Shown one piece after another: positions 1 through 64,000 of a stretch of 64,000 nucleotides of DNA. Positions within the stretch are counted from its first letter, which is position 1. The number at the start of each line of letters is the position of its first letter. The DNA comes from Lasiosphaeria ovina. Its lineage: Eukaryota > Ascomycota > Sordariomycetes > Sordariales > Lasiosphaeriaceae. Location: the NCBI GenBank assembly GCA_033439765.1, contig JAULSN010000006.1:2232001-2296000 (forward strand). Direction: 5' to 3'. The position numbers and the translations under genes were made by a program. The notes below the pieces were generated by a model. It saw only the letters and a list, made by a program, of their open reading frames with translations. It was not told the origin of the DNA and searched no databases.

Positions 1-1752
1 TAGACGTAGCCTTTCTCGCGGTATACGAAGTAACGACCTTCCTTAGTAAGCTATATAGCTTCGGTCTTATTAGGACGTAGGGGAAGCGACGGGGAGTTAC
101 CCGAGGCCACTAGCTTCGGGTTCCTAATAGGGGTATTAGGGCGGTAACTACCGCTACGGCGAGGCTTATCTTTCTTTGCGGTAGGAACTAGGTCCTTCTA
201 CTTAGCCTCTTTTCGCTAACGTACGTTAGTAAAGTTTCGGGTAATACTTTATCCGTACTTAGCGACGCTCTCGAAAGTAGCGTCCGGGGCCAAGAATATA
301 GGTATTATGGCGGTAATATAGCTAGGGTGAATCTTACGGCGGAACTCTATAATCTATTCCGACTTCGGTTTACGGACCTTACCTACTAAACGAATAAACT
401 TATTCTTGAACTTAATATAGTCGTTACCGACGTTTTCTATAGTTAACTTATCGTAGTTATCCTAAGCGGTCTTAAGGCGATTCGGGTTATACTATTCGGA
501 CTAGATAAGATCGAGTAAGGCGTTACTAGTAGTAATTAGTTTAGGGTAGTTATTCGATATATAGGGATTAATCGTATCCGAGGCCACGCCTACTAAATAG
601 TTCTCGATATACGCTATACGTATATAGTCGGTAGTAAAGTGGTTAGCGTTACCTTCCAACTTATTCATTAAGTATCGATAGAAGATCTCGAATTCTACCT
701 TATTTACGTCGGGGTCGGCGTTCTAGGGCTTTGGGCTATTAATCTTCGCGGACCGGGTAGCTCGCTAGGTCGAGGTCTCTAATAAGGCCGGTATAGTACG
801 GGGTAGGCGGCTATAGTTCCCAATAGTATTCTGGGTACTAATATTAATATTAATCGTAGTCGAGGGGTCGGGAATGGAAGTAACCGATGGAGTCGGGTTC
901 GGAGTATTCAGGTTCTTGAGCTTACGATTCTCGACGGCTTACTCGGCGATCGTCTATTAGAGGTCGAACGTATCGGCGACCTTATCTTATAATTCTTGCT
1001 CTAAGCTGGCGATACGGGCTTAGGTATCGCTAAGAGCGACGTTAGGGTTCTTTAATACCTCTTTAATATTCTAGGTAAATACTTTAGTCTACTAGAAAAG
1101 AAGTTCCTGGTTAGTATCTAGTCGGCTGGCGGTGGTTAGTAATTCGGCGCTCTGGGCTTAAAAAGCGGCTATAGCGATAGCTCGGAACTTGAATTCTTAG
1201 TATATGGCGTCCTTATTATCTTTTACTATACGGGCGAAGTCGTCTCGTAAGTAGAGTCCATTAAAAGCGGGCCAAGTATCGATACCTTTATTAGTCATCG
1301 GGCGGAAATAAAAAGCTACTCCTATAGTCGCTCGGCGACCGTAATACTCGGCGATCTTACCTATACGAAGTACGGTATTAGTACGCTATTAGTCGGTCGT
1401 TATCTCGAAGCGTTCCCTAGGCATTTCGGCTATAATAACTCGCTTATAGAACTCGAGCTAGGTCTCGTTTTCATCGATAGTAGTACGCGGGTTAGTAATA
1501 TTAAGGGATAGGCGCGACGCTCCGCGTACTACTCCCATTTATATTAGATTAGGGTGCTATATTATGATCTTGTCTTACGGCGGTATTATAGCGTCCAACG
1601 CTATAGGGTTATAGTCGACTTCATTTCTAGCCTTCTACGTAGTAGTAGCGGCTTCTTCGGGGGATCTCGGTATCGTAACGGAGATACTTTAAGTCTTCGG
1701 TCGGGGTTCGTTAGGTCAATCTTGTTAGTCGGTTTCTTCTTCTTTAGGTCGG
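1..1752 (-). mobile_element. Ty3/gypsy element A, gag part, RIP-degraded, cut by window edge
   Basis: On the minus strand this reads as a gag-like region that ends at the window edge inside a CCHC zinc knuckle (positions about 2-38), where the Cys and His codons now read Tyr (frame RYFVYREKGY). CpA and TpG are almost absent and TAG/TAA stops occur throughout, the mark of RIP. It lies directly downstream (in minus orientation) of the LTR at 1753-2054, so it is the 5' part of an element whose pol and 3' LTR lie left of the window. No working protein can be made. Assignment to gypsy rests on the similar layout of the neighbouring element, whose RT is readable. Confidence 0.75.
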
Positions 1753-2054
1753 TGGGATATTAGAAAGCCTTCCTAGGCGGTGGATATTGACCTTAGAATA
1801 ATATGATAGCGGTTAATAGCAACTAGGAAAAGGATCGCTAATATAGCTATACTATAGTCTAAGGATTCTAAGGTGAAGAAGAAAGGAAGAAAATCTATAA
1901 AGGTGCGATTGTGGTCGTGGGGTAAGTATGGGCCAGGGCTCAGGGAGTACGGACCTCTGGGGCTTGCGGGAGGTCACGTGCGACTAATCCTAATCGGGGC
2001 TAGTGATAAGCTTAAATCCGTAGTGGGGCCTTGGCGCTGGTGCCGACCGTGATA
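1753..2054 (-). repeat. 5' LTR of gypsy element A
   Basis: On the minus strand this block starts with TATCACGG, one TpG-to-TpA change from the TGTCACGG that begins the other LTR, and ends with ATATCCCA. It matches the position and the end sequences of the LTR at 6253-6545, although the middle differs, so the two elements belong to related but distinct families. It abuts RNase H codons of element B at 2055. Its central part keeps many CpA/TpG dinucleotides, unlike both flanks. Confidence 0.65.
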
Positions 2055-4380
2055 TCGGCTCTCTAAATTATTAACCCTCTAACGACTACTATTAACTCTT
2101 TATTATAAATTAGATAGTTTAACTCGGCTCCGTATATAGTTTCTAAATAGAATATAGTAGGATACTATTCCTTATCGTCCGTCTATAGTTAGGATAGTAC
2201 TCCTACGTAGATACCTCCTAACGTATCGGTTTCTATCCGGGTCGGTAGCTCGTAAGAGAAGTGCCGAAGTATCGGGGCGGATATAAGTTTATCCTTCAGC
2301 TCTTCGAAGGCTACTTAATAGTCTTTAGACTATTTAAATACCTGGCCTTTCCTCGTTAAGCTAGTTAGGGGTTTAGCGATATAGCTATAATTCTATACGA
2401 AGCGCCGGTAGAAGTTATAATATCCTAAGAATGACTATACTCCTTTAAGGTTACGGGGAACGCTCCAGTCCCTAACGGTAGCCACTTTCTCGGGGTCTAC
2501 CGCTATCCTAGTCGTAGAGATAATAAATCCCAGGTACTTGGTTTTAGTAACGTAGAATTCGTACTTCTTTAAGTCGGCTTAGAGTCCTACTTATCTTAAG
2601 CGATATAGGACTTTAGCTATATAGGCCTCGTACTCTTCGGGGTTCTTAGAGAAGATAAGGATATTATCGATATAGGCGCTATAGAAGTCGTCTAAGTATC
2701 CTAATAAGATCTCGTTAATATATCGTTAGAAAGTTACTAGGCCGTTAGTTAGGCCGAATAATAAGACCCGGTATTTATAGGCCCTATATCTCGTCCGGAA
2801 GGTTATAAGGTCCTCGTCCTCTAGACGTATCCGGATCTTATAAAAGGCTTGCCTAATATCGATCTTAGTAAAGATTTTGGCTTTCCTAATACGAGCTATA
2901 GTCTCGTTAATAAGTAGTAGGGGATATCGATCCTTTCTCGTTATTACGTTAAGTCTCCGGTAGTCTATGTAGAAGCGTATTCCGCCTCCTAGCTTTAGAG
3001 CGAGTAATATTAGCGCTACCTAGGCTATTAAACTACTAGTAATAAATCCCTTTACTAGGTTCTCTATAATATATTATTTAGCGATCTCCAATTCCTCTAG
3101 GGATATCTTATAGAGTGGACTATACCCTAAGTCTTTAGGGGCTTTACCTTTAGAGAGGGTAATCTAATAGTCGTACGTCCCCCGGTATTCGGCTAACTTA
3201 TCGGAGGTAGCTTTACTAAATACGTCGAGGTAGTTATAGTAGACCGGTAGGACGAGTTTTAGGGCTTACTCCTTAAGGTTCTACTTATCTTAAGCTAAGG
3301 GATCTAGTAGTCCCGGATCGCCGAGGGGTATCCGCTTAACCTCGATAATTTGCTGAATCTCCTAGAGGCTAATATATATAGTAGGGGTCTTTTTTATATA
3401 GATCGTAAAGGTTACCTCGTTTACTACGGCGATATCGGGAGGGCGCTCCTTATACTAGCTAATATAGTCTCGCTATATCCTATACCTCCCGAACTTATCT
3501 TCTAGAGGGTAGTCCAGTTTTCGGTCCCTAGCTAGGTTCCTTCTTAAGGTAGCTAGGTCGGGGGCCTCTAGGTTCTTTAGTAGTAATTCCTACTAGAGGT
3601 CCCGTTCTATTACCTCTAGACCTTCGTCCTATAAGACCTTCTTTCTCTTCTTACTTAACTTCTAAAGGATAGTTACCGGTCCTTAGGGCGATCTAGGTCT
3701 CGGGGTTATTAAAGGGAGTATTTCTCGTTCCGCTTTCTAGTTCTCGAGTTCTTAGAGCCTCTTCTTAATTACTTCTCCATCCCTTTATCTCTTAATCTCC
3801 TTTTCTAGTAGTATATTCCGGCGGTCTATATCGGCTTAATAAGATAGGTCGGGTAGAGAGTCGGTTATATGGTTTATCGATATAGTAGTCTATATAGGGG
3901 GGTCTAAGGGGAGGTCTTCGGGGAACTCGAGGACTTTAGTCTTAGATCTAGTTTTAATATTATATTTTTCTAGAAACTTATCTCCGATAATAAGGTCGTA
4001 GTTATTACCGGTAACGATTATCGCCTCGTATCGGAAAGTCCGGCCTTAGATCTTAATATCTCCGTAGAGGATACTATTAATCTTCTACTTTCCACTCCCG
4101 TCGTACCCTCCTATTTAGGCGGGGTTAGCGGCGTACTTAACTCGGTCGAGGTGGAGAAATTTCCTTAATCGTTTAGTAAAGGGGATACCGATAAAGATAT
4201 ACCCGGTTACTCCCGTATCTATAAGTATATTAGTAGTAGATAAAGATATTCTATTATTTACTATAGTATAATCCGCGAGGAACTTAGGTCCCCCTAATAA
4301 GGGTTTCTAATTAATAAATTTGCCTAAATCGTAATATATTAAGGATACCTTCCCTAGGAGGGAGTTCATATTCCCTAGGG
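2055..4380 (-). pseudogene. pol: Gypsy element B pol (protease, reverse transcriptase, RNase H), RIP-inactivated
   Basis: Read on the minus strand from about 4350 down, an aspartic-protease-like region comes first, then reverse transcriptase with recognisable blocks (a DYRxLN block near 2960, IDxRxAFYxIR near 2870, YIDN at 2664-2675, LGFIIS near 2540). RNase H follows, with ETD near 2250 and an ELNY-KEL block near 2100. The order PR-RT-RH and the motifs are those of Ty3/gypsy. RNase H stops abruptly at 2055, where the LTR of element A begins, and no integrase is present in the window. Many in-frame TAG stops stand where Gln or Trp is expected, and the second catalytic Asp of the YxDD box is Asn, a TpG-to-TpA change. 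It is dead. Confidence 0.88.
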
Positions 4381-6252
4381 TCTCTAGTTTTCCGAATCGC
4401 TAGAAGTATCGGAGCTAGTAGAACCGGAATCCGTATCGGCCGGCTTCTCCTTCTTATTCTTACTCTTACTAACGGAGGCTACTAAGGGCTTCTTTTTATC
4501 CTAAGCTACCTTATCTATAGCGGTTTTCTCGGGGTACTCTAATTTAGTATATCCGAGGTTACGGTAATAGAAGTAACGACCCTCCTTAATAAATTAGGCG
4601 ATTTCTTCCTTACTAAGTCGGCTTCTTAATAGTCCGGATCCTTTAGCCGTAGGCTATATAGTAGGGGTACGCCTTACGTTACTATTACTATTCTTAGCTC
4701 CGGAAGGGGTATCCTTCCGACGCTCCTATCCTTATTTAAGACTTAGGGATATAGCTAAGGCTAAGCGAGTATACTTCTCGAAATTAATACTAGGGTCTTC
4801 GTAAGAGACTACGAGGTTAGTCTAGAGTATAATAGTTAACTTACGCTTGAACTCGCGCTTCTACTTAGACTTAGGCTTCCGGTACTACCTAGCTAGGCGA
4901 ACGAACTCGTTCTTAAACTTAGGAAAGTCATCTCTAGGTCGAAAGACTAGTTTCTCGTACTTAGATAGGGCTTCGTCTTCCTCAAATTAGTCGTAGTACT
5001 TATTCTATAGGTGACTTAGTAATTCCTCTAAAGTAGTAATCTAGTTAGGGGTGCCTATTCTTATATAAGGAAGGAGGTTTAGGGCTACGTCTCTACCTAG
5101 TCGTCCTTAGATATAAAAGACTTTAGTCCTATTAATAACGAAGTAGTCTTTATTTCCCTCTAACTTATTCTCTATTAGTTAGTACTATATATTAAAGGTT
5201 ACCTAATCCTTAGACTTATTTACCGAGAAGACCGGGGGGTCGGTCATTTTGGTACTACGATCTATCTTAGATCTAGCTAAGACCTCCGTTACGTTAGTAA
5301 GGGGGGTAACTCTACGGCTAGTAGATCTCTATCTTAAGGGAGTAGGAGGACCTTCCGTAGTACGTGGGTTCGGGAATATATTAATAAGATAGGTCGCGAT
5401 TACGGCGTTAAGGCTCGTAATTTACTTACTTAGTTTCTTCTTATCTCCTTAGAGACTTACTACTTACTCCTAGATATCTTCTTTCTTATTTATAGTACTA
5501 AAGAGTTCATCCTTAAGACGCTTAGCCTAATCGTTAATTAAGGCTAAAAAAAGAGTTATCTTATCGTATATTTATACGATAGTACGGTCGAAGTCGATAG
5601 CGACCGAATAGAGGTCTATTACCTACTACTTATAGGCGATTATTATATTATAGCGTAACTTGAACTCGATGAATATACTCTCTAGGTACTTATAGACTAG
5701 CTTGGTAAAGTTATTATAGTCTATCTAGCCTTCGAAAGGGATCTAACCCTCGTTAGCTTCTATAAGAACCTAGAAGGGAATAACTAGGGCCGTTTTTCCG
5801 CTCTAGGGGTTAACGTCTACCAAGGTCTATAGTCGGGCTACTAGGTCTTTAACTAGGTCTTCTATCGTATTAGTAAAACGAATATCGGGAAGAAGACCCT
5901 TTATTCCTTAGATCCATTCTAATAGGTTCTCTAGTTCAGGTGTTCCTAAACGACTACCCTAGGGACTTCCTTGGGTAGTTGCTATGGCGTAATCGATACT
6001 GATACCGACTACCGTCGATCTTCGACGTAGCGAGGTATTAGGTCGACGCTTATCGCTATTAATAAAGCTCTCTACGGCTTCTAGGTCAAACCTAACCTCC
6101 TACTAAGTACGCTCGCGCTCAGGCTTCGATATTAAAGTGCTCTGGGGTATGATATCGGTAGTACGTAGCGATCGCGCCGCGTATTAGTTCTGGGGGGTTC
6201 TAGGTTCCTGACGATTCTTCTCGCGTAGTCGTACGCGATCGTCAATTAAGGG
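4381..6252 (-). pseudogene. gag: Gypsy element B gag with ablated zinc knuckle
   Basis: This minus-strand region between the LTR at 6253 and pol holds a CX2CX4HX4C knuckle at 4535-4580 in which all four metal ligands now read Tyr (frame YFYYRNLGYTKLEY). Each change is TGC to TAC or CAT to TAT, exactly what RIP produces. Stop codons are frequent. The N-terminal half would be the capsid region but is too altered to align by eye. It lies upstream of pol on the same strand, as in a normal gypsy element. Confidence 0.78.
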
Positions 6253-6545
6253 TGGGATATTATTTGGGCCTTCCCAGGCAAAGGAAAAGAGCTTAGTTAA
6301 ATATGAAGGCAGGCACATACGAGAGGCGAGGCTATAAGTAAATAGTGACTAGATTCGTAGATAACTAAGCTAAAGAAAGGAAAAGGAAAAGAAGAAGCCT
6401 GCGTACCCTATAGGCTGGCAGTTTTGTGGTGGTATGCGGGGTCGTGGCCCTAGTCCCGATTGGGAGGAGTGGGGCCTTCACATTAGGGCTTGCAGCTAGG
6501 GCATGGTTGCGGCACCACGGACCTCAGTTCGGCCGTGCCGTGACA
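6253..6545 (-). repeat. 5' LTR of gypsy element B
   Basis: The minus-strand sequence begins TGTCACGG and ends ATATCCCA, so it has the TG...CA ends of an LTR. It sits directly upstream of the gag region. In contrast to the internal region it is rich in CpA/TpG, so it was largely spared by RIP. The matching 3' LTR is not in the window because the element is cut at 2055. Confidence 0.7.
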
Positions 6546-6611
6546 GTTGGTCTATATAGAGCAACCAGCACCTACGTTATATTCTACTTCCTTCCCCCCT
6601 CTTAGAGATAT

Positions 6612-8560
6612 TTATTTACTAGTATAGGATATACTAATATAAGATCTAGATGGAAATGCGGTAGAGGCTACCGGCTCCGATCCATAGTCCGACCCCGAGC
6701 TAGAAGATGACCCCTCCGACTTTGAGTTCGTACTAGGTAACGGCCTAAATTCGGAATCGGAAACGGCCAATCTTCCCAGGCCTACGAAGACGCTCCAGAC
6801 ACCGGTTATGAACGAAGCCGAGCTAAATAATAGTCTCGCGAAGATAGGGTTTGATTTATCCTTCATAGACGACCATAGCGATATCCACTAGGTTAATAGC
6901 CTTCTATCGATATTTTCGACCCCGAGGTACTTAGTAAATAAGATTTATAACTTTTACCTTTAATTAAAGCGGTAGTTAGAGGACCGAATATACGGCGAGG
7001 CCCTTATCGATATTAGTCGTTTTATAATACTTATAGACGATACGTAGGATACCTACGACCTAATAATTAATATACTTTAGAACCAGCTTCTCGTATAAGT
7101 ATAAGATATTATAGGCTAGTCATTTCCTATTAAATATATAGTTAAGCCGTTAGGACCGATAAAGGCTATTTACCATATCCTATAGTATTACCCTACTTTC
7201 TATACTAATAAGGAAGATTACGGGCACGTTATAGACTAGTTAAATCCATCTCTTCTAGTATAGGTGACTAAGATTAGCGCCCCGCGGATAGTTAGGACTA
7301 CTAATTTTATACCTATATAGTATAAGATAGTCTACTCTAATAAAAGCGTAGCTTAGGAGGATATATTTAGGTAGTATTAGCCAAAAATCCGCTAGCTATT
7401 TCTGGACTTTAACTACTATCTTCTACTCCAAGCTCTAGTTTCTCTTATTCTTGGTAAATATACTAGTAAAGTTTTCTCCGAACTACTTACTAAAGACCTA
7501 TTATATCTTATCGAAGTAGTTAGTATTAAAGGTCTTACTTCGAAAAACTCGCGATATGAATTCCTCATTATTCGCTCCTTAGCGACTTATTATATCGAAA
7601 ACTTGGTTTTCTTTTCATTTTACGGATCTTACGCTCTTTTTAACGGTATAGGAATATCCTCTTCTATCGTTATAGATATAGTATAGAACGGCGTTTATAC
7701 CCTCTCGGGCCTCGATATCCAGAATGCGTCCTGGTTCATATGGCGAAGGGCTCGGGGTCGGTAGGCCGGGACTAACCCCTACTAAGCCGCCCAAGTTACT
7801 ACGGGATACCCCAACCTCAGGAAGGGGCGCGAAATTCAAGCTACCTTAGGTGATCCCCACCGTAATAAGGCCCGTAAGATTCACGCTACCCTCGGTTACC
7901 CTGGCCTTAGGAACGGCCACAAAACCATAGCTATTAGCGGCTATATCCACCTTAAGAAGAACGTCGAGGCTTAAGCCGCTATAGGCTACCCCGGCCTCCA
8001 GAAGGCGTAGGCTATTACAGCCGCTACGGGTTATCCTAATCTCCAGAAGGCATACGTAGCTAATATCGCGTTAGGTTATGCTAGCCTCTAGAAGGTATAC
8101 GAGGCTAATATTACTTTAGGTTATCCTAGCGCTAAGGCATATATAGTAAAGTTCAACGCTAGGAGACTTATAAAAGTCGACGTACTTCGAGATATAATAG
8201 AGATTAGGCAATTCCTGGCTTAGGAGCTAAAGGGTATAATCGAAAAACGACTCCATACTAAGTAGGAACGGGTATAGAGTAAGACGGCCTCGTAAAATAT
8301 ATAACGCAAGATAATAAAGAAGAATACTATATAGTATTACCCTACGGATATACTATTTGGAGTACGTTAGTAGGGCGATGGAGGACCGCTATTTAACGAG
8401 GCTAAGTATAAGAGTAAACCAAATCCCGTAATCTCTACTAGACTAGTAAGGGATATACTAACTTGGGCTAAATAACTACGTCGCGAGGTAACTATTATAA
8501 CTCTTATACTACTTATTATTAAGCTAACGGATAGTATAGTAGGAGAAGGAGAACTAGCCT
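6612..8560 (+). pseudogene. RIP-decayed gene of unknown function with 15-residue tandem repeats
   Basis: A plus-strand frame runs from about 6640 to 8560. It is interrupted mostly by TAG codons where Gln or Trp is expected, as RIP makes. The N-terminal third is acidic (Asp, Glu and Ser rich), the middle is not recognisable, and 7804-8118 encodes seven copies of a 15-residue GYPxLxKx8 unit, followed by a charged tail. I do not recognise the family. The repeat resembles short helix-turn repeats seen in some fungal and mobile-element proteins, but that is only a resemblance. The gene lies between a gypsy LTR and a FunK1 kinase pseudogene. It may be the N-terminal part of the same locus or a separate gene. 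Confidence 0.5.
7804..8139 (+). repeat. 45-nt tandem repeat encoding GYPxLxK units
   Basis: Seven complete 45-nt units and a partial eighth start at 7804, 7849, 7894, 7939, 7984, 8029, 8074 and 8119. Each begins with a Gly-Tyr/Asp codon pair, usually followed by Pro-x-Leu-x-Lys. The phase is kept without indels, so the units were selected as protein before RIP acted on them. Confidence 0.75.
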
Positions 8561-8818
8561 ACGCCTAAATACTAGGCTATAATAGTTATAAATTGGGAAA
8601 TACGATATATATTTTATACCGACTTTTAATACTAGCTAATATAAAGGCTATTATAGTTGAACCTCTTATAAGGGCTTTATAGTAGTAATATTACTTGGAA
8701 TAGATATTCTTTACCCTAGCTAGTATTAATTTTAAGATAACTATATTACTTATGAAAATGCCCTATACTAAGTAGCTTAGTTTATATAGAGTAAGTTAAG
8801 TAATTAAAAATAGGGACG

Positions 8819-10219
8819 TACGCGAGGGAAGTCCTTACTACTTAAGATACCCGTCGCTTTATCTTGGGCTTTACTATTTATAGATCTCTTATAAGGATAT
8901 AGGAATTTGACCGGCTCGGGGGGATCGTATCCGAATAATTCGATATTAATAAAGATAGGCTATAGTTTATATCCATAGTCCTCGGGTTTCTCTAGATAAG
9001 CGAGGAGGAGCTTGGCTTCGATCCGATAATTATAACGGCGAACGACAAGCGATTTATCGAGATTGAACGGGATAGTTTAATAGAGCGCCTTATCATTAAC
9101 GAGGTAATATAACGCGTACGTTATATCGCTAGCCGGGCTACGACTTGCTGGAAAGCCCATCGCGAAGGATACCCATAGACACTACTCGTTATTAAAGACT
9201 CATAGCAATACCCCGAACGCGATAAGGAGGGCGAATTATTATACGAGGCAACTAATCAAGGCGTTATTAACGTGGCCCGATACTACTACTACGAGACTAT
9301 TTAAATATATAGTACGGATAACGACATTCGAAGTAACGTTCGCGGAGGACTGGATATTACTATAGCTACGAACTACCGGCCAGAACGCTTAATGCCGCCG
9401 CCGAGTATAATCGTATCTAGGGCTTCACGGAGAGGTCGTAATAGTAGCCGCGCTACTGGTAAGAAGCGATCATCCAGCTAAATTGGCGCCCCCCTGCCCC
9501 CCAGTAAGCGATCCTGTTCGGCATCTCCAACGAAGGCTGGCGGCGACGCACTATCGAATCGGGTGTATCGACGTATTATTCTTCGTAACTATGGAAAGCC
9601 CATCTATAAGGCAAGCTCCCGATCTGCCCTACTTACTGCGTTAGAGGGCTATATTGAAGGACATAAGTCCTTACGGCGCAAGGCCGGCCTCCTTCACAGA
9701 GACATCTCTATTAATAATCTCATAATTAACGAGGACGACGACAACCTCTCCTGGCCTTCGTTCTTGATTGACCTGGACCTCGCCGTCAAAGAGCAACGAG
9801 AGGGCACCTCTGGAGTAAAGGGCAAGACCGGCACGAGGGCATTCATGGCAATCGGGGTGCTTCTGGGCGAGTAGCATTCTTTCATACACGACCTCGAGTC
9901 ATTCTTCTAGGTGCTCTTCTGGATATGCATCCACTATACTAGGCCGGACAAGTCCAGACCTATTATAGAGTTCGACAAGTGGAACTATATCGACACTGAA
10001 GAGTTGGCGAAACTAAAACTGGGAACTATGGCGAAGGAGTCCCTTTTCATAAAAACAATAACCGACAACTTCACGCCATACTACGAGCCACTTATCCCAT
10101 TGTTGAACCGGCTGCGAAAGATTGTTTTTCCTAAGGGCGGGCCCTGGGAACGGGAGGACGAGAAGCTCTACTCTCGAATGAGAGAAATTCTCTGGAAAGA
10201 CTGGAAGGACTTGGAGTAA
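8819..10219 (+). pseudogene. FunK1-type fungal protein kinase, RIP-inactivated
   Basis: One uninterrupted frame of 467 codons (stops aside) matches the fungal-specific FunK1 kinase family (Pkinase_fungal). An N-terminal part reads WEFDRLGG-like text near 8905, a beta-3-type VIK lies near 9195, the catalytic loop is HRDISINN near 9700, and the metal-binding segment reads IDLDLA in place of DFG near 9765. A GKTGTRAFMAIGVLLGE block and a long C-terminal lobe follow. Many TAG/TAA stops lie before 9500. After that only two remain before the natural end, TAG at 9872-9874 and TAG at 9908-9910, at Gln- and Trp-type positions. CpA content rises along the gene, so RIP fades from left to right. The start lies in RIP-altered sequence and cannot be fixed. 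Confidence 0.85.
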
Positions 10220-10608
10220 TGGACGAGGCAGGCGTATGTTGATCTGTATGTGGACTGGGCGTCACCACCTGGCTCTTGTTCCGCTTCGATTTCCCTGAAG
10301 CCGATTCCATGAGGGGATTCCCGCTGGTAGAAAGCGGTTTTTAATTTTCTTTCCACGAGTCACAGTGAGATAGTCTCTGTGCTGTAGATATTAATGTAAA
10401 AGAAAGGCAGTGTTAAGCAAAGCTAGTAGTGAAATATCAATACCTCCAGTATGGCACTCGATATCTCCAAGTTGAGACGTAAATCATGTGTGCCCATCCA
10501 CCCCCGTCAAAGACAAAGGAAAAGAAAAGGAAGATTTGCCAATTTCATGCGAATCCCTGTCGGATCCATCGCGTCTTGTTACTGGACCTGCTGCAGCCAT
10601 CTTCACCG
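10220..10608. other. Intergenic, no gene seen
   Basis: This gap lies between the FunK1 pseudogene and the 3' end of the minus-strand gene at 10609. Short overlapping open frames on both strands have no recognisable motifs. Base composition is normal, without RIP. Confidence 0.5.
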
Positions 10609-11702
10609 TCAGACCTCTTTGTTCGACTGCAACGATGCTGGAGCTTGAGCTGGCAGGGGCTCGGCTGCTTTGGACTTTGGTTCGCCAAGCTTGTAGCCCG
10701 AGACCGTCTCTTTGACGATTAGAAATTGCTTTCTCGTGGCCAAAACCTCCCTAGCAATAGCGGGCGTTATAAAGACACAGTGGTGCTTCTGATGCCACTC
10801 GTTGAAAGATACTCGCTCCAAGAAGCGATGCCGAACGGCACCGTACTTCTCGGACGCGAGTTCTGCAGAGCAGATACTTTGGTGCAGTTTGACGGCATCT
10901 TCGATGATACCCTTGAGAGGTTTCCTGTGTGCTGTTTGAGATTCCAATTTGAAACCCCCGCAGAGGTTGATTGGCCAAGTGTTAACCATTTTCGTACAGA
11001 TCTGCTCGATATCTTGGTTCCTCGCCTTGCTTCCGTTGTCTTGCTCGCCCAGAAGCTTCTGCACGGTGGCAAAAATTGAATCTTTCTCGCCTATAGCGCG
11101 GGGGATTGGATTATCCAGACCCAAGACGTTAGCCAACAGTTTGTGATAATCATTACGTAGGAGCTCGGGAACCCAGCTCTTCACTCACCTCGCTCGACAG
11201 AGGGGCCAGGAAGCCTAGTGCCGATTGGGTCCTTTTTAGCCAATATCTGATCTTGAAGAAGTCTCCAGATGATGCGAATGACAATTTCGTAGAGATGCCT
11301 GTCATCGTCCCTCAACCGAGTCACCCACATCTCTTTCTGGACAGGGTTTGAGGCGAGTAACCCCATCAAGTCCTGCTGCTTTGTGGGGTTCAAGCGCTGC
11401 TGCTGCCGCTGAAACTCGGCATCGTCAACCCCGCTGCTCCCCAAATCTTCCTCGACCGTCAAAGCCCACGACTTGATTTTATCGTACAAAGACATGAAGC
11501 CTTGTTGAAGATCGGCGTCAATGTATTGGAATTTGCAATCGTAGGACTCGCAAACTCCCACGTGTGGAGTCTCGAGCTTCTTCTTCCGAGTCTTCGCGGG
11601 CACCTTCCTCGACTCGTGATGTTTCGTATGCGATTTCTCCATTTTTGCCGCCTCTTGGATGGCCGCCTTGGGCCAATACTCTGCGATGTAGGACATGGAC
11701 AT
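10609..11702 (-). CDS. Hypothetical two-exon protein
   Basis: Exon 1 is 11702 to 11189 and exon 2 is 11090 to 10609, about 331 residues. The proposed intron 11188-11091 has a GTGAGT donor, a CTAAC branch site and a CTATAG acceptor, and joins the frames exactly. I chose the first ATG of the open frame (11702); the frame runs upstream to about 12038 without an ATG, so a further 5' exon is possible. The protein is hydrophilic with a basic Lys/Arg/His stretch near residues 25-50, then a helical region rich in Trp and Asp (WVTRLRDDDRHLYE, WRLLQDQ). It has no signal peptide or membrane segment. I do not recognise the family; the pattern is typical of orphan Sordariomycete proteins. Confidence 0.55.
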
Positions 11703-12940
11703 GTCTCGGGAGTCGGCGCTTGTGCCGGGCGTCTCGTGATGGGCAATGTCTTGTGCTGCATGTCCCGACGATGGGCAATGCCTTGCGTGTTGTGTCCCAA
11801 GAGGAAGATGCAAATAGGTGGTCGGAATTAAGTACTTGGGGGGCCGCGTATTAGCTGCCCAAGTCACCTCTCTGACCCAGCGACATTGACAGCAGTATTG
11901 TTTCAGAATAGTCACTTGACCATTTCTTCGCCTGCAGTTTGAGGCCAAAGGAGGGCTTGACGTTGGAGTTGGGACGTAAACCCATCCAACTTGGTGCCTC
12001 CGCAGAGTTGAGGGCTCCACAGCAATTCCAACCCCCAAAATACTATCTTGGTGTTTGGACTTATCCTCGATCTGAAAGATGTCTTGCGCAAGTTCCCCAG
12101 TAATTACCTACCTAGTTAACAGAGGCGCGAAATTTCCGTCCAACCCAACCCACACGTGGGCTTGGCGCTTCCCAGCGTCAGGTCACGCAGGTCCGTCTGA
12201 ACTTTTCTGGGCAGCATGACCACCACCCGTGTTTGTTTACCGTATCCTGCACCTGACAGATCGACGAGAGAGTTTCACTTGCCTTTGTCCCTTCTCAGCC
12301 ACGGCGCCACACTGCCACGACGTGTTACATCAGCTGTTTCCGGCGGATCCGAGGCTCGGGTCGAGGATGACGTATGCCATGGGAACGAGCAGAACCGGCG
12401 TGCATTAAGTCCGTGGAGATGGGATCGCCAAAGCCAAGCCAAGATGCGAAAGCTTGTGGAACTGTCACTTCCAGGCACCCCGCAAAACGGGAGGACCCTT
12501 CCGTTCTTGGCACATTTGCATGTTGCATCCACCTCGCCGCCAAGAGCCCAAGACAGTGTTGCGGACGGTGTTGTTCCCGATGGAGCCGCTGCTGACACCA
12601 ATAGGCTCAAATGCTGCCCGCCCGTTGAACCTTCTACCTCCAGTGCGAAGCTTTCTTGGCGAGCGCCGCTCTTCATTGCCTCCACTTCAAATTGCATGCA
12701 TGCAACTGTTTTGCGGGCTATTATTAGCAGCAGGCGGTCGATCAGCAGTATCGTGGTGATGTCTTGGGCCGTCATTCTGGACCTGGGTGGACCTAACCTT
12801 AATTTTCTCCCAGTTAACTACAGCCGAGATGGCCGTGTCTCGGACCACGCTCCCCCCGTCAATCTTTCCCTGTCACCCTTGACGTGCGCACATCGTTGAC
12901 AACAAAAGCAAAGTTTATCTAGGTCCTCGCCAAAAATACC
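11703..12940. other. Intergenic or 5' region, no supported gene
   Basis: At about 11735-11800 there is an imperfect tandem duplication of about 30 bp containing GATGGGCAATG(T/C)CTTG, which may be 5' coding or UTR of the minus-strand gene. Between 12216 and 12900 both strands carry long open frames in this GC-rich stretch, but none shows domain motifs, splice signals or a convincing start, and they contradict one another. Confidence 0.4.
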
Positions 12941-13538
12941 ATGCGTCTCGCCGCCGTTTCAATTCTTGCCAAGTATGGAAGCGCAAAGTTCTCCGCGGAT
13001 AGCAGCCAATTTTGCTGACTTTGGCACTGCATGACAGCGGCTTACACGCGAGTCAGGCCTTGGCGAAGGGGGACAACGATGGACCCAGCTGCTGTTCGCT
13101 GCCCACCAGCCCGACGTCTACGACGTCGACTTCAACGCATCCGCCACCCCTGACTACCACCAGCCTCGCTGCATCTTGCACGTACAAGCCGACGCAGACC
13201 TTCTACTCCAGCAGCGGGTGTCCCCTGACCTGTGGGAACGAATTTTGCGTCATTGACGGTGCGCTTCTTATTGAACCGTGATGACTGACTAGAACAGCGA
13301 TGGTCAAGAAAAAGAAACTGACGTATCTCGTATCTCCTCAGCGGCCGTCACCATCCCATGCGGCTGCCCCAGAGTGGACATCCGGCCCACAACCGTCACC
13401 GTCTGCCCTACCCAAACTCCGTGCTACCAGTGCTACACGGGCTGGGGTACTTTCTTTTTCACTCAGCCCTGCCCCCAAACGGCCTCACTGCCGACTCATA
13501 CTTCAGAGGCGGTGGAGACGGACAAAGACCAAAGATAA
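12941..13538 (+). CDS. Small cysteine-rich secreted protein (effector-like)
   Basis: Three exons, 12941-12972, 13038-13258 and 13342-13538, give 149 residues. Intron 1 has a GTATGG donor, GCTGAC branch and GACAG acceptor; intron 2 has a GTGCGC donor, CTGAC and CTCAG acceptor; both keep the frame. The N terminus MRLAAVSILA...QALA looks like a short signal peptide. A Thr/Ser/Pro linker (residues about 36-55) follows, then two Cys-rich blocks. The mature part has 12 cysteines (CC, C, C, C, C, CGC, C, CYQC, C), so six disulfides are possible. The C-terminal PCGCP...CYQC pattern occurs in many small secreted Sordariomycete proteins of unknown role. It could be an effector or a wall-associated protein. 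Using the acceptor at 13299 instead of 13341 would lose the Cys block. Confidence 0.72.
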
Positions 13539-14340
13539 AGTAAGCCTTGTGATCAGTTTACAACACAGTTATCAGGGTGGTGCGTGTGAACATGGAAACC
13601 AGAGGCGAAGTATGATGTTTGCTTTGAGAACTGTGGTTGAGATGTACATGAGAGGTTGATATTGGAAGATACAGGGCCCGGAAAATAGGATGAGATAAAG
13701 ATGAGCTTGTAGTAAACAATGTGATATTTTCTTTGCAGCTGACGTGGCTACTCCCTTACCTGACAAGATTATATTCTTTACCGAAGAACTTAACCACAAT
13801 GGAAAGTTACCTTTAGTTATATAGGAGCGATATATGAATTAGTTGCAAAAGTCGGAGAAAGGCCACAATGCAACCAATCATCTAATATTCCGAGCCACTA
13901 GGTTAGCACACCACTCGTCCTTTTGTGCAGATTGCTAACAATTTGACTGTTAAAACAGGCCCACTCAACCCCTCAACGAATGTGTCCCAGAACTGTAACC
14001 ATGCTGCTAAGAAACAGCATGATTGCAGTTAAAACACAGTCATAACTGAGTGGACGAAGCATATAATTTACACTGTGTAGAAAACCCCTATTGTGGAATA
14101 GATTTAATATTTCAGACGAATAAGGGACCTGTCATCTTTTCCCACTTGCTCAGTATGCTTGTTCTCGTCCACTACAACAACACCCGCACCTCTCCTCGCA
14201 ATTCTTCACCTATAAAAGCACGTCCCCTATACTTTTACATGCCAAAGTCGGCAAGTCGCTGTGCGTTCTCGGAGCAGCATTCTCGGAGCAGCAATTCGAG
14301 CAGCATTTCGTAGCAGGAATCGAGAATTCGACATAGCAGT
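13539..14340. other. Intergenic
   Basis: AT-richer sequence between two plus-strand genes. It includes the promoter region of the small gene at 14341, with CTATAAAAG at about 14210-14218 as a possible TATA-like element. No gene is supported. Confidence 0.4.
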
Positions 14341-14578
14341 CATGACGCCACCGAACACGCCCGACCTCAAGGTCATCACCTCGGTGACGAAGGAAGAGAT
14401 TGACGCCCAGCTCGACGCCATGCGGCCCGAGGATTTTGTTGTCGGCTCGCCTTTGTCGGTCTTCCAAAACATTGACGACTCATCCACCGCATCGCAGCTC
14501 GCTGTTCAGCCTCTGAAGAAAAACCAGACCCAGGAGCAGCGTCCAGCATCGGAGGCTCAGGGACGGAATGAAGCATAG
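14341..14578 (+). CDS. Small hypothetical protein, 78 residues
   Basis: A single-exon frame from ATG at 14341 to TAG at 14576-14578. It lies downstream of a TATA-like sequence near 14212. The protein is hydrophilic and acidic (EEIDAQLDAMRPEDF), with a polar Gln/Lys-rich C terminus and no signal peptide or cysteines. Codon use is strongly GC-ending (GTC, ACC, GAC), as in the well-supported genes of this window, which favours real coding. No family is recognised. Confidence 0.5.
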
Positions 14579-17003
14579 TAGGCTCGCCCAATCATGTCTC
14601 CGAGCGATAAGGTATGATTTCACACCCACTGACATTGTAATATAGTTTGCCTAGCAACCAAGGACACACTGGCGGCATTCGCGCACAGAATGTATTTCCG
14701 TTACCCACGACTGCACCCGCCACTAATCCCAATCTCGTCCCGTCCCATAATTTTCCCTCAGGTGCCAACCTCCACCGTCAGAATACCGTGGCAACAACGA
14801 TTCCACCGTTCCCCTGGGAACCCCTGCCTCGACCGCCCGCGTACGGGTTTCATCGCCACTCACCGGTGCCCACAACCCAAGCCCCTCACCGAGTAAACCA
14901 CGACCACCTGCAACCCACTCATTGCGGAAGCTATTACGATTTCGGAACGAGAAGCGACTCAGCCATGAACACGACGTCAGGTCCGCTGCATTATTACTGG
15001 CAGGGCCTGACTCTGCCGCCCGGCCCCGCATGTTGCCTATTCCCATCATCGCCCGATCACGCTGTATCACGGTCTCGCCCGAGGGATGAGACCCAAGAGA
15101 AGGAAGATACATGGGATACGAAACGGAGAAAGTTGGTCCATTTTACGAACTGATTTCTACAAGGAAGCTGGCAAGATGGGGGACATACATGAAGCGGAGA
15201 AGAGGAGGACTATTCTATGGACTGAAGTGTCGGAGGAAGGCACACGGGATACGAAGCGGAGGAAGAAAATCAGTCTATTATTTCATGGAATGAGTTGTAG
15301 TATCAATGTATCACAGCACCGGAATAACCACATTTCACCAACACTTGCAAAATAATCGCCTGTAACTTTGACCCTGTGACATGATGAACCAACCAATCCA
15401 AGTATCATTTGGACTCAAAATGATGCTGGTGGCGCGATTCAGCATTGATAAATCCTCGGAAATACATGTCCAGCAGGTGCCATCAGCCAATGCTGGAATG
15501 CTGAGTTTTGGAGACAAACCCCGTGAAAGGAGATGACTTGTGAGATGAAGAAACTCAGGCACAGAGCGGCGGTAAGGATTGACCGGAGAAACCAATAATT
15601 AACCGACACTCTCTCCTGCCATGCTCAAGCTTTCAACGGGGACAATTTGGTACGCTTTAATTATGTGCTGAAAACTTTGATCTTGCATAGTATGGTAAGG
15701 TTTATAGGTCGGCCGATATAAGTCTATCGGTGCCGTTGAATTGCTTTTTTGGCTTTTTGCTGCACGGCTGCAAATGCTTAACTATATTCATTTTTAAGGT
15801 GTAAGCGAATTTTACTTCTGTGATGCATCTAACTGTGAAAGCCCCTCCTTGAGCAGACGAAATAACAAACTAAAACACTTAGCTAAGGTACCTAGCTAAT
15901 GACATAGTCATCTAATTAAATAGGGATGTATGTAGGATCCCGCGGGTGACGCAAGCATGAGCGTCAACGTAGAGTTTTCGTGCCAAAAGAAGACACAATA
16001 AGCGGCACTTTGAGACACAACACAGCGGCAAAGCGTCGTCAACCTTCTGACTAGGGTCGGGTCGGGTCAGGCCATGCTGTGGCATTGCAGCACAGTGCAA
16101 TATAATAAATCTGACTCAGCCAAAACCCGGGCCCATGACGCCGCACGGAGCGGAGAGACCTGAACGCAGAACAGCAGCAGCAGCAGCACTCACTCGGCGG
16201 CCACGGTAGCCTCGACGCTAGCAATCGCACAAGGGGACAAGGCAGGGCAGGGCAGCAATTTACCACCACAAGTAGGCATAAGAGGCAAGGGGGGGCCTCG
16301 TAATGGGCCACGACAAACAGATACATAGTAGGGCGGGAACAGTCCGGTTTTGCTCAATTACTGTATTGGTACAGCCAGCCAGCCAGCCAACCTGCGAGGC
16401 CGAGGCCGGGGCAAAAAGGTAAAAAAGCCAGCCAGAAAACAGATTTGGTGGTAAGAGTGCGGCAGTGCACACCCAACCCACAAATTCCTCATGGCCAACA
16501 AGATATCCTCCATCCAACCGTTGCGACTCTGTCTCTCTCTACATGTCCAGCGCAATTACTCTGTCTGTGTCTCCCAAAAAAGACAGCAACAATACCAACA
16601 ACAAAAAACTCCAACCCCCAACATCAATAAACTCCCTCAAAAGACCACCAATCAAAAATCAGTTCGCCATGCTTTGTTTTTCTATTCAGTACGCTGATGA
16701 ATGTCGTTGTCCCCTCCCTGCTTCCCCCAGACTGAGACCGCCGCCAAGAAAAGTTCGCTCGTCTCCCAATTATTGTTACAGTAGATAGAGTAGAGAAGTG
16801 TGAGTGGGTGGGTGGATGGTGGGGTGGTGTAGCCGAGACATTTGCAGAAAAAATGTCCAAGAACAAGAAATCGCTTTGTTCGTAGCCGGTCGTGTCCAAA
16901 ACGGGGGTTGCCAGGCCTCCTTCTCCGTATATAATTGCGGTCGTTGTCGTATTTGAGTTTGTGTAGTGTAGTTGTGCGGTACTGCTTGGCATGCATGCGG
17001 CTG
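14579..17003. other. Long intergenic stretch with one weak open frame
   Basis: A plus-strand open frame of 168 codons spans 14647-15153 (Pro, His and Asn rich, ending RRKLVHFTN) but has no ATG near its start. A possible upstream exon would need a 34-nt intron (14612-14645), which is too short. A short motif of about 24 bp (GGGATACGAA(A/G)CGGAG(A/G)AAG) occurs at about 15113 and 15248. From 15,600 to 17,000 the sequence holds CAG and CCAG microsatellites (about 16172-16190 and 16376-16390) and the 3' flank of the minus-strand glycosyltransferase. No RNA gene was recognised. Confidence 0.4.
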
Positions 17004-18214
17004 TTATCCTTTGAGCAGCATGGTCCTCCTCTTTGTCCGCCTGACGACAAAGAAGGCGACGGCCACCCCGCCGACCAGTATCACGGGCAGCCGCCACGAC
17101 CTGCCCAGCGTGACGATCAGGGCGGCGTCGTACGAGTGCCACGACGAGCTGCCCAGGTGGTTGAATATCGGGGTCGACACGGGCCCGTTCAGGCTGTGCA
17201 TCCTGAAGTTGTCTTTGGTGCCGGCGAGGATCTTGAGCGTCGATCGGTCGCGCTGGAAGGCGTGGATGGTGCTGGAGGCGCGCGGGTGTTAGCTCTCATG
17301 TCATCTCTTCTCACATCGACTCTTGTCCTTCGTCTCGACCTCTAGACTCCCACAAGGAGACAGATCTCCGGATGGAAGGGGCAAAGGGATGAGTCTTACG
17401 ATGCATAGTGGCACCCCGTGCTGAACATGACGGTGGGATACGGCAGGAATATCCAGTGCCTGTTGTACCGCCGCAGGTTGGCCACCAGGTTGCCGACAAA
17501 CTCGTTGCGCTTACTCGCCATCATGAACCCGATCGAGAAGCCGGCGGGGTGGGCCTCGGGGGCAACGAACTCGAATCGACGCAGCGGCCCGAGGGCGCGC
17601 TTGCACTGCAGGTCCATGTCTAAAACGACTCCTGGAAATGAATGATATCATGTTAGCACATGGCGAAGTTTGTTGGCCGGCCAATCGCCGCCTCGTGCAT
17701 CGCGCGGAAACCAACCTCCATAGTGGTATAGCACCATGTAGCGCAGTGCGTCGATTTTCTGGATGGGGTACGGGTACGACTCCCACATGTCCTTGAGCTC
17801 GGGGTAGTGGTCGCGGACGAAAGTGTTTGCCGTTTCATCCGTCCACAAAAACGCCTCCCAGCCCGGGTGTATGTCGAGGCAGTCCTGGCGCACGGTCATC
17901 CATCGCGAGTGGGCGGCGGCGCCGGTGCCGAGCGAGATGTGGTGCAGGACGGGCGGGACGCGGTCCTCAAAGGGCGCAGCACTGACCTGGTGCTTGCTGT
18001 AGTTGGCAAAGGTGAGATCGAAGCCGTCGGCCTCGGCGGAGAGGAGGAAGCGGTCCGAGTAGGTGAACCACTTGAAGGGGAGGGCGGCTAGCGTCCAGGA
18101 GTCGTAGAGGACATGGCGTGCACAGAAGAGGGCGAGGAAGAAGAGGGCGGTTCCACACGTGAAGAGCACGGGGTGTGCGCGGTGCACACGGGCTGGACGA
18201 TGTATTACCCCCAT
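17004..18214 (-). CDS. GT32 glycosyltransferase (SUR1/CSH1/OCH1-like mannosyltransferase)
   Basis: Exons 18214-17716, 17631-17400 and 17271-17004 give 332 residues. Introns have donors GTTGGT and GTAAGA, branch sites GCTAACA and GCTAACA, and CCAG acceptors, and the joins restore the frame. The protein has an N-terminal membrane anchor (residues about 16-36) and a GT32 sugar-binding fold with IPxxLHHISLG, then YHYGG followed by the metal-binding DxD at residues 171-173 (VVLDMDLQC). There is a C-terminal membrane segment (VILVGGVAVAFFVV) and a very basic tail. GT32 enzymes with DxD transfer mannose from GDP-mannose in the Golgi; SUR1/CSH1 make mannosyl-inositolphosphoceramide. The substrate cannot be told from sequence. 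It neighbours two other glycan-pathway genes. Confidence 0.88.
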
Positions 18215-18977
18215 ACTTTAATTCTGGATCATGATATCATGGGGGGGGGGGAGAAGAGGAATGTGACCGAAACGAAGAACGGGAATCGGTAGAAGAAGAA
18301 GCATCCAAAGCCGTTCCAACAGGCGGGATCGCCAAGACGGGGATGCAGGGCATAAGCTTTTTTTCCTGGTGAACAAATGGGGTTAACCAAGCGGTGGCAC
18401 CCCGGTGGAAGTGAAGCTGCTGTAATTAACTGAAAGTGCCAGCGCCGTGAAGCCGCTGCTAATTCGTACTGTGTAAGATTGCCACGGTCTGCATTCCAAT
18501 CTCGGGGGGTGTGGAGAGGGGCGCCAACCATAGTCTTACAGCGGGGGCGCTCTAGAACGGCCGGAAAGAGCATGCATAAGGCTAGCAGGGCAGGCAAGAA
18601 AAAGCGGGACGGATCCGACTCTGATTTGAGTCGGGCAAATGATAGTCGCACCTGCGCCAAGCACCCCACCGACAGTTCCGCCGGGCAAAACCGGTGCCCG
18701 TCTAGGCGCTGCTGGACCGACAGGCACCGAACAAACCAAGCACGGGGGTCGGTCCAGAGAACCGCGACATCGCGTGACAATCAGATGGTATCGCACCAGC
18801 GACTAATGGATAAAGATCAACTTTAATTGTGATTGTGATGTTGTATTATGCTGTTGTTTACAGAATACTGGTCTAACTGCTAGCGGATACTTGGTGCATA
18901 CGATACGCCACAAAGTTGATGACTGAGTCGCTTTCCCGCACGTGCAGTGTGCACGACCGCTAGTCACGTCACCGCTA
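18215..18977. other. Intergenic between GT32 and the PIG-L-like gene
   Basis: Promoter region of the GT32 gene and 3' flank of the next minus-strand gene. It contains a run of 11 G at 18241-18251. No gene or RNA is supported. Confidence 0.4.
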
Positions 18978-20275
18978 TTACTGTGGCTGGTCGGCATTTG
19001 CGGGCAGTCTCTTGAGGTCGTTGAACCAGACATAGCGGCTCACGACCATGTAGAGGTGGCGGTCCCAAGTGTATTGGCTTGAGTGCTGGGCGAAAGCGTC
19101 GCGAGTGAGGAGGTAGCGATGCCAGGTGTTTGCGACCAGGGCGCGCTCACCGTCGTTTGTTGTGGCGGTCGAGGTGGGAAAGGTGAGTGCGGCGAGGATG
19201 CGCCAGAAAAAAGGAAGCGCCGTCAGCGGCAGGTCGCCCAGAATTGTGTATTTTCGAGGCAGTGCCGTGGTCGTCAGAGCGAAAGCAACAGGCGCATTAG
19301 GATTTGTTAGGGCGTAATTGCTGGTGAGACACGTGCCGCACCGTCAGTGATATCTTTGCCTGGACACATCGTAGGGCAGGGATGTGGCGATTGGCAATTG
19401 GCGGGCAAGGGACGTGGGAAGGGGCCAGGGGGGCGTGGAAAGCTTACCTGACGGCAGCGCTGACAGCTCTGTGGTTGATGTGCCCACTGACCCCACCTTC
19501 GTCAAACGTGATTATCTAAGGTGCAAGTCAGCTCAGTCAGCCGGCGGAAAGCGGCCCAAAACGAATCCTGTGCTTACCGCATCGATTTCCCACTTCTTCA
19601 CGTGCTTGTCGACGATCGACTCGATCAGCGCCGTGTCCCACCAGACGGTGGGACTGTCCTGCAAAGCGGCATTGTCGAGAGCGACGCATCGTTTCTCGAG
19701 GATGCCCAGGGCCTTGCAAGAACCCAACAGTTCCTGGCGCCGTGTCTCGCCAATGCCGTAGTTGTTTCCTGTGGGCTCGGGTTAGCGAACACTCCGAGAG
19801 GGAAGCGGCAGATGGAATGCAAATGCAGAGTGAAGAGGGGGGATTGGTGCCTGCCGAAAGTGCGGCCCAACAGCCCGAAGGCCGATAAAAGCCCCGGCGT
19901 TACGGTGGCGCCCCCAATAGCGAGGTATGCCGTGATAACGGACACCGAGCTCCCGTCCTTACCTGTTGACATGACCAAAAGGCCACCAGTGATGGCTTTG
20001 TTGCGGTCTAACACGCCCAATATGCTGGGCGAAAAGAAGAGGCACTCATCGTCTGGGTGTGCCGTCACGATCAGGAGGTTCTTGGCGGCCAAAAGCTGGG
20101 GCGGGAGGATGCGGGCATCGTCGCCGACCAAATAGGCGATGACCCACTGAAGAAGCAGTGGAATCACCAGCGCCAGCAGGGCGATGCGTACGAGCCAGCG
20201 CCAGGCGCGCCGCGGCACTTTGCTTAGTAGCTGCGGCACTTTGCCTAGCAGCTGCGCGGGCTTGTTTAGCAGCAT
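18978..20275 (-). CDS. GPI12: GlcNAc-PI de-N-acetylase family protein (PIG-L/GPI12-like)
   Basis: Exons 20275-19963, 19768-19578, 19515-19448 and 19320-18978 give 304 residues. Donors GTAAGG, GTAAGC, GTAAGC and acceptors CACAG, CTTAG, CCAG all restore the frame. A membrane anchor (about residues 26-50) precedes the LmbE/PIG-L domain, whose zinc and catalytic signature AHPDDE is at residues 72-77. The second motif, ITFDEGGVSGHINHRAV, carries the HxxNH-type ligands. PIG-L removes the acetyl group from GlcNAc-phosphatidylinositol on the cytosolic face of the ER, step two of GPI-anchor synthesis. The anchor and length fit. A paralogue with another role cannot be excluded. Intron 1 (194 nt) is the longest in the block. 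Confidence 0.88.
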
Positions 20276-21199
20276 CTTGAGCGCACGTGTGTGTTAGGAG
20301 AAGCGCGACATCGCTGGTTGAAATGCGAGAACCGAATACACTCGCAGTCGGAGGGTCAGGCCTGGACTGGGCAGAGTTGGATGGCAGAGTGGAAGCGGCT
20401 CAAGTGGGAGGACTAAGGCCCGCGCGCGTGACGGAAAGGCCTCAGATTTCACAGGCCCAGGCCGAGTCCCTCTGTTCCAACTTCAATGCGCGGGATTGTT
20501 GGTCATCAAATCCCTTGGGCATTTTGGCTGCCGGACAGGGGTCTTTCAAGTTTCGCGGGTGAGGTGTTTGCCACACTGTGCACCCAGCCGCGCTTCGGCG
20601 GTCCACGTACTGAGAGCACTAGGCCCTAATGAGCACCAACGACGGGGCGTCTGGCGAGGTCGCCAATGGAATCGAGGATCAGATGGCATTTGCGCGGGCG
20701 ACCTGAAAACGGACCACTGGCTAGCGTGGCGCGGATTGCTCAGGTTTATCCTTGCCCACCCCGCCTCCCCGCTAATCTCAGCTGCCAGCACGCAAAAGAT
20801 TGGGAGCTTCCTTCAGCATGGAGGTTGCTGAGGGAAACCCGGCCAGGCTGCTACTGTGTACTCGAGTAGACACTTGGCAGAGGTTTGGTGAGCACTAAGA
20901 CAAAACGGCGAGGGGAGCGATTCACCGCAAACCCTGAGAACCAAGCCGCTAGACAGTCACTAATCGGATCGGTCGCTTGGACCGACGACATTCGGAAACC
21001 TGGATCCTGCCCCGGGACTCTCACTTCCGAATGTTGGGTGGCAGGGTCTAAGAGCCCACCCACTCCAGCCACTGGCTTGAACAACCACGAAACTTTCACA
21101 TCCACTTCCGACGACCGTTGACGAACCTACACCAGCGCGGCCACACTGCTCTGGATCGCGACCTTTGGATATCGGACGGCAGGTCGACATAGGGCCGGG
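20276..21199. other. Divergent intergenic region
   Basis: Shared upstream region of the minus-strand PIG-L-like gene and the plus-strand sugar transporter. Long open frames cross it on both strands, but the minus-strand frame that extends to 21862 covers verified transporter exons and is a shadow. No operator was recognised. Confidence 0.4.
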
Positions 21200-22608
21200 A
21201 TGCTTGGTTTCGCCAAAGGCCATGGCGACCCGCGTCGGTCCGCTGCGGGGGGCTTGGCTCAAGCTCCCCAACAGTATTGGCAGGTGTCGGTCCAGCGTAC
21301 ATCCCTGATACTGGTGAGCTTCAGGAACCAAAGCACGACGTTGTTCAAGGCGTAGACTGACGTGCATCGGTCGCCCAGCTGGTGCTCCAAAACTCTGCGC
21401 TTGTAATGGTAAGTCGTCCCATCTGATCTTGTCGGGCGCTCTCTCGGCCTGCCTTGCAATGACGAAAGCTAACTCTGCGCTTTTGCTTGCGCCCAGGTAA
21501 TGCACCATTCGCGCAACAGTCCGACAAACCACCAACCCCGATATCTGGCCTCGACGGCTGTTTTGCTCGTCGAGATCATCAAGCTGGCCGCAAGCCTGTC
21601 TCTCGCAATCTACGATTTGCTCCAGTCGCACCCGGCCAGCCCGGCAAGCGACATCCCCGCGTTGCTCTGGCAGTCCATCTTCGCGCCGGACTGCTGGAAG
21701 CTCGTTGTGCCCGCCGCCCTCTACACTTTGCAGAACTCGCTTGTCTACGTCGCAATCAGCAACCTGGATGCCGTCACCTTCCAGGTCACATACCAGCTCA
21801 AGATCCTCACTACCGTGTTGTTCAGCATCTTGCTGCTGGGAAGATCCATCTCCCTGCGGCAATGGCTTGCCCTCGTCCTGCTCACGCTCGGCGTCGCATT
21901 GGTGCAGATTTCCGGCCAGATTTCTTCCGAAGACTGGAGGGAACGGCTTTCGTCGCTTATCCGGGGCGGCGCCGCACTCAATGTGCCCACGTCGAGTGCC
22001 TTTAGGGGATTTACGGCCGTCGTCGCTGCCTCCATCACGTCGGGACTGACCTGCGTGTACTTTGAGAAGCTCGTCAAGGATTCGCTTGCGTCGGTGTCCC
22101 TCTGGACGCGCAACGTGCAGTTGTCCTTTTTCAGCTTGTTTCCCGCGCTATTCATTGGCGTGCTCTGGCAGGACGGCGCCGCAATCGCGCGGGACGGCTT
22201 CTTTGCCGGCTACGGCCCGATAGTGTGGGTTACCATTGCCTTGCAGGCGTTCGGCGGGCTCGTTGTGGCCGTGTGCATCGCCTATGCGGACAACGTGGCC
22301 AAGAACTTTGCCGCGAGCCTCAGCATCGTCGTCAGCTACGTGGCTACGGCGTTGCTGTTCCGAACGCCCATGACCGGACCTGTGAGTTTCTTTCTTCCAT
22401 TTTGCTTAACCCGCATGCGCATTTTGCTCGGCATGCTGACGAACACTCGCAGTCGACGGGAGGTGCGGCCATCGTGCTGGCCGCTATGTACCTGTATAAC
22501 AGCCGCCTGCCGCCGAGAATGGTGCTCCTGCCCACAACCAAGGAGAGGCACATACCGGAGAAGGCCCCTAAACCGTTGCTATATCAGCTCATGTCCCCCA
22601 CTAGATAG
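21200..22608 (+). CDS. Nucleotide-sugar transporter (UDP-galactose/SLC35A type)
   Basis: Four exons: 21200-21313, 21379-21408, 21497-22381 and 22453-22608, 394 residues. All introns are phase 0, with GTGAGC, GTAAGT and GTGAGT donors. Exon 2 is only 30 nt and encodes LVLQNSALVM, which completes the family motif leading into MHHSR. The protein has about ten membrane segments, the conserved RYLASTAVLLVEIIKLA segment, a YTLQNSLVYVAISNLDAVTFQ-like region, and a C-terminal STGGAAIVLAAMYLYN. The family (Gms1, SLC35A) exchanges nucleotide sugar for nucleoside monophosphate in the Golgi membrane. UDP-galactose is the best guess; UDP-GlcNAc or CMP-sugar cannot be excluded. It is divergent from the PIG-L-like gene. 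Confidence 0.9.
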
Positions 22609-23189
22609 CACTGGGGATAACCTATACGAGAAATAAAGTAAAAATACCCGTTTCATGCAGCGTCGAAGCGGGTCGAGGCCGAACGTCCCACTGCTGTACG
22701 TCACTGTCTTCAGTCCCATGTTGACAGCCCCCAAAACATAAGCGGGTAGGACTGGCGTTTTGTCTGGACGAAGTAGGTAACACAGGAGAACTTGCAGACA
22801 CTACACTTGTGGGGAACTTGTACGGCGCAGCAAAAGCTTGCATGCACGATCGTTCCGCACCCCCTGTTCGCTCAAGCTTAAAGTGACGGGTCGATCCAAG
22901 TCGGACATTCCCGCTTTAACCGTTTACGAGTTACGCACACATACGCAAAAGTAGACCGATCCGGCCGCTCCGGCCATACAACCACCACCACCACCTTAAT
23001 CGTCAATTAAGTGCCTGCCCGCCGTATCTAGAGCGGACCAGTCGTCATCGTCGCCTGGTCCACTAGCACTGCAACCGAGATATTTTTTTGGCTTTTGAGC
23101 CCTCTCGTTGGTTACTCCGTGCCTGTGCTGCCTCTTGCCTGGCGAGGCGGCCCGCCCTAACATGCCCACCAGACTCAAACGCCGAATCA
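22609..23189. other. Intergenic
   Basis: Region between the transporter and the FSH1-like gene, with a CCACCACCACCACC repeat near 22982. No gene is supported. Confidence 0.4.
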
Positions 23190-23906
23190 ATGCTGCGGCC
23201 CAAAATTCTGTGCCTGCACGGCTGGGGCACTAACGCCGAGATCTTCCAGATCCAGTCGCGCCGGCTGGCAGCCCTCCTCGAGCCTCACTTTGAGCTCGTC
23301 TACATCAACGGCCCCGCCGAGGCCTCGCCAGGCCCCGGCGTGCTGCCCTTCTTCGAGGACTCCGGCCCTTTCTACGGATACCTCGACGACTCGAGCGCCG
23401 CCGCCGAAGAGGCGGCCGGCGGCTGGGCTGACGGCGACCTCGACAAGCTAGTGAGCGACTTCCGGCGCGAGGGACCGTTCGTGGGCATCCTCGCTTTTTC
23501 GCAGGGTGCCAAGGCCGCGTGGCACCTTCTCCGGCGGCTGGAAGAGGAGTCATCTGCGGCGGCGGCAGCGGCCGATGCCGGAAGCAGCCTCGTCACGCCA
23601 CCACAATCACAGCAGCCACGAGTCGACTTCGTCGTGGCCGTCTGCGGCACCGCGCCGTACTTCCAGAGCCCCCCCACCGCGGACGCCAAGCGCGCCGCGG
23701 CAGCCCGCGTCGTCACGGGCGTCGACACTATCCACGTCATCGGTGACGACGACCCTTACCGCGCTGAGAGCGAGGCCCTGGCCGGCTTTTTCGACGCTGC
23801 CTCGCGCCTCGTCGTGCGCTTCCCCGGCGCCCACCACATGCCGGCTGACCACGCCGTCAACGCCAGCTTGGCGAATCTGATTGTTCACACCTTTGACGCC
23901 ATGTGA
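23190..23906 (+). CDS. FSH1-family serine hydrolase
   Basis: A single exon of 238 residues from ATG at 23190; an upstream in-frame extension has no better start. The N terminus KILCLHGWGTNAEIFQIQS is the FSH1 (PF03959) opening. The nucleophile elbow is AFSQGA with Ser104, a candidate acid is in IGDDDPY (Asp186-188), and the catalytic His is in GAHHMP (215/216), so the alpha/beta-hydrolase triad is complete. A low-complexity Glu/Ala loop (residues about 117-130) follows the nucleophile helix. FSH1 proteins are soluble esterase-like hydrolases; some fungal ones act in secondary metabolism or as ovarian-tumour-suppressor (OVCA2) homologues. The substrate is unknown. Confidence 0.9.
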   Translation: MLRPKILCLHGWGTNAEIFQIQSRRLAALLEPHFELVYINGPAEASPGPGVLPFFEDSGPFYGYLDDSSAAAEEAAGGWADGDLDKLVSDFRREGPFVGILAFSQGAKAAWHLLRRLEEESSAAAAAADAGSSLVTPPQSQQPRVDFVVAVCGTAPYFQSPPTADAKRAAAARVVTGVDTIHVIGDDDPYRAESEALAGFFDAASRLVVRFPGAHHMPADHAVNASLANLIVHTFDAM

Positions 23907-24903
23907 GGAGGGACTGACTGACTGGGGGGGTGCTGGGTGACGTTGCCCCCGGCTTTCACATCGCTTTCGGTTGCCACTAGAATTTCAGATCGGTCGTCTC
24001 ATAGCTAGAAGAAGGCCTGGTAGACGGTAGACAGATGGCGGACTCGTTTCCACTTTAGGAAGGCGGCTAGTGGTCAGTAAAAGCAAGGCGCTGTCTCTGG
24101 TGTTTCGCGGGGTTGTCCTCCTGCTTGTCGTGCCTTGCATTCGTTCACTTGCTCCTCAGATGCATCGCACCCGGATAGACATGATTAGTCTGACTATGAC
24201 GATGGGCCAGACAGTATCCGCGCCGGCTCGTCCGCGCTCGGCGTCGGCCGTGGAATTGAGCCATTCCTGTGTTACTTGCCATAGTACTTCAGCTTGCAGC
24301 GGTTCAGGTTCAGGCCGGGAGGGAGCTTGAATGAACCCGTCGGTTTCGTCGCAATTCAGATCTGGAGCAGGTAGGCTTCTTCTCCTGTCTCGATGCATGT
24401 GAGTGGGCCCTTTCAAACTTGGGACGTTTTCGTTTGCACGTTTATCAGGCACACACACACACACACACGCATACATTTCTTTTCTTTTCTTTTTCTTTTT
24501 TTTTTTTTTTTTTTTTTTTTTTGGAACTGAGTTCTCACCGGTAGGTCGACAGAATGCAAGTTTCCCACGGCTACTTTCAGAAACCTTAATTAGCAGAGAC
24601 CGCGGCGAATCACTGGCAATTAGGTAAGTAAAGCCTTGTGAGAAACCACTTCGCTTAATCTCTTTCCATTTCCTTTTTTTGCCGGTTTTCATTCTCCTTT
24701 TATTCTTCTTCTTCTTCTTCTCCTCTTACTCCTTCTTCTTGTCCTTGGTCTTGTTCTGTCTCATCTCTTTCTCATGTCTAATTGGCTCCTCGGTAGCTGA
24801 TTCAACTTAATACGTTATCATCTCTATATTTATCCCGTCAACGGTCTAATAGATAGACTTTTTAAACAGTCCGAGCAGTGTCGGTCTCGAATAAAAATAT
24901 ATG
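23907..24903. other. Intergenic with simple repeats
   Basis: Holds an (AC)n microsatellite at 24450-24468, a 27-base T run at 24496-24522 and a pyrimidine-rich CTT tract near 24700-24745. Open frames here arise from the low complexity. No gene is supported. Confidence 0.45.
24496..24522. repeat. Poly-T tract of 27
   Basis: Uninterrupted T run preceded by a T-rich stretch from 24478. It could be a promoter element, or the poly-A end of a minus-strand retroposon, but no element body is recognisable on either side. Confidence 0.6.
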
Positions 24904-25171
24904 TACGAAGGCTGGGGCAAAAAGAAAGGGTCACCCTCCATAGTAGCTAAGTTTTGAACTCCCATAGTATAAATGGCTTGCTAGGTGCTGGCCAAGGCCT
25001 TGGAGATCGCCGAACTCACTCTAATAGCCTGAAGACCTTTATCTTCTTGCACTGTGAAAGATTGGCTTGTTGGCCAGGCAGCTGGCGTGCGAGGCTTAAT
25101 CAATTCTGGAACGTGGCGCTCTGAATCTGGCACTGGGAAGGTGAACCTTTCTTTTTGCCCCAGCCTTCGTA
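24904..25171. mobile_element. MITE candidate with mariner-type terminal inverted repeats
   Basis: The ends TACGAAGGCTGGGGC and GCCCCAGCCTTCGTA are inverted copies. The inverted match runs about 32 nt inward on each side (24904-24935 against 25140-25171), with one mismatch. Both ends begin or end with TA, which would be the target duplication of a Tc1/mariner-class element. The element is 268 bp with no coding capacity, so it fits a non-autonomous MITE. It lies about 450 bp from the 3' end of the amidase gene. No second copy is in the window. Confidence 0.7.
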
Positions 25172-25623
25172 GCTATAGTCGTTATCTTGTGAGTTAACTC
25201 GGTAGAGTATTCTCTCTTTCGAGGTGGCTTCTGGGTTTGTGGCAACCTCGGTGCCGAACTGGAGACTTCGCAGAGCCACCTCAAGGACCTCGGTCACCGC
25301 AGACAACTACGCAGGGTATCTTATCTTCCTCTACTCGCCGGGACTGTGCCAGTCAGGGTGGTATGTCGCCTTTGACGGCTCCGAGACCCAGTGGGAGGGA
25401 CCTGCTCTAGCTCCCGGGGAGTCGATTGCGGCATGTTGTCCCTTGTGAGCCCCCACTCCTTTAATGCAATCTATGTACGTACATACCTGACTGGCCGCCG
25501 CCCCTCACCGCAGCGGATACACAGTGTCGTCATTCACGGCCCCGACATCCAGCGGCACCCCGCCATTCTCGTCGTCGGCCGAGTGTTTTTCTGTTCTCCA
25601 GACACCCGTGTCAGTGAGATGAA
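25172..25623. other. Intergenic, 3' of the amidase
   Basis: Contains unrelated short open frames only. The sequence near 25285-25480 has some coding character (cell-surface-protein-like composition) but no start or splice signals that I can support. Confidence 0.35.
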
Positions 25624-27350
25624 TTACAAACCAGGAAACATCCTCGACCCCGTCGCCACTACCGTTGGCCGGCCCGACTGCGCCATGATCTCGTCCACCG
25701 CGTCGAGCAGTTCAAAATCCCTCCCCGGCGCCGCCACAACGTCGACCACGACGGGCAGATACTCGACCCTGCCCGTGACCCCCGAGTCGTACGGGACATC
25801 CCCGACGGGGACCACCATGTGGGGGGCGCCGAGGATGGGCTGCAGGAAGAGCTCGTCCAGGGCAGACTGGTTCTCGGGCGACGGCGAGACGGCGTCGCGG
25901 TAGCTGGGTGCCGCGTTGGCGACGGGCAGCACGAGCAGCGCGTCGGTCTCCCTCGCCGCAAACAAGGTCTCGTGCAGCCACGTCCTGTACACGCCGAGCT
26001 TCCTGCGCGCGTCCTGGTTCTGCGGCGGCGTGACGGCGGCTCCCTTGGCCCACCGCCGCTGGACAAATGGGATGACGTAGGGCGGTTGGCCGTCGTGCGA
26101 GTCGGCGTAGTTCTCGCGGAACGCGTCGCTCGAGTGGTAGAACTCGTAGTAGTAAGTCTCGGCGACGAGGTTTCGCAGGTACTCGTCGACGTCGTCGGGC
26201 GTCCCGGTCGGGTGGCTGGCTTTCCAGGCCTCGCGGATGGACAGCTTTGTCAGGGCGGCCGGGAGGCAGCGGCTGGCGTCGGCGATGAAGCCGTCGATCA
26301 GTTGCATCTGCTGCGCGTTGGGTACGGGCAGGTAGTCGAGGAGATACAGGATTTGATATGGCTTCTTGGTCTGCGGCTTCGGCTTAGCGTCGTCGCTCGG
26401 GATCCAGGATTGCAGGAGCCGGCGGAGGTGACAGGGCTCTCGCGAGAAGAGGCACGGAGTGTCGAAGAGAGGGTACGTGGTGACCATGCCTCTGGGGTCG
26501 ACACGGTCGTGGGACGGCCGGAACTGCCAGATGCCGTTCACCATGGCCGGCCGTCTCCCGCTGCCGCTTGTGTCTGTGCCGATAGCGCAGTCGAGCCAGT
26601 CGTAAGAGGCAACGGCTGCGGCGCTGCCGCTGCTGCTGCCTGCTGGAGACTGGTATCCGTCTCCGCGCGGGTTTGAAGGCCGTGTGGAAATCGACGGCGT
26701 CGAGGGGCTCTTCGCGGGCAACCATGGAACTCAGTTTGGTGAGGCCTAGGATGTGCGCCCCGTCTCTGACCAGGGCCGCGACGACAGAGGCTGTCGCAGT
26801 GGCAGGACTGCTGATCTCGTAGTAGCACTTGTTGTTCAGGGACGTCTTCAGCCCCTTGACGCGGAACAGGTCCTTGACGGCGACGCGGAGCCGACGGCTG
26901 GCGCCCGTGAGGGCCTCATGGCATTTCGAAGGGACAGCGACGCCAAGACAGTCGTACGAGGTGCCGCCGGCCCTCAACTGCAGAAACGTGTCCGAAACTC
27001 GTCTAATCACAAACGGGGTCAGCTCAGCACGGTTGTGTGTTCTCTCGGCTGACGAAATTGACCGACCTGTCCACATTCGGCTTGATTGCGGCGAGAAAGG
27101 CGTGCTGCTGGTCATCGTAGAGTCGGTAGACAGGCTTGAGCAATGTTTCGGAGCACAGATAGTAGGGCCCGGCGGGCAATTGATGGGCCGTGTCTTCTTC
27201 AGATATGGCATTGACATTAAGCCACGTGTTCCCGAGGGCTCTGATCAAGGTGCCGTATTCTAACGCCCCGTTATCCTTGGGCTCGAGGTTTGTAAGAACG
27301 ATCCCGTCCAAGAAGACGTCTTGCCGGTACACGTCGTCGCACTTCTCCAT
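25624..27350 (-). pseudogene. Amidase-signature protein with a frameshift
   Basis: The 5' part (27350 to about 27070) reads a fungal amidase N-terminal domain (LPAGPYY...PVYRLYDDQQHAFL). A weak intron at about 27068-27005 (donor GTCGGT, GCTGAC branch, TTAG acceptor) would lead to RLRVAVKDLFRVKGL with the catalytic Lys. At about 26680 the frame slips: the text before it continues in one frame and PRGDGYQSPAGSSSGSAAA with the Ser-rich amidase signature is in another, as if one A were extra in an AAA run. The rest (GTDTSGSGRRPA with the nucleophile-region Ser, then about 300 residues) is open to TGA near 25624. Homologues are hydrolytic amidases, some in secondary metabolism. It is either a young pseudogene or a sequence error. 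Confidence 0.8.
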
Positions 27351-27477
27351 GCTGGCAAGGCGCGCAGCAAGCCACGATGCTGTAACGGGCACTCCGCGCT
27401 CTAACCAATGACACTAAATACATGACAAAGCTTTGACCGAGTGAAGTGCACACACGAGGCGGCGCCGGCCTATGTAA

Positions 27478-27499
27478 GTAAGGTACCGAGGTACCTTAC
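27478..27499. promoter_or_regulatory. Perfect palindrome, possible operator
   Basis: GTAAGGTACC and its exact inverted copy with a GA spacer. GGTACC-centred palindromes also occur near 15889 and 29501 without obvious genes, so this may be a common genomic motif and not a specific binding site. Confidence 0.35.
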
Positions 27500-27642
27500 C
27501 ATGTATTATATCAGAACTAAAGTACGCAACCTAACCAGTTTCGAAGGCGTAGGTGAGCAGCCTGGGCTTTTTGTCTTTCGTGCAAACCTTGGTTGTAGAA
27601 ACGTATTGACAGCTCTCGGTAAGATTCTCTCTCTCGCGTTCG

Positions 27643-27669
27643 CAGACAGACAGACAGACAGACAGACAG
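27643..27669. repeat. (CAGA)n microsatellite
   Basis: About 6.75 perfect 4-nt units just upstream of the MFS remnant, replacing the place where its first membrane segment should be encoded. Confidence 0.8.
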
Positions 27670-27720
27670 TGACAGGCTGCTAATTAATGCTCCCCGCTGT
27701 ACCGCGCCCGCCCGCGCGCC

Positions 27721-29096
27721 CGGACAGACTCAACCATTGTCGCAACCCTCACCACGGTCATCTCAACGTCCTTCTCGTCGTTCAACAACCTCTCCTGGCT
27801 TGGCACCGCATGCCTCGTCGCTGCCGCGGCGACACAGCCGCTGGCCGGACGATGGACCGACACGTACGGCCGCCGACGAGGGCTGCTCGCCGCGGGACTA
27901 CTGTTTGGCATTGGCACTCTCGTGTGCGGAGTCGCCACTTCGGAGCGCGTCTTCATCCTCGGCCGCGTCGTCGCGGGCGCTGGCGGCGGCGCCATGAACG
28001 ATGTCTCGACCTTTGTCGGCGCCGATCTCGTTCCCCTGCGGAAGCGTGGTGTTATCCAGGGAATAAACAACATTGCCATGGGCTGCGGCACGGGCCTGGG
28101 CGGCCTTGTTGGCGGCTTGTTCAACAAGTGGTTCGGCTGGAAGAAGGCCTTCCTCGTCCAGCTACCATCTGTCCTGCTCGGCCTGGCGCTCTGTGCGCTG
28201 GTTCGCGATATCCCGTTCGAGCCAGCCGTCAAAGCCCACCAGCGACAGTTCGACTACGCTGGCTCCTTCACTCTCGTGCGTCCATAGTCTTGCTGCTGGC
28301 TGGCCTCAGCTCCAGGGGCAACTAAGTGCCGTGGAGCCACCCTCTGGTTTGGTCGGCCATGCTCCTCTCGCTTGTCCTTTTCGCTGTTTTTGTCTACGTT
28401 AAACTGCACCACGCCAAACAGCCCACCACACGGGTGCGCCTTGCGCTGCACCGGGCCATCTACTCGGGGTACCTCACCTACATGTTCACTCACATAGCCG
28501 TCTTCGCGATAATGTTCTACATCCCGATTTACCTGCAAGTTCGAGGCAGCGATCCCACCCATGCCAGCCTGCGCTTCATCCCCCAAAGCATTGGCACCGC
28601 CATTGGCGCGTACGGGGCTGGGTTGTTGATCAAGGCCACCGGCAACTACATCTTCCTGTCCGCTGTCTCGCACATCTTCCTTGTCGCGGCAGCAGCTCTC
28701 GCCAGCACCCTCGACGCACAAACGCCGGCCTAGTGTCCCTTCGTCTACCTAGGCATGGCCGCCCTGGGATTTGGAGGCATGCTGGTAACGACCATAGTCG
28801 GGCTGATTAGCGCTGTCGACCACTCGGAACACGCCGTCGTCACCTCGGCGTCATTTGCCTTTCGCGCGATAGGGCCCTCGACGGGCATTTCCGTGGCGTC
28901 TCTGATCTTCCCGAATTCGCTCATCCAGAAGCTGCACATCAGGCTCGGGAACAGTAGCGAGATTGACCAGCCGATCGAGCACATCCGGCGGAACTTTGAC
29001 GCTGTTCTGGATTTGGAGCCTCATGTGCGCGCCGAAGTCGGGGGCGCGTACATGCAGTCTCTTTGCCTTGTGTTGCACGTGATCTGGATTGACTGA
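27721..29096 (+). pseudogene. MFS drug/H+ antiporter (DHA14-like), broken
   Basis: The frame opens inside the protein at STIVATL, the end of membrane segment 1, with no ATG nearby. It runs through GRWTDTYGRRRGLL (motif A) and later membrane segments to about 28275. There the frame shifts (SFTLV to SIVLLLAGL). Two in-frame stops follow, TAA at 28323-28325 and TAG at 28731-28733, at positions expected to be Lys and Trp. After each, typical MFS sequence continues in frame (VPWSHPLVW..., CPFVYLGMAALGFGG) to the natural end at 29096. The N terminus is missing, next to a microsatellite. Family members export small molecules. The lesions are mixed, not only RIP-type, so ordinary decay is likely. It is divergent from the frameshifted amidase. 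Confidence 0.85.
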
Positions 29097-29830
29097 GCAT
29101 TGAATTGTCTGATTAGATCGGTCTAAAATACAGGTAAAATAGCACCTTCTTATAGCCAACAGGATCACTGAATATCTCCACGGAAGTCCGTATTCAGGGC
29201 GGGCAAAAGAAGACCGTAGAATTGAAAGGAATCTCCGGTGCAAGGAATGTAGTCGGATTGAGGGCATTCCGAACGCAAGGGAGGGTGCAAAGGAGAGAAA
29301 AGCAGGTGTTTGCATATGCAGGGGTAAAAGAGGGTCAATTTTGCAAGTAAGGGTCATTTGTTGGCGACACCTTGTCTTTGTCTCCGTCTCGGTCATGAGC
29401 GTGGCTTCCATGGCGTGCAGCCAGCTGATGGAGCAGAATACGCTTCATAATAACCTTGCGGGGCGGCGAGGGAGATATTTACTTGACAGCTGCAGGTAAC
29501 TAGGTACCTAATACACTCTGGTCGTGCTTCTACAAATGCCAACCAAGCACATCTGCGCTTCACCCCGCCGGATGGGCTTCGGCTTGGTTCCCTCCTCGAT
29601 GGCAATGTTGAACTCCATTGATCAGAACAAACGTTATGAGCAAAGAGGTGATAATAAGAGTTGAGCCTTTTTAAGGGGAACCCGGGATAGAATTGAAAAA
29701 TAATTACAATCTTGTGTGTTTTAATCTGCTTTCCATTCCAATTTTATTTTCCCCTTTCAGCCTATGTGTTGTGCCTTATACATTATGAACAATCCAGTTT
29801 CCATTCCATTAATTATAATGAGAGCTGACA
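29097..29830. other. Intergenic
   Basis: Convergent 3' flanks of the MFS remnant and the exchanger. Includes a TAGGTACCTA palindrome near 29501. No gene is supported. Confidence 0.4.
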
Positions 29831-31421
29831 TCATGCTTGTCGAGCCGTGACATATTGCAAGCCATTAAAGTCGTTCGTGGTCGCCACATCTGGGTTAGGA
29901 TAATACCACGCCGCGATGGCGATGATGATGTAGACGATCTGCGGCAGCATCAGTAACAATCGCAAAATCAGATATTTGGTGCACATTCTGATACATACCA
30001 CCAGGAGGGCCCCCTCAAGCCAATTGGACTCTCCATCCCTCAAGAAATTTCCTACAACCAAGATGGACAGCACAAGCAGGCCAATCATGAAGATCTCAAA
30101 ATTTAGGTCCATGGGCTTGCCAATGGCCCAGCCGACAGTGACCACTAGAGGCCCATTGAACAGAGCGGTTTGGATGGACGGGCCGAGACAGTGATAAAGC
30201 GCGACATTAATAACACCGTCTATGGGTAATTAGTCTCTGGTTGGTAACAATAGTTTGAAAGGGAGAGGAGAGATACTCACCCCAAGCCTCGTCGATGGCC
30301 GTCAGATGCTCTGCTGCTTTTTCGACAAGCGGAAGCAGTATCAAGCCCAGGAACTGATCCGGGACGCCAAAGGCCACAACATGCTCAATCTCGTCAACCA
30401 GGAAGATGAGCAGCAGCGTGACGAAAACCAGCGAGATGAACAGAGCAACAAAGGTCTCCGTCATGGTGAACTTCTCCTTGGCCAGATCCGCCTCACGGTC
30501 CGCGTCGCCGTGCTCGTCCTGCTCGATGACCTCGTCGAAGATGCTGTGCTGGCTACTGGCACAATACCAGATATACAGGAAGAAGGCGACCATGAGCACG
30601 ATAGACGACGCCTGGCTGATCTTGAGGATGTCGGCCCGCAGCTTCGCCTCGGTGAGCTTGTCGTGCAGAGCATGCAGCGTGTTTGACGAGAAGACCAGCA
30701 CTGTCTCTGGCTTCAGGGCCGAGTAGAAGGCGCTGGGGATGAGGAGGCCGAAGGCGGCGACGAGCAGCAGGCCGCTGCCCGTCTCGGAGACGATGGCGTG
30801 GAACTTCTGCGTCGTCTGCCGGAGGCCTCCAAAGAAGAAGCACAGCCCGAGACACAGGAGCAGGTTCGTAAGTATCGAGCCCAGGATCGCCGCCTGGATG
30901 ATGGGGATCAGGTTGCCCTCGTCGCCGTTGCCCTCGTCCTCGCCCTCGGGCTCGTGCTTCACGATCAAGACGATGAACAGGATGATTTCGACAATGGAGC
31001 CAAACGTCGTCTCAATCAGGATGCCCGCCACCTTGGGCATCTTGCGCGCGAACTCCTGCCCTGCGAAACCAAGCAGGTTTGCCGCGGGCACCATGGCGAT
31101 GTAGCTGAGGGCGAAGATCCAGAGGTGCGCGGCCGGCGCGACGAAGTGCAGCACCAGAGCCGCCGGCACAAAGGGCCAGAGCACGTTGACCAGCATCGAC
31201 ACGGTACACGACGACTTCCAGAGCACGCGGAGGAAATGGCGGAGATGGAAGCCGCTGCGGCCGCTCTCGCCCTCGTGGGCAACTCCATTGCTCAGCAGTG
31301 GGAGGCGGCCGACGGCTGTGGGGAGGAGCGACGTCGATTCGTGGGCGCCATGGCTGGGACTGACGCTGTTGGTCGCTGGTCCTTGGACGCCATTGGAATG
31401 GCCTCCCTGATGTCCCGACAT
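29831..31421 (-). CDS. Vacuolar-type cation/H+ exchanger (CAX family)
   Basis: Exons 31421-30281, 30219-29999 and 29938-29831 give 489 residues. Introns have GTGAGT and GTATGT donors with CATAG and CGCAG acceptors, and the frame is kept. After a 50-residue polar N terminus come about 11 membrane segments. Repeat c-1 reads ETTFGSIVEIILF and c-2 reads PLVEKAAEHLTAIDEAW, then QTALFNGPLVVTVGWAIGKPM; these are the cation-selectivity regions. An acidic loop (EPEGEDEGNGDEGN) follows c-1. Canonical CAX proteins have GNAVE where this has GSIVE, as in more distant VNX1-like members, so it may move monovalent cations or Ca2+. It probably acts in the vacuolar membrane driven by the proton gradient. It looks intact. 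Confidence 0.9.
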
Positions 31422-32814
31422 TGCAACTGCTACCTATCCAAAGCCCGAGGTCGAATGCAGGCTTTACAGACGCGCTTCAGATTCCAAGGTCGAAGTCAAA
31501 TTGGTGGAGTCCTGGAAATGAGCGAGGCATCGCGCGGTGAGGGGAAGCAGCCAAGCGCCGAGCACCTGCCCAGGCTCAGCTCGGCGACTTTGGCTTAGTC
31601 ATCCCTGGGCAACCTGGGGCTGAGAATGAGAACCTCACACAGCAAGAGCAACCCAGGAAGCAGAAGAAACTTGAAGCATACTCAGAATTAGTTTTAGGTG
31701 TAGAAGGCGTCATGGAGGCGGGTGTGGGGAAACCTCTCAACAGCACCAAATCACCTTGATCAACTCGACGGACGTGGGCGAGATTTTCAATACACCCAGA
31801 TCTGGTTACCAAATTAATCGGTACTAACGTTAATTAGGAGCTAATTAACGACAAATCCGTTCCTCAAGAAAGATCATCATGTTGACCAGTGCGTACATAG
31901 GAGCCTACCAACTCTACGCGAGTGAAACGTGACATCCATCACTACAGCGGCAGAAAGACAGATGGCAGTAGAGTCTTTGAGACAGTGGGAATTGATTGGA
32001 GAAGGGCTCCGCCAAGAGCCTGATGGGCAACCACGGGAGCCAGAGCAAACAAAAATCAGAAACACAAAGCACCGTGATATATAGGATGCGGCCCCTCGGA
32101 CTAGGTCAAGGCAGTTAAGCTTATTCCGCCCCCGCTTCATTAACGGCCGTGTGTTATATGCAGGCGGGCGACGCGCATGACCCCACGAATGCCGACCGTT
32201 GCATGAGTCGTCGGCGTCGAATATAGTGTGGGCTGCTCAAAACTGCCAAACCGGTACGGCACCCCCTCAAGCGCTTGGCTGCCGATTGGCTCCCTTGCCT
32301 CCCCTCGCATGACGCTCAACCATGGAAATCCACCACTTGTTCATATCTTGTTTAGTCTGGCCACTCTAGTCCGGTTAATTAATATTATTCAGACCAACTG
32401 AAGCGACGCTCGTCTGGCTTGGCCCAACCCAACACAGTCCCCCTATTAATTATATCCATGTCCGGTCAGGACCGCAACAGGGGGGTGTCCAGATTGGTGG
32501 AACCAGTGTAGGGGCCCTGCAGTTGCTCCAACAAGAGGGCCAGGCAATATCGCTTTTGCAGGTCGAGTCTAGACCGGTCCTTGTGATCTAGAGGGAGCCT
32601 CACGAAAAACTGCCGTCATCAACCCCGGCTACTCAAAGTCATCTCCACGACCCTATCGCAGCAACCCTGGAACCCTCCGTCATCTAATCGCCGGGAAGTC
32701 TGGGGAAGCGGGGGCGATGGACGTTTATATCATATCTTGGGACCTCCAGCCCAGGGGCTTGCAGATGACAGCTGGCCAAGCTTCTGCATCGTCTCCCCGG
32801 TTTCCAGAGCCACC
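31422..32814. other. Divergent intergenic region, exchanger (-) / tyrosinase (+)
   Basis: 1.4 kb of AT-richer sequence with no credible open frame. It should hold both promoters. The tyrosinase start has a strong CCACCATGG context. No operator pattern was recognised. Confidence 0.45.
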
Positions 32815-34267
32815 ATGGCCCCCAAGATGACCCTTGGCGTCATCGCCCTGCTTCTCACCCAGCTTCTTGGCGCAGTATGCGGCTTCCCTCACAAGCAGCC
32901 CGGCGGCAGGAGGCAGGCCAAGCCATGCACCGTCAGATCCCCAAGGAAGGCTTGGTGAGTACCCAGGCAATGCTGAGCACGTCTGCAAGCCAGCCAGCCT
33001 TCCATATCTAACCTATACCCTCTAAACAAACCCTAACTTGATACTTCCCCTCAAACAGGCAAGCCCTCACACTCCCCGAAAGGTCAGACTACATCAGCGC
33101 TACGCTGTGCCTGACCAAGGCGCCCGCACGGCTGGGAATCGCCGGCGCGCAGACACGCTGGGATGAGCTGCACTACGTGCACATTGCGCAGTCGGGGTAC
33201 ATCCACTTCGTGGGCGCCTTCCTGCCGTGGCACCGCTACTTCCTGGCCGCGCACGAGACGCTCCTGCGAGACGAGTGCGGATACAGAGGGCCGATGCCGT
33301 ACGCACACCAGTCTATATCTCGAAGTCCCTCCTCGCCATCCCCTAAAATCCCCAGGCAGCTGACATGCGGTGGTTAACAACGCCACAGGTACTGGGACGA
33401 ATTCGCCGACGTGGCGGACCTGCGCGGCGCGGCCGTGTTCGACACCGTCACAGGCTTTGGCGGCGACGGCAAGAAGACCGGCGTCGGAGCAGCAGCAGCA
33501 GCAGCAGCAGCAGCGGCTGGCGGCGGCTGCATCGCCGACGGGCCGTTCGCCGACCTCAGGCTGCGCTTCAGGGAGGACTTGACGACGGTCCCGGCCGGCG
33601 ACCCGGGGTACTGCCTCGTGCGCAACATCAGCGAGTGCGCCTTCTCCAACGCCGCGCAGACTACCCTTGACGCCTGCCTCGCGGCGCGCACGTACGAGGA
33701 CGTCTGGCACTGTCTCGAGGCGAAGCCGCATATTGCCGGACACTGGGGCGTGGGCGGGATTGTATGTTCTTTTTTCTTCAGTGTCTTTATGCTATTTCCG
33801 GCAGAACATCAAGAGGATGGAGCAAAAGCGCTGACTCGTCTGCTCACCAACAGATGTCCAACACAATGCTCAGCCCGGGCGACCCGCTCTTCTACCTGCA
33901 CCACACCTGGCTCGACCGGCTGTGGTGGCTGTGGCAGTCCAAAGACCTCGTGACGCGGCTGACGGAGATGGGCGGCCCCAACGTCCCCACGGCCAACTCG
34001 ACGCCCCCGGCTGCGAGCAGTTCTGGTCATGACAGTTCTCCGAGGTCGAATGCCTCGTGCACCTCGCCGCTGGGCGGGGCCGGAGCCGCGGGCCTCGCGC
34101 ACGCGGGCAGCAACATCACGACGGCGCTCACAGACTACTTCAACGACGGGGGCGGAGCCGTAACAACGCTCAACCACACGCTCTGGTCGGCGGGCATACT
34201 ACCTAATGCCACCATTGCTGATGTCATGGACCTGCATGGCACGTTTGTCTGTGCAGAATATCTATAG
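32815..34267 (+). CDS. Secreted tyrosinase
   Basis: Exons 32815-32954, 33059-33298, 33389-33761 and 33854-34267 give 388 residues; GT...AG borders keep the frame (donors GTGAGT, GTACGC, GTATGT). A signal peptide (MTLGVIALLLTQLLGAVCG) leads to a type-3 copper domain. Site A is around HYVHI and FLPWHRYFLAAHE, followed by YWDE. Site B is around PHIAGH and SPGDPLFYLHHTWLDRLWW. The enzyme oxidises phenols to quinones (melanin, sclerotia, phenolic detoxification). Between the sites a run of Ala (GVGAAAAAAAAAA) is encoded by a (GCA)n tract at 33488-33514. The C-terminal domain has several NxS/T sites. The protein is shorter than classical intracellular fungal tyrosinases and fits the short secreted class. 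Confidence 0.92.
33488..33514 (+). repeat. (AGC)9 trinucleotide repeat inside tyrosinase
   Basis: Nine perfect units read in the Ala frame (GCA). The tract lies in a loop between the two copper sites, so copy number could vary without loss of the fold. Confidence 0.85.
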
Positions 34268-35206
34268 ATAGGGCCATTCATTTGTTTATTCTGTAGTCAA
34301 CTGTCGTGCCTGCCAGTCCCAAATGCAGCCAGGTTTGTCCCAGCCTGCCTGTAATTACAGGACTGAACCCTGCGCAAGTGAACCCAGGTACAAGAAGCCA
34401 CGAAATAAGGGAAATCGAAGTAAAAGCCACCTTTCCTATTACCATCAACAAAGCAAACAGCACGCCGCCAGGCTAGTGGTACAGCTGCGATAGCTCCAAA
34501 TGCCTACCTCAATAGTCACCCCCGACAGCGTGAGATAGTGTTCTGCGACTCACCGTGTCCACCACACATCGACTTGCAATGGCAAACTCTTGCGATCCCC
34601 CTGTGTCACAGAGCTTGTCTGCTTGTGCTGGACAATCACAAGTCTTCACGCCCAAGCCGCCGGCCGGTTTACAAATGTCGCATCCTCGCTGATGAGCTCC
34701 CAAAAGAACTCGGAATGTGCTTCTGCGTCCATCTCGCGAACCAGACTCTCGTCGAGGTTACACTGCTCAACATGGAAGAATCTAGGAGGTCGACCGATTA
34801 GTACACTAACACTAACACTTGTATTGTATTGGTATGTGGCGCTATCTTACCGACACCCTTTACTTCCATGCACAGCATCTGCAGCTTTAATCCAATGTAC
34901 ATAAGGCGTACTCCCAAAACCAACAGTCAGAAACGTCAAGACCGGTAAGAGACCCTGGCGTTCATATCTCCAAGGTATACAAATGCCTTCCTCACCTCTT
35001 TAGGCAGCTCGTCAATCCTCCCGACGAAAGCTCAGCGGGTTGATGGTGTTGATATTACTGCCCCTTACCCTTTCGCGCCCGCCCCCATACGCGCCCGCAT
35101 GCGACTGGAAACGAAGTCCCGCATCCCTTCACGAAATTTATCCTCCGCACGTTCTCTTTCACTCTGCGACCGGCGGTCCCCATAGAATTCGAAGGTGGGC
35201 GAACGC
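34268..35206. other. Intergenic
   Basis: Convergent 3' regions of the tyrosinase and the minus-strand NLR. Short open frames have no motifs. Nothing else was recognised. Confidence 0.4.
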
Positions 35207-38200
35207 CTAGAGCCCCGAGTCGGACTCCACCGCCTCCGGGTCGAACCCCATCCCTCTCGCCGCCTCCAGGAATCCGGGCCTGCTCGCGAGTTCTGATTTG
35301 CTCAGGGCTTTCATGAGGGTGGAGAATTCGCTATATTCACGCCGGAGGTAGCGGATCGCCTTGCTCCACGCCGCCCCGGCGTCGAGCAGGAGCACAGCGA
35401 GATCAGAGTCCACTTGCAGCGCGAGCGCGAGAGGAGTCCCACCGTTCATGTCATCTGCATCAACCGTAGCGCCGCGCTTGAGAAACATCTTTATCATGTC
35501 TGGGCTCTTCCTCCGCACCGACAGATGCAGCAGCGACTGTTCAAGGTTCTCGTTCCGGTAGCCCATGCCGTCTACGTTAGCGCCTCGGTCGAGGAGTTCG
35601 CCGTGATCGAACCGGCAGGCAATGTGCGTTAGGGGGTACGTCGGATATTCCCTCCGCCAGTCCAGGATGGATGCTTCGTAAGTCTCAGATAAGATGTTGC
35701 TGCCGCCTTTGACCGTCTTCAGATGGCGCTCTACAAGCTTGGCCTGGCCGGCCACGACGCTCGCCAAAATCGGCTCGTATGACCAATCGGAGGACTCTGT
35801 CTCGACCGAACTTGCGACGGCCGGTTTCAGCCGTCCGGAAACTGGAGTCCATAACGAGAAGTACATTTCGGAGAACCTATTGTCAATATCGACGGGCCCA
35901 GACTCGGCCCCGTCGCCGCGGAAGTCCCGCGCGAATCGAAAGTGTGCGAGCCAGTTTTCCGTCGCGTAGTCCAAGAACTGGTGTGTGTTGTAGGCTTCGT
36001 AGGAAAGGACCCTTACGCCCTCCTGCTCATTGTAGAACTTGGGGTTCGATGCTAGCTCGTCCATGGCCAAGTAGGCAATGCAACACTCGGCTGCTCTGGC
36101 GTGCGCCGACCGGTCGGAAAGGCTGCCCCGGAGGGAGCGTGCCGAACCCTCGGCTTTGCCTGGGCGATTGGCTTTTTCGTACCGGAGGTACTCGCTGGCG
36201 CTCTGGTGGATGAAGTAGAGCTGGCCGCCATACACGGACACGAAGAACCCACACGACTTGATGACCCATTCTTGGAAGTCGTCGTCCGACATCAGATCCA
36301 TTTCGAAATCTTCCTGCGACCGAATGGTGGTCTCCTCGCTGAGGTGGATCGTCGTCGCCTCGTTCGCTTCCCCGACGGTGAGCGGCCGTCTCGCGTTGGA
36401 CGCATAGATCAGATGCAGCAGCAGCCGGACGCGCGCTTCGTCCGCCTTGTTGACAAACACGAAGAGGCTGTCGTATGCGTCGAAAATAGACTCTGGAGGG
36501 TGCGTGATAATGGCCTCCCACTGTCGCTGCGTATTGACCGTCGCCCGGTCCAGCGCCTCGAAGACTAGCTTCACCCAGAGGTAAGTGCGTTGGCCGCGGC
36601 CGGCCTTTTCAAGCAGTGCCAAGAGGTTGTCGCGAACGCGAGAGTCCTTGCCCAGGCGGGCTGGGTGCTTGCTTGCGAATCCGGCGAAGCGGGTCTTCAT
36701 GGCGCCTTCTATCTCGTCCTGCAGTAACTTGCTCCGCTCTTCGTCTTGTGCCGAGATGTGGGGGAACTGTCCGCCAAAGGGATTGAACGCCTCCCTGATA
36801 CGAGGGAGTCCACGCGCGGTGACGAGGAATTTGACTAGGGGGCGGGAGGACGGTGAAAAGAGCCATTTGACCAAAGGCGTCAGATGCTCGGGCTCGCACT
36901 CGTCCAAGGCATCCAGGACGCAAATGACCTGCCCAGCCAGTTTGGTACACACTGCTTTGTTGAATATCTGTCCCAGTTCGCCCAGATTCCCCATCAGCGC
37001 CGACCCAGCCTTGTCGATGTCGTACTCGACGTATTCCACTATGCCGGGGTGGCTGCTCAGGAGCTGGTGAAGAAGGGCCCGAATGCCGTTCGTGGCCTTG
37101 CGCTGCTCTCCCTGGTTGTCGAAGAAGTAGTGGCAAATCTGCTCATCCGGCCACTGCAGGCGGAGCTCCTCCTCGATAAGCAAGGCCGACAGGACCGATT
37201 TGCCACATCCAGGTGGCGCCGATACCAGGAGCACATGGGCGTCTTTGGAATGCAGCCACTCCAGATACCTGTTGTCTCCGAGAAACCACCCGCATGTGTC
37301 TGGGGCGCGTTGCTCAAATAGATCTTCCGAGTTCTTGTTGGTTTCCTTCCTGCAACATGCTAAACTGCGCGATCAAGCGGCTTCGTTCCTTGGTCACCGC
37401 CCTTTGAGAGCTCCTCTCACGACTGTTTGCCAGCGCATTCATGCCCGTATTCACCAACTCAAGATACTCGGCCGATGCCAGCTGGTACTTCTTGAGAACC
37501 TCGGTGTTGTACTGCGTCATGAAGCCGTTGAGCTCCCCTTCGGCCGCCTCGATGGCCTTGCGCTGGTCGTCCCAGGCATTCTAGCCCACGAGGTTCTTGA
37601 CCACGTTCCTGCGGCTGTGGCAGGCTTTGACGCAGTTCATTTCAAACAGCAGCATGGCCTCATAGAGCGCCTGGATGTTGCGAAACAACTCGCCTCTGAG
37701 CCGGCGGAACTCGCCGTCCTCTTTCCACTTATCTCTGAGCAGCAGCGGCGCCAGGTTCATGGAGATCCGCATGCGGCGTATCACGTAGTCGAGGGCCTCG
37801 TGCATTTTCTTGTTCTCCGTGATGGGCTTGAGCAGAAACTTGCCGACCAAAGAGTTAGCCTGCGCCGATGCTATCGCGTTCTCCCTGGGACCTGCTTACC
37901 GGTGTGATGGTGCAAAAGCCTGACCATGCCAGCGCCGCGGCCGGATATACCTCCAACAATGCGCCGACATTCTCCCGCGCGGCCTCGATCAACTGCATCA
38001 TCATGCTCGCGGCTGCCTCGAGCTTTGGGCGGCTCTGGGCCTTTTGAAGCGACTTGTCCGAGGACGCCCCTCATGAACCTCAACCGCTCTTCCCCACTGC
38101 AGCCCTCCAACTTGTCCCGAGTCGCCGACGGCCCATACTTATACTGAAGGAGAATATCCTCGTATTTGGAGACCAAGAGGGGGTCAGCATTTTTGAGAGC

Positions 38201-38479
38201 GTTGTATGCTCCCTCCCACAACTGCAATGATATCTCGGCAGCGGCCGGTTCATCCTCTAACTCTTGAGGAGGCTGCATGGCTATAGCCTGTGGGTCGTGG
38301 GCGGCAGGTTGAGGCTCGCCTTGACCTGGCGGTTGTGGGGTCTCCGGTGAAATCGCCGGCTCATCGTCCTCTGGTCTTGTAAAAATTTTAAGAATCTTTT
38401 GCATACCGTAGGCCTTCCTTGTCTGCTGACCCTCCTCCTCTGGGCCTTTGCTTCCGGCGGCTGGCCGCTTAGTCGACAT
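35207..38479 (-). pseudogene. NACHT-ankyrin NLR-type STAND protein, N-terminal half broken
   Basis: From ATG at 38479 the protein opens with a Pro/Gln-rich stretch, then a helical region (LWEGAYNALKNADPLLVSKYE) typical of the fungal NACHT N-terminal domain. At about 38055 the frame shifts. A 40-nt intron (37899-37860) is possible. TAG at 37581-37583 interrupts LVG-NAWDD, and a further frame change lies at about 37330-37365. From there 35207-37300 is one open frame: Walker A PPGCGKS near 37196-37216, Walker B VICVLDALDEC near 36896-36930, a HQSASEYL winged-helix end, and three or four degenerate ankyrin units at the C terminus. Such NLRs detect non-self or pathogens and trigger heterokaryon-incompatibility-type death. 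The lesions suggest a pseudogene; the NACHT-ankyrin part alone could still be translated. Confidence 0.82.
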
Positions 38480-39565
38480 GACGGCTTTCACATACAGATC
38501 ACAACAGAGGCGAATTTGAGCTGCAAAAGGTGGGCGGATTGCCCATGTGATATATCTTCCAGGGAAGCCTTGGTGAAAGGGGTATTGGGTTCGGGGCTTG
38601 AGGTGCATGCTCCCTACAGCGGTAACCCCCCAAATCATTAGACGCAAGGACGCACGGCGTCTGTCTGATTTACAAGCAAAGCCGTTTTGAGCGTGCTCTA
38701 TCATGCATTGGATGCAGGTGTGTGCCGCTGTCGCCCGAAGGGGTGAGCCGAGAACATATCGAACGCTGCCGCGAATTAGATGGCACTATTGCCAATAGTT
38801 GCTGGTTTCCATGCAGTCGCTGATGGCGGAGGATGCACCCCTGTATTTTAGGTAGTCAGTCATGGAAGGTGTTGGGGGGCTTCATTTTCAGCTCTCGGCA
38901 GTATAGAGAGGCCGAAGAATTGGCTCGCCACGCCGCCCCGAGACCCTGCTGCCTATCTTGAATTCCATCCAACGACACCCTCTTCACATACACCACCATA
39001 TGGCAGAGGGGGATCGGTCCGGAACAGCCGCGCCAACGCGGAACGTCAACCGAACTGCAACGGCCCCCAAATCAGAGAAAGATGTCTGCTCACGGAGCAG
39101 CCTTACTATGTACGAGCCTTCGTAGGTACATTCGAAGGAGCGCAACAAATCCACGCTGCATCCCCATACCCGATCTGGCGGAGCGCTAAACCCGGGGGAC
39201 GCGACAGCTTTCCAGCAGCCAAAAGGGTTCCATCACATGCAACACGGAACATGTATTGGGTTTGAAAAGGAAGAGACACAGTTACGCATCACTCCTAGAT
39301 TCCCAAGGCTAGGATAGGAGAAGAGTAGTGGGACGGAGCGGAATTGCCTCCTTATCAGCTAGTGCCCGAGGGCAATAGGCATAAGATCATACTATAAAAC
39401 TTTTAAAACGGGGAGTAAATACGCTAGGCTATTAGGACTAGACTATTTCTAAGCCTCCGTTCCAGGCAAGCCATTGCCCCGTGGCCGCCTTTGCAGAGGA
39501 ATCCAGGTCTCCAGAGAGATTTTACCTTGACCTTGTTTTGGCAATTGCCTAGGGCCTTGAGTGAA
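38480..39565. other. Intergenic
   Basis: Promoter side of the NLR, and a small AT-rich, TA-enriched patch at about 39380-39460 that looks like a short RIP-affected remnant. No gene is supported. Confidence 0.4.
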
Positions 39566-40215
39566 ATGACGAGAATGGCATTCGACAAGATCCTGCATGG
39601 TTCTCATTCCACCCATAAGCCAAGGGGCTGTGGCCCTTTGAACACTCTTCTGCCAGGACAGGGACCAAATCCGCCATCTGACGCCCCCGCAGGCCCGGTT
39701 TCATCCACTGATATCTTGAATGGGGGGGGGGACACGGACACCGAGGACCGGGCGGCCACAGTGCTTTTGTACTCCGCGGATCGTGTCTATCTTGGATATG
39801 CGTGTCCGTTACTGGTCCACCAGCCCGAGAAATTCAGGCGATGCCTCAGTGACAATCCACACACTCTGAAAGATGTTCAAAAGCATCTCTGGGAAACCCA
39901 TTGCCGTCCATTCCACTGCGCGATTTGTTACAGCACATTTGACACTTCCTCCGTGCTCGGAACTGCCAGCTCAACACCACAGGCGGGGAATTCCGGATGA
40001 CCAACCCGAGGAGCTCACAGAGCCGCTGGACCCTGCCAAGAGCGATGCCGAGCAGTGGCTGGCTCTCTGAGGCTTGGTCTTGCCAGACGCCGACAAGCCG
40101 TCTATCGACAAGCTGCGCCCGAGCATGGACTCCGTCCTCGTGGTGGATCTAATGAAGTACTTCTGGGATCGAGGGAGCTGATTATCATCGAATCTTTCCT
40201 GCAGTCTCGGAGGCA
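39566..40215 (+). pseudogene. C2H2-like zinc-finger protein fragment
   Basis: From ATG at 39566 a frame reaches a Cys/His module at about 39800-39940: YACPLLVHQPEKFRRC, then DVQKHLWETH and FHCAICYSTFDT. This is the arrangement of a common Sordariomycete C2H2 protein. At about 39960 the frame must shift to continue into the acidic EELTEPLDPAKSDAEQWLAL, which hits TGA at 40068-40070. The expected continuation (GLVLPDADKPSIDKLRPS, then MKYFWDRGS) follows in the same frame. So there is one frameshift and one stop in an otherwise recognisable gene. A run of nine G at 39722-39730 could itself be a source of frame error. Confidence 0.6.
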
Positions 40216-40499
40216 GGACGGAAATGTGCCACAGCACCCCCATCCCCGCTCTCACAACGCCCTGCAGCGCGCCGTTCTTGGCAAGATATTCAGCAGACTC
40301 CTGTCCAATTCCAAGGAGAATCCCACCACAATTAGGCCTGTGACGATGATACTGCGGTTGGGGCTTTCAACCCTTTCATTTCGGCAAGAAATGGACCCCA
40401 GGGCTATCGCGAATACGGACCAATTCCACCAGCATCGTCACGTTCTTATTCTGTCCTTTCGTTTCCTCTTTTTTCCTGACGTGGTCGGTGGCTTGACAT

Positions 40500-40915
40500 G
40501 TCGCGGTGATGTCAGGGTGTTCCGTTGTGCTCGTGGTGGTGACGAGCTGCCCGTCCTGGTAGATGCGGTACGCGGGCGCGTCGGTGCGCAGGTCAATGTC
40601 GGAGGCTAGTTTGAGCAGTGGTGGCGGTGAGGTGGTGGTGGTGGTGTTGGTGTTGTGGCCGATGGGCGCGGAGAGGCACGACCGCAGCTTGCTGAAGGCG
40701 CCAAGATGTGCGGATTCGGCGAGCAGAGGGCACGGCACGAAGTTGCGGGCGCACAGCAGCCGGAGGTCGGCCGCGTACCGCGACGGCAGCACGATCAGGT
40801 TCGCCTGCAGGCACGTGGGTGCGGGCCCGGCTGTCGGCCCCGTCAAGGCCTTGGAGCGTGCCGCGAGGCGGACCGCGTGCCTTGTGTTCAGAGTGGTGGT
40901 TGTTGGCGACGCCAT
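40500..40915 (-). pseudogene. DUF1445 / D-glutamate cyclase family, 5' fragment
   Basis: From ATG at 40915 the minus strand reads RLAARSKALTGPTAGPAP, QANLIVLPSRYAADLRLLC, FVPCPLL and later DIDLRTDAPAYRIYQDG. This is the opening half of the DUF1445 (putative hydro-lyase, D-glutamate cyclase) family. Homology ends near 40500 and the catalytic C-terminal half is absent; the downstream sequence is unrelated. A Thr-rich insertion (HNTNTTTTTS) is present. It is a truncated copy ending about 285 bp from the C2H2 fragment, which faces it. Confidence 0.75.
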
Positions 40916-41349
40916 GGGGACAGCGGAACGGTTGTTGGGCCTGTTGGGTCCTCTCCCTATAATGGGGTCTAGGAACAATTTTTATTTGACGGGGTTTAAT
41001 TGGGTGCATCGATAAAGCGTGGTCCGAGCTTCACTTGACTTGCGCCTTGGCATCAATGGCATGTCACCATGTCGCCTTGGCCCCAGCGTTTAAAGACTTG
41101 AAGGCTTCATGTGACACCGGCAGCGACGTGGACAGCACGGCTAATGCTCGGAAATGGCTTATTCGGTGCCAGAGCACCAACTCCGGGCGACAGATCAGGC
41201 AGCAACGTGCGGCTGAGATCTCTAGCCGCCCAACCTGACACGTTATTTCGCTCACTCGCTTTCCACACCATCGTCCGAAAAGTCGGCGCTGTTTTATCCC
41301 CTCTCGTCGCCGAAAACCTTAGAGCTGGAACAGGAGCAACGGAGTTAAG
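40916..41349. other. Upstream region of the ankyrin NLR
   Basis: No supported gene. It should contain the promoter of the NLR starting at 41350. Confidence 0.4.
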
Positions 41350-41505
41350 ATGTCGTGCATCAAGGCAACATTTTGCTTGAGGAGAACTAAACCCACGGCG
41401 GACAGGGGCGCTCCGACCACGCCACCAGGTCAGACATCCCTGACCCTCGCGTCTACCGGTAACCAGCACGCCGTACCCACTACCGACCACTCCCTGAATC
41501 CAGGC

Positions 41506-41720
41506 GACACCGCCACTCCTGTCCCTGGCGATGGCCAGGAGACGGCCCCTCCCGTCCCTGACGATAGGCAGGAGACCCCCCTTCCCGTCCCAGCAAGTGG
41601 CCATAAGGACCCCCCTCCTATCCCTGACGATGACCAGGAGACCCCCTTTCCCATCCCTCGCGATAACCAGGAGACCCCTTTTCCCGTCCCAGCAGGTGGC
41701 CGTGAGGAGCCCCCGCCAGC
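41506..41720 (+). repeat. Proline-rich minisatellite in the NLR N terminus
   Basis: About six imperfect 36-42-nt units encode variants of PVPDDxQETPL (for example PVPGDGQETAP, PVPDDRQETPL, PIPDDDQETPF, PIPRDNQETPF). They vary by codon replacement and small length change but keep the frame. This looks like a flexible linker. Confidence 0.75.
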
Positions 41721-42862
41721 TATGCCAACCGCCCTGCGAGATCTCTGGGAAGAAGCCAAGGGCAAGCTGGACGAAAAGGACCAGCTGAGGCTTTCCAAAA
41801 TCAGCGATCAACTCGCAAAAGCTCGGCATCCTAGCTCACAGCCTAACCCAGCGGGCAGCTCTTCCACCGATGACATCGATGCAGTCATCTCAAAGGCAAG
41901 GAACATGAGGGATGAAAAGAGAAATGCCTGGCAGCCGGTAGGTTTTGCTCTCTATAGTTAAGTGTCTTTCGCCTTTGAATAATCTTACTGATGACGCTCT
42001 CATCAGTATATCGACAAGATCGTCGACGCCGCTGTCAGATTCAAGCAACTGGGCGATGCTGCCATGAAACTCGACCGGTCAGGGTACGGAGCCTTGGCTT
42101 GGTCCGTCGTGTCTTTTGGCCTTGAAATTGCGAAGAATGCCAAGGATGCCCACTCCATCATTCTTACAAGCTCTGATACCATCGCTCAACTACGGTCGAG
42201 ATACACCGAGTACGAGAGTCTCTATAGAAGCGAGGTAACCGACAGCAAGTTTGAAGACCGCATTGTGGACGTATACAAGGCCTTGTTCTTGTACATGATG
42301 GCAGTGAATGACTACCTCCAGCAAAGCGGGTGGAGTACGGCCACCCGCGTCATCCCTCCAAGCGCAACCTACTGACCTCGATTTTACTTAGGCCGCTCTG
42401 CTCACGCAACCGTATCAGCTGATGACCGAGACGTTTCGGCCAAGAAGAAAGAAGTCGAGAGGGTGGGCAAAGAAGTTGATAAATACGTAAGATGGTACTT
42501 AGCTAGAACGGAAATTTGGTCAGAGTTATTGACACTTTTTTAGATCAGCCATATCGTCCAAGAGAAATACGCGAAACGTCGAGTCGAAGAGATAGTAGAA
42601 CGGATCGATGCTCGTGAACAACTCGAGATTCTCGATTGGATCTCCAAGATGCCGTACGGATCAAACCATATCACGGTCAAGGAGGCTCGGACCCAAGATA
42701 CATGCGACTGGCTGTTGCAGTGTGAAGAGTTCGGTGAATGGTCGAATGGTAGCTCCGTGATCCTCTGGCTACAAGGCTCTCGTAAGTGCCTATTCAGTCC
42801 CTCTCCGAGGCTTCTGTCACGACGCTGACTAGATAAATTACCGCAGCTGGCGCCGGCAAGAC

Positions 42863-42867
42863 ATTTC
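42863..42867. repeat. Target-site duplication ATTTC, left copy
   Basis: ATTTC precedes the left LTR. The same five bases follow the right LTR at 48513-48517. Together they date the copia insertion to a single integration event. Confidence 0.95.
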
Positions 42868-43040
42868 TGTGGCCAGGCTAGCAGGGATCAGGCCGGACCC
42901 CGGCCTGATGCCCTCAAGCCGAGGCATAAGTGGATATGGGATCCACCGGTCCAGGCCATCACTTCCACATATATATTCCGCTGTGGCCCAGATAGCTAGA
43001 CTTCCTCCAAGCAATCCAGTCCTTACCTTTCCTCCCAACA
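42868..43040 (+). repeat. Left LTR of copia element
   Basis: 173 bp from TGTGGCCAGG to CTCCCAACA, with TG...CA ends. By eye it is identical base for base to the right LTR. CpA/TpG are frequent, so it is not RIP-mutated. Confidence 0.96.
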
Positions 43041-43049
43041 GGTTATGAG
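43041..43049 (+). promoter_or_regulatory. Primer-binding site, half-tRNA type
   Basis: GGTTATGAG directly follows the LTR and is complementary to the anticodon-loop segment CUCAUAACC of initiator tRNA-Met. Drosophila copia and some fungal Ty1/copia elements use a cleaved half of this tRNA as primer in the same way. Confidence 0.6.
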
Positions 43050-43267
43050 TTCCCGTCGCTTCAACAATTGAAGCTATTCCCACTTTTGTTTACAGTCCCT
43101 TTTCGACCCTGCAGCACATCCGATCACCGGAACTACCGATTCCCCGGACCTGCACGTCCAACGTCGAATACCTACGGCCCTCCCTACGGCCTGTAGCGCT
43201 CCCGGAAGGCCCACACGCGCCCTCCACGTCCCTATCCCCTGTCCCTGAAGTCATCGCCAGCCCTGCG

Positions 43268-46200
43268 ATGGTCAAAGTCAAGGTCCCTGAATTGAAGGGC
43301 GACGAGAACTTCGTCGCCTGGAAGGTAGCGATCCGTAACGCCCTCGGTTCTACAGGCCTAATTACATACATCGAACCGATCACACCGCCCGGAGCCACGC
43401 CGGCCCCGACGGTAGGCATGCCCACACCCGCTATAACCTTCACTATACCGGGCAGCATCACCCCGGGCAGCATCACCCCGGGCACCGCCACACCCGGCAC
43501 AGCCACATCGGGCACCGCCACACCGGCATTCGCCCTCGACTCTACGGAATACCTAACCTAGTATACAGGCCGCTGTACAGCGGCAGGAATTATTATAACT
43601 ACCCTTACTAATCCTATAGTGGTTCAAATACTTCGTTAACACGGCTGGTCATAGGCAGAAGAAGACCCGAAGGTCACGTTTGACCTGGTCTACCGCACGA
43701 TTCCGAGTATAGGCAAGCTCTCCCGCCGCGAGCTCCTACGAGAGTTTTCCTCCCTCCACCGTAAGGACTTTGACATAATATACGGCCTAATTAACAAGCT
43801 ATAACTCCTCAAAGACCAACTCCAAGCCATAGGTATGGTCATTAGCGACGACCAAGCCCTCTAGAACGCCCTCAGCTCCGTTAAGAATATATACCCTAAC
43901 GACCTACTACTATAGGAATACTAGATTAAGAATAAGAAACTAAACTAGTAAGGTTTCCTATAGATCCTCAACATAAAAGCCGACAAAGAGAAGCGCTCCG
44001 GTTCCTACCTCCAGCTACCCAAACCGATAACCCCCTCCTTATAGCCTACCTAATAGGCACCCTCGAATATATAAGGAGAGAATAAGAAGGGCGGTAGGGA
44101 GAAAGAATAATATAGCTAATATATAACCAAGATCCTAAAGAGCTAGAAATATCATAAGCCCTACGGTAAATATATCCCGGCTAGAAAGGAATGCTTCTGG
44201 TATAACCCCTAGGTAGCTCCTAATACCTAGAGGTAGAAAAGGGAAGCTATGGCGGCCAAGGCAGGACCTTCAGGTACGGCTATAATGCTATAACACAACT
44301 CGAGCGGCCTCGCCGGCCCCGAGACCTCGAACCTCCTATTTGGAGGAAGCTTCTATACTAGTCCGCAGCCCCCTCATAGCGACCCTGAGGCTTCTACGGA
44401 GCAGGATTTTCACCAGAGCCCCCGGCGGAACCTCTAATAGCTACGACCGAAGTCCAATAGGCTCTTAAGGCAATAGAGATCAACAAAGACACAGTCATCT
44501 TCGATATAGGCGCTTCAAAGACCTCATTCAACAACCTCAAGTAGTTCACGAAGCTCAGCCCACTCGCCCGTGCATAGCAGTACGGCGGATCTACCGGCCA
44601 TACGGCCAAGTCATTCCATATCGGTAACGTCAAACTATCGATACACACAGGCAACACGTATCGGGATGTGCATCTCGGGCAGGTATATTACTACCCGGAA
44701 ACCCCGGTCAACCTCGTGAGCCCTATATCCCTCTCTCTCGTAGGCCTCATATAGAATATAGAGGACAATAGGGTCCTAGAGAAAGGAAGCAGGAAGCCCG
44801 TAGCCGACCTTTAGTGGGTAGGCGGCCTACCAGTCTTTCTATATATCACATCTCGCGACCTACCACCTAATATCACGGTTCGTAAGGCTCTACTAGCCTC
44901 GATCATATACGAAACGATACACCGGCGCCTCCTCTATACTAACCCGGAAATCGTCGTCAAGGCCTATAATAGAGCCGGCATCAAGATCACAGGCGTATAT
45001 AATAAAGACTTCTATAAGCCCTATATTCTCGGGAAGGTAATAGACCTAATCGATAAGAGGACCGAGGTAGTATATAACGCTCCGCTTAACTTTATTAGAG
45101 TTAACCTAATTACCTACCGCAAACCCGGCCACCTCGGCCAACGTTACACTACCCACTTTATTAATATTTACTCAGGCTATTATTAGATTCGTTTTCATAG
45201 AGAAAAGAAGCAGGCCTTTATCGAGCTAGTACAGCTCGTTAAAATGGTCGAGACATAGTCACGAAGAAAGATCAAGGTTATCGGTATCGACGGAGGTAGC
45301 GAATTCGGATAGGCTACACACGAGTTCTACGACTCCAAGCTCAATAGATAGGCTAAAGAAAAGGGTATCGAGATATATAACACCCCGCCTAATACTCCGT
45401 AGATAAATAGAGCATTAGAAAGGGCGGGTAGGGAGATCATAATAAGAGCGAGAGTCCTAATAATCGAATACGGTATTCCTAAACACCTTTGGCTATTCAT
45501 AGTTAATATAACGGTCCGGGTTCTCAACCTGCTTCCAATATAACGTAACGAAGGAAGCAAAAGCCCTTATTAGGTTATATATAAAGGACTTAATATATAT
45601 CATAGCCTTTACAAGCTATTCATTAAGCACCTACGCTCCTACTACTACGCGGCTTACTTCTATAGAAAGAAGTAGACCCGTATAGACTCCGACAAGTTCA
45701 CACCCCGCGCAATAGAGGGCAGGCTCATCGGCTACGGGGACCTCTACAGTAAGATCTACTAGATCTATAAGCCAAAGGAAGGAAAGATCATTCGCGCCTC
45801 GGCCGTTAGGTTTAACGAGGAAGACACGCCGTCTACTTTAGAAGGTAATAAGGCCGAATACGAAGTTATATTCGAAGACTTAACCGTAAATGAAGTTAAG
45901 AGAGCAACTAATATAGAGATCGACATACCAACCCCGGCCTTACCAGCACCTACCCGGTAGGCATCGCCGCAAGCCGATAAACATACGTACACGCCTCCCC
46001 GCGAACCCTCCCGCCATTCTACGGCATTCCCATCCCCAGAGACTACCCCGGGCGCCTTACAAATCGGTACACCTAAGCCGCCCTCGCTCATACCGGTTAA
46101 GGACCTCGGCACCGTACCTATCATCATAATACGGCACCAGAGCACCCTCAACACCACGCCGCGCGTATCCACAACGGCCCAGCTACCGGCACGGCCCTCA

Positions 46201-48171
46201 ATACGAGCCTCACCTAATGCCCCGCCGCCCTCCCCGCCTATACGTGACTCTATTCAGGTCCGGTTCGCGGAAGAGGATAGAGAGCCTTTCTTCGAAGCCG
46301 AAGACATCGCCGACATCATGGAAGAAGCCCCGGTACCTGCCTTACAACCCCTAGCAGCGAGGACAACGCAGTCCCCGGCTATAAGGGCCGCAGCCCGCCT
46401 TCCCCCGGTCCGGAAGCGACCAGCACCAACGGTAACGCCAACAGCCGCCGCCTCAAGGCCTCGCCGCCCGCCCAAACCACCACCTAAGTCTATATACCTA
46501 GTCCATAAGGTCCCTATATAGCACTACGAAGTCGGCTTCCTTTTATTAGTAACACAGGCCATATATAACCTAGCTACCTAGTAGAAGCTAGAGATCCCCA
46601 AGAATCTTCGAGCCGCCTAGAAGACCCTAGATTACGATACCAGCTAGCTACCTACGATGAAGTTATAGATCAAGAGCCTCAAAATAATACAGGTCTTTAC
46701 CCTCATTAATAGGCCCACCGGAGTACTAGTGCTACCCGGGAAATGGGTATATAATACCAAACTCGAAACAGCTCTTAACGAGTGGGTAAAGCGAGCCCGC
46801 TTTGTGGTCTACGGTAACCACGAAGAAGACAACTAGGCCCTCGATAATATATATGCCGCCGTCGCTAATAGTACTAGCGTAAAGTGCTTCCTTATTATGA
46901 TTACGGCAAAGGGCTATAAGCGTAGACAATTCGACTTCAAAACCGCCTTCCTGAATACTAACGTACCTGAGGGAACCACCATCTACGTTAAATAACCTCC
47001 CGGTATCCCCAATACTGACCGTACGAAGGTTTGGCTCCTCAATAAAGCCCTCTACGGCCTGAGGAAGTCTCCGCTCTACTAGTTTGATACTATCGTTCCC
47101 TTCTTCAAGGCCCTTAGCTTTATACCCTTCGGCTCCGACCTATGCCTTCTTAAGCATAGAGAAAAGGACCACTATATTATCCTCTACGTGGATAACTTCA
47201 TTATTGCCGCTCTAACTAACGAAGAAATCGACCAAGTCCGTAATAGTATTATAGAACGGTTCGAGATTAAGGATATCGGGGAGCCCATAAGGTTCCTAGG
47301 CATTGATATCTTCTGGAGTAATAACAATACCACGGTTTCCCTCTTATAGGAAGCCTATATCGACCTTATACTCGGAAAATTCGGCTACCAAGACCTTAAC
47401 CCGACTAAAGCTCCCTAGCCCTTACGCATTGAGATCCCCAGAATCTGGGACCCTCTCTATGAAGAAATAAAGGCCTATATTAAGAAGACCGGCTCCCTGA
47501 ACTTCCTTATATATAATATAAGACCTGATATCGCCTACACTATCTCCAGGCTATATAAAGGTAATAGCGGCCCTTCTAAGGAATACCTATAAGTTATGAA
47601 GTACCTATTTCGCTACCTAAAGGGTACCAAGTACTTAACCCTCATATATAATTATAACCTTAACCTTAATAATATGAGCTTCATAACCTATGCCGATGCC
47701 TCCTTCGCCGACGACCTTCTATATCGCTACTCCACCGGCGCCCACGTCGTTTTCCTAGCCGGCTGCCCGGTATATTGGAAGACGAAGAAGCAGACCTACG
47801 TAGCACATAGCACCACTGAGGCAGAGTTCACGAACCTCACACCCGCCTCACAGTCCGCCTAGTGGATCAATGAACTACTCAAGGACTTCGGGGTATACCA
47901 ACCACTTCCTATTATGTTATTTACTAATAGCATGAACGCCAAGATCAACGTCATGAACCCCCTTAATGCAGCCCGCACTCGCTATATCGATATACGATAC
48001 AAATGGATCATTAATAGGGTTAAGAAAGGCATGATCAACGTGACTCACATCCCCGGGACCGAGATGGCTGTAGACGGTCTCATAAAGCCGCTCAGTGTAG
48101 AAAAACACGCTCATTTCGTTAGAATGCTAGGAATGGAGGCACACAAGGTGCCCTGGCTAGTCAATAACTAA
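43268..48171 (+). pseudogene. gag-pol: Copia gag-pol, RIP-inactivated
   Basis: Gag starts at ATG 43268 (VPELKGDENFVAWKVAIRNAL) and holds a PGSITPGTATP low-complexity stretch at 43445-43530. Then come a protease region, and integrase with IDGGSEFG near 45285 and a KALERAG-type core. Next are a Pro-rich spacer (near 46200-46480) and reverse transcriptase (FDFKTAFLN near 46935, YVDN at 47185-47196). RNase H with YADASFADD near 47690 and a terminal TRYIDIRY-KWI block end at TAA about 48171. The order IN before RT defines Ty1/copia. Dozens of TAG/TAA codons stand where Gln or Trp is expected. The RT box has Asn for the second Asp. RIP signs are dense from about 43600 to 47650 and weak outside that range. 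Confidence 0.92.
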
Positions 48172-48330
48172 CGACAAAGGCTCAAGGGGGTGGAAAGGCC
48201 ATTTTACGATGAAAATACTGATTGGAAGGCTAGCTGAGCGGAACTTCCCGAACACACACTCAACACCAAGGAATTATCACCATACTGTATTTAGACATAT
48301 TTTACAGCCTCACTTGGAAGATTCTGGCCT

Positions 48331-48339
48331 GAGGGGGTG
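48331..48339 (+). promoter_or_regulatory. Polypurine tract of copia element
   Basis: GAGGGGGTG immediately precedes the right LTR, the expected place for plus-strand priming. Confidence 0.7.
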
Positions 48340-48512
48340 TGTGGCCAGGCTAGCAGGGATCAGGCCGGACCCCGGCCTGATGCCCTCAAGCCGAGGCATA
48401 AGTGGATATGGGATCCACCGGTCCAGGCCATCACTTCCACATATATATTCCGCTGTGGCCCAGATAGCTAGACTTCCTCCAAGCAATCCAGTCCTTACCT
48501 TTCCTCCCAACA
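48340..48512 (+). repeat. Right LTR of copia element
   Basis: Same 173 bp as the left LTR with no difference seen. Followed by ATTTC at 48513-48517 and then by the NLR frame. Confidence 0.96.
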
Positions 48513-50320
48513 ATTTCTTGTATCAAAGGTCATCGATTATGTTCAAACCCAGTCCGAAGCTTCACCAGCAGAAGGATTTGCCTTTTTCTACTGCAACCGG
48601 AACGAAGAGGATCGCAGCCAGCCACTTTCTGTCCTACGGAGCTTTGTCCGCCAGCTATCGCACGAGATGGGCCGGCCTGGGGAATTACGCAGAAAGCTCC
48701 GAGATCTGCACCGCGAACTGAAGCTTAAGGGCTCGGACCTCAGCTTCGAGACCTGCAGAGAGCAGCTGCTCGAGTCGGTCAACCTGTACCCAAAGACTAC
48801 TATTGTCTTAGACGCACTGGATGAATGCAAACCTGAATCGCGTTATCGGCTCGTTGACACGATTGATTTCCTCATGGCCAATGCCCGTCATCCCCTCAGG
48901 GTCTTTATTTCAAGTCGGCCTGATGCCGACATACGGGACCGTTTCCTCTCCCGGCCTCACATCGCAATCCAGGCAACTGACAATCAAGATGACATCGAAA
49001 AGTTCGTCAACAAAGAGATCGCCAAACATCTACGCTGGAACAAGATGTCGCCGGCCCTGCGTGGAGATATTCTCAAGACCCTTTTAAATCAGAGCAGCGG
49101 CATGTGAGTGTCCCGAGAGAAATTGGGAAGCAACCAATGTATCCCTGACTTTCTAATACCGAGATAGGTTCCAGTGGGCAAACCTGCAAATCAAACAGCT
49201 ACTCAATCTCGAAACCTCAGCAGCGATCCGGGACCGGCTTGGAAAATTGCCTCATGACCTCAAGGAGGCATACGACGAAATATACGCCAAGATTGCAACT
49301 CGGAACGAACACGACAGAATCCTAGCAGACCGTGCCTTCATGTGGGTCATATGCGCCGCTTACCCGCTAAGGAGCTCCGAGCTTCTCTCTGCGATTCTTC
49401 CGGACCCGGACAAAGAGAGCTTGGGCGAGTCTGAGGAAGTCGACGATGCCCTCCTATTAAACATATGCAATAATCTGCTTGTTCTCGATCCCCAGAGAAA
49501 AGTCTGGCAATTCCCACACCTGTCCGTCGCTGAGTACTTTGAAGAACACCACTTCAGCCGTCTGCAGGCCGATTGCTATGTCACCAAAGTTTGTCTAGTG
49601 CTTCTCATATCATGCGATTATCAACTCCTCGGTTCCGGTAGCGACAGCGAAAGCCTCAGCCATAGCGAAAGCCACAGCCACAGCAAACCGCGCAAGTTGC
49701 GGCATCCAAAGCACAATCTTCAGATATACGCCCGGCATCACTGGCTTGTCCATATCAAAACTCAAGTCTCACCGGAAGTTGATTCCGTATTGATCCAGCT
49801 GTTGAAGTCCTTCCTCGGCTCCATGAACCAGTGTAGTTCGCAATGCCGGTATTGGCTCCAGAATACAAGATCAAGATTACAGAGTCTTTCTACACCAATG
49901 ACATCTTTTCTTGGGACGTTTAGAGTTTCCGAAATCCCTGACGAAGCGACCCCTTTGTGGGCCATGTGCCTCTTCTCCAGCCATACCCTTTTGTCGGACT
50001 GGTGGGAAAGTGCAGACATCGCGCTAATAGCGCAGCATTTGGGAACACACACTCCAGTGGGCCTTGCTGCCAGAGCAGATCTCCTGCCTGTCTGTGAAGC
50101 ACTATTGAAACAAGCAGCTGATGTCGGCCTAGCAATCCAGCCTAGGCAATACAGCGGCTTTTTAATGGAAGCTATAGATGCACCACAGGTCGAGATTGTC
50201 AAGATCCTCCTTGAGAGGGGTGCCGACGCGAACCTAGATCACGAAGGGCACTTTGGTAGCCCGTTGGTCATGGCAGCAGCGGATGGAAATACTGAGGTCG
50301 TTGAGCTCCTTCTCAAGAGT

Positions 50321-51265
50321 GGTGCCGACGTAAACCAAGTGCTCCAGACTGGACATTACGGTAGCGCGTTGGCCGCGGCAGCAGCGAGTCGAAATACCAA
50401 GGTCGTTGAGCTCCTTCTCAAGAGTGGTGCCGACGTAAACCAAGTACTCCAGACTGGATATTACGGTAGCGCGTTGGCCGCGGCAGCAGCGAGTGGAGAT
50501 ACCGAGGCCGTTAAGCTCTTTCTTAAGAGCGGTGCCGAAGTAAACCAAGTACTCCAGACTGGAGATTACGGTAGCGCGTTGGCCGCGGCAGCAGCGAGTC
50601 AAAATACCAAGGTTATTGAGCTCCTTCTCAAGAGCGGTGCCGACGTAAACCAAGTGCTCCAGACTAGAGGTTACAGTAACGCGTTGGCCGCGGCAGTAGC
50701 GAGTGCAGATACCGAAGCCGTTGAGCTCCTTCTCAAGAACGGTACCGACGTAAACCAAGTACTCCAGACTGGACATTTCGGTAGCGCGTTGGCCGCGGCA
50801 GTAGCGAGTCGAAATACCGAGGTCGTTGAGCTCCTTCTCAAGAGCGGTGCCGACGTAAACCAAGTGCTCCAGACTGGAGGTTACGGTAGCGCGTTGGCCG
50901 CGGCAGCAGCGAGTGGAGATACCGAGGTCGTTGAGCTCCTTCTCAAGAGCGGTGCCGACGTAAACCAAGTGCTCCAGACTGGAGATTACGGCAGCGCGTT
51001 GGCCGCGGCAGCGACGTATGGAGATACCGAGGTCGTTGAGCTCCTTCTCAAAAGCGGTGCCGATGTAAACCAAGTGCTCCAGACTGGAGATTACGGCAGC
51101 GCGTTGGCCGCGGCAGCGACGTATGGAGATATCGAGGTCGTTGAGCTCCTTCTCAAGGGCGGTGCCGACGTAAACCAAGTGCTCCAGACTGGACGTTACG
51201 GTACCGCGTTGGCCGTGGCAGCATACTGGGGACGGAAGAGATGCGCGGAGGATTTAATAGCCGCC
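50321..51265 (+). repeat. Near-identical 105-nt ankyrin repeats
   Basis: Units of exactly 105 nt (35 residues) start at 50321 and repeat at 105-nt steps to 51161. Eight are almost the same (GADVNQVLQTG...), and the ninth diverges after its first half. Differences cluster at residues 12, 22-25 and 27-30 of the unit. A shorter, older unit precedes (50219-50320) and one follows. The period exceeds the usual 33 residues by a two-residue insertion in the beta-hairpin. Confidence 0.93.
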
Positions 51266-51451
51266 GGGGCCGACATCAATCTCAAGCTAGAGAACAAACG
51301 TTGGGGAACGGCGCTCCAGGCGGCGCAGTTGTACATCTCAGACGACCAAAAAAAGTATTGGTGGGATCGACGGGACGAGGAAGAACGAAAGAGAGACAAA
51401 GCCGATGTAGTAGAGCTACTTGGGCACCACGCCGCAGCTATTGACGTTTAG

Positions 51452-52401
51452 TATAGCAGCATCTTAGCCCTTTGAGGATATATTATCCTAGGTTCAAATT
51501 CCCATCTATTTTCCTTGAAAAGGCGCCGAAAGACGTTGAAGCTCTAACTTTCATAACAACAGACCGGTGAGCCAAAGGCAGGCCTTGTCTCAGAAGCCAA
51601 ATAGTGCACAGACCAGTCAGGCGCATTCGGGACCCTCTGTTGACCCTGAACAAAAGGCGGTCAAATTGCGTTGACCTGTGCCGGCCCTGTTGTAGTCAGG
51701 CCTATTTTGGTATAGCCTTTCTGACACGTTGCAGTGTACTGAGAATTATAATTGCATACAACCGTCGTAGCCCATTTACCTCCGCCCCTACGCGGAAAAT
51801 GTCCGTGACTTATACGGCGGCTTCTTGTCTCCATCAACATCCCTATCATCACATTATTCGCCAATCTACGGCCAAGAGGTCTAATAGCCGAATGTCCGTC
51901 GTGTTATTGCATAGCCCGTCTAATTTAGATACAAATGTGCGCAGTATCCATCAACTTCTGGCAACAACTCACTCACAATCAACGACGTGTCGAAGCTGTT
52001 TGACTTTGTTGACACGTTAGCAAGCTTCTCGCTGCAGCAAGTTGGGCGCCACTTACCAAGCCCGCTCGAAACCGCCATCTAAGCGGTGCTGCATGTGCAA
52101 CCCTTGCGCAGCGCGGGATCGAAGCTCGGGTACGGCACGCAGAGGAGAGGTAGCCTCTCGGACACACCTTGCCCGAGGCGCCGCAGTTTGACTCTGAACA
52201 GGGGCCCGTGTACTGGGTGGACGAGAGAGTTGCGAAGATGGGAAGCGATAGGACGAGGACTCTTGACCACATTTTGGTGAATGGCTGGGATCGCGCCGCG
52301 GGTGTCGTTGCAGTGTGGGAGTTTCCGTCCGTCGACTACAACGAGATTGAACCACCGAGAAATTCACCCATTTCTTGGAGCTCGCGTCTCGTGGGCTAAT
52401 A
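51452..52401. other. Intergenic
   Basis: 3' flank of the NLR and the downstream edge of the carboxypeptidase relic. A GGTTCAAATTCCC string at 51492-51504 resembles a tRNA B box but no cloverleaf can be formed. No gene is supported. Confidence 0.4.
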
Positions 52402-53410
52402 TCAGTCCCGGCCTACGCGGTCATAGTCGTGCCAGGCCGTACGCCCCGTCGCTGCTATCAACATCGCGGCGACAATGCCGCCCATCCAGTTGCAGATCCA
52501 GTCGGCGTCGCCGGCCCAGATGAGCACCTGGATGCCGGACTGGACGACCGTCGAAAGCGAGCTCAGGAAGCTCCGAGCGCCTGTCCACCTCGTGTCCGTT
52601 GCCTTGCCTTGCATTAGGCGGAGTGTGTAGGAGCAGTCCCAGTCTTACCGTCTCCCGTATTAGCAAACTTCTCGTACGGCGCGTTGGGGCACTCTGCGTA
52701 AGTCGACTTGGCTCCAATAGCCTTCACCACAGCCGCACTCTACAGGTACGTGACGTATGTCTCTTAGGGGGGTCGGGTCGTTGCTAGGCTCTCTCACGTC
52801 GTAGACGTCGAAGTCGTTGGCGTTCTCGATAGGGGCCTCGACGGCGTTGTCCCACGTGCTGTCGGCGGTTCCGCAGGCCGAGTTGCTCCCCGTCTGGCTC
52901 GTACACTTGGCCAATGCCGGCACGCACTTGCTGTTGTAGGCGCTGATGTAGGACTTGTATTGCGAGAGGGTGATGAGCTGGCTGTAGGTGTTGTTATAGG
53001 CATAGTCGGGGTATGCCTTTTATTGGCTAAAAGGCTCGATCCACCCGCTGTTGGTGCCCAGGGCCATGAGGTCGATTTTCTGGCCCGAGACGGAACCGCT
53101 GGTAATAGCGGCGTTTTGGCTCTCGAAATAGGAGGCAAACTCTAGCTCGTAGTGGCCTTGAGGGATATAATATCAGTCGGAGGCTTGGCTAATATCGTAG
53201 GGTTGGGGATAGCTTCACATACCTCCGTAGGACTCGGTAAAGAGCCCAAAGTCGCGGTTCTCATCCTGAGGGAAGGCGGTATAGAAGGCTTACATAAGCT
53301 GCCAGATATATAGAGCAGCAGTCATAGTTAAGGTCACACTATCGGTACCGTAGCTGAAACCAGTACCGATGGGCTGGCCTAGGTAGAGCATATTAGCTAC
53401 TACGCTTAGC
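52402..53410 (-). pseudogene. Serine carboxypeptidase (S10) relic
   Basis: The minus strand reads MLYLGQPIGTGFSYG near 53345-53390, the nucleophile FTESYGG at 53222-53242, then SYFESQNAAITSG and a long central block. SACGTADSTWDNA and DFDVYDVREPSNDP follow, and finally VLIWAGDADWICNW with the catalytic Asp near 52490-52522. These are the S10 landmarks in order. Stops at 53290-53292, 53020-53022 and 52740-52742 (Gln-type or similar positions), a frameshift at about 52765 and loss of the N terminus and of the C-terminal His region make it non-functional. S10 enzymes are vacuolar or secreted. RIP-like change increases toward 53400 and beyond. Confidence 0.85.
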
Positions 53411-53708
53411 ATTCTACGTAGCTCTAATATCAGACTATTTATTAGCTAATAAGGCTCAACTTAACGTATATATTCTAGAAAGAAGAATATCATACTCCTT
53501 AAGAGAGAAGCCAGGAGATACCCGATATTCGCCCCGTAATATTATATTTGTATTCTTATTTTAGTATCCCTTATTATGGCCTAGGCGCGTATTAATAAGC
53601 CGGACCCTATTTTTGCGTTACGGTATTCGTATATCCGGTGCTATTTACAGAAAGTTTATAGCACCTTATTAATATACGGGATAAACTCTGGAAATATTTC
53701 TTCCGTAC
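53411..53708. other. RIP-degraded AT-rich spacer
   Basis: Strongly TA-rich with very few CpA, lying between two relics on the same strand. The content is not recognisable; it probably held the 5' end of the carboxypeptidase and the 3' end of the GTPase gene. Confidence 0.5.
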
Positions 53709-54504
53709 TCACTTAAGTGGCCGGTTAGTTAGGTCCAGGTAGAGGTGGACGTCTTCTAATATGGGGAGAATATTACTAGGCGGTCCTATAATGGGTATTG
53801 GGTAAGCTTGGCCGTCATTAGCTTTAGTATCGATTAAGAGCTTAACAATGGAACTCTTTCCTACCCCTATTTCGCCGACGAAAGAGACGAGACTTGGGGT
53901 CCGGCAGTTATACGAGGAGTGGCTCGTCTTCCGTTCCCATTGGTTCATCAGGTCCAATAAGCGGCCGCATTCCTGAAGCAATAGTCCTTAGCCATCAACA
54001 TCCGGTCTGCCAATACCTGCAGCGAAGCCCATCTGTCAATACGGCAGTGCTCAAACTGTAAGTTCGGAAACATGGCAGGGACTCACGGAACCAAGTTGTG
54101 CTTTCATCAGCACGGTGAAGAGCCTCTCGTTGGTCTCTCTGCAACGGTGGCTCCAACGCTCTGCACACCATCTCAGCAATCTCAAGACTTGTCTTCTCGT
54201 GAGGGATGTCGTAACGCTGAGGAGCCTTATCGTGCACAGGTTGGTAGTCCCAGCACCCTTCGCAGTACGTAGACTTGCAGACGCCACAATACCAGAGTTT
54301 TGATTGCCCGCGACTGCGGCGTTTGTCTTGACACTTTTGCACGCAATGGGTGGTCGGCTCTAACAGCGATAAAGAGCTTTGTTTCCCGGCACTGTCGGCA
54401 ATATCGCGCCTTGCGGACCGAGAAGCACCTGCACGCCCACCATGGTCTGCACGACGGGCGTCCCCTCGGCGGGGCCTGCATCTCGGCGCCGACGAGTGTG
54501 CCAT
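53709..54504 (-). pseudogene. Zinc-finger plus P-loop GTPase protein, 5' fragment
   Basis: From ATG 54504 an Arg-rich N terminus leads to a Cys module (CVQKC, then WYCGVCKSTYCEGCWDYQPVH). Next is the block PHEKTSLEIAEMVCRALEPP...LHRADESTTWF, known from fungal proteins that join this zinc finger to a dynamin- or AIG1-like GTPase. An intron 54086-54017 (GTGAGT...GCAG) keeps the frame. TAA at 53988-53990 then interrupts, followed by LLDLMNQWERKTS and the G1 P-loop FVGEIGVGKSS near 53850-53885. The rest of the GTPase is lost in RIP-altered sequence. Such proteins sit among NLR-like repertoires of fungi; the role is unproven. Confidence 0.7.
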
Positions 54505-54865
54505 CCCACAAGCCGTGCACGATACGGGGCAGCCATCATGACCATAAGGCGTGTCCGAGGAGGAGCACTTGCACGCCGACTATGACGTGTCATCCGAGAT
54601 CGCCGTGCGGTGGGGTGTGTATCGCGAGGCCACCGGCGGCTAGTCCAGGGCGCAGTTCTTGATTAGTACTGAGCGCACGGCTGACAGAGTCAACAGAGGC
54701 CCCAAATCCTGCATTTGACCTGGGCACTGCAGGGCACTATTACATCAACAATAACACACGTACATTATAACAACACTTTATAGTACCCTGTTGACAGGAT
54801 ACTTTGGCTTCCGAGAGTATTGTTTTTGGTTTGTAAGACGCCTATTTTGTTGTATTCATGGGCGG
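54505..54865. other. Intergenic
   Basis: Contains imperfect copies of GCACTTGCACGCC(C)AC(C/T)ATG-type sequence around 54425-54590, perhaps repeated 5' coding sequence of the zinc-finger gene. Nothing more is supported. Confidence 0.35.
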
Positions 54866-55249
54866 TTAAGGCGCAAGAGGTACAGGAAAATGACACAGGA
54901 AGCAGGCTAGGCTGGTAATTTCAAGGACCGCCGACTCCAGACCAGATATCTTGCGCAGGAGAAGCTCTATGGTGAGCCAACTGACTTGCAAGAAAGCCAG
55001 CAGCTTGACGAGGCCATCAGCCCTCGCCTTGTCGGCGATGGCGTCGGGATGCAGGGTAGGTAGGCCGGTGATGAGGCCGTGTTGACGCGCAAGCGTCACC
55101 TGAAGCCCATCGATCACCAATGCTTCGCCCTGGAGGCTGAATAGTCCTTCGCCCCATATGTGTATCTTTGACGGGTCAGTACCTCTGGAGGCAAGGTCTT
55201 TGAACGCCTGCCTGAGCAGGGAGACACGCGGCGGGTGAGGCTGCCACAA
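54866..55249 (-). pseudogene. Fungal integral membrane protein, C-terminal fragment
   Basis: The frame GLITGLPTLHPDAIADKARADGLVKLLAFLQVSWLTIELLLRK, then LESAVLEITSLACFLCHF, matches the membrane-core pattern of a large Sordariomycete family of uncharacterised multi-spanning proteins (DKAKADGLxKxxAxxQVxWxxxQ). It ends soon after at LAP, earlier than in the family. Upstream, 55250-55590 (minus) reads an Ala/Glu/Ser-rich, hydrophilic stretch with a stop, possibly its N-terminal part. No ATG suits the open part. A fragment or decayed gene is likely. Confidence 0.5.
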
Positions 55250-55649
55250 AAGCTCGCCGTACTTGCGCCGAGAGAGATGGCTGGCCCTCCAGTTTTGCAG
55301 TTTTATCTCGACAAAGTCTTCTTTCTTGATTCCGTCGCTCGAAGGAACCTCTCCAATCCTCGACTTAAGCTATTATTCGCTGCATCAGCTTGACCAAGAC
55401 GGTCGCCTTGAGAGTTTTGGCATCATCTGTCGTGTTCTCGGCTGATTTCCCCCCTCCACTTCCCACTCTCACCACTTCAACTTCAGCACTACTTGCTTCT
55501 GCTGTGCCGGCCATTTCCGCCTCTATGTTACTAGATGCCCCAGGCTCAGCGCCGACTCGAGCCTCCTCGTCGCTGATGAACTTGGTGGAAAGCGCAGCCT
55601 AACGCCGCCCATGTTGACAAGAGAGGTGTGTCATTCTTCAGGGCACGCC
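55250..55649. other. Possible 5' remnant of the membrane-protein gene
   Basis: On the minus strand an open hydrophilic stretch (STKFISDEEARVG..., EVVRVGSGGGKS) ends at TAA near 55370. It could be a separate exon of the fragment at 54866-55249. Confidence is low. Confidence 0.3.
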
Positions 55650-55931
55650 ATCACCGCGCGCGATGTTGGCGAGCTTCTGGTTATTGCTTGGAACTTTATA
55701 CTTCTCAGACTTTTGTAGTAAGGGAGCAGTGTTGCCCAATTCCATCCCGGGTTGCCAAGTTGCTCCCAGGCGTCCATCTGGGCCGCATCGCCGCGAATGT
55801 ATGTCTGCCTAGAATTTAGCTTAGAGGACCAGGCCGCTTGTGCCAGCTCCGATGATGATAGAGTCGAAGCTTGCAGCTTGTGCCCACGTGCCGGCGTAGC
55901 CGAGGAGAATAGCAAACAGAAAATATAACAT
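55650..55931 (-). pseudogene. GMC oxidoreductase relic with internal deletion
   Basis: From ATG 55931 a signal peptide (MLYFLFAILLGYAGTWAQA) leads to the FAD-binding motif SIIIGAGTSGLVL, followed at once by TAA (55821-55823). The sequence then shifts frame into TYIRGDAAQMDAW and NPGWNWATLLPYYKS. In intact glucose-methanol-choline oxidoreductases these two blocks are about 80 residues apart, so the segment between them has been deleted. Nothing of the large substrate domain or the catalytic His region remains. It marks a lost secreted oxidase or dehydrogenase. Confidence 0.82.
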
Positions 55932-56776
55932 AATGACTGCTCTGAACGTTCTGGAGGACAATTACTAGGCGTGCTGGTGGGTATCTCGGCACGTGGGGCC
56001 AGAGAGTTGGTCGCTTCCAGGTATCAAATGTATCAATGTTCGCTATATAACCGCACAAGTTTGTAGTATTTTGCGCCATTTATCCTGGTGGCTCACTCAC
56101 CCCGCAACGGATTGTCGGCCAGGAGGCATGCCTGTGTGGTAGCATTTGACAAACTTGCGGGAGATGGCAAGAATGGGAGCATGGGTTGTGTTTGAAGTTG
56201 GGCAAATTCGGGGCTGAACTTGGACTGAGTTACGTTACTTGACAACCTCCAGGTATCTGTGGATGCTTTCAAGTTGGCGACGACTTCTGTGGTCTGAATA
56301 CTTGGAGCCCGAAGACGAGGAGTCGATTGAGAAGAAGTTAAAGGCTGGTTTTCTAGGACATATTGCCCTGGAAATTCTATTTGTTTCTTGTCAGGCACAC
56401 TTGTCCCTTCTTGTCCCTTCGTCAAAGTTTCGGCGGAGCTAACTCCTACCATGCAGCGAGAAATGGAACGCTAAAAAAAAGAACAGGGGCTGAGTTGTAA
56501 AGAATTCATTCAATTCTGATCCGAGCTTGGACGGGCGGATCCATTTTACAGGGGCCTTGCGGCGCGCCTTGACGCTGAATGGTCGCTTCGGAGCCAGCTC
56601 GGACTCGAGCCGCTGGGCACTGGCAGGCATCAATTTACCAGGTATGTACTGTAATCCGTACTTGGACTCAAACGCTCATCCAGGCCCAACACACTAGGTT
56701 CGTCTCAACTTTCCTGGTTCCCCACGGCTTCCATATCCCGACGTAGCCGCGAAAGTATCTCCATGGTAAAATAGCA
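55932..56776. other. Intergenic
   Basis: A minus-strand open frame at 56093-56452 (Ser, Thr and Gln rich) has no motif and no homology that I recognise. It should contain the promoter of the gene at 56777. Confidence 0.4.
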
Positions 56777-57886
56777 ATGCCTGCGGATATAAAGCTGCCG
56801 CTTCTGGGCACCGTCCTCGTCACCGGTGGGTGCGGGTTCCTAGGATATGCCCTCGTCCGTCAGCTCTTGGACGATGTCGAAGTGGGTGAAGTCCACGTGG
56901 TGGACCGCGTCGTCGACAAGAATCGTCACAGTGGCGCGCACTACACGGTCGGCACCATCACCGACCGCAGCCTCCTGGAACAGCTGCTCAAGCAAATCAC
57001 GCCCGCTGTCGTATTCCACCTCGCGTCTCCAAACGCATCCTTCCCTACCGGCCCGCGGACCGATTTCTACCACACCAATGTCGAGGGCACGCGCTCCCTT
57101 CTGGCTCTCGCCGCCGCCTCCCCCTCGGTGAAGGCCTTCGTGCACTGCTCCACCGTCGACATCTACGACGGCCCGCCGCACGTCAACACCGCCGAGACGC
57201 ACCCGTTGTTCCCGCCCAGCTCTCCCGAAGAATACGCGCGCACCAAAGCCATTGCCGACACCGTCGTGCTTGACGCCGCGGCGCGCAGCAGCGACCCCCG
57301 CGGACTCCGCATCGTCTCCCTGCGCATCGCCCACATGTACGGTTCCCGGTGCAGCCAGCAGCTGCCCGCGCTGCTTGCTCTCAGCGCCAGCGGCGGCCCG
57401 CTTGTACGCCTCGGCAGCGGCACGAACCTCTGCTCGGTGGTGTCGAGCGACAATGCCGCTGCGGCCCACATTCTCGCCGCCAAAGCCCTGTTGGACCCCG
57501 CCCGCGCCAACGGGAAGATACACGGCGAGGCGTTTAACATTGCCGAGCCAGAGCCAGTGTTGTTCTGGTACCATACCATGTTGTTCTGGGCCGCGGCCCG
57601 CGGGCGCCCGGTTACGGACGAAGTGTGGACGGTCCCCACGTGGCTGGTCAGGATTGTGTACGGATTGGTCGCCTGGGGGTTTTGGTTGTGCACCGCCGGT
57701 CATGTCCAGCCCCCGGTGAGTTTGAGCTATACTTCCCTCACCTGGACGACGGAGGATCATACGTATAGTACGGACAAGGCAAAGAAGAGGCTGGGATGGA
57801 GCCCAAAGTCGGATCATGATGTCGTCATAAGACGATCGGTGGAGGAGGCGATGAACCGAGGTGGTGGTGAGGGTGCGGTGAGATGA
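56777..57886 (+). CDS. 3-beta-HSD family dehydrogenase (ERG26-like)
   Basis: A single exon of 369 residues from ATG 56777 (context CAATGCC) to TGA. Rossmann motif TGGCGFLG is at residues 16-23, a conserved HLASP follows near residue 81, and the short-chain-dehydrogenase catalytic Tyr153-x3-Lys157 sits in EEYARTKA. The segment NGKIHGEAFNIAEPEP is typical of the sterol C4-decarboxylase and 3-beta-HSD family (PF01073). A hydrophobic stretch (VRIVYGLVAWGFWLC) near residue 290 suggests membrane association, as in ERG26. It may act in sterol C4-demethylation or be a paralogue in secondary metabolism; the sequence alone does not decide. It looks intact. Confidence 0.9.
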   Translation: MPADIKLPLLGTVLVTGGCGFLGYALVRQLLDDVEVGEVHVVDRVVDKNRHSGAHYTVGTITDRSLLEQLLKQITPAVVFHLASPNASFPTGPRTDFYHTNVEGTRSLLALAAASPSVKAFVHCSTVDIYDGPPHVNTAETHPLFPPSSPEEYARTKAIADTVVLDAAARSSDPRGLRIVSLRIAHMYGSRCSQQLPALLALSASGGPLVRLGSGTNLCSVVSSDNAAAAHILAAKALLDPARANGKIHGEAFNIAEPEPVLFWYHTMLFWAAARGRPVTDEVWTVPTWLVRIVYGLVAWGFWLCTAGHVQPPVSLSYTSLTWTTEDHTYSTDKAKKRLGWSPKSDHDVVIRRSVEEAMNRGGGEGAVR

Positions 57887-59162
57887 ATACGAGTCAATAA
57901 GAGACTTTGGGCGCTGATATGGCTACGGCTAGAGATTGTTACTATGCGAAATTTGATAAGTCCAGCAACTTGTTTCGGCTTGCTATCATGACTGTTTGCC
58001 ATCGAACTAGCAGCGCCATATGCCAACAGACCCATCTCTAATACGTTCCGCTCGTTATCATCACGGTCTACATGCCCCAGTCACCACTCCCTCTTACTCC
58101 CCCTCGCTCCGACACATGCTATTGGATATTACCTAGGCCACTCGAATACGATGTCTACACTATTTTATCTGTAGGTAAGGCGTGTAAGAATCCCGGCAGG
58201 CGACTGACGGGAAAAAAGAGCCAACTTGAACCTATGGACAGTTGTGAGCATAAACTATCGACGCAGGCACGGCAAACTTCTTATATTTATTCAGGTCCTA
58301 GTTGACAATGCTTTGTCCGAGGTTGAGCGCCAGAAATGGCAACTCGTTCCCATCCGTCTGGCTTCAGCCCCTTTAGTCGGAGCATCACTGCGATTGTGTC
58401 AGGTAAATACCATACTACCTGCGCAGGATACTGACCTGATGTTCTGCGCAGCCATATCACCACAAAACGATGGACAATCTCTGCAACTTTTCACTGGGTA
58501 CGATTGGAACGCGACGAGGGGAAGATTGAATGGTTGGTTGGGTTGGGTTAGGCACAGGTCTATGCACAGGCCGCCCTCGACACAAGAACCCCTCTGCTCC
58601 CTCAGACTCTGCTTGTCAGGAACAGTGAGTGGTTGTCACCAGGTTACCGGGAGGGCAGAAGAGGGAGGGCAGAGGGGGGTTGCACAACAAACAAGGCCAG
58701 GGGGCATTTTCTTGCTCGGGGGCATTGTCTTTCTCTCGTGGGTTGGACTGCGCGCCCCAGCTCCCACCTCACACCTGCACCCTGAACAGCACCATTGTAG
58801 ATTTTCCTTTCTTTCTTCTTCACCTTAGAATCCTTAGACAATGGTATAGCTATGTTAGCAATCCTCTTCCTAGTCGCTATTGACTGCCGTCACACCTGGC
58901 CTGCGACGGAAATGGCGCCTTTGGCCTGGGTTGGGATCTAGTCGGACTGCCCTCGCTTGAACGCAAGACGGTGGATGCTTTTCCCAAGTACGTTAATGAT
59001 GAGGACAGCTTTATTATGCTTGCCGGGAAGGAGATGGTTCCCGACTTCATTTATCTACTATGACTCGGTGGGGCAGGACATACTACGATACCGCTGTTGA
59101 ATTTCGCCCTTGAACCCCCGCCTCTGAATTCCACCAAGTATCCCACCCCTTCGGATATATAC
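57887..59162. other. Intergenic
   Basis: Convergent flanks of the dehydrogenase and the next minus-strand gene. The longest open frame (58226-58828, plus) has no motif and no good start. Purine-rich stretches lie at 58645-58680. Confidence 0.4.
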
Positions 59163-60214
59163 CTATTCCTTGATGAACTGTCGTATAAGATGTAGACCCT
59201 GCCCGGCCGCCAATATCTTCACCCGTACCAGCTGTCGCTCATCGAACTCCTTGACGTCGATTTTGAAGCTCTTCCCCGCTCCTAACTGCCCTAGGTTCTC
59301 GGCAATCTTTGCTACTGTGAAGGTCGTCGTGCATCCTTCAACCAGGCGACCTTTCTCCGGGAGCTGCTGCATTGTTTCCTGGTCGAAGACGGGTTTGTGA
59401 GTGCGCGTTATTGGGCCAAAATCTGTATAGTCATCTTGGTAGAAGTTATAGATCAGCCAGATGGCTCCCGGACGGCCGTTCTTATCGATTTCTGTCACAA
59501 CGCCAAACCCGGTGGCAGTCCAGTGTCCCATCTCGATAGTGTCGTCATAGGTCATGACTTTTCGCGCTTCTGCCCAGTCATGGGGCCCAGTGAAGGCGTA
59601 GAGAGGCCCTAATTGGGCAAAGATAAATCCGTGACCGTAATCGACGTCACCCGAATCGGTCGAGCGAACCGAATCCTCCCCCGAGCTCCGTTGCTGGTAG
59701 CGGCGTTTGCTTGGGCTACCGCCACTATCGTGAGGGGGCGCGAACTCAATGGGGATATTGGTATTGATGCCCAAAATACTACGATGCAAAATGCCTTCGG
59801 TATAGTCGTCCGCGCCCATATTCGGCGTTAGGTAGAAAGCGCCAGGGATAAGGCCAAAACAAGTGAATATACCGCCGAGCTTTGCCTCGCCAAGAAGAAA
59901 AAGTCATGGTTCCGTATCTCCATTATTGTCAACCACTCAGCGCGCGATTGCGTATTCCGGAAGTTTGTACGGCGGAGGGTATCGACGAACTCGCTAGAGG
60001 GCGCGACGTATCTCTCTCGGGCGAAGATTCGTCTAATCCATGTATCAGTCCAGTCCCTGAACTCTCTCCCGCGCTCTTTCCATTGGTTACTGATAGCACG
60101 ACGCCACTCTCTCATATCTTGGATATGTTCATTCGCTTTGTACCAGTCGTGGAATTCGCGTTCTTGGGGGCTGAGGCTCGCTAGAGCCTCTTCGTCGGAG
60201 GGAGGCATTGTCAT
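59163..60214 (-). CDS. Hypothetical protein with one membrane segment and one frameshift
   Basis: The 5' part (ATG 60214) reads a Trp/Arg-rich soluble region (HDWYKANEHIQDMREWRRAI, RIFARERYV). At about 59890-59893 the frame slips by one base in a run of A/G (RNHDFFFL). The protein then continues in another frame through a hydrophobic GEAKLGGIFTCFGLIPGAFY into MGADDYTEGILHRS, and the remaining 218 codons are open to 59163. The C-terminal half has GFGVVTEIDKNGRPGAIWLIYNFYQDDY and GAGKSFKIDVKEFDE. I do not recognise the family. A single-base error or a recent lesion would explain the break; an intron there is not supported by splice signals. Confidence 0.6.
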
Positions 60215-60534
60215 TTTGCGGATTTTGGGGTTTTGTGGCCGGGAGACTGGAGATGCGAGACAGGAGCGTTATGGTAGAAGCCTGTGGAGAAAGCAAGAAG
60301 GAGAAGAAGTGGAGGAGGGGAAGCTGGAAAAGGCCACCTTATTTAAATCCAAGAGAGATGGCTCGTACACGGTCAGGCGGGAGGTCGTCAGGCTTTCCGG
60401 TGGCGGTTAGGATTTTCTAGTCCACAAAGTAAAATGCGATGGAAAATCAGCTCGCGAGCAGCGACGAATAAGGTTGTAGTGGAACGTTTTCAAGTTCAGC
60501 ACGATTTCACTTTCTACTGCAGAAGGTTCTAGAC
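60215..60534. other. Intergenic
   Basis: Divergent upstream region. Purine-rich at 60280-60330. No gene is seen. Confidence 0.4.
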
Positions 60535-60813
60535 ATGGGGAATGGGGTAAAATCTCTAGGCCAGGAGCTGCTTGCAGCGCGCGAGAAGGCTGGTAAAGAG
60601 GCATTGTTCAAGTGCTTTGATCTGGGTACCCCAATTAAAAGTCGGCGTATAATGCCTCCGAAATCCGAGCTTTTCGCCTCGCTCAAAGGATTCGTATTCA
60701 ACGGTCCGGCAGGTCGAAGTTGCCAGTTGGCCGGGGCTGTCAACGTAGGTCTGACAGTCCAGTTTGGTAAAATTCCCGTTTCTCCTCTCTGCATAGAATT
60801 GTTCATCTGCTAA
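60535..60813 (+). CDS. Short hypothetical protein, possibly truncated
   Basis: ATG at 60535 opens a frame of 92 codons (MGNGVKSLGQELLAAREKAGKEALFKC...). A Gly at position 2 could be myristoylated. Conserved-looking text (FDLGTPIKSRRIM, KGFVFNGPAG) ends at VQFG next to GTAAAA at 60767, a possible donor, after which the frame looks non-coding. No downstream exon was found, so this may be a fragment. No family is recognised. Confidence 0.4.
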   Translation: MGNGVKSLGQELLAAREKAGKEALFKCFDLGTPIKSRRIMPPKSELFASLKGFVFNGPAGRSCQLAGAVNVGLTVQFGKIPVSPLCIELFIC

Positions 60814-61558
60814 TTATCGCTATCTATTATTGTTCACGACATGTCTGAACCCTGTCCAAGCGAGATGGGCGACGTCTACGGGTTGGTGCCTAAGTTACGT
60901 TATGCGGGCGGGCGACTCAGCTCGGCTTCAGACTCCATGGCCAAAATGAGACAAGGGAGTCTCCCTTGTCTCAAATGAGGTATAGCGTGGGAACTTAGCC
61001 CCCCCTCTGCCCAAAAGAGGGGCCAGTTCCGCCGTGTGTGTGCACGCACCGGCTCTCCGTACCGCTGGCGCCGGGCTCCAACTCATGTGCCAATCCGTCC
61101 ATCGTGCCCTCCCTGCGTGTACCCCTCCTCAACAGCCCGCACCACGACCAAAGCCAGTCGATTACCACTGCCTAGGCATACCACAAAAATCGACTTTGCC
61201 AGCATCAATAGCCCCCCATACAAGGCCCGCTAGCGCGTGGGGCCACCAGTCCCCAAATAAGCACTCGCACGGTCAGCCATCTGGTGCCGGAGGCGCACGT
61301 CGTCGAGCAGCGCATCATTCCGGGCGCGGCCGCTGCGATGAGCTTCGAGGTTCAACCCCGGCACGACGGCGGGCCGTCAAACTACGAAGCGACAATTCGT
61401 GACGAGACTATGGGTAAGGCAGCCGCTCGCGGCGATGCTACCGGTAAAGAGAACAGAGCTGCAGCTGAAGATAAGAGCGCAAACACGGGAGCCACCGTAT
61501 CGGCCTCAGCCGGGCAGGACGTCCCCGAGCACCAACACGAAGCCATCGACGGGGTAGA
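60814..61558. other. Intergenic with a perfect palindrome and a weak open frame
   Basis: Contains the hairpin sequence at 60947-60973. A plus-strand frame from ATG 61338 to 61637 (Ala, Asp and Glu rich) overlaps the 3' end of the next gene and has no motif, so it is not called. Confidence 0.4.
60947..60973. repeat. Perfect 13-bp-arm palindrome
   Basis: TGAGACAAGGGAG, one T, then the exact inverted copy. It would form a tight hairpin. It is too GC-rich and short-looped for a typical fungal terminator, and could be a footprint of element excision or joined MITE ends. Confidence 0.8.
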
Positions 61559-62593
61559 TCAAGCGGTGGTGCACAAGCTCGACGCCGATACGGCGTCGGT
61601 CACCAGCGTAGCAGCGCTCCAGTTCTCACTAGCGTAGATCGAAAAGGAAGCGTTGGTACTCTTGGACCCGACCCTAGAGTGGTATAGGGACGGGATAACG
61701 CCAGATCGGTCCGGGATCCTACTGGCCGGGGACTGGCCGTAGGGGTCCGGATCGATGGACTGCCAGAGCGCGACCTCGAGGACCTCGTCGCCCTCGAGGG
61801 TGCCGGTCGCGGCGTCGAAGGCGGGAGGGGTATAATTGGTGCCGCCGGCGTCGTAGTATCGCTGGAACCACCTCCAGGTCCGAACCAGCCCTTCGTACGA
61901 CGAGGAGCCGAGCTCCATGTAAGCCTCGAGGTTGAAGACCTGGCCGCCAAGGGACTGGTTGCGCCCCATGATGTAGGTGTCGGTCGTGCCGGGAACGCGC
62001 GTCGTGTTCTCCCGCTTGCCGGTCCCGTGGCTGAGAATGCTAAAGTCGGCCATACGCGTCACGACACTGCAGTTGTAGCGCAGCACAACGCCCCATGCTG
62101 TGCCGCGCGAATGGGTGCGCCGCTCGGTGGCCTGCTTAATCATGGCATCGTCAATGCGGCTTTCGAAGTCGCTATTGTTCCTCCCAATCACCGCGGCGGG
62201 CGGGCCGTCCGAGTCCACAAAGCCATCGCCCAACTCCATACACAGTCCCGAGAGCGGTAACGCAAGGTAGGGTAGAGCACTGAGGCTGGCGAGCAACATC
62301 CACAGTTTGGATGGCCACTGGGTCGGACGATCGCGTCGGCGCCATAGCAGGAGCAGCTGCCGGGTCACGGCCAGCCAGCCCCCAGGCCCGCTCCAACTTC
62401 CTTCGCAGTGCATCATGAGCTGCATGGCGTTGCTAGCTGCCCAGCCGGGCTCCATGAGCATGCTGGCCTCGACGCCAGCCAGGCCGTACTCGGCTAGACC
62501 GAGCCCGAGCGTGCCGATGACAAACCACGAGTAGAAAATCAGAAGCCCGCCGGGCAGTAATACTGCCGTCTCAGCTTTCTTTAGCTCGAACAA
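61559..62593 (-). CDS. Hypothetical membrane protein with large outer domain
   Basis: The open frame of 344 codons begins at FELKKAET without an ATG. A CTGCAG just upstream (62594-62599) may be an intron acceptor, so an upstream exon is likely. Membrane segments are PGGLLIFYSWFVIGTLGLGL (near residue 15) and LWMLLASLSALPYLALPLSG (near residue 97), followed by a soluble region with several NxS/T sites (NNSDF, YNCSVV, RNQSLGG, GGTNYT). This layout is that of orphan ascomycete membrane proteins with repeated outer domains. The last residues (SSLCTTA) end without the further membrane segments that such proteins usually have, so the 3' end may be truncated. Function unknown. Confidence 0.6.
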   Translation of the reverse strand: MFELKKAETAVLLPGGLLIFYSWFVIGTLGLGLAEYGLAGVEASMLMEPGWAASNAMQLMMHCEGSWSGPGGWLAVTRQLLLLWRRRDRPTQWPSKLWMLLASLSALPYLALPLSGLCMELGDGFVDSDGPPAAVIGRNNSDFESRIDDAMIKQATERRTHSRGTAWGVVLRYNCSVVTRMADFSILSHGTGKRENTTRVPGTTDTYIMGRNQSLGGQVFNLEAYMELGSSSYEGLVRTWRWFQRYYDAGGTNYTPPAFDAATGTLEGDEVLEVALWQSIDPDPYGQSPASRIPDRSGVIPSLYHSRVGSKSTNASFSIYASENWSAATLVTDAVSASSLCTTA

Positions 62594-62664
62594 CTGCAGA
62601 AACCGCTACCTTTTATTTCCTCGCTCAATACCCCACCTCTTTCAGGCTTCAACTTTTCACGATA

Positions 62665-62800
62665 CTAACTTCTAAGGTGCGTAGTCGCTGAGGAAGTCGC
62701 CGGGGCCTTGAAGGTCTTGTTGCAATAGTGGCACGCCCACTAGTATGCGCCCTCTTCTATCGAGTTGTTGGCGACCTTAACCAGCCAATTACCCTGCTCG
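62665..62800 (-). pseudogene. Possible BED-type zinc-finger relic (hAT transposase)
   Basis: The minus strand reads NWLVKVANNSIEEGAY, a TAG, then WACHYCNKTFKAPATS and TTHL with Cys codons at 62731-62733 and 62722-62724 and a His at 62677-62679. The W-x-CxxC...HL spacing fits the BED finger at the start of fungal hAT transposases. The frame ends at TAG (62665-62667) and no transposase core follows. The assignment is tentative. Confidence 0.4.
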
Positions 62801-63464
62801 CCAATTTGTGAGGACCTTCCTGTTCTTTTGCCACCCAAATCTCTGGTATGGAGGAACCCTCTGGTGTTTTGATCATGGGCCTAGGAATGTAGGGAAAACT
62901 AGCCAAAAGGGGGCCCAAGCGATGGGAAATATTTGAGCTAAGCCCAACTCAATAAGGCAGTCGAACTGGATTGAGTTGGGCTCAAAAATGGCCGATTTGA
63001 GTTGGCTATTTGAGTTGGATTGAGTTGATCGAGTTTCCTTTATGTGAGTTGTTGCCAGCGCTAGTTGAGAGTCTCGATCACGCGGCGACGCCTTTGGCCC
63101 CTTGAGGGATTGATAATGTAACTGAACGAGTTGGATGCGAGGACAAACTACTACTACTTACTTCGCTGTGCTTTACGAGCAACATCGGGTATATATGTAT
63201 TTCTTCAGCTATTATTCGCTCTCGTACCGTTCCCAGACGCATACTTCTGGCATATGGGATTTTGCCATCCCGCCCCGGAGTAGATAATATCATTAAAGGG
63301 GTCCAGCGAGTTCACCGCGTCTGCTTCGTATTCCGGTGCCTCCTACAAACAACTTTTACGCCATTATTACTAGTAGACGCGACCACCCCCCCCCCCCCCC
63401 CCCCCCAAGGGCAAGCAGGCAAGCTAACTAGCCTTCATAGGCCACCCAGAACGAGCTGGATTAC
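62801..63464. other. Intergenic with GAGTTGG repeats and a poly-C tract
   Basis: At 62935-63035 the words GCCCAACTCAAT, ATTGAGTTGGGC and several TTGAGTTGG copies form a short inverted and direct repeat cluster. A run of 21 C is at 63386-63406. No gene is supported. Confidence 0.5.
63386..63406. repeat. Poly-C tract of 21
   Basis: Uninterrupted C run. A similar run of 17 C lies at 63861-63877. Such runs are prone to sequencing and assembly error. Confidence 0.85.
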
Positions 63465-63659
63465 TTGGCGTGCAAGATCAAGCTTCTAGTCTCCAACAAC
63501 AGTACTCACTATCCAAAGTGCTCCCGAGTCAGGGTCTGGTGGCCCCCGCGCTATGGGACTCCCTGCCCGTATTGCAAAAGCAGGAGAGTACTGGAGAGTA
63601 TGGGGATGGGGATAGGACTGCTCAGGTGTACGACCTGTGAGCGTTTAGTCGTGATGTGA
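63465..63659 (+). CDS. Possible zinc-ribbon peptide
   Basis: A 64-codon frame contains CPYCKSRRVLESMGMG and CTTCERL, two CxxC knuckles about 18 residues apart, as in zinc ribbons. There is no clear promoter and the frame start is weak (ATG near the stop of a low-complexity stretch). It could be a fragment of a larger gene to the left. The frame could equally be chance. Confidence 0.25.
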   Translation: MACKIKLLVSNNSTHYPKCSRVRVWWPPRYGTPCPYCKSRRVLESMGMGIGLLRCTTCERLVVM

Positions 63660-64000
63660 GATCTGAACTCGGACAAAAAGCTGGCAGCAGCATAGCGCTA
63701 GCTTATTAACCGGAATATGGACGATCTAGTCCGCCTCCCTGAACATTTCCACACTGGAAGCTCAGCATGTCTCTGTGTCAGTGCGGTGATGCCTAGGTGA
63801 CTCTCGTTATTTCGTATCGAGGTCTTCCGAGTAGCTCCGATACTATGACTACGGTTACGACCCCCCCCCCCCCCCCCGTCTCAAGCTCGACTCTGCTCTC
63901 CTTCCGCTCCCTTTGAGGGCCAGCCCAACGACGAGCCCGAGTGGGGTCTCTAAAGCCCAGTCGTATCCGGCGAGGGCAAGGGGAGGCCAAGGGAAGTTAC
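63660..64000. other. Window end, no gene seen
   Basis: Contains a 17-base C run at 63861-63877. No supported gene on either strand. Confidence 0.4.

What the first reader, a model, noticed from the sequence alone, without database searches (positions are those of the whole stretch)
42863..48517. A copia retrotransposon sits exactly in the Walker A motif of an NLR
The left flank reads GSPGAGKT-Phe and stops in the next codon; the right flank resumes the same reading frame after the ATTTC duplication, and Walker B follows 97 codons later. All seven coding pieces of the host gene are open and joined by good introns. The receptor would be intact without the insertion, so this is a fresh, single-event knock-out of a putative self/non-self receptor and should segregate as a presence/absence allele.
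Basis: partly seen in the sequence, partly recalled or inferred. Interest (0 to 1): 0.9.

Follow-up and report, generated by a model that had tools for sequence, protein, structure and literature searches.

The report
RIP-scarred retrotransposon splits a fungal NLR
A young jumping element has split a fungal immune-type receptor gene exactly at its ATP-binding motif; the insertion is real and the gene looks otherwise whole, but the fungus's own mutation defence has since riddled the element with stop codons, so the event is recent yet probably not brand new.

Summary
A 5,645-bp element with two identical 173-bp LTRs and an ATTTC duplication splits a NACHT-ankyrin receptor gene right after GKTF. 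All seven coding pieces are open, with GT-AG introns. One detail is wrong: the left frame reads Phe-Leu-Trp-Pro-Gly, then TAG.

The genome carries at least 27 young insertions of this family, 27 of 27 with exact 5-bp duplications. Among 16 internal copies, 980 of 984 variable columns are C/T or G/A: a recent burst, then repeat-induced point mutation (RIP). The window copy has 50 in-frame stops and the eighth-lowest RIP load of 16. The insertion has most likely passed through sexual cycles: 'fresh' in years, not in generations. RIP largely spares the LTRs, so LTR identity is a poor clock.

The Walker A position is probably coincidence: the family prefers a weak palindromic target, and 115 of 4,451 positions in the gene score as well. 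Three of 26 other young insertions lie in NLR loci (expected 0.24-0.48), against 0-1 of 29 further, mostly older sites. Segregation and receptor function are untested.

The parts
41350..41937 (+). host NLR exon 1 (start codon at 41350)
   Evidence: open frame, GT donor at 41938
42007..42334 (+). host NLR exon 2
   Evidence: open frame, GT-AG introns of 69 and 57 nt on either side
42392..42486 (+). host NLR exon 3
42544..42781 (+). host NLR exon 4
42847..42867 (+). host NLR exon 5, left piece: Walker A (P)GAGKTF
   Evidence: NPHP3_N profile 1-37 ends here
42863..42867 (+). target-site duplication ATTTC, left copy
42868..43040 (+). 5' LTR, 173 nt
   Evidence: 100% identical to the 3' LTR
42879..42881 (+). 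TAG that ends the left host frame, after Leu-Trp-Pro-Gly
43041..48339 (+). internal region of the copia-like element, RIP-mutated; 23 in-frame stops in the gag frame (one, at 44435, is in all 16 copies and is probably the natural gag end) and 27 in the pol frame
   Evidence: RVT_2 match on piece 47083-47346 at E 6.1e-07, below the curated cut-off
48340..48512 (+). 3' LTR, 173 nt
48513..48517 (+). target-site duplication ATTTC, right copy
48518..49103 (+). host NLR exon 5, right piece; Walker B LDALDE at codon 97 from 48520
   Evidence: NPHP3_N profile 40-164
49168..51451 (+). host NLR exon 6, ends in a stop; carries the ankyrin repeats
50255..51223 (+). ankyrin array: 9.2 copies of a 105-bp unit, 89% matches
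35207..37372 (-). second NLR-type ORF about 4 kb upstream (NPHP3_N 110.6 bits, weak Ank); neighbour, not part of the split gene

Best explanation
A copia-like LTR retrotransposon inserted once, by ordinary integrase action at a weakly preferred palindromic site, into exon 5 of an otherwise open NACHT-ankyrin (NLR-type) gene, directly after the Walker A motif (GKTF|L). Shown: insertion, duplication, frame on both sides, family burst, RIP marks. Inferred: the gene no longer makes a working receptor, because translation ends four codons into the LTR and the P-loop is cut from Walker B. Inferred: the donor was little or not RIP-mutated, and RIP then mutated this copy in place over one or more sexual cycles, chiefly in its middle, largely sparing the LTRs and not reaching the host exons. 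Inferred: LTR-LTR recombination, common in this family (11 of 27 young insertions are solo LTRs), would leave 178 bp with an in-frame TAG, so the lesion would stay.
For: Identical LTRs, exact duplication, frame continued across it. At least 27 young insertions in the genome, 27 of 27 with exact 5-bp duplications. 980 of 984 variable columns in 16 internal copies are C/T or G/A; 684 of the 980 are in CpA/TpG context. 0 of 59 pol-frame stop positions are in every covered copy; stops per copy run from 9 to 77. Overlap of the window copy's changes with each of the 15 other copies is close to what column frequencies predict (z -1.4 to 3.2; largest excess 188 shared against 172 expected). RIP share 51.7% of sites mid-element against 2.9% in LTRs (23 of 800). 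Host exons beside the element have ordinary CpA/TpG content. Left-out target score of the window site lies in the top 2.7-2.8% of window positions.
Against: No transcript data, so loss of function is inferred. No second allele in the assembly, so a single event is argued from sequence only. Not one of the window copy's stops is unique to it: each recurs in at least one other copy, as hot sites would give but as a shared pre-mutated ancestor could give too; some other pairs share more than expected (largest z 4.8). 296 of 980 transition columns are not in CpA/TpG context by my measure. The copia label rests on RVT_2 at E 6.1e-07 and a weak gag match (E 0.0095), both below curated cut-offs; only pieces between stops were searched.
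Confidence: 0.87

Rival explanations
1. The element was already RIP-mutated when it jumped (mobilised in trans by another copy), so the insertion could be as fresh.
For: LTRs are identical and the host gene is clean. All stops of the window copy recur in at least one other copy, and small excesses of shared changes exist between some pairs.
Against: None of the 15 other copies carries the window copy's set of changes as a block; the largest excess is 188 shared against 172 expected. The donor would have to be outside the 16 copies compared.
Confidence: 0.1
2. The truncated gene still works as a shorter protein: 423 N-terminal residues plus four LTR residues, with an N-terminal domain freed from its NACHT control.
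For: The left part is open to a stop four codons into the LTR and weakly matches NACHT_N (28.1 bits against a cut-off of 30).
Against: No expression data; the insertion is young, so an open left frame says nothing about selection.
Confidence: 0.08
3. The family seeks NLR genes, so that these knock-outs are not accidental.
For: 3 of 26 young insertions other than the window's lie in NLR intervals, expected 0.24-0.48, binomial p 0.002-0.012; with the window's, 4 of 27.
Against: 0 or 1 of 29 further sites. One of the four genes was already broken in its NACHT part. Insertions in dispensable genes survive more often, so survivorship alone can enrich NLRs; this was not modelled. The integration motif is not NLR-specific, and another insertion splits a gene of the NADH:flavin oxidoreductase family. 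No second transposon family was tested as a control.
Confidence: 0.12

Closest known systems
crapaud LTR retrotransposon of Podospora and RIP (PMC10787394; passages seen)
   Same: recent bursts, many solo LTRs, RIP in full copies and few or no RIP mutations in most solo LTRs
   Different: there the LTRs (339-443 bp) of full copies are RIP targets; here the 173-bp LTRs of full copies are largely spared (2.9% of sites against 51.7% mid-element)
NWD/het-D/het-E NLR genes of P. anserina and their pseudogenes (PMC1805685; passages seen)
   Same: NACHT genes with near-identical C-terminal repeats; members lost; one pseudogene is preceded by a transposable-element relic
   Different: there two losses are by RIP of the gene itself and one is put down to an inversion; here the gene is clean and split by one element
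T-NACHT/ankyrin NLRs of Sordariales (PMC12258605; passages seen)
   Same: NACHT Walker B of the hhhhD[GAS]hDE kind (IVLDALDE fits) and ankyrin repeats; 10-162 NLRs per genome
   Different: this genome has about 138 merged NPHP3_N loci and its order is not known here; the passages seen do not treat transposon-split receptors
het-B haplotypes of P. anserina (PMC10890737; passages seen)
   Same: LTR retrotransposon insertions at an allorecognition locus that differ between haplotypes
   Different: there the insertions lie between genes; here the element splits a coding exon, and allorecognition is not shown

Membership tests
LTR retrotransposon, copia type | two LTRs with TG..CA ends and a short target duplication | tested here: met
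LTR retrotransposon, copia type | copia-type reverse transcriptase (RVT_2) | tested here: inconclusive
   47083-47346 matches RVT_2 at E 6.1e-07, 29.7 bits, under the cut-off of 31.6; 46837-46992 at E 0.0011; pieces between stops only
LTR retrotransposon, copia type | integrase upstream of reverse transcriptase | tested here: inconclusive
   no Pfam match on the two upstream pieces searched, 44818-45183 and 45403-45540
fungal NLR (NACHT type) | P-loop NTPase with Walker A and Walker B | tested here: met
   GSPGAGKT and LDALDE; NPHP3_N above cut-off on both sides of the element; the NACHT model itself did not match at E 0.001
fungal NLR (NACHT type) | C-terminal superstructure repeats | tested here: met
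   Ank_2 216.9 bits; 9.2 x 105-bp array
fungal NLR (NACHT type) | recognised N-terminal domain | tested here: inconclusive
   NACHT_N 28.1 bits (cut-off 30), DUF7708 21.4 bits (cut-off 25)
fungal NLR (NACHT type) | role in self/non-self recognition | not testable with these tools
   needs fusion tests between strains
RIP (repeat-induced point mutation) | C-to-T/G-to-A only, mainly at CpA/TpG, in repeats and not in single-copy neighbours | tested here: met
   980 of 984 variable columns are transitions; 471 of 613 C/T columns before A, 213 of 367 A/G columns after T; host exons ordinary
RIP (repeat-induced point mutation) | happens in the sexual cycle | not testable with these tools
   recalled, comes from no call

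The most novel reading that the evidence does not exclude
A copia-like family that is still young in this genome preferentially lands in NLR genes, and RIP then freezes each element in place, so that transposition plus RIP works as a generator of permanent NLR null alleles that segregate in the species and change who can fuse with whom.
Probability: 0.1. Interest if true: 0.75.

Novelty: new member of a known kind. Interest (0 to 1): 0.42.

Why it matters
It gives a clean candidate null allele of a fungal NLR with two clocks: the RIP load of the element follows sexual cycles, transversions follow years. The 16 copies form a graded series of RIP decay from one burst. The dome-shaped RIP profile, with the LTRs nearly untouched, warns that LTR divergence is a poor measure of age for short-LTR elements under RIP. 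If other strains have the empty site, the two alleles make the receptor's role directly testable.

Tried and rejected
Considered and dropped: (1) That the element moved as an already RIP-mutated copy: no block of shared changes; but since none of its stops is unique to it this stays open as a rival, and I raised its odds from 0.07 to 0.10 and lowered the main reading from 0.90 to 0.87 after that recount. (2) That its stops are read through or edited: 0 of 59 pol-frame stop positions are in every covered copy, and the two least mutated copies have ordinary composition (TA/AT 1.04-1.09), so no special reading is needed. (3) That Walker A itself is the target: 115 of 4,451 positions of the gene score as well, and the other three NLR insertions lie elsewhere in their genes. 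(4) NLR targeting: suggestive in the young set, not seen in the further sites.

Limits and rows dropped. The LTR searches scored 40 of 92 and 40 of 91 candidates, NPHP3_N 150 of 189, HET 150 of 315, NACHT 89 of 125: lower bounds. NLR intervals rest on NPHP3_N matches only. The 29 further sites are mostly older, but one of them (on C28) has 0 mismatches in the 35-mer; their duplications and flanks were not looked at. They were left out of the target-site and RIP tables. An 890-nt internal fragment (L027), which I take as part of the C5 copy with nested inserts, is not in the 16-copy tables. (internal part) use the 14 copies with more than 5,000 covered columns, without C27 and C5b. One search counted 15 of 792 LTR sites; BLAST had trimmed eight changed end sites, so the full count is 23 of 800. 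RIP-able sites changed in every copy cannot be seen. The context count uses the commonest neighbour base.

Led nowhere: paper searches returned no papers; in the listings of 47, 49, 51, 55 and 58 (12 of 15 papers listed in 58) I saw no report of a retrotransposon splitting a fungal NLR.
Full report
What is there. At 42868-48512 stands an element with two identical 173-nt LTRs and an exact ATTTC duplication. The host gene runs from 41350 to 51451 in seven coding pieces with five GT-AG introns of 57-69 nt, all pieces open. The left part ends ...GSPGAGKTF, the right part continues LVSKVIDY... in frame. Pfam gives NPHP3_N, split between profile positions 37 and 40, ankyrin repeats (Ank_2 216.9 bits) and a sub-threshold NACHT_N. 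The ankyrin array is 9.2 copies of a 105-bp unit with 89% matches. A second NLR-type ORF lies at 35207-37372 on the other strand.

The family. A search with the LTR returned 40 scored hits of 92 candidates, 21 of them 100% over the full 173 nt. From these I assembled a list of 27 young insertions, 16 with internal sequence and 11 solo LTRs; 27 of 27 have exact 5-bp duplications. A 35-mer of the LTR with up to 3 mismatches has 74 places in the genome and 0 in the reversed control; 43 belong to the 27 insertions, the other 31 were grouped into 29 further sites, mostly older.

RIP. In 16 internal copies 984 of 5,299 columns vary; 613 are C/T, 367 A/G and 4 anything else. C/T columns stand before A in 471 of 613 cases, A/G columns after T in 213 of 367; the other 296 are not in CpA/TpG context by this measure. 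In-frame stops per copy range from 9 to 77; the window copy has 50 (23 in the gag frame, 27 in the pol frame; one gag-frame stop is in all 16 copies and is probably natural). No pol-frame stop position of 59 is in every covered copy. Most positions recur in several copies: 4 of 59 (pol) and 3 of 35 (gag) occur in one copy only, and none only in the window copy. The two least mutated copies have ordinary composition (TA/AT 1.04-1.09). I read this as descent from a little-mutated source, then RIP copy by copy at hot sites. The window copy has the changed state in 337 of 980 columns, eighth lowest of 16. Its overlap with the 15 other copies is near what column frequencies predict (z from -1.4 to 3.2); among all pairs the largest z is 4.8, so some shared history of other copies is possible. 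RIP in fungi acts in the sexual cycle (recalled), so the insertion has most likely passed through at least one.

Edges. The changed share of RIP-able sites is 9.7% and 15.7% in the first 173 and next 226 internal bases, 36.8%, 51.7% and 46.4% in the body, 27.7% and 15.0% towards the 3' LTR (14 copies). In the LTRs of elements it is 15 of 792 in the aligned parts, 23 of 800 with eight end sites that BLAST had trimmed, and 0 of 275 in solo LTRs. Host exons beside the element have ordinary CpA/TpG content. Identical LTRs thus say little about the age of this element. In Podospora's crapaud, LTRs of full copies are RIP targets (PMC10787394, passages seen); there the LTRs are 339-443 bp.

Age. Four transversion-type columns in 82,115 compared internal bases, none with the change in the window copy, is about 5e-5 per site; the LTRs add one in 5,519 bases of elements and two in 1,903 bases of solo LTRs. 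At 1e-8 to 1e-9 substitutions per site per year, a third of them transversions (recalled, not sourced here), 5e-5 would be roughly 15,000 to 150,000 years as a family mean. The 5.6 kb of the window copy alone is too short for a tight limit.

Why this place. The 27 sites share a weak palindrome, A at -6 and T at +6 from the centre of the duplication at 81% after symmetrising. Left-out scoring puts 25 of 27 sites in the top 10% of window positions, median 1.8%; 20 draws of 27 random sites give medians of 0.22-0.81. The window site is in the top 2.7-2.8%, rank 115 of 4,451 within its gene. The Walker A position is permitted by the motif but not singled out by it.

NLR share. The genome has 149 NPHP3_N matches, 138 merged loci, 77 NACHT matches and at least 150 HET matches. 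Four of 27 young insertions lie in NLR intervals (local-shift p 0.0005-0.0059 by interval width). Because the window's was the case given, the fair count is 3 of 26, expected 0.24-0.48, p 0.002-0.012; for the 29 further sites it is 0 or 1, p 0.32-1. The three others: on C5 after a NACHT domain, by eye at an exon-intron border; on C27 in the esterase-like N-terminal part ahead of a NACHT; on C32 in the WD40 part of an NLR that is already broken. A further copy on C29 ends about 20 bp beyond the stop of a HET-domain ORF. Survivorship in dispensable genes can explain this and no other transposon was tested, so I do not claim targeting.

Verdict. A real, single, recent insertion that most likely inactivates an NLR-type gene; ordinary in kind. 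Segregation and receptor function remain open. Of the literature I saw passages of PMC12258605, PMC1805685, PMC10787394, PMC10890737 and PMC12543289; in the listings of my ten paper searches I saw no report of this event, which is a statement about those searches only.

Noticed in passing
42868-48512 and the other copies: RIP is dome-shaped along the element: about half of RIP-able sites in the middle are changed, 2.9% in the 173-bp LTRs.
   Followed up: yes
L010 (C5:138500-147800), element at 2091-7736: Another copy of the family sits in a second NLR gene, by eye at the exon-intron border after its NACHT domain.
   Followed up: partly
L019/L038 (C27:5184028-5196720): A copy with nested inserts splits the esterase-like N-terminal part of a NACHT gene.
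   Followed up: partly
L011/L040/L041 (C32:778775-784419): A copy lies in the WD40 part of an NLR that already has stop codons in its NACHT domain.
   Followed up: partly
L018/L039 (C29:222898-229594): A copy ends about 20 bp beyond the stop of a HET-domain ORF.
   Followed up: partly
L016 (C12:558081-563725): A copy splits the C-terminal part of a gene of the NADH:flavin oxidoreductase family; the part on the other flank was recognised by eye only.
   Followed up: no
L020/L021 (C30): One copy is inserted into another copy of the same family.
   Followed up: no
44435-44482 and the other copies: The gag frame ends in a stop present in all 16 copies and pol lies in a different frame (one base back), which suggests a frameshift or separate translation.
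   Followed up: no
genome G000: Very large receptor repertoire: about 138 NPHP3_N loci and at least 150 HET matches (315 candidates).
   Followed up: no
50255-51223: Ankyrin repeats nearly identical to each other, like the near-identical repeat arrays reported for some fungal NLRs.
   Followed up: no
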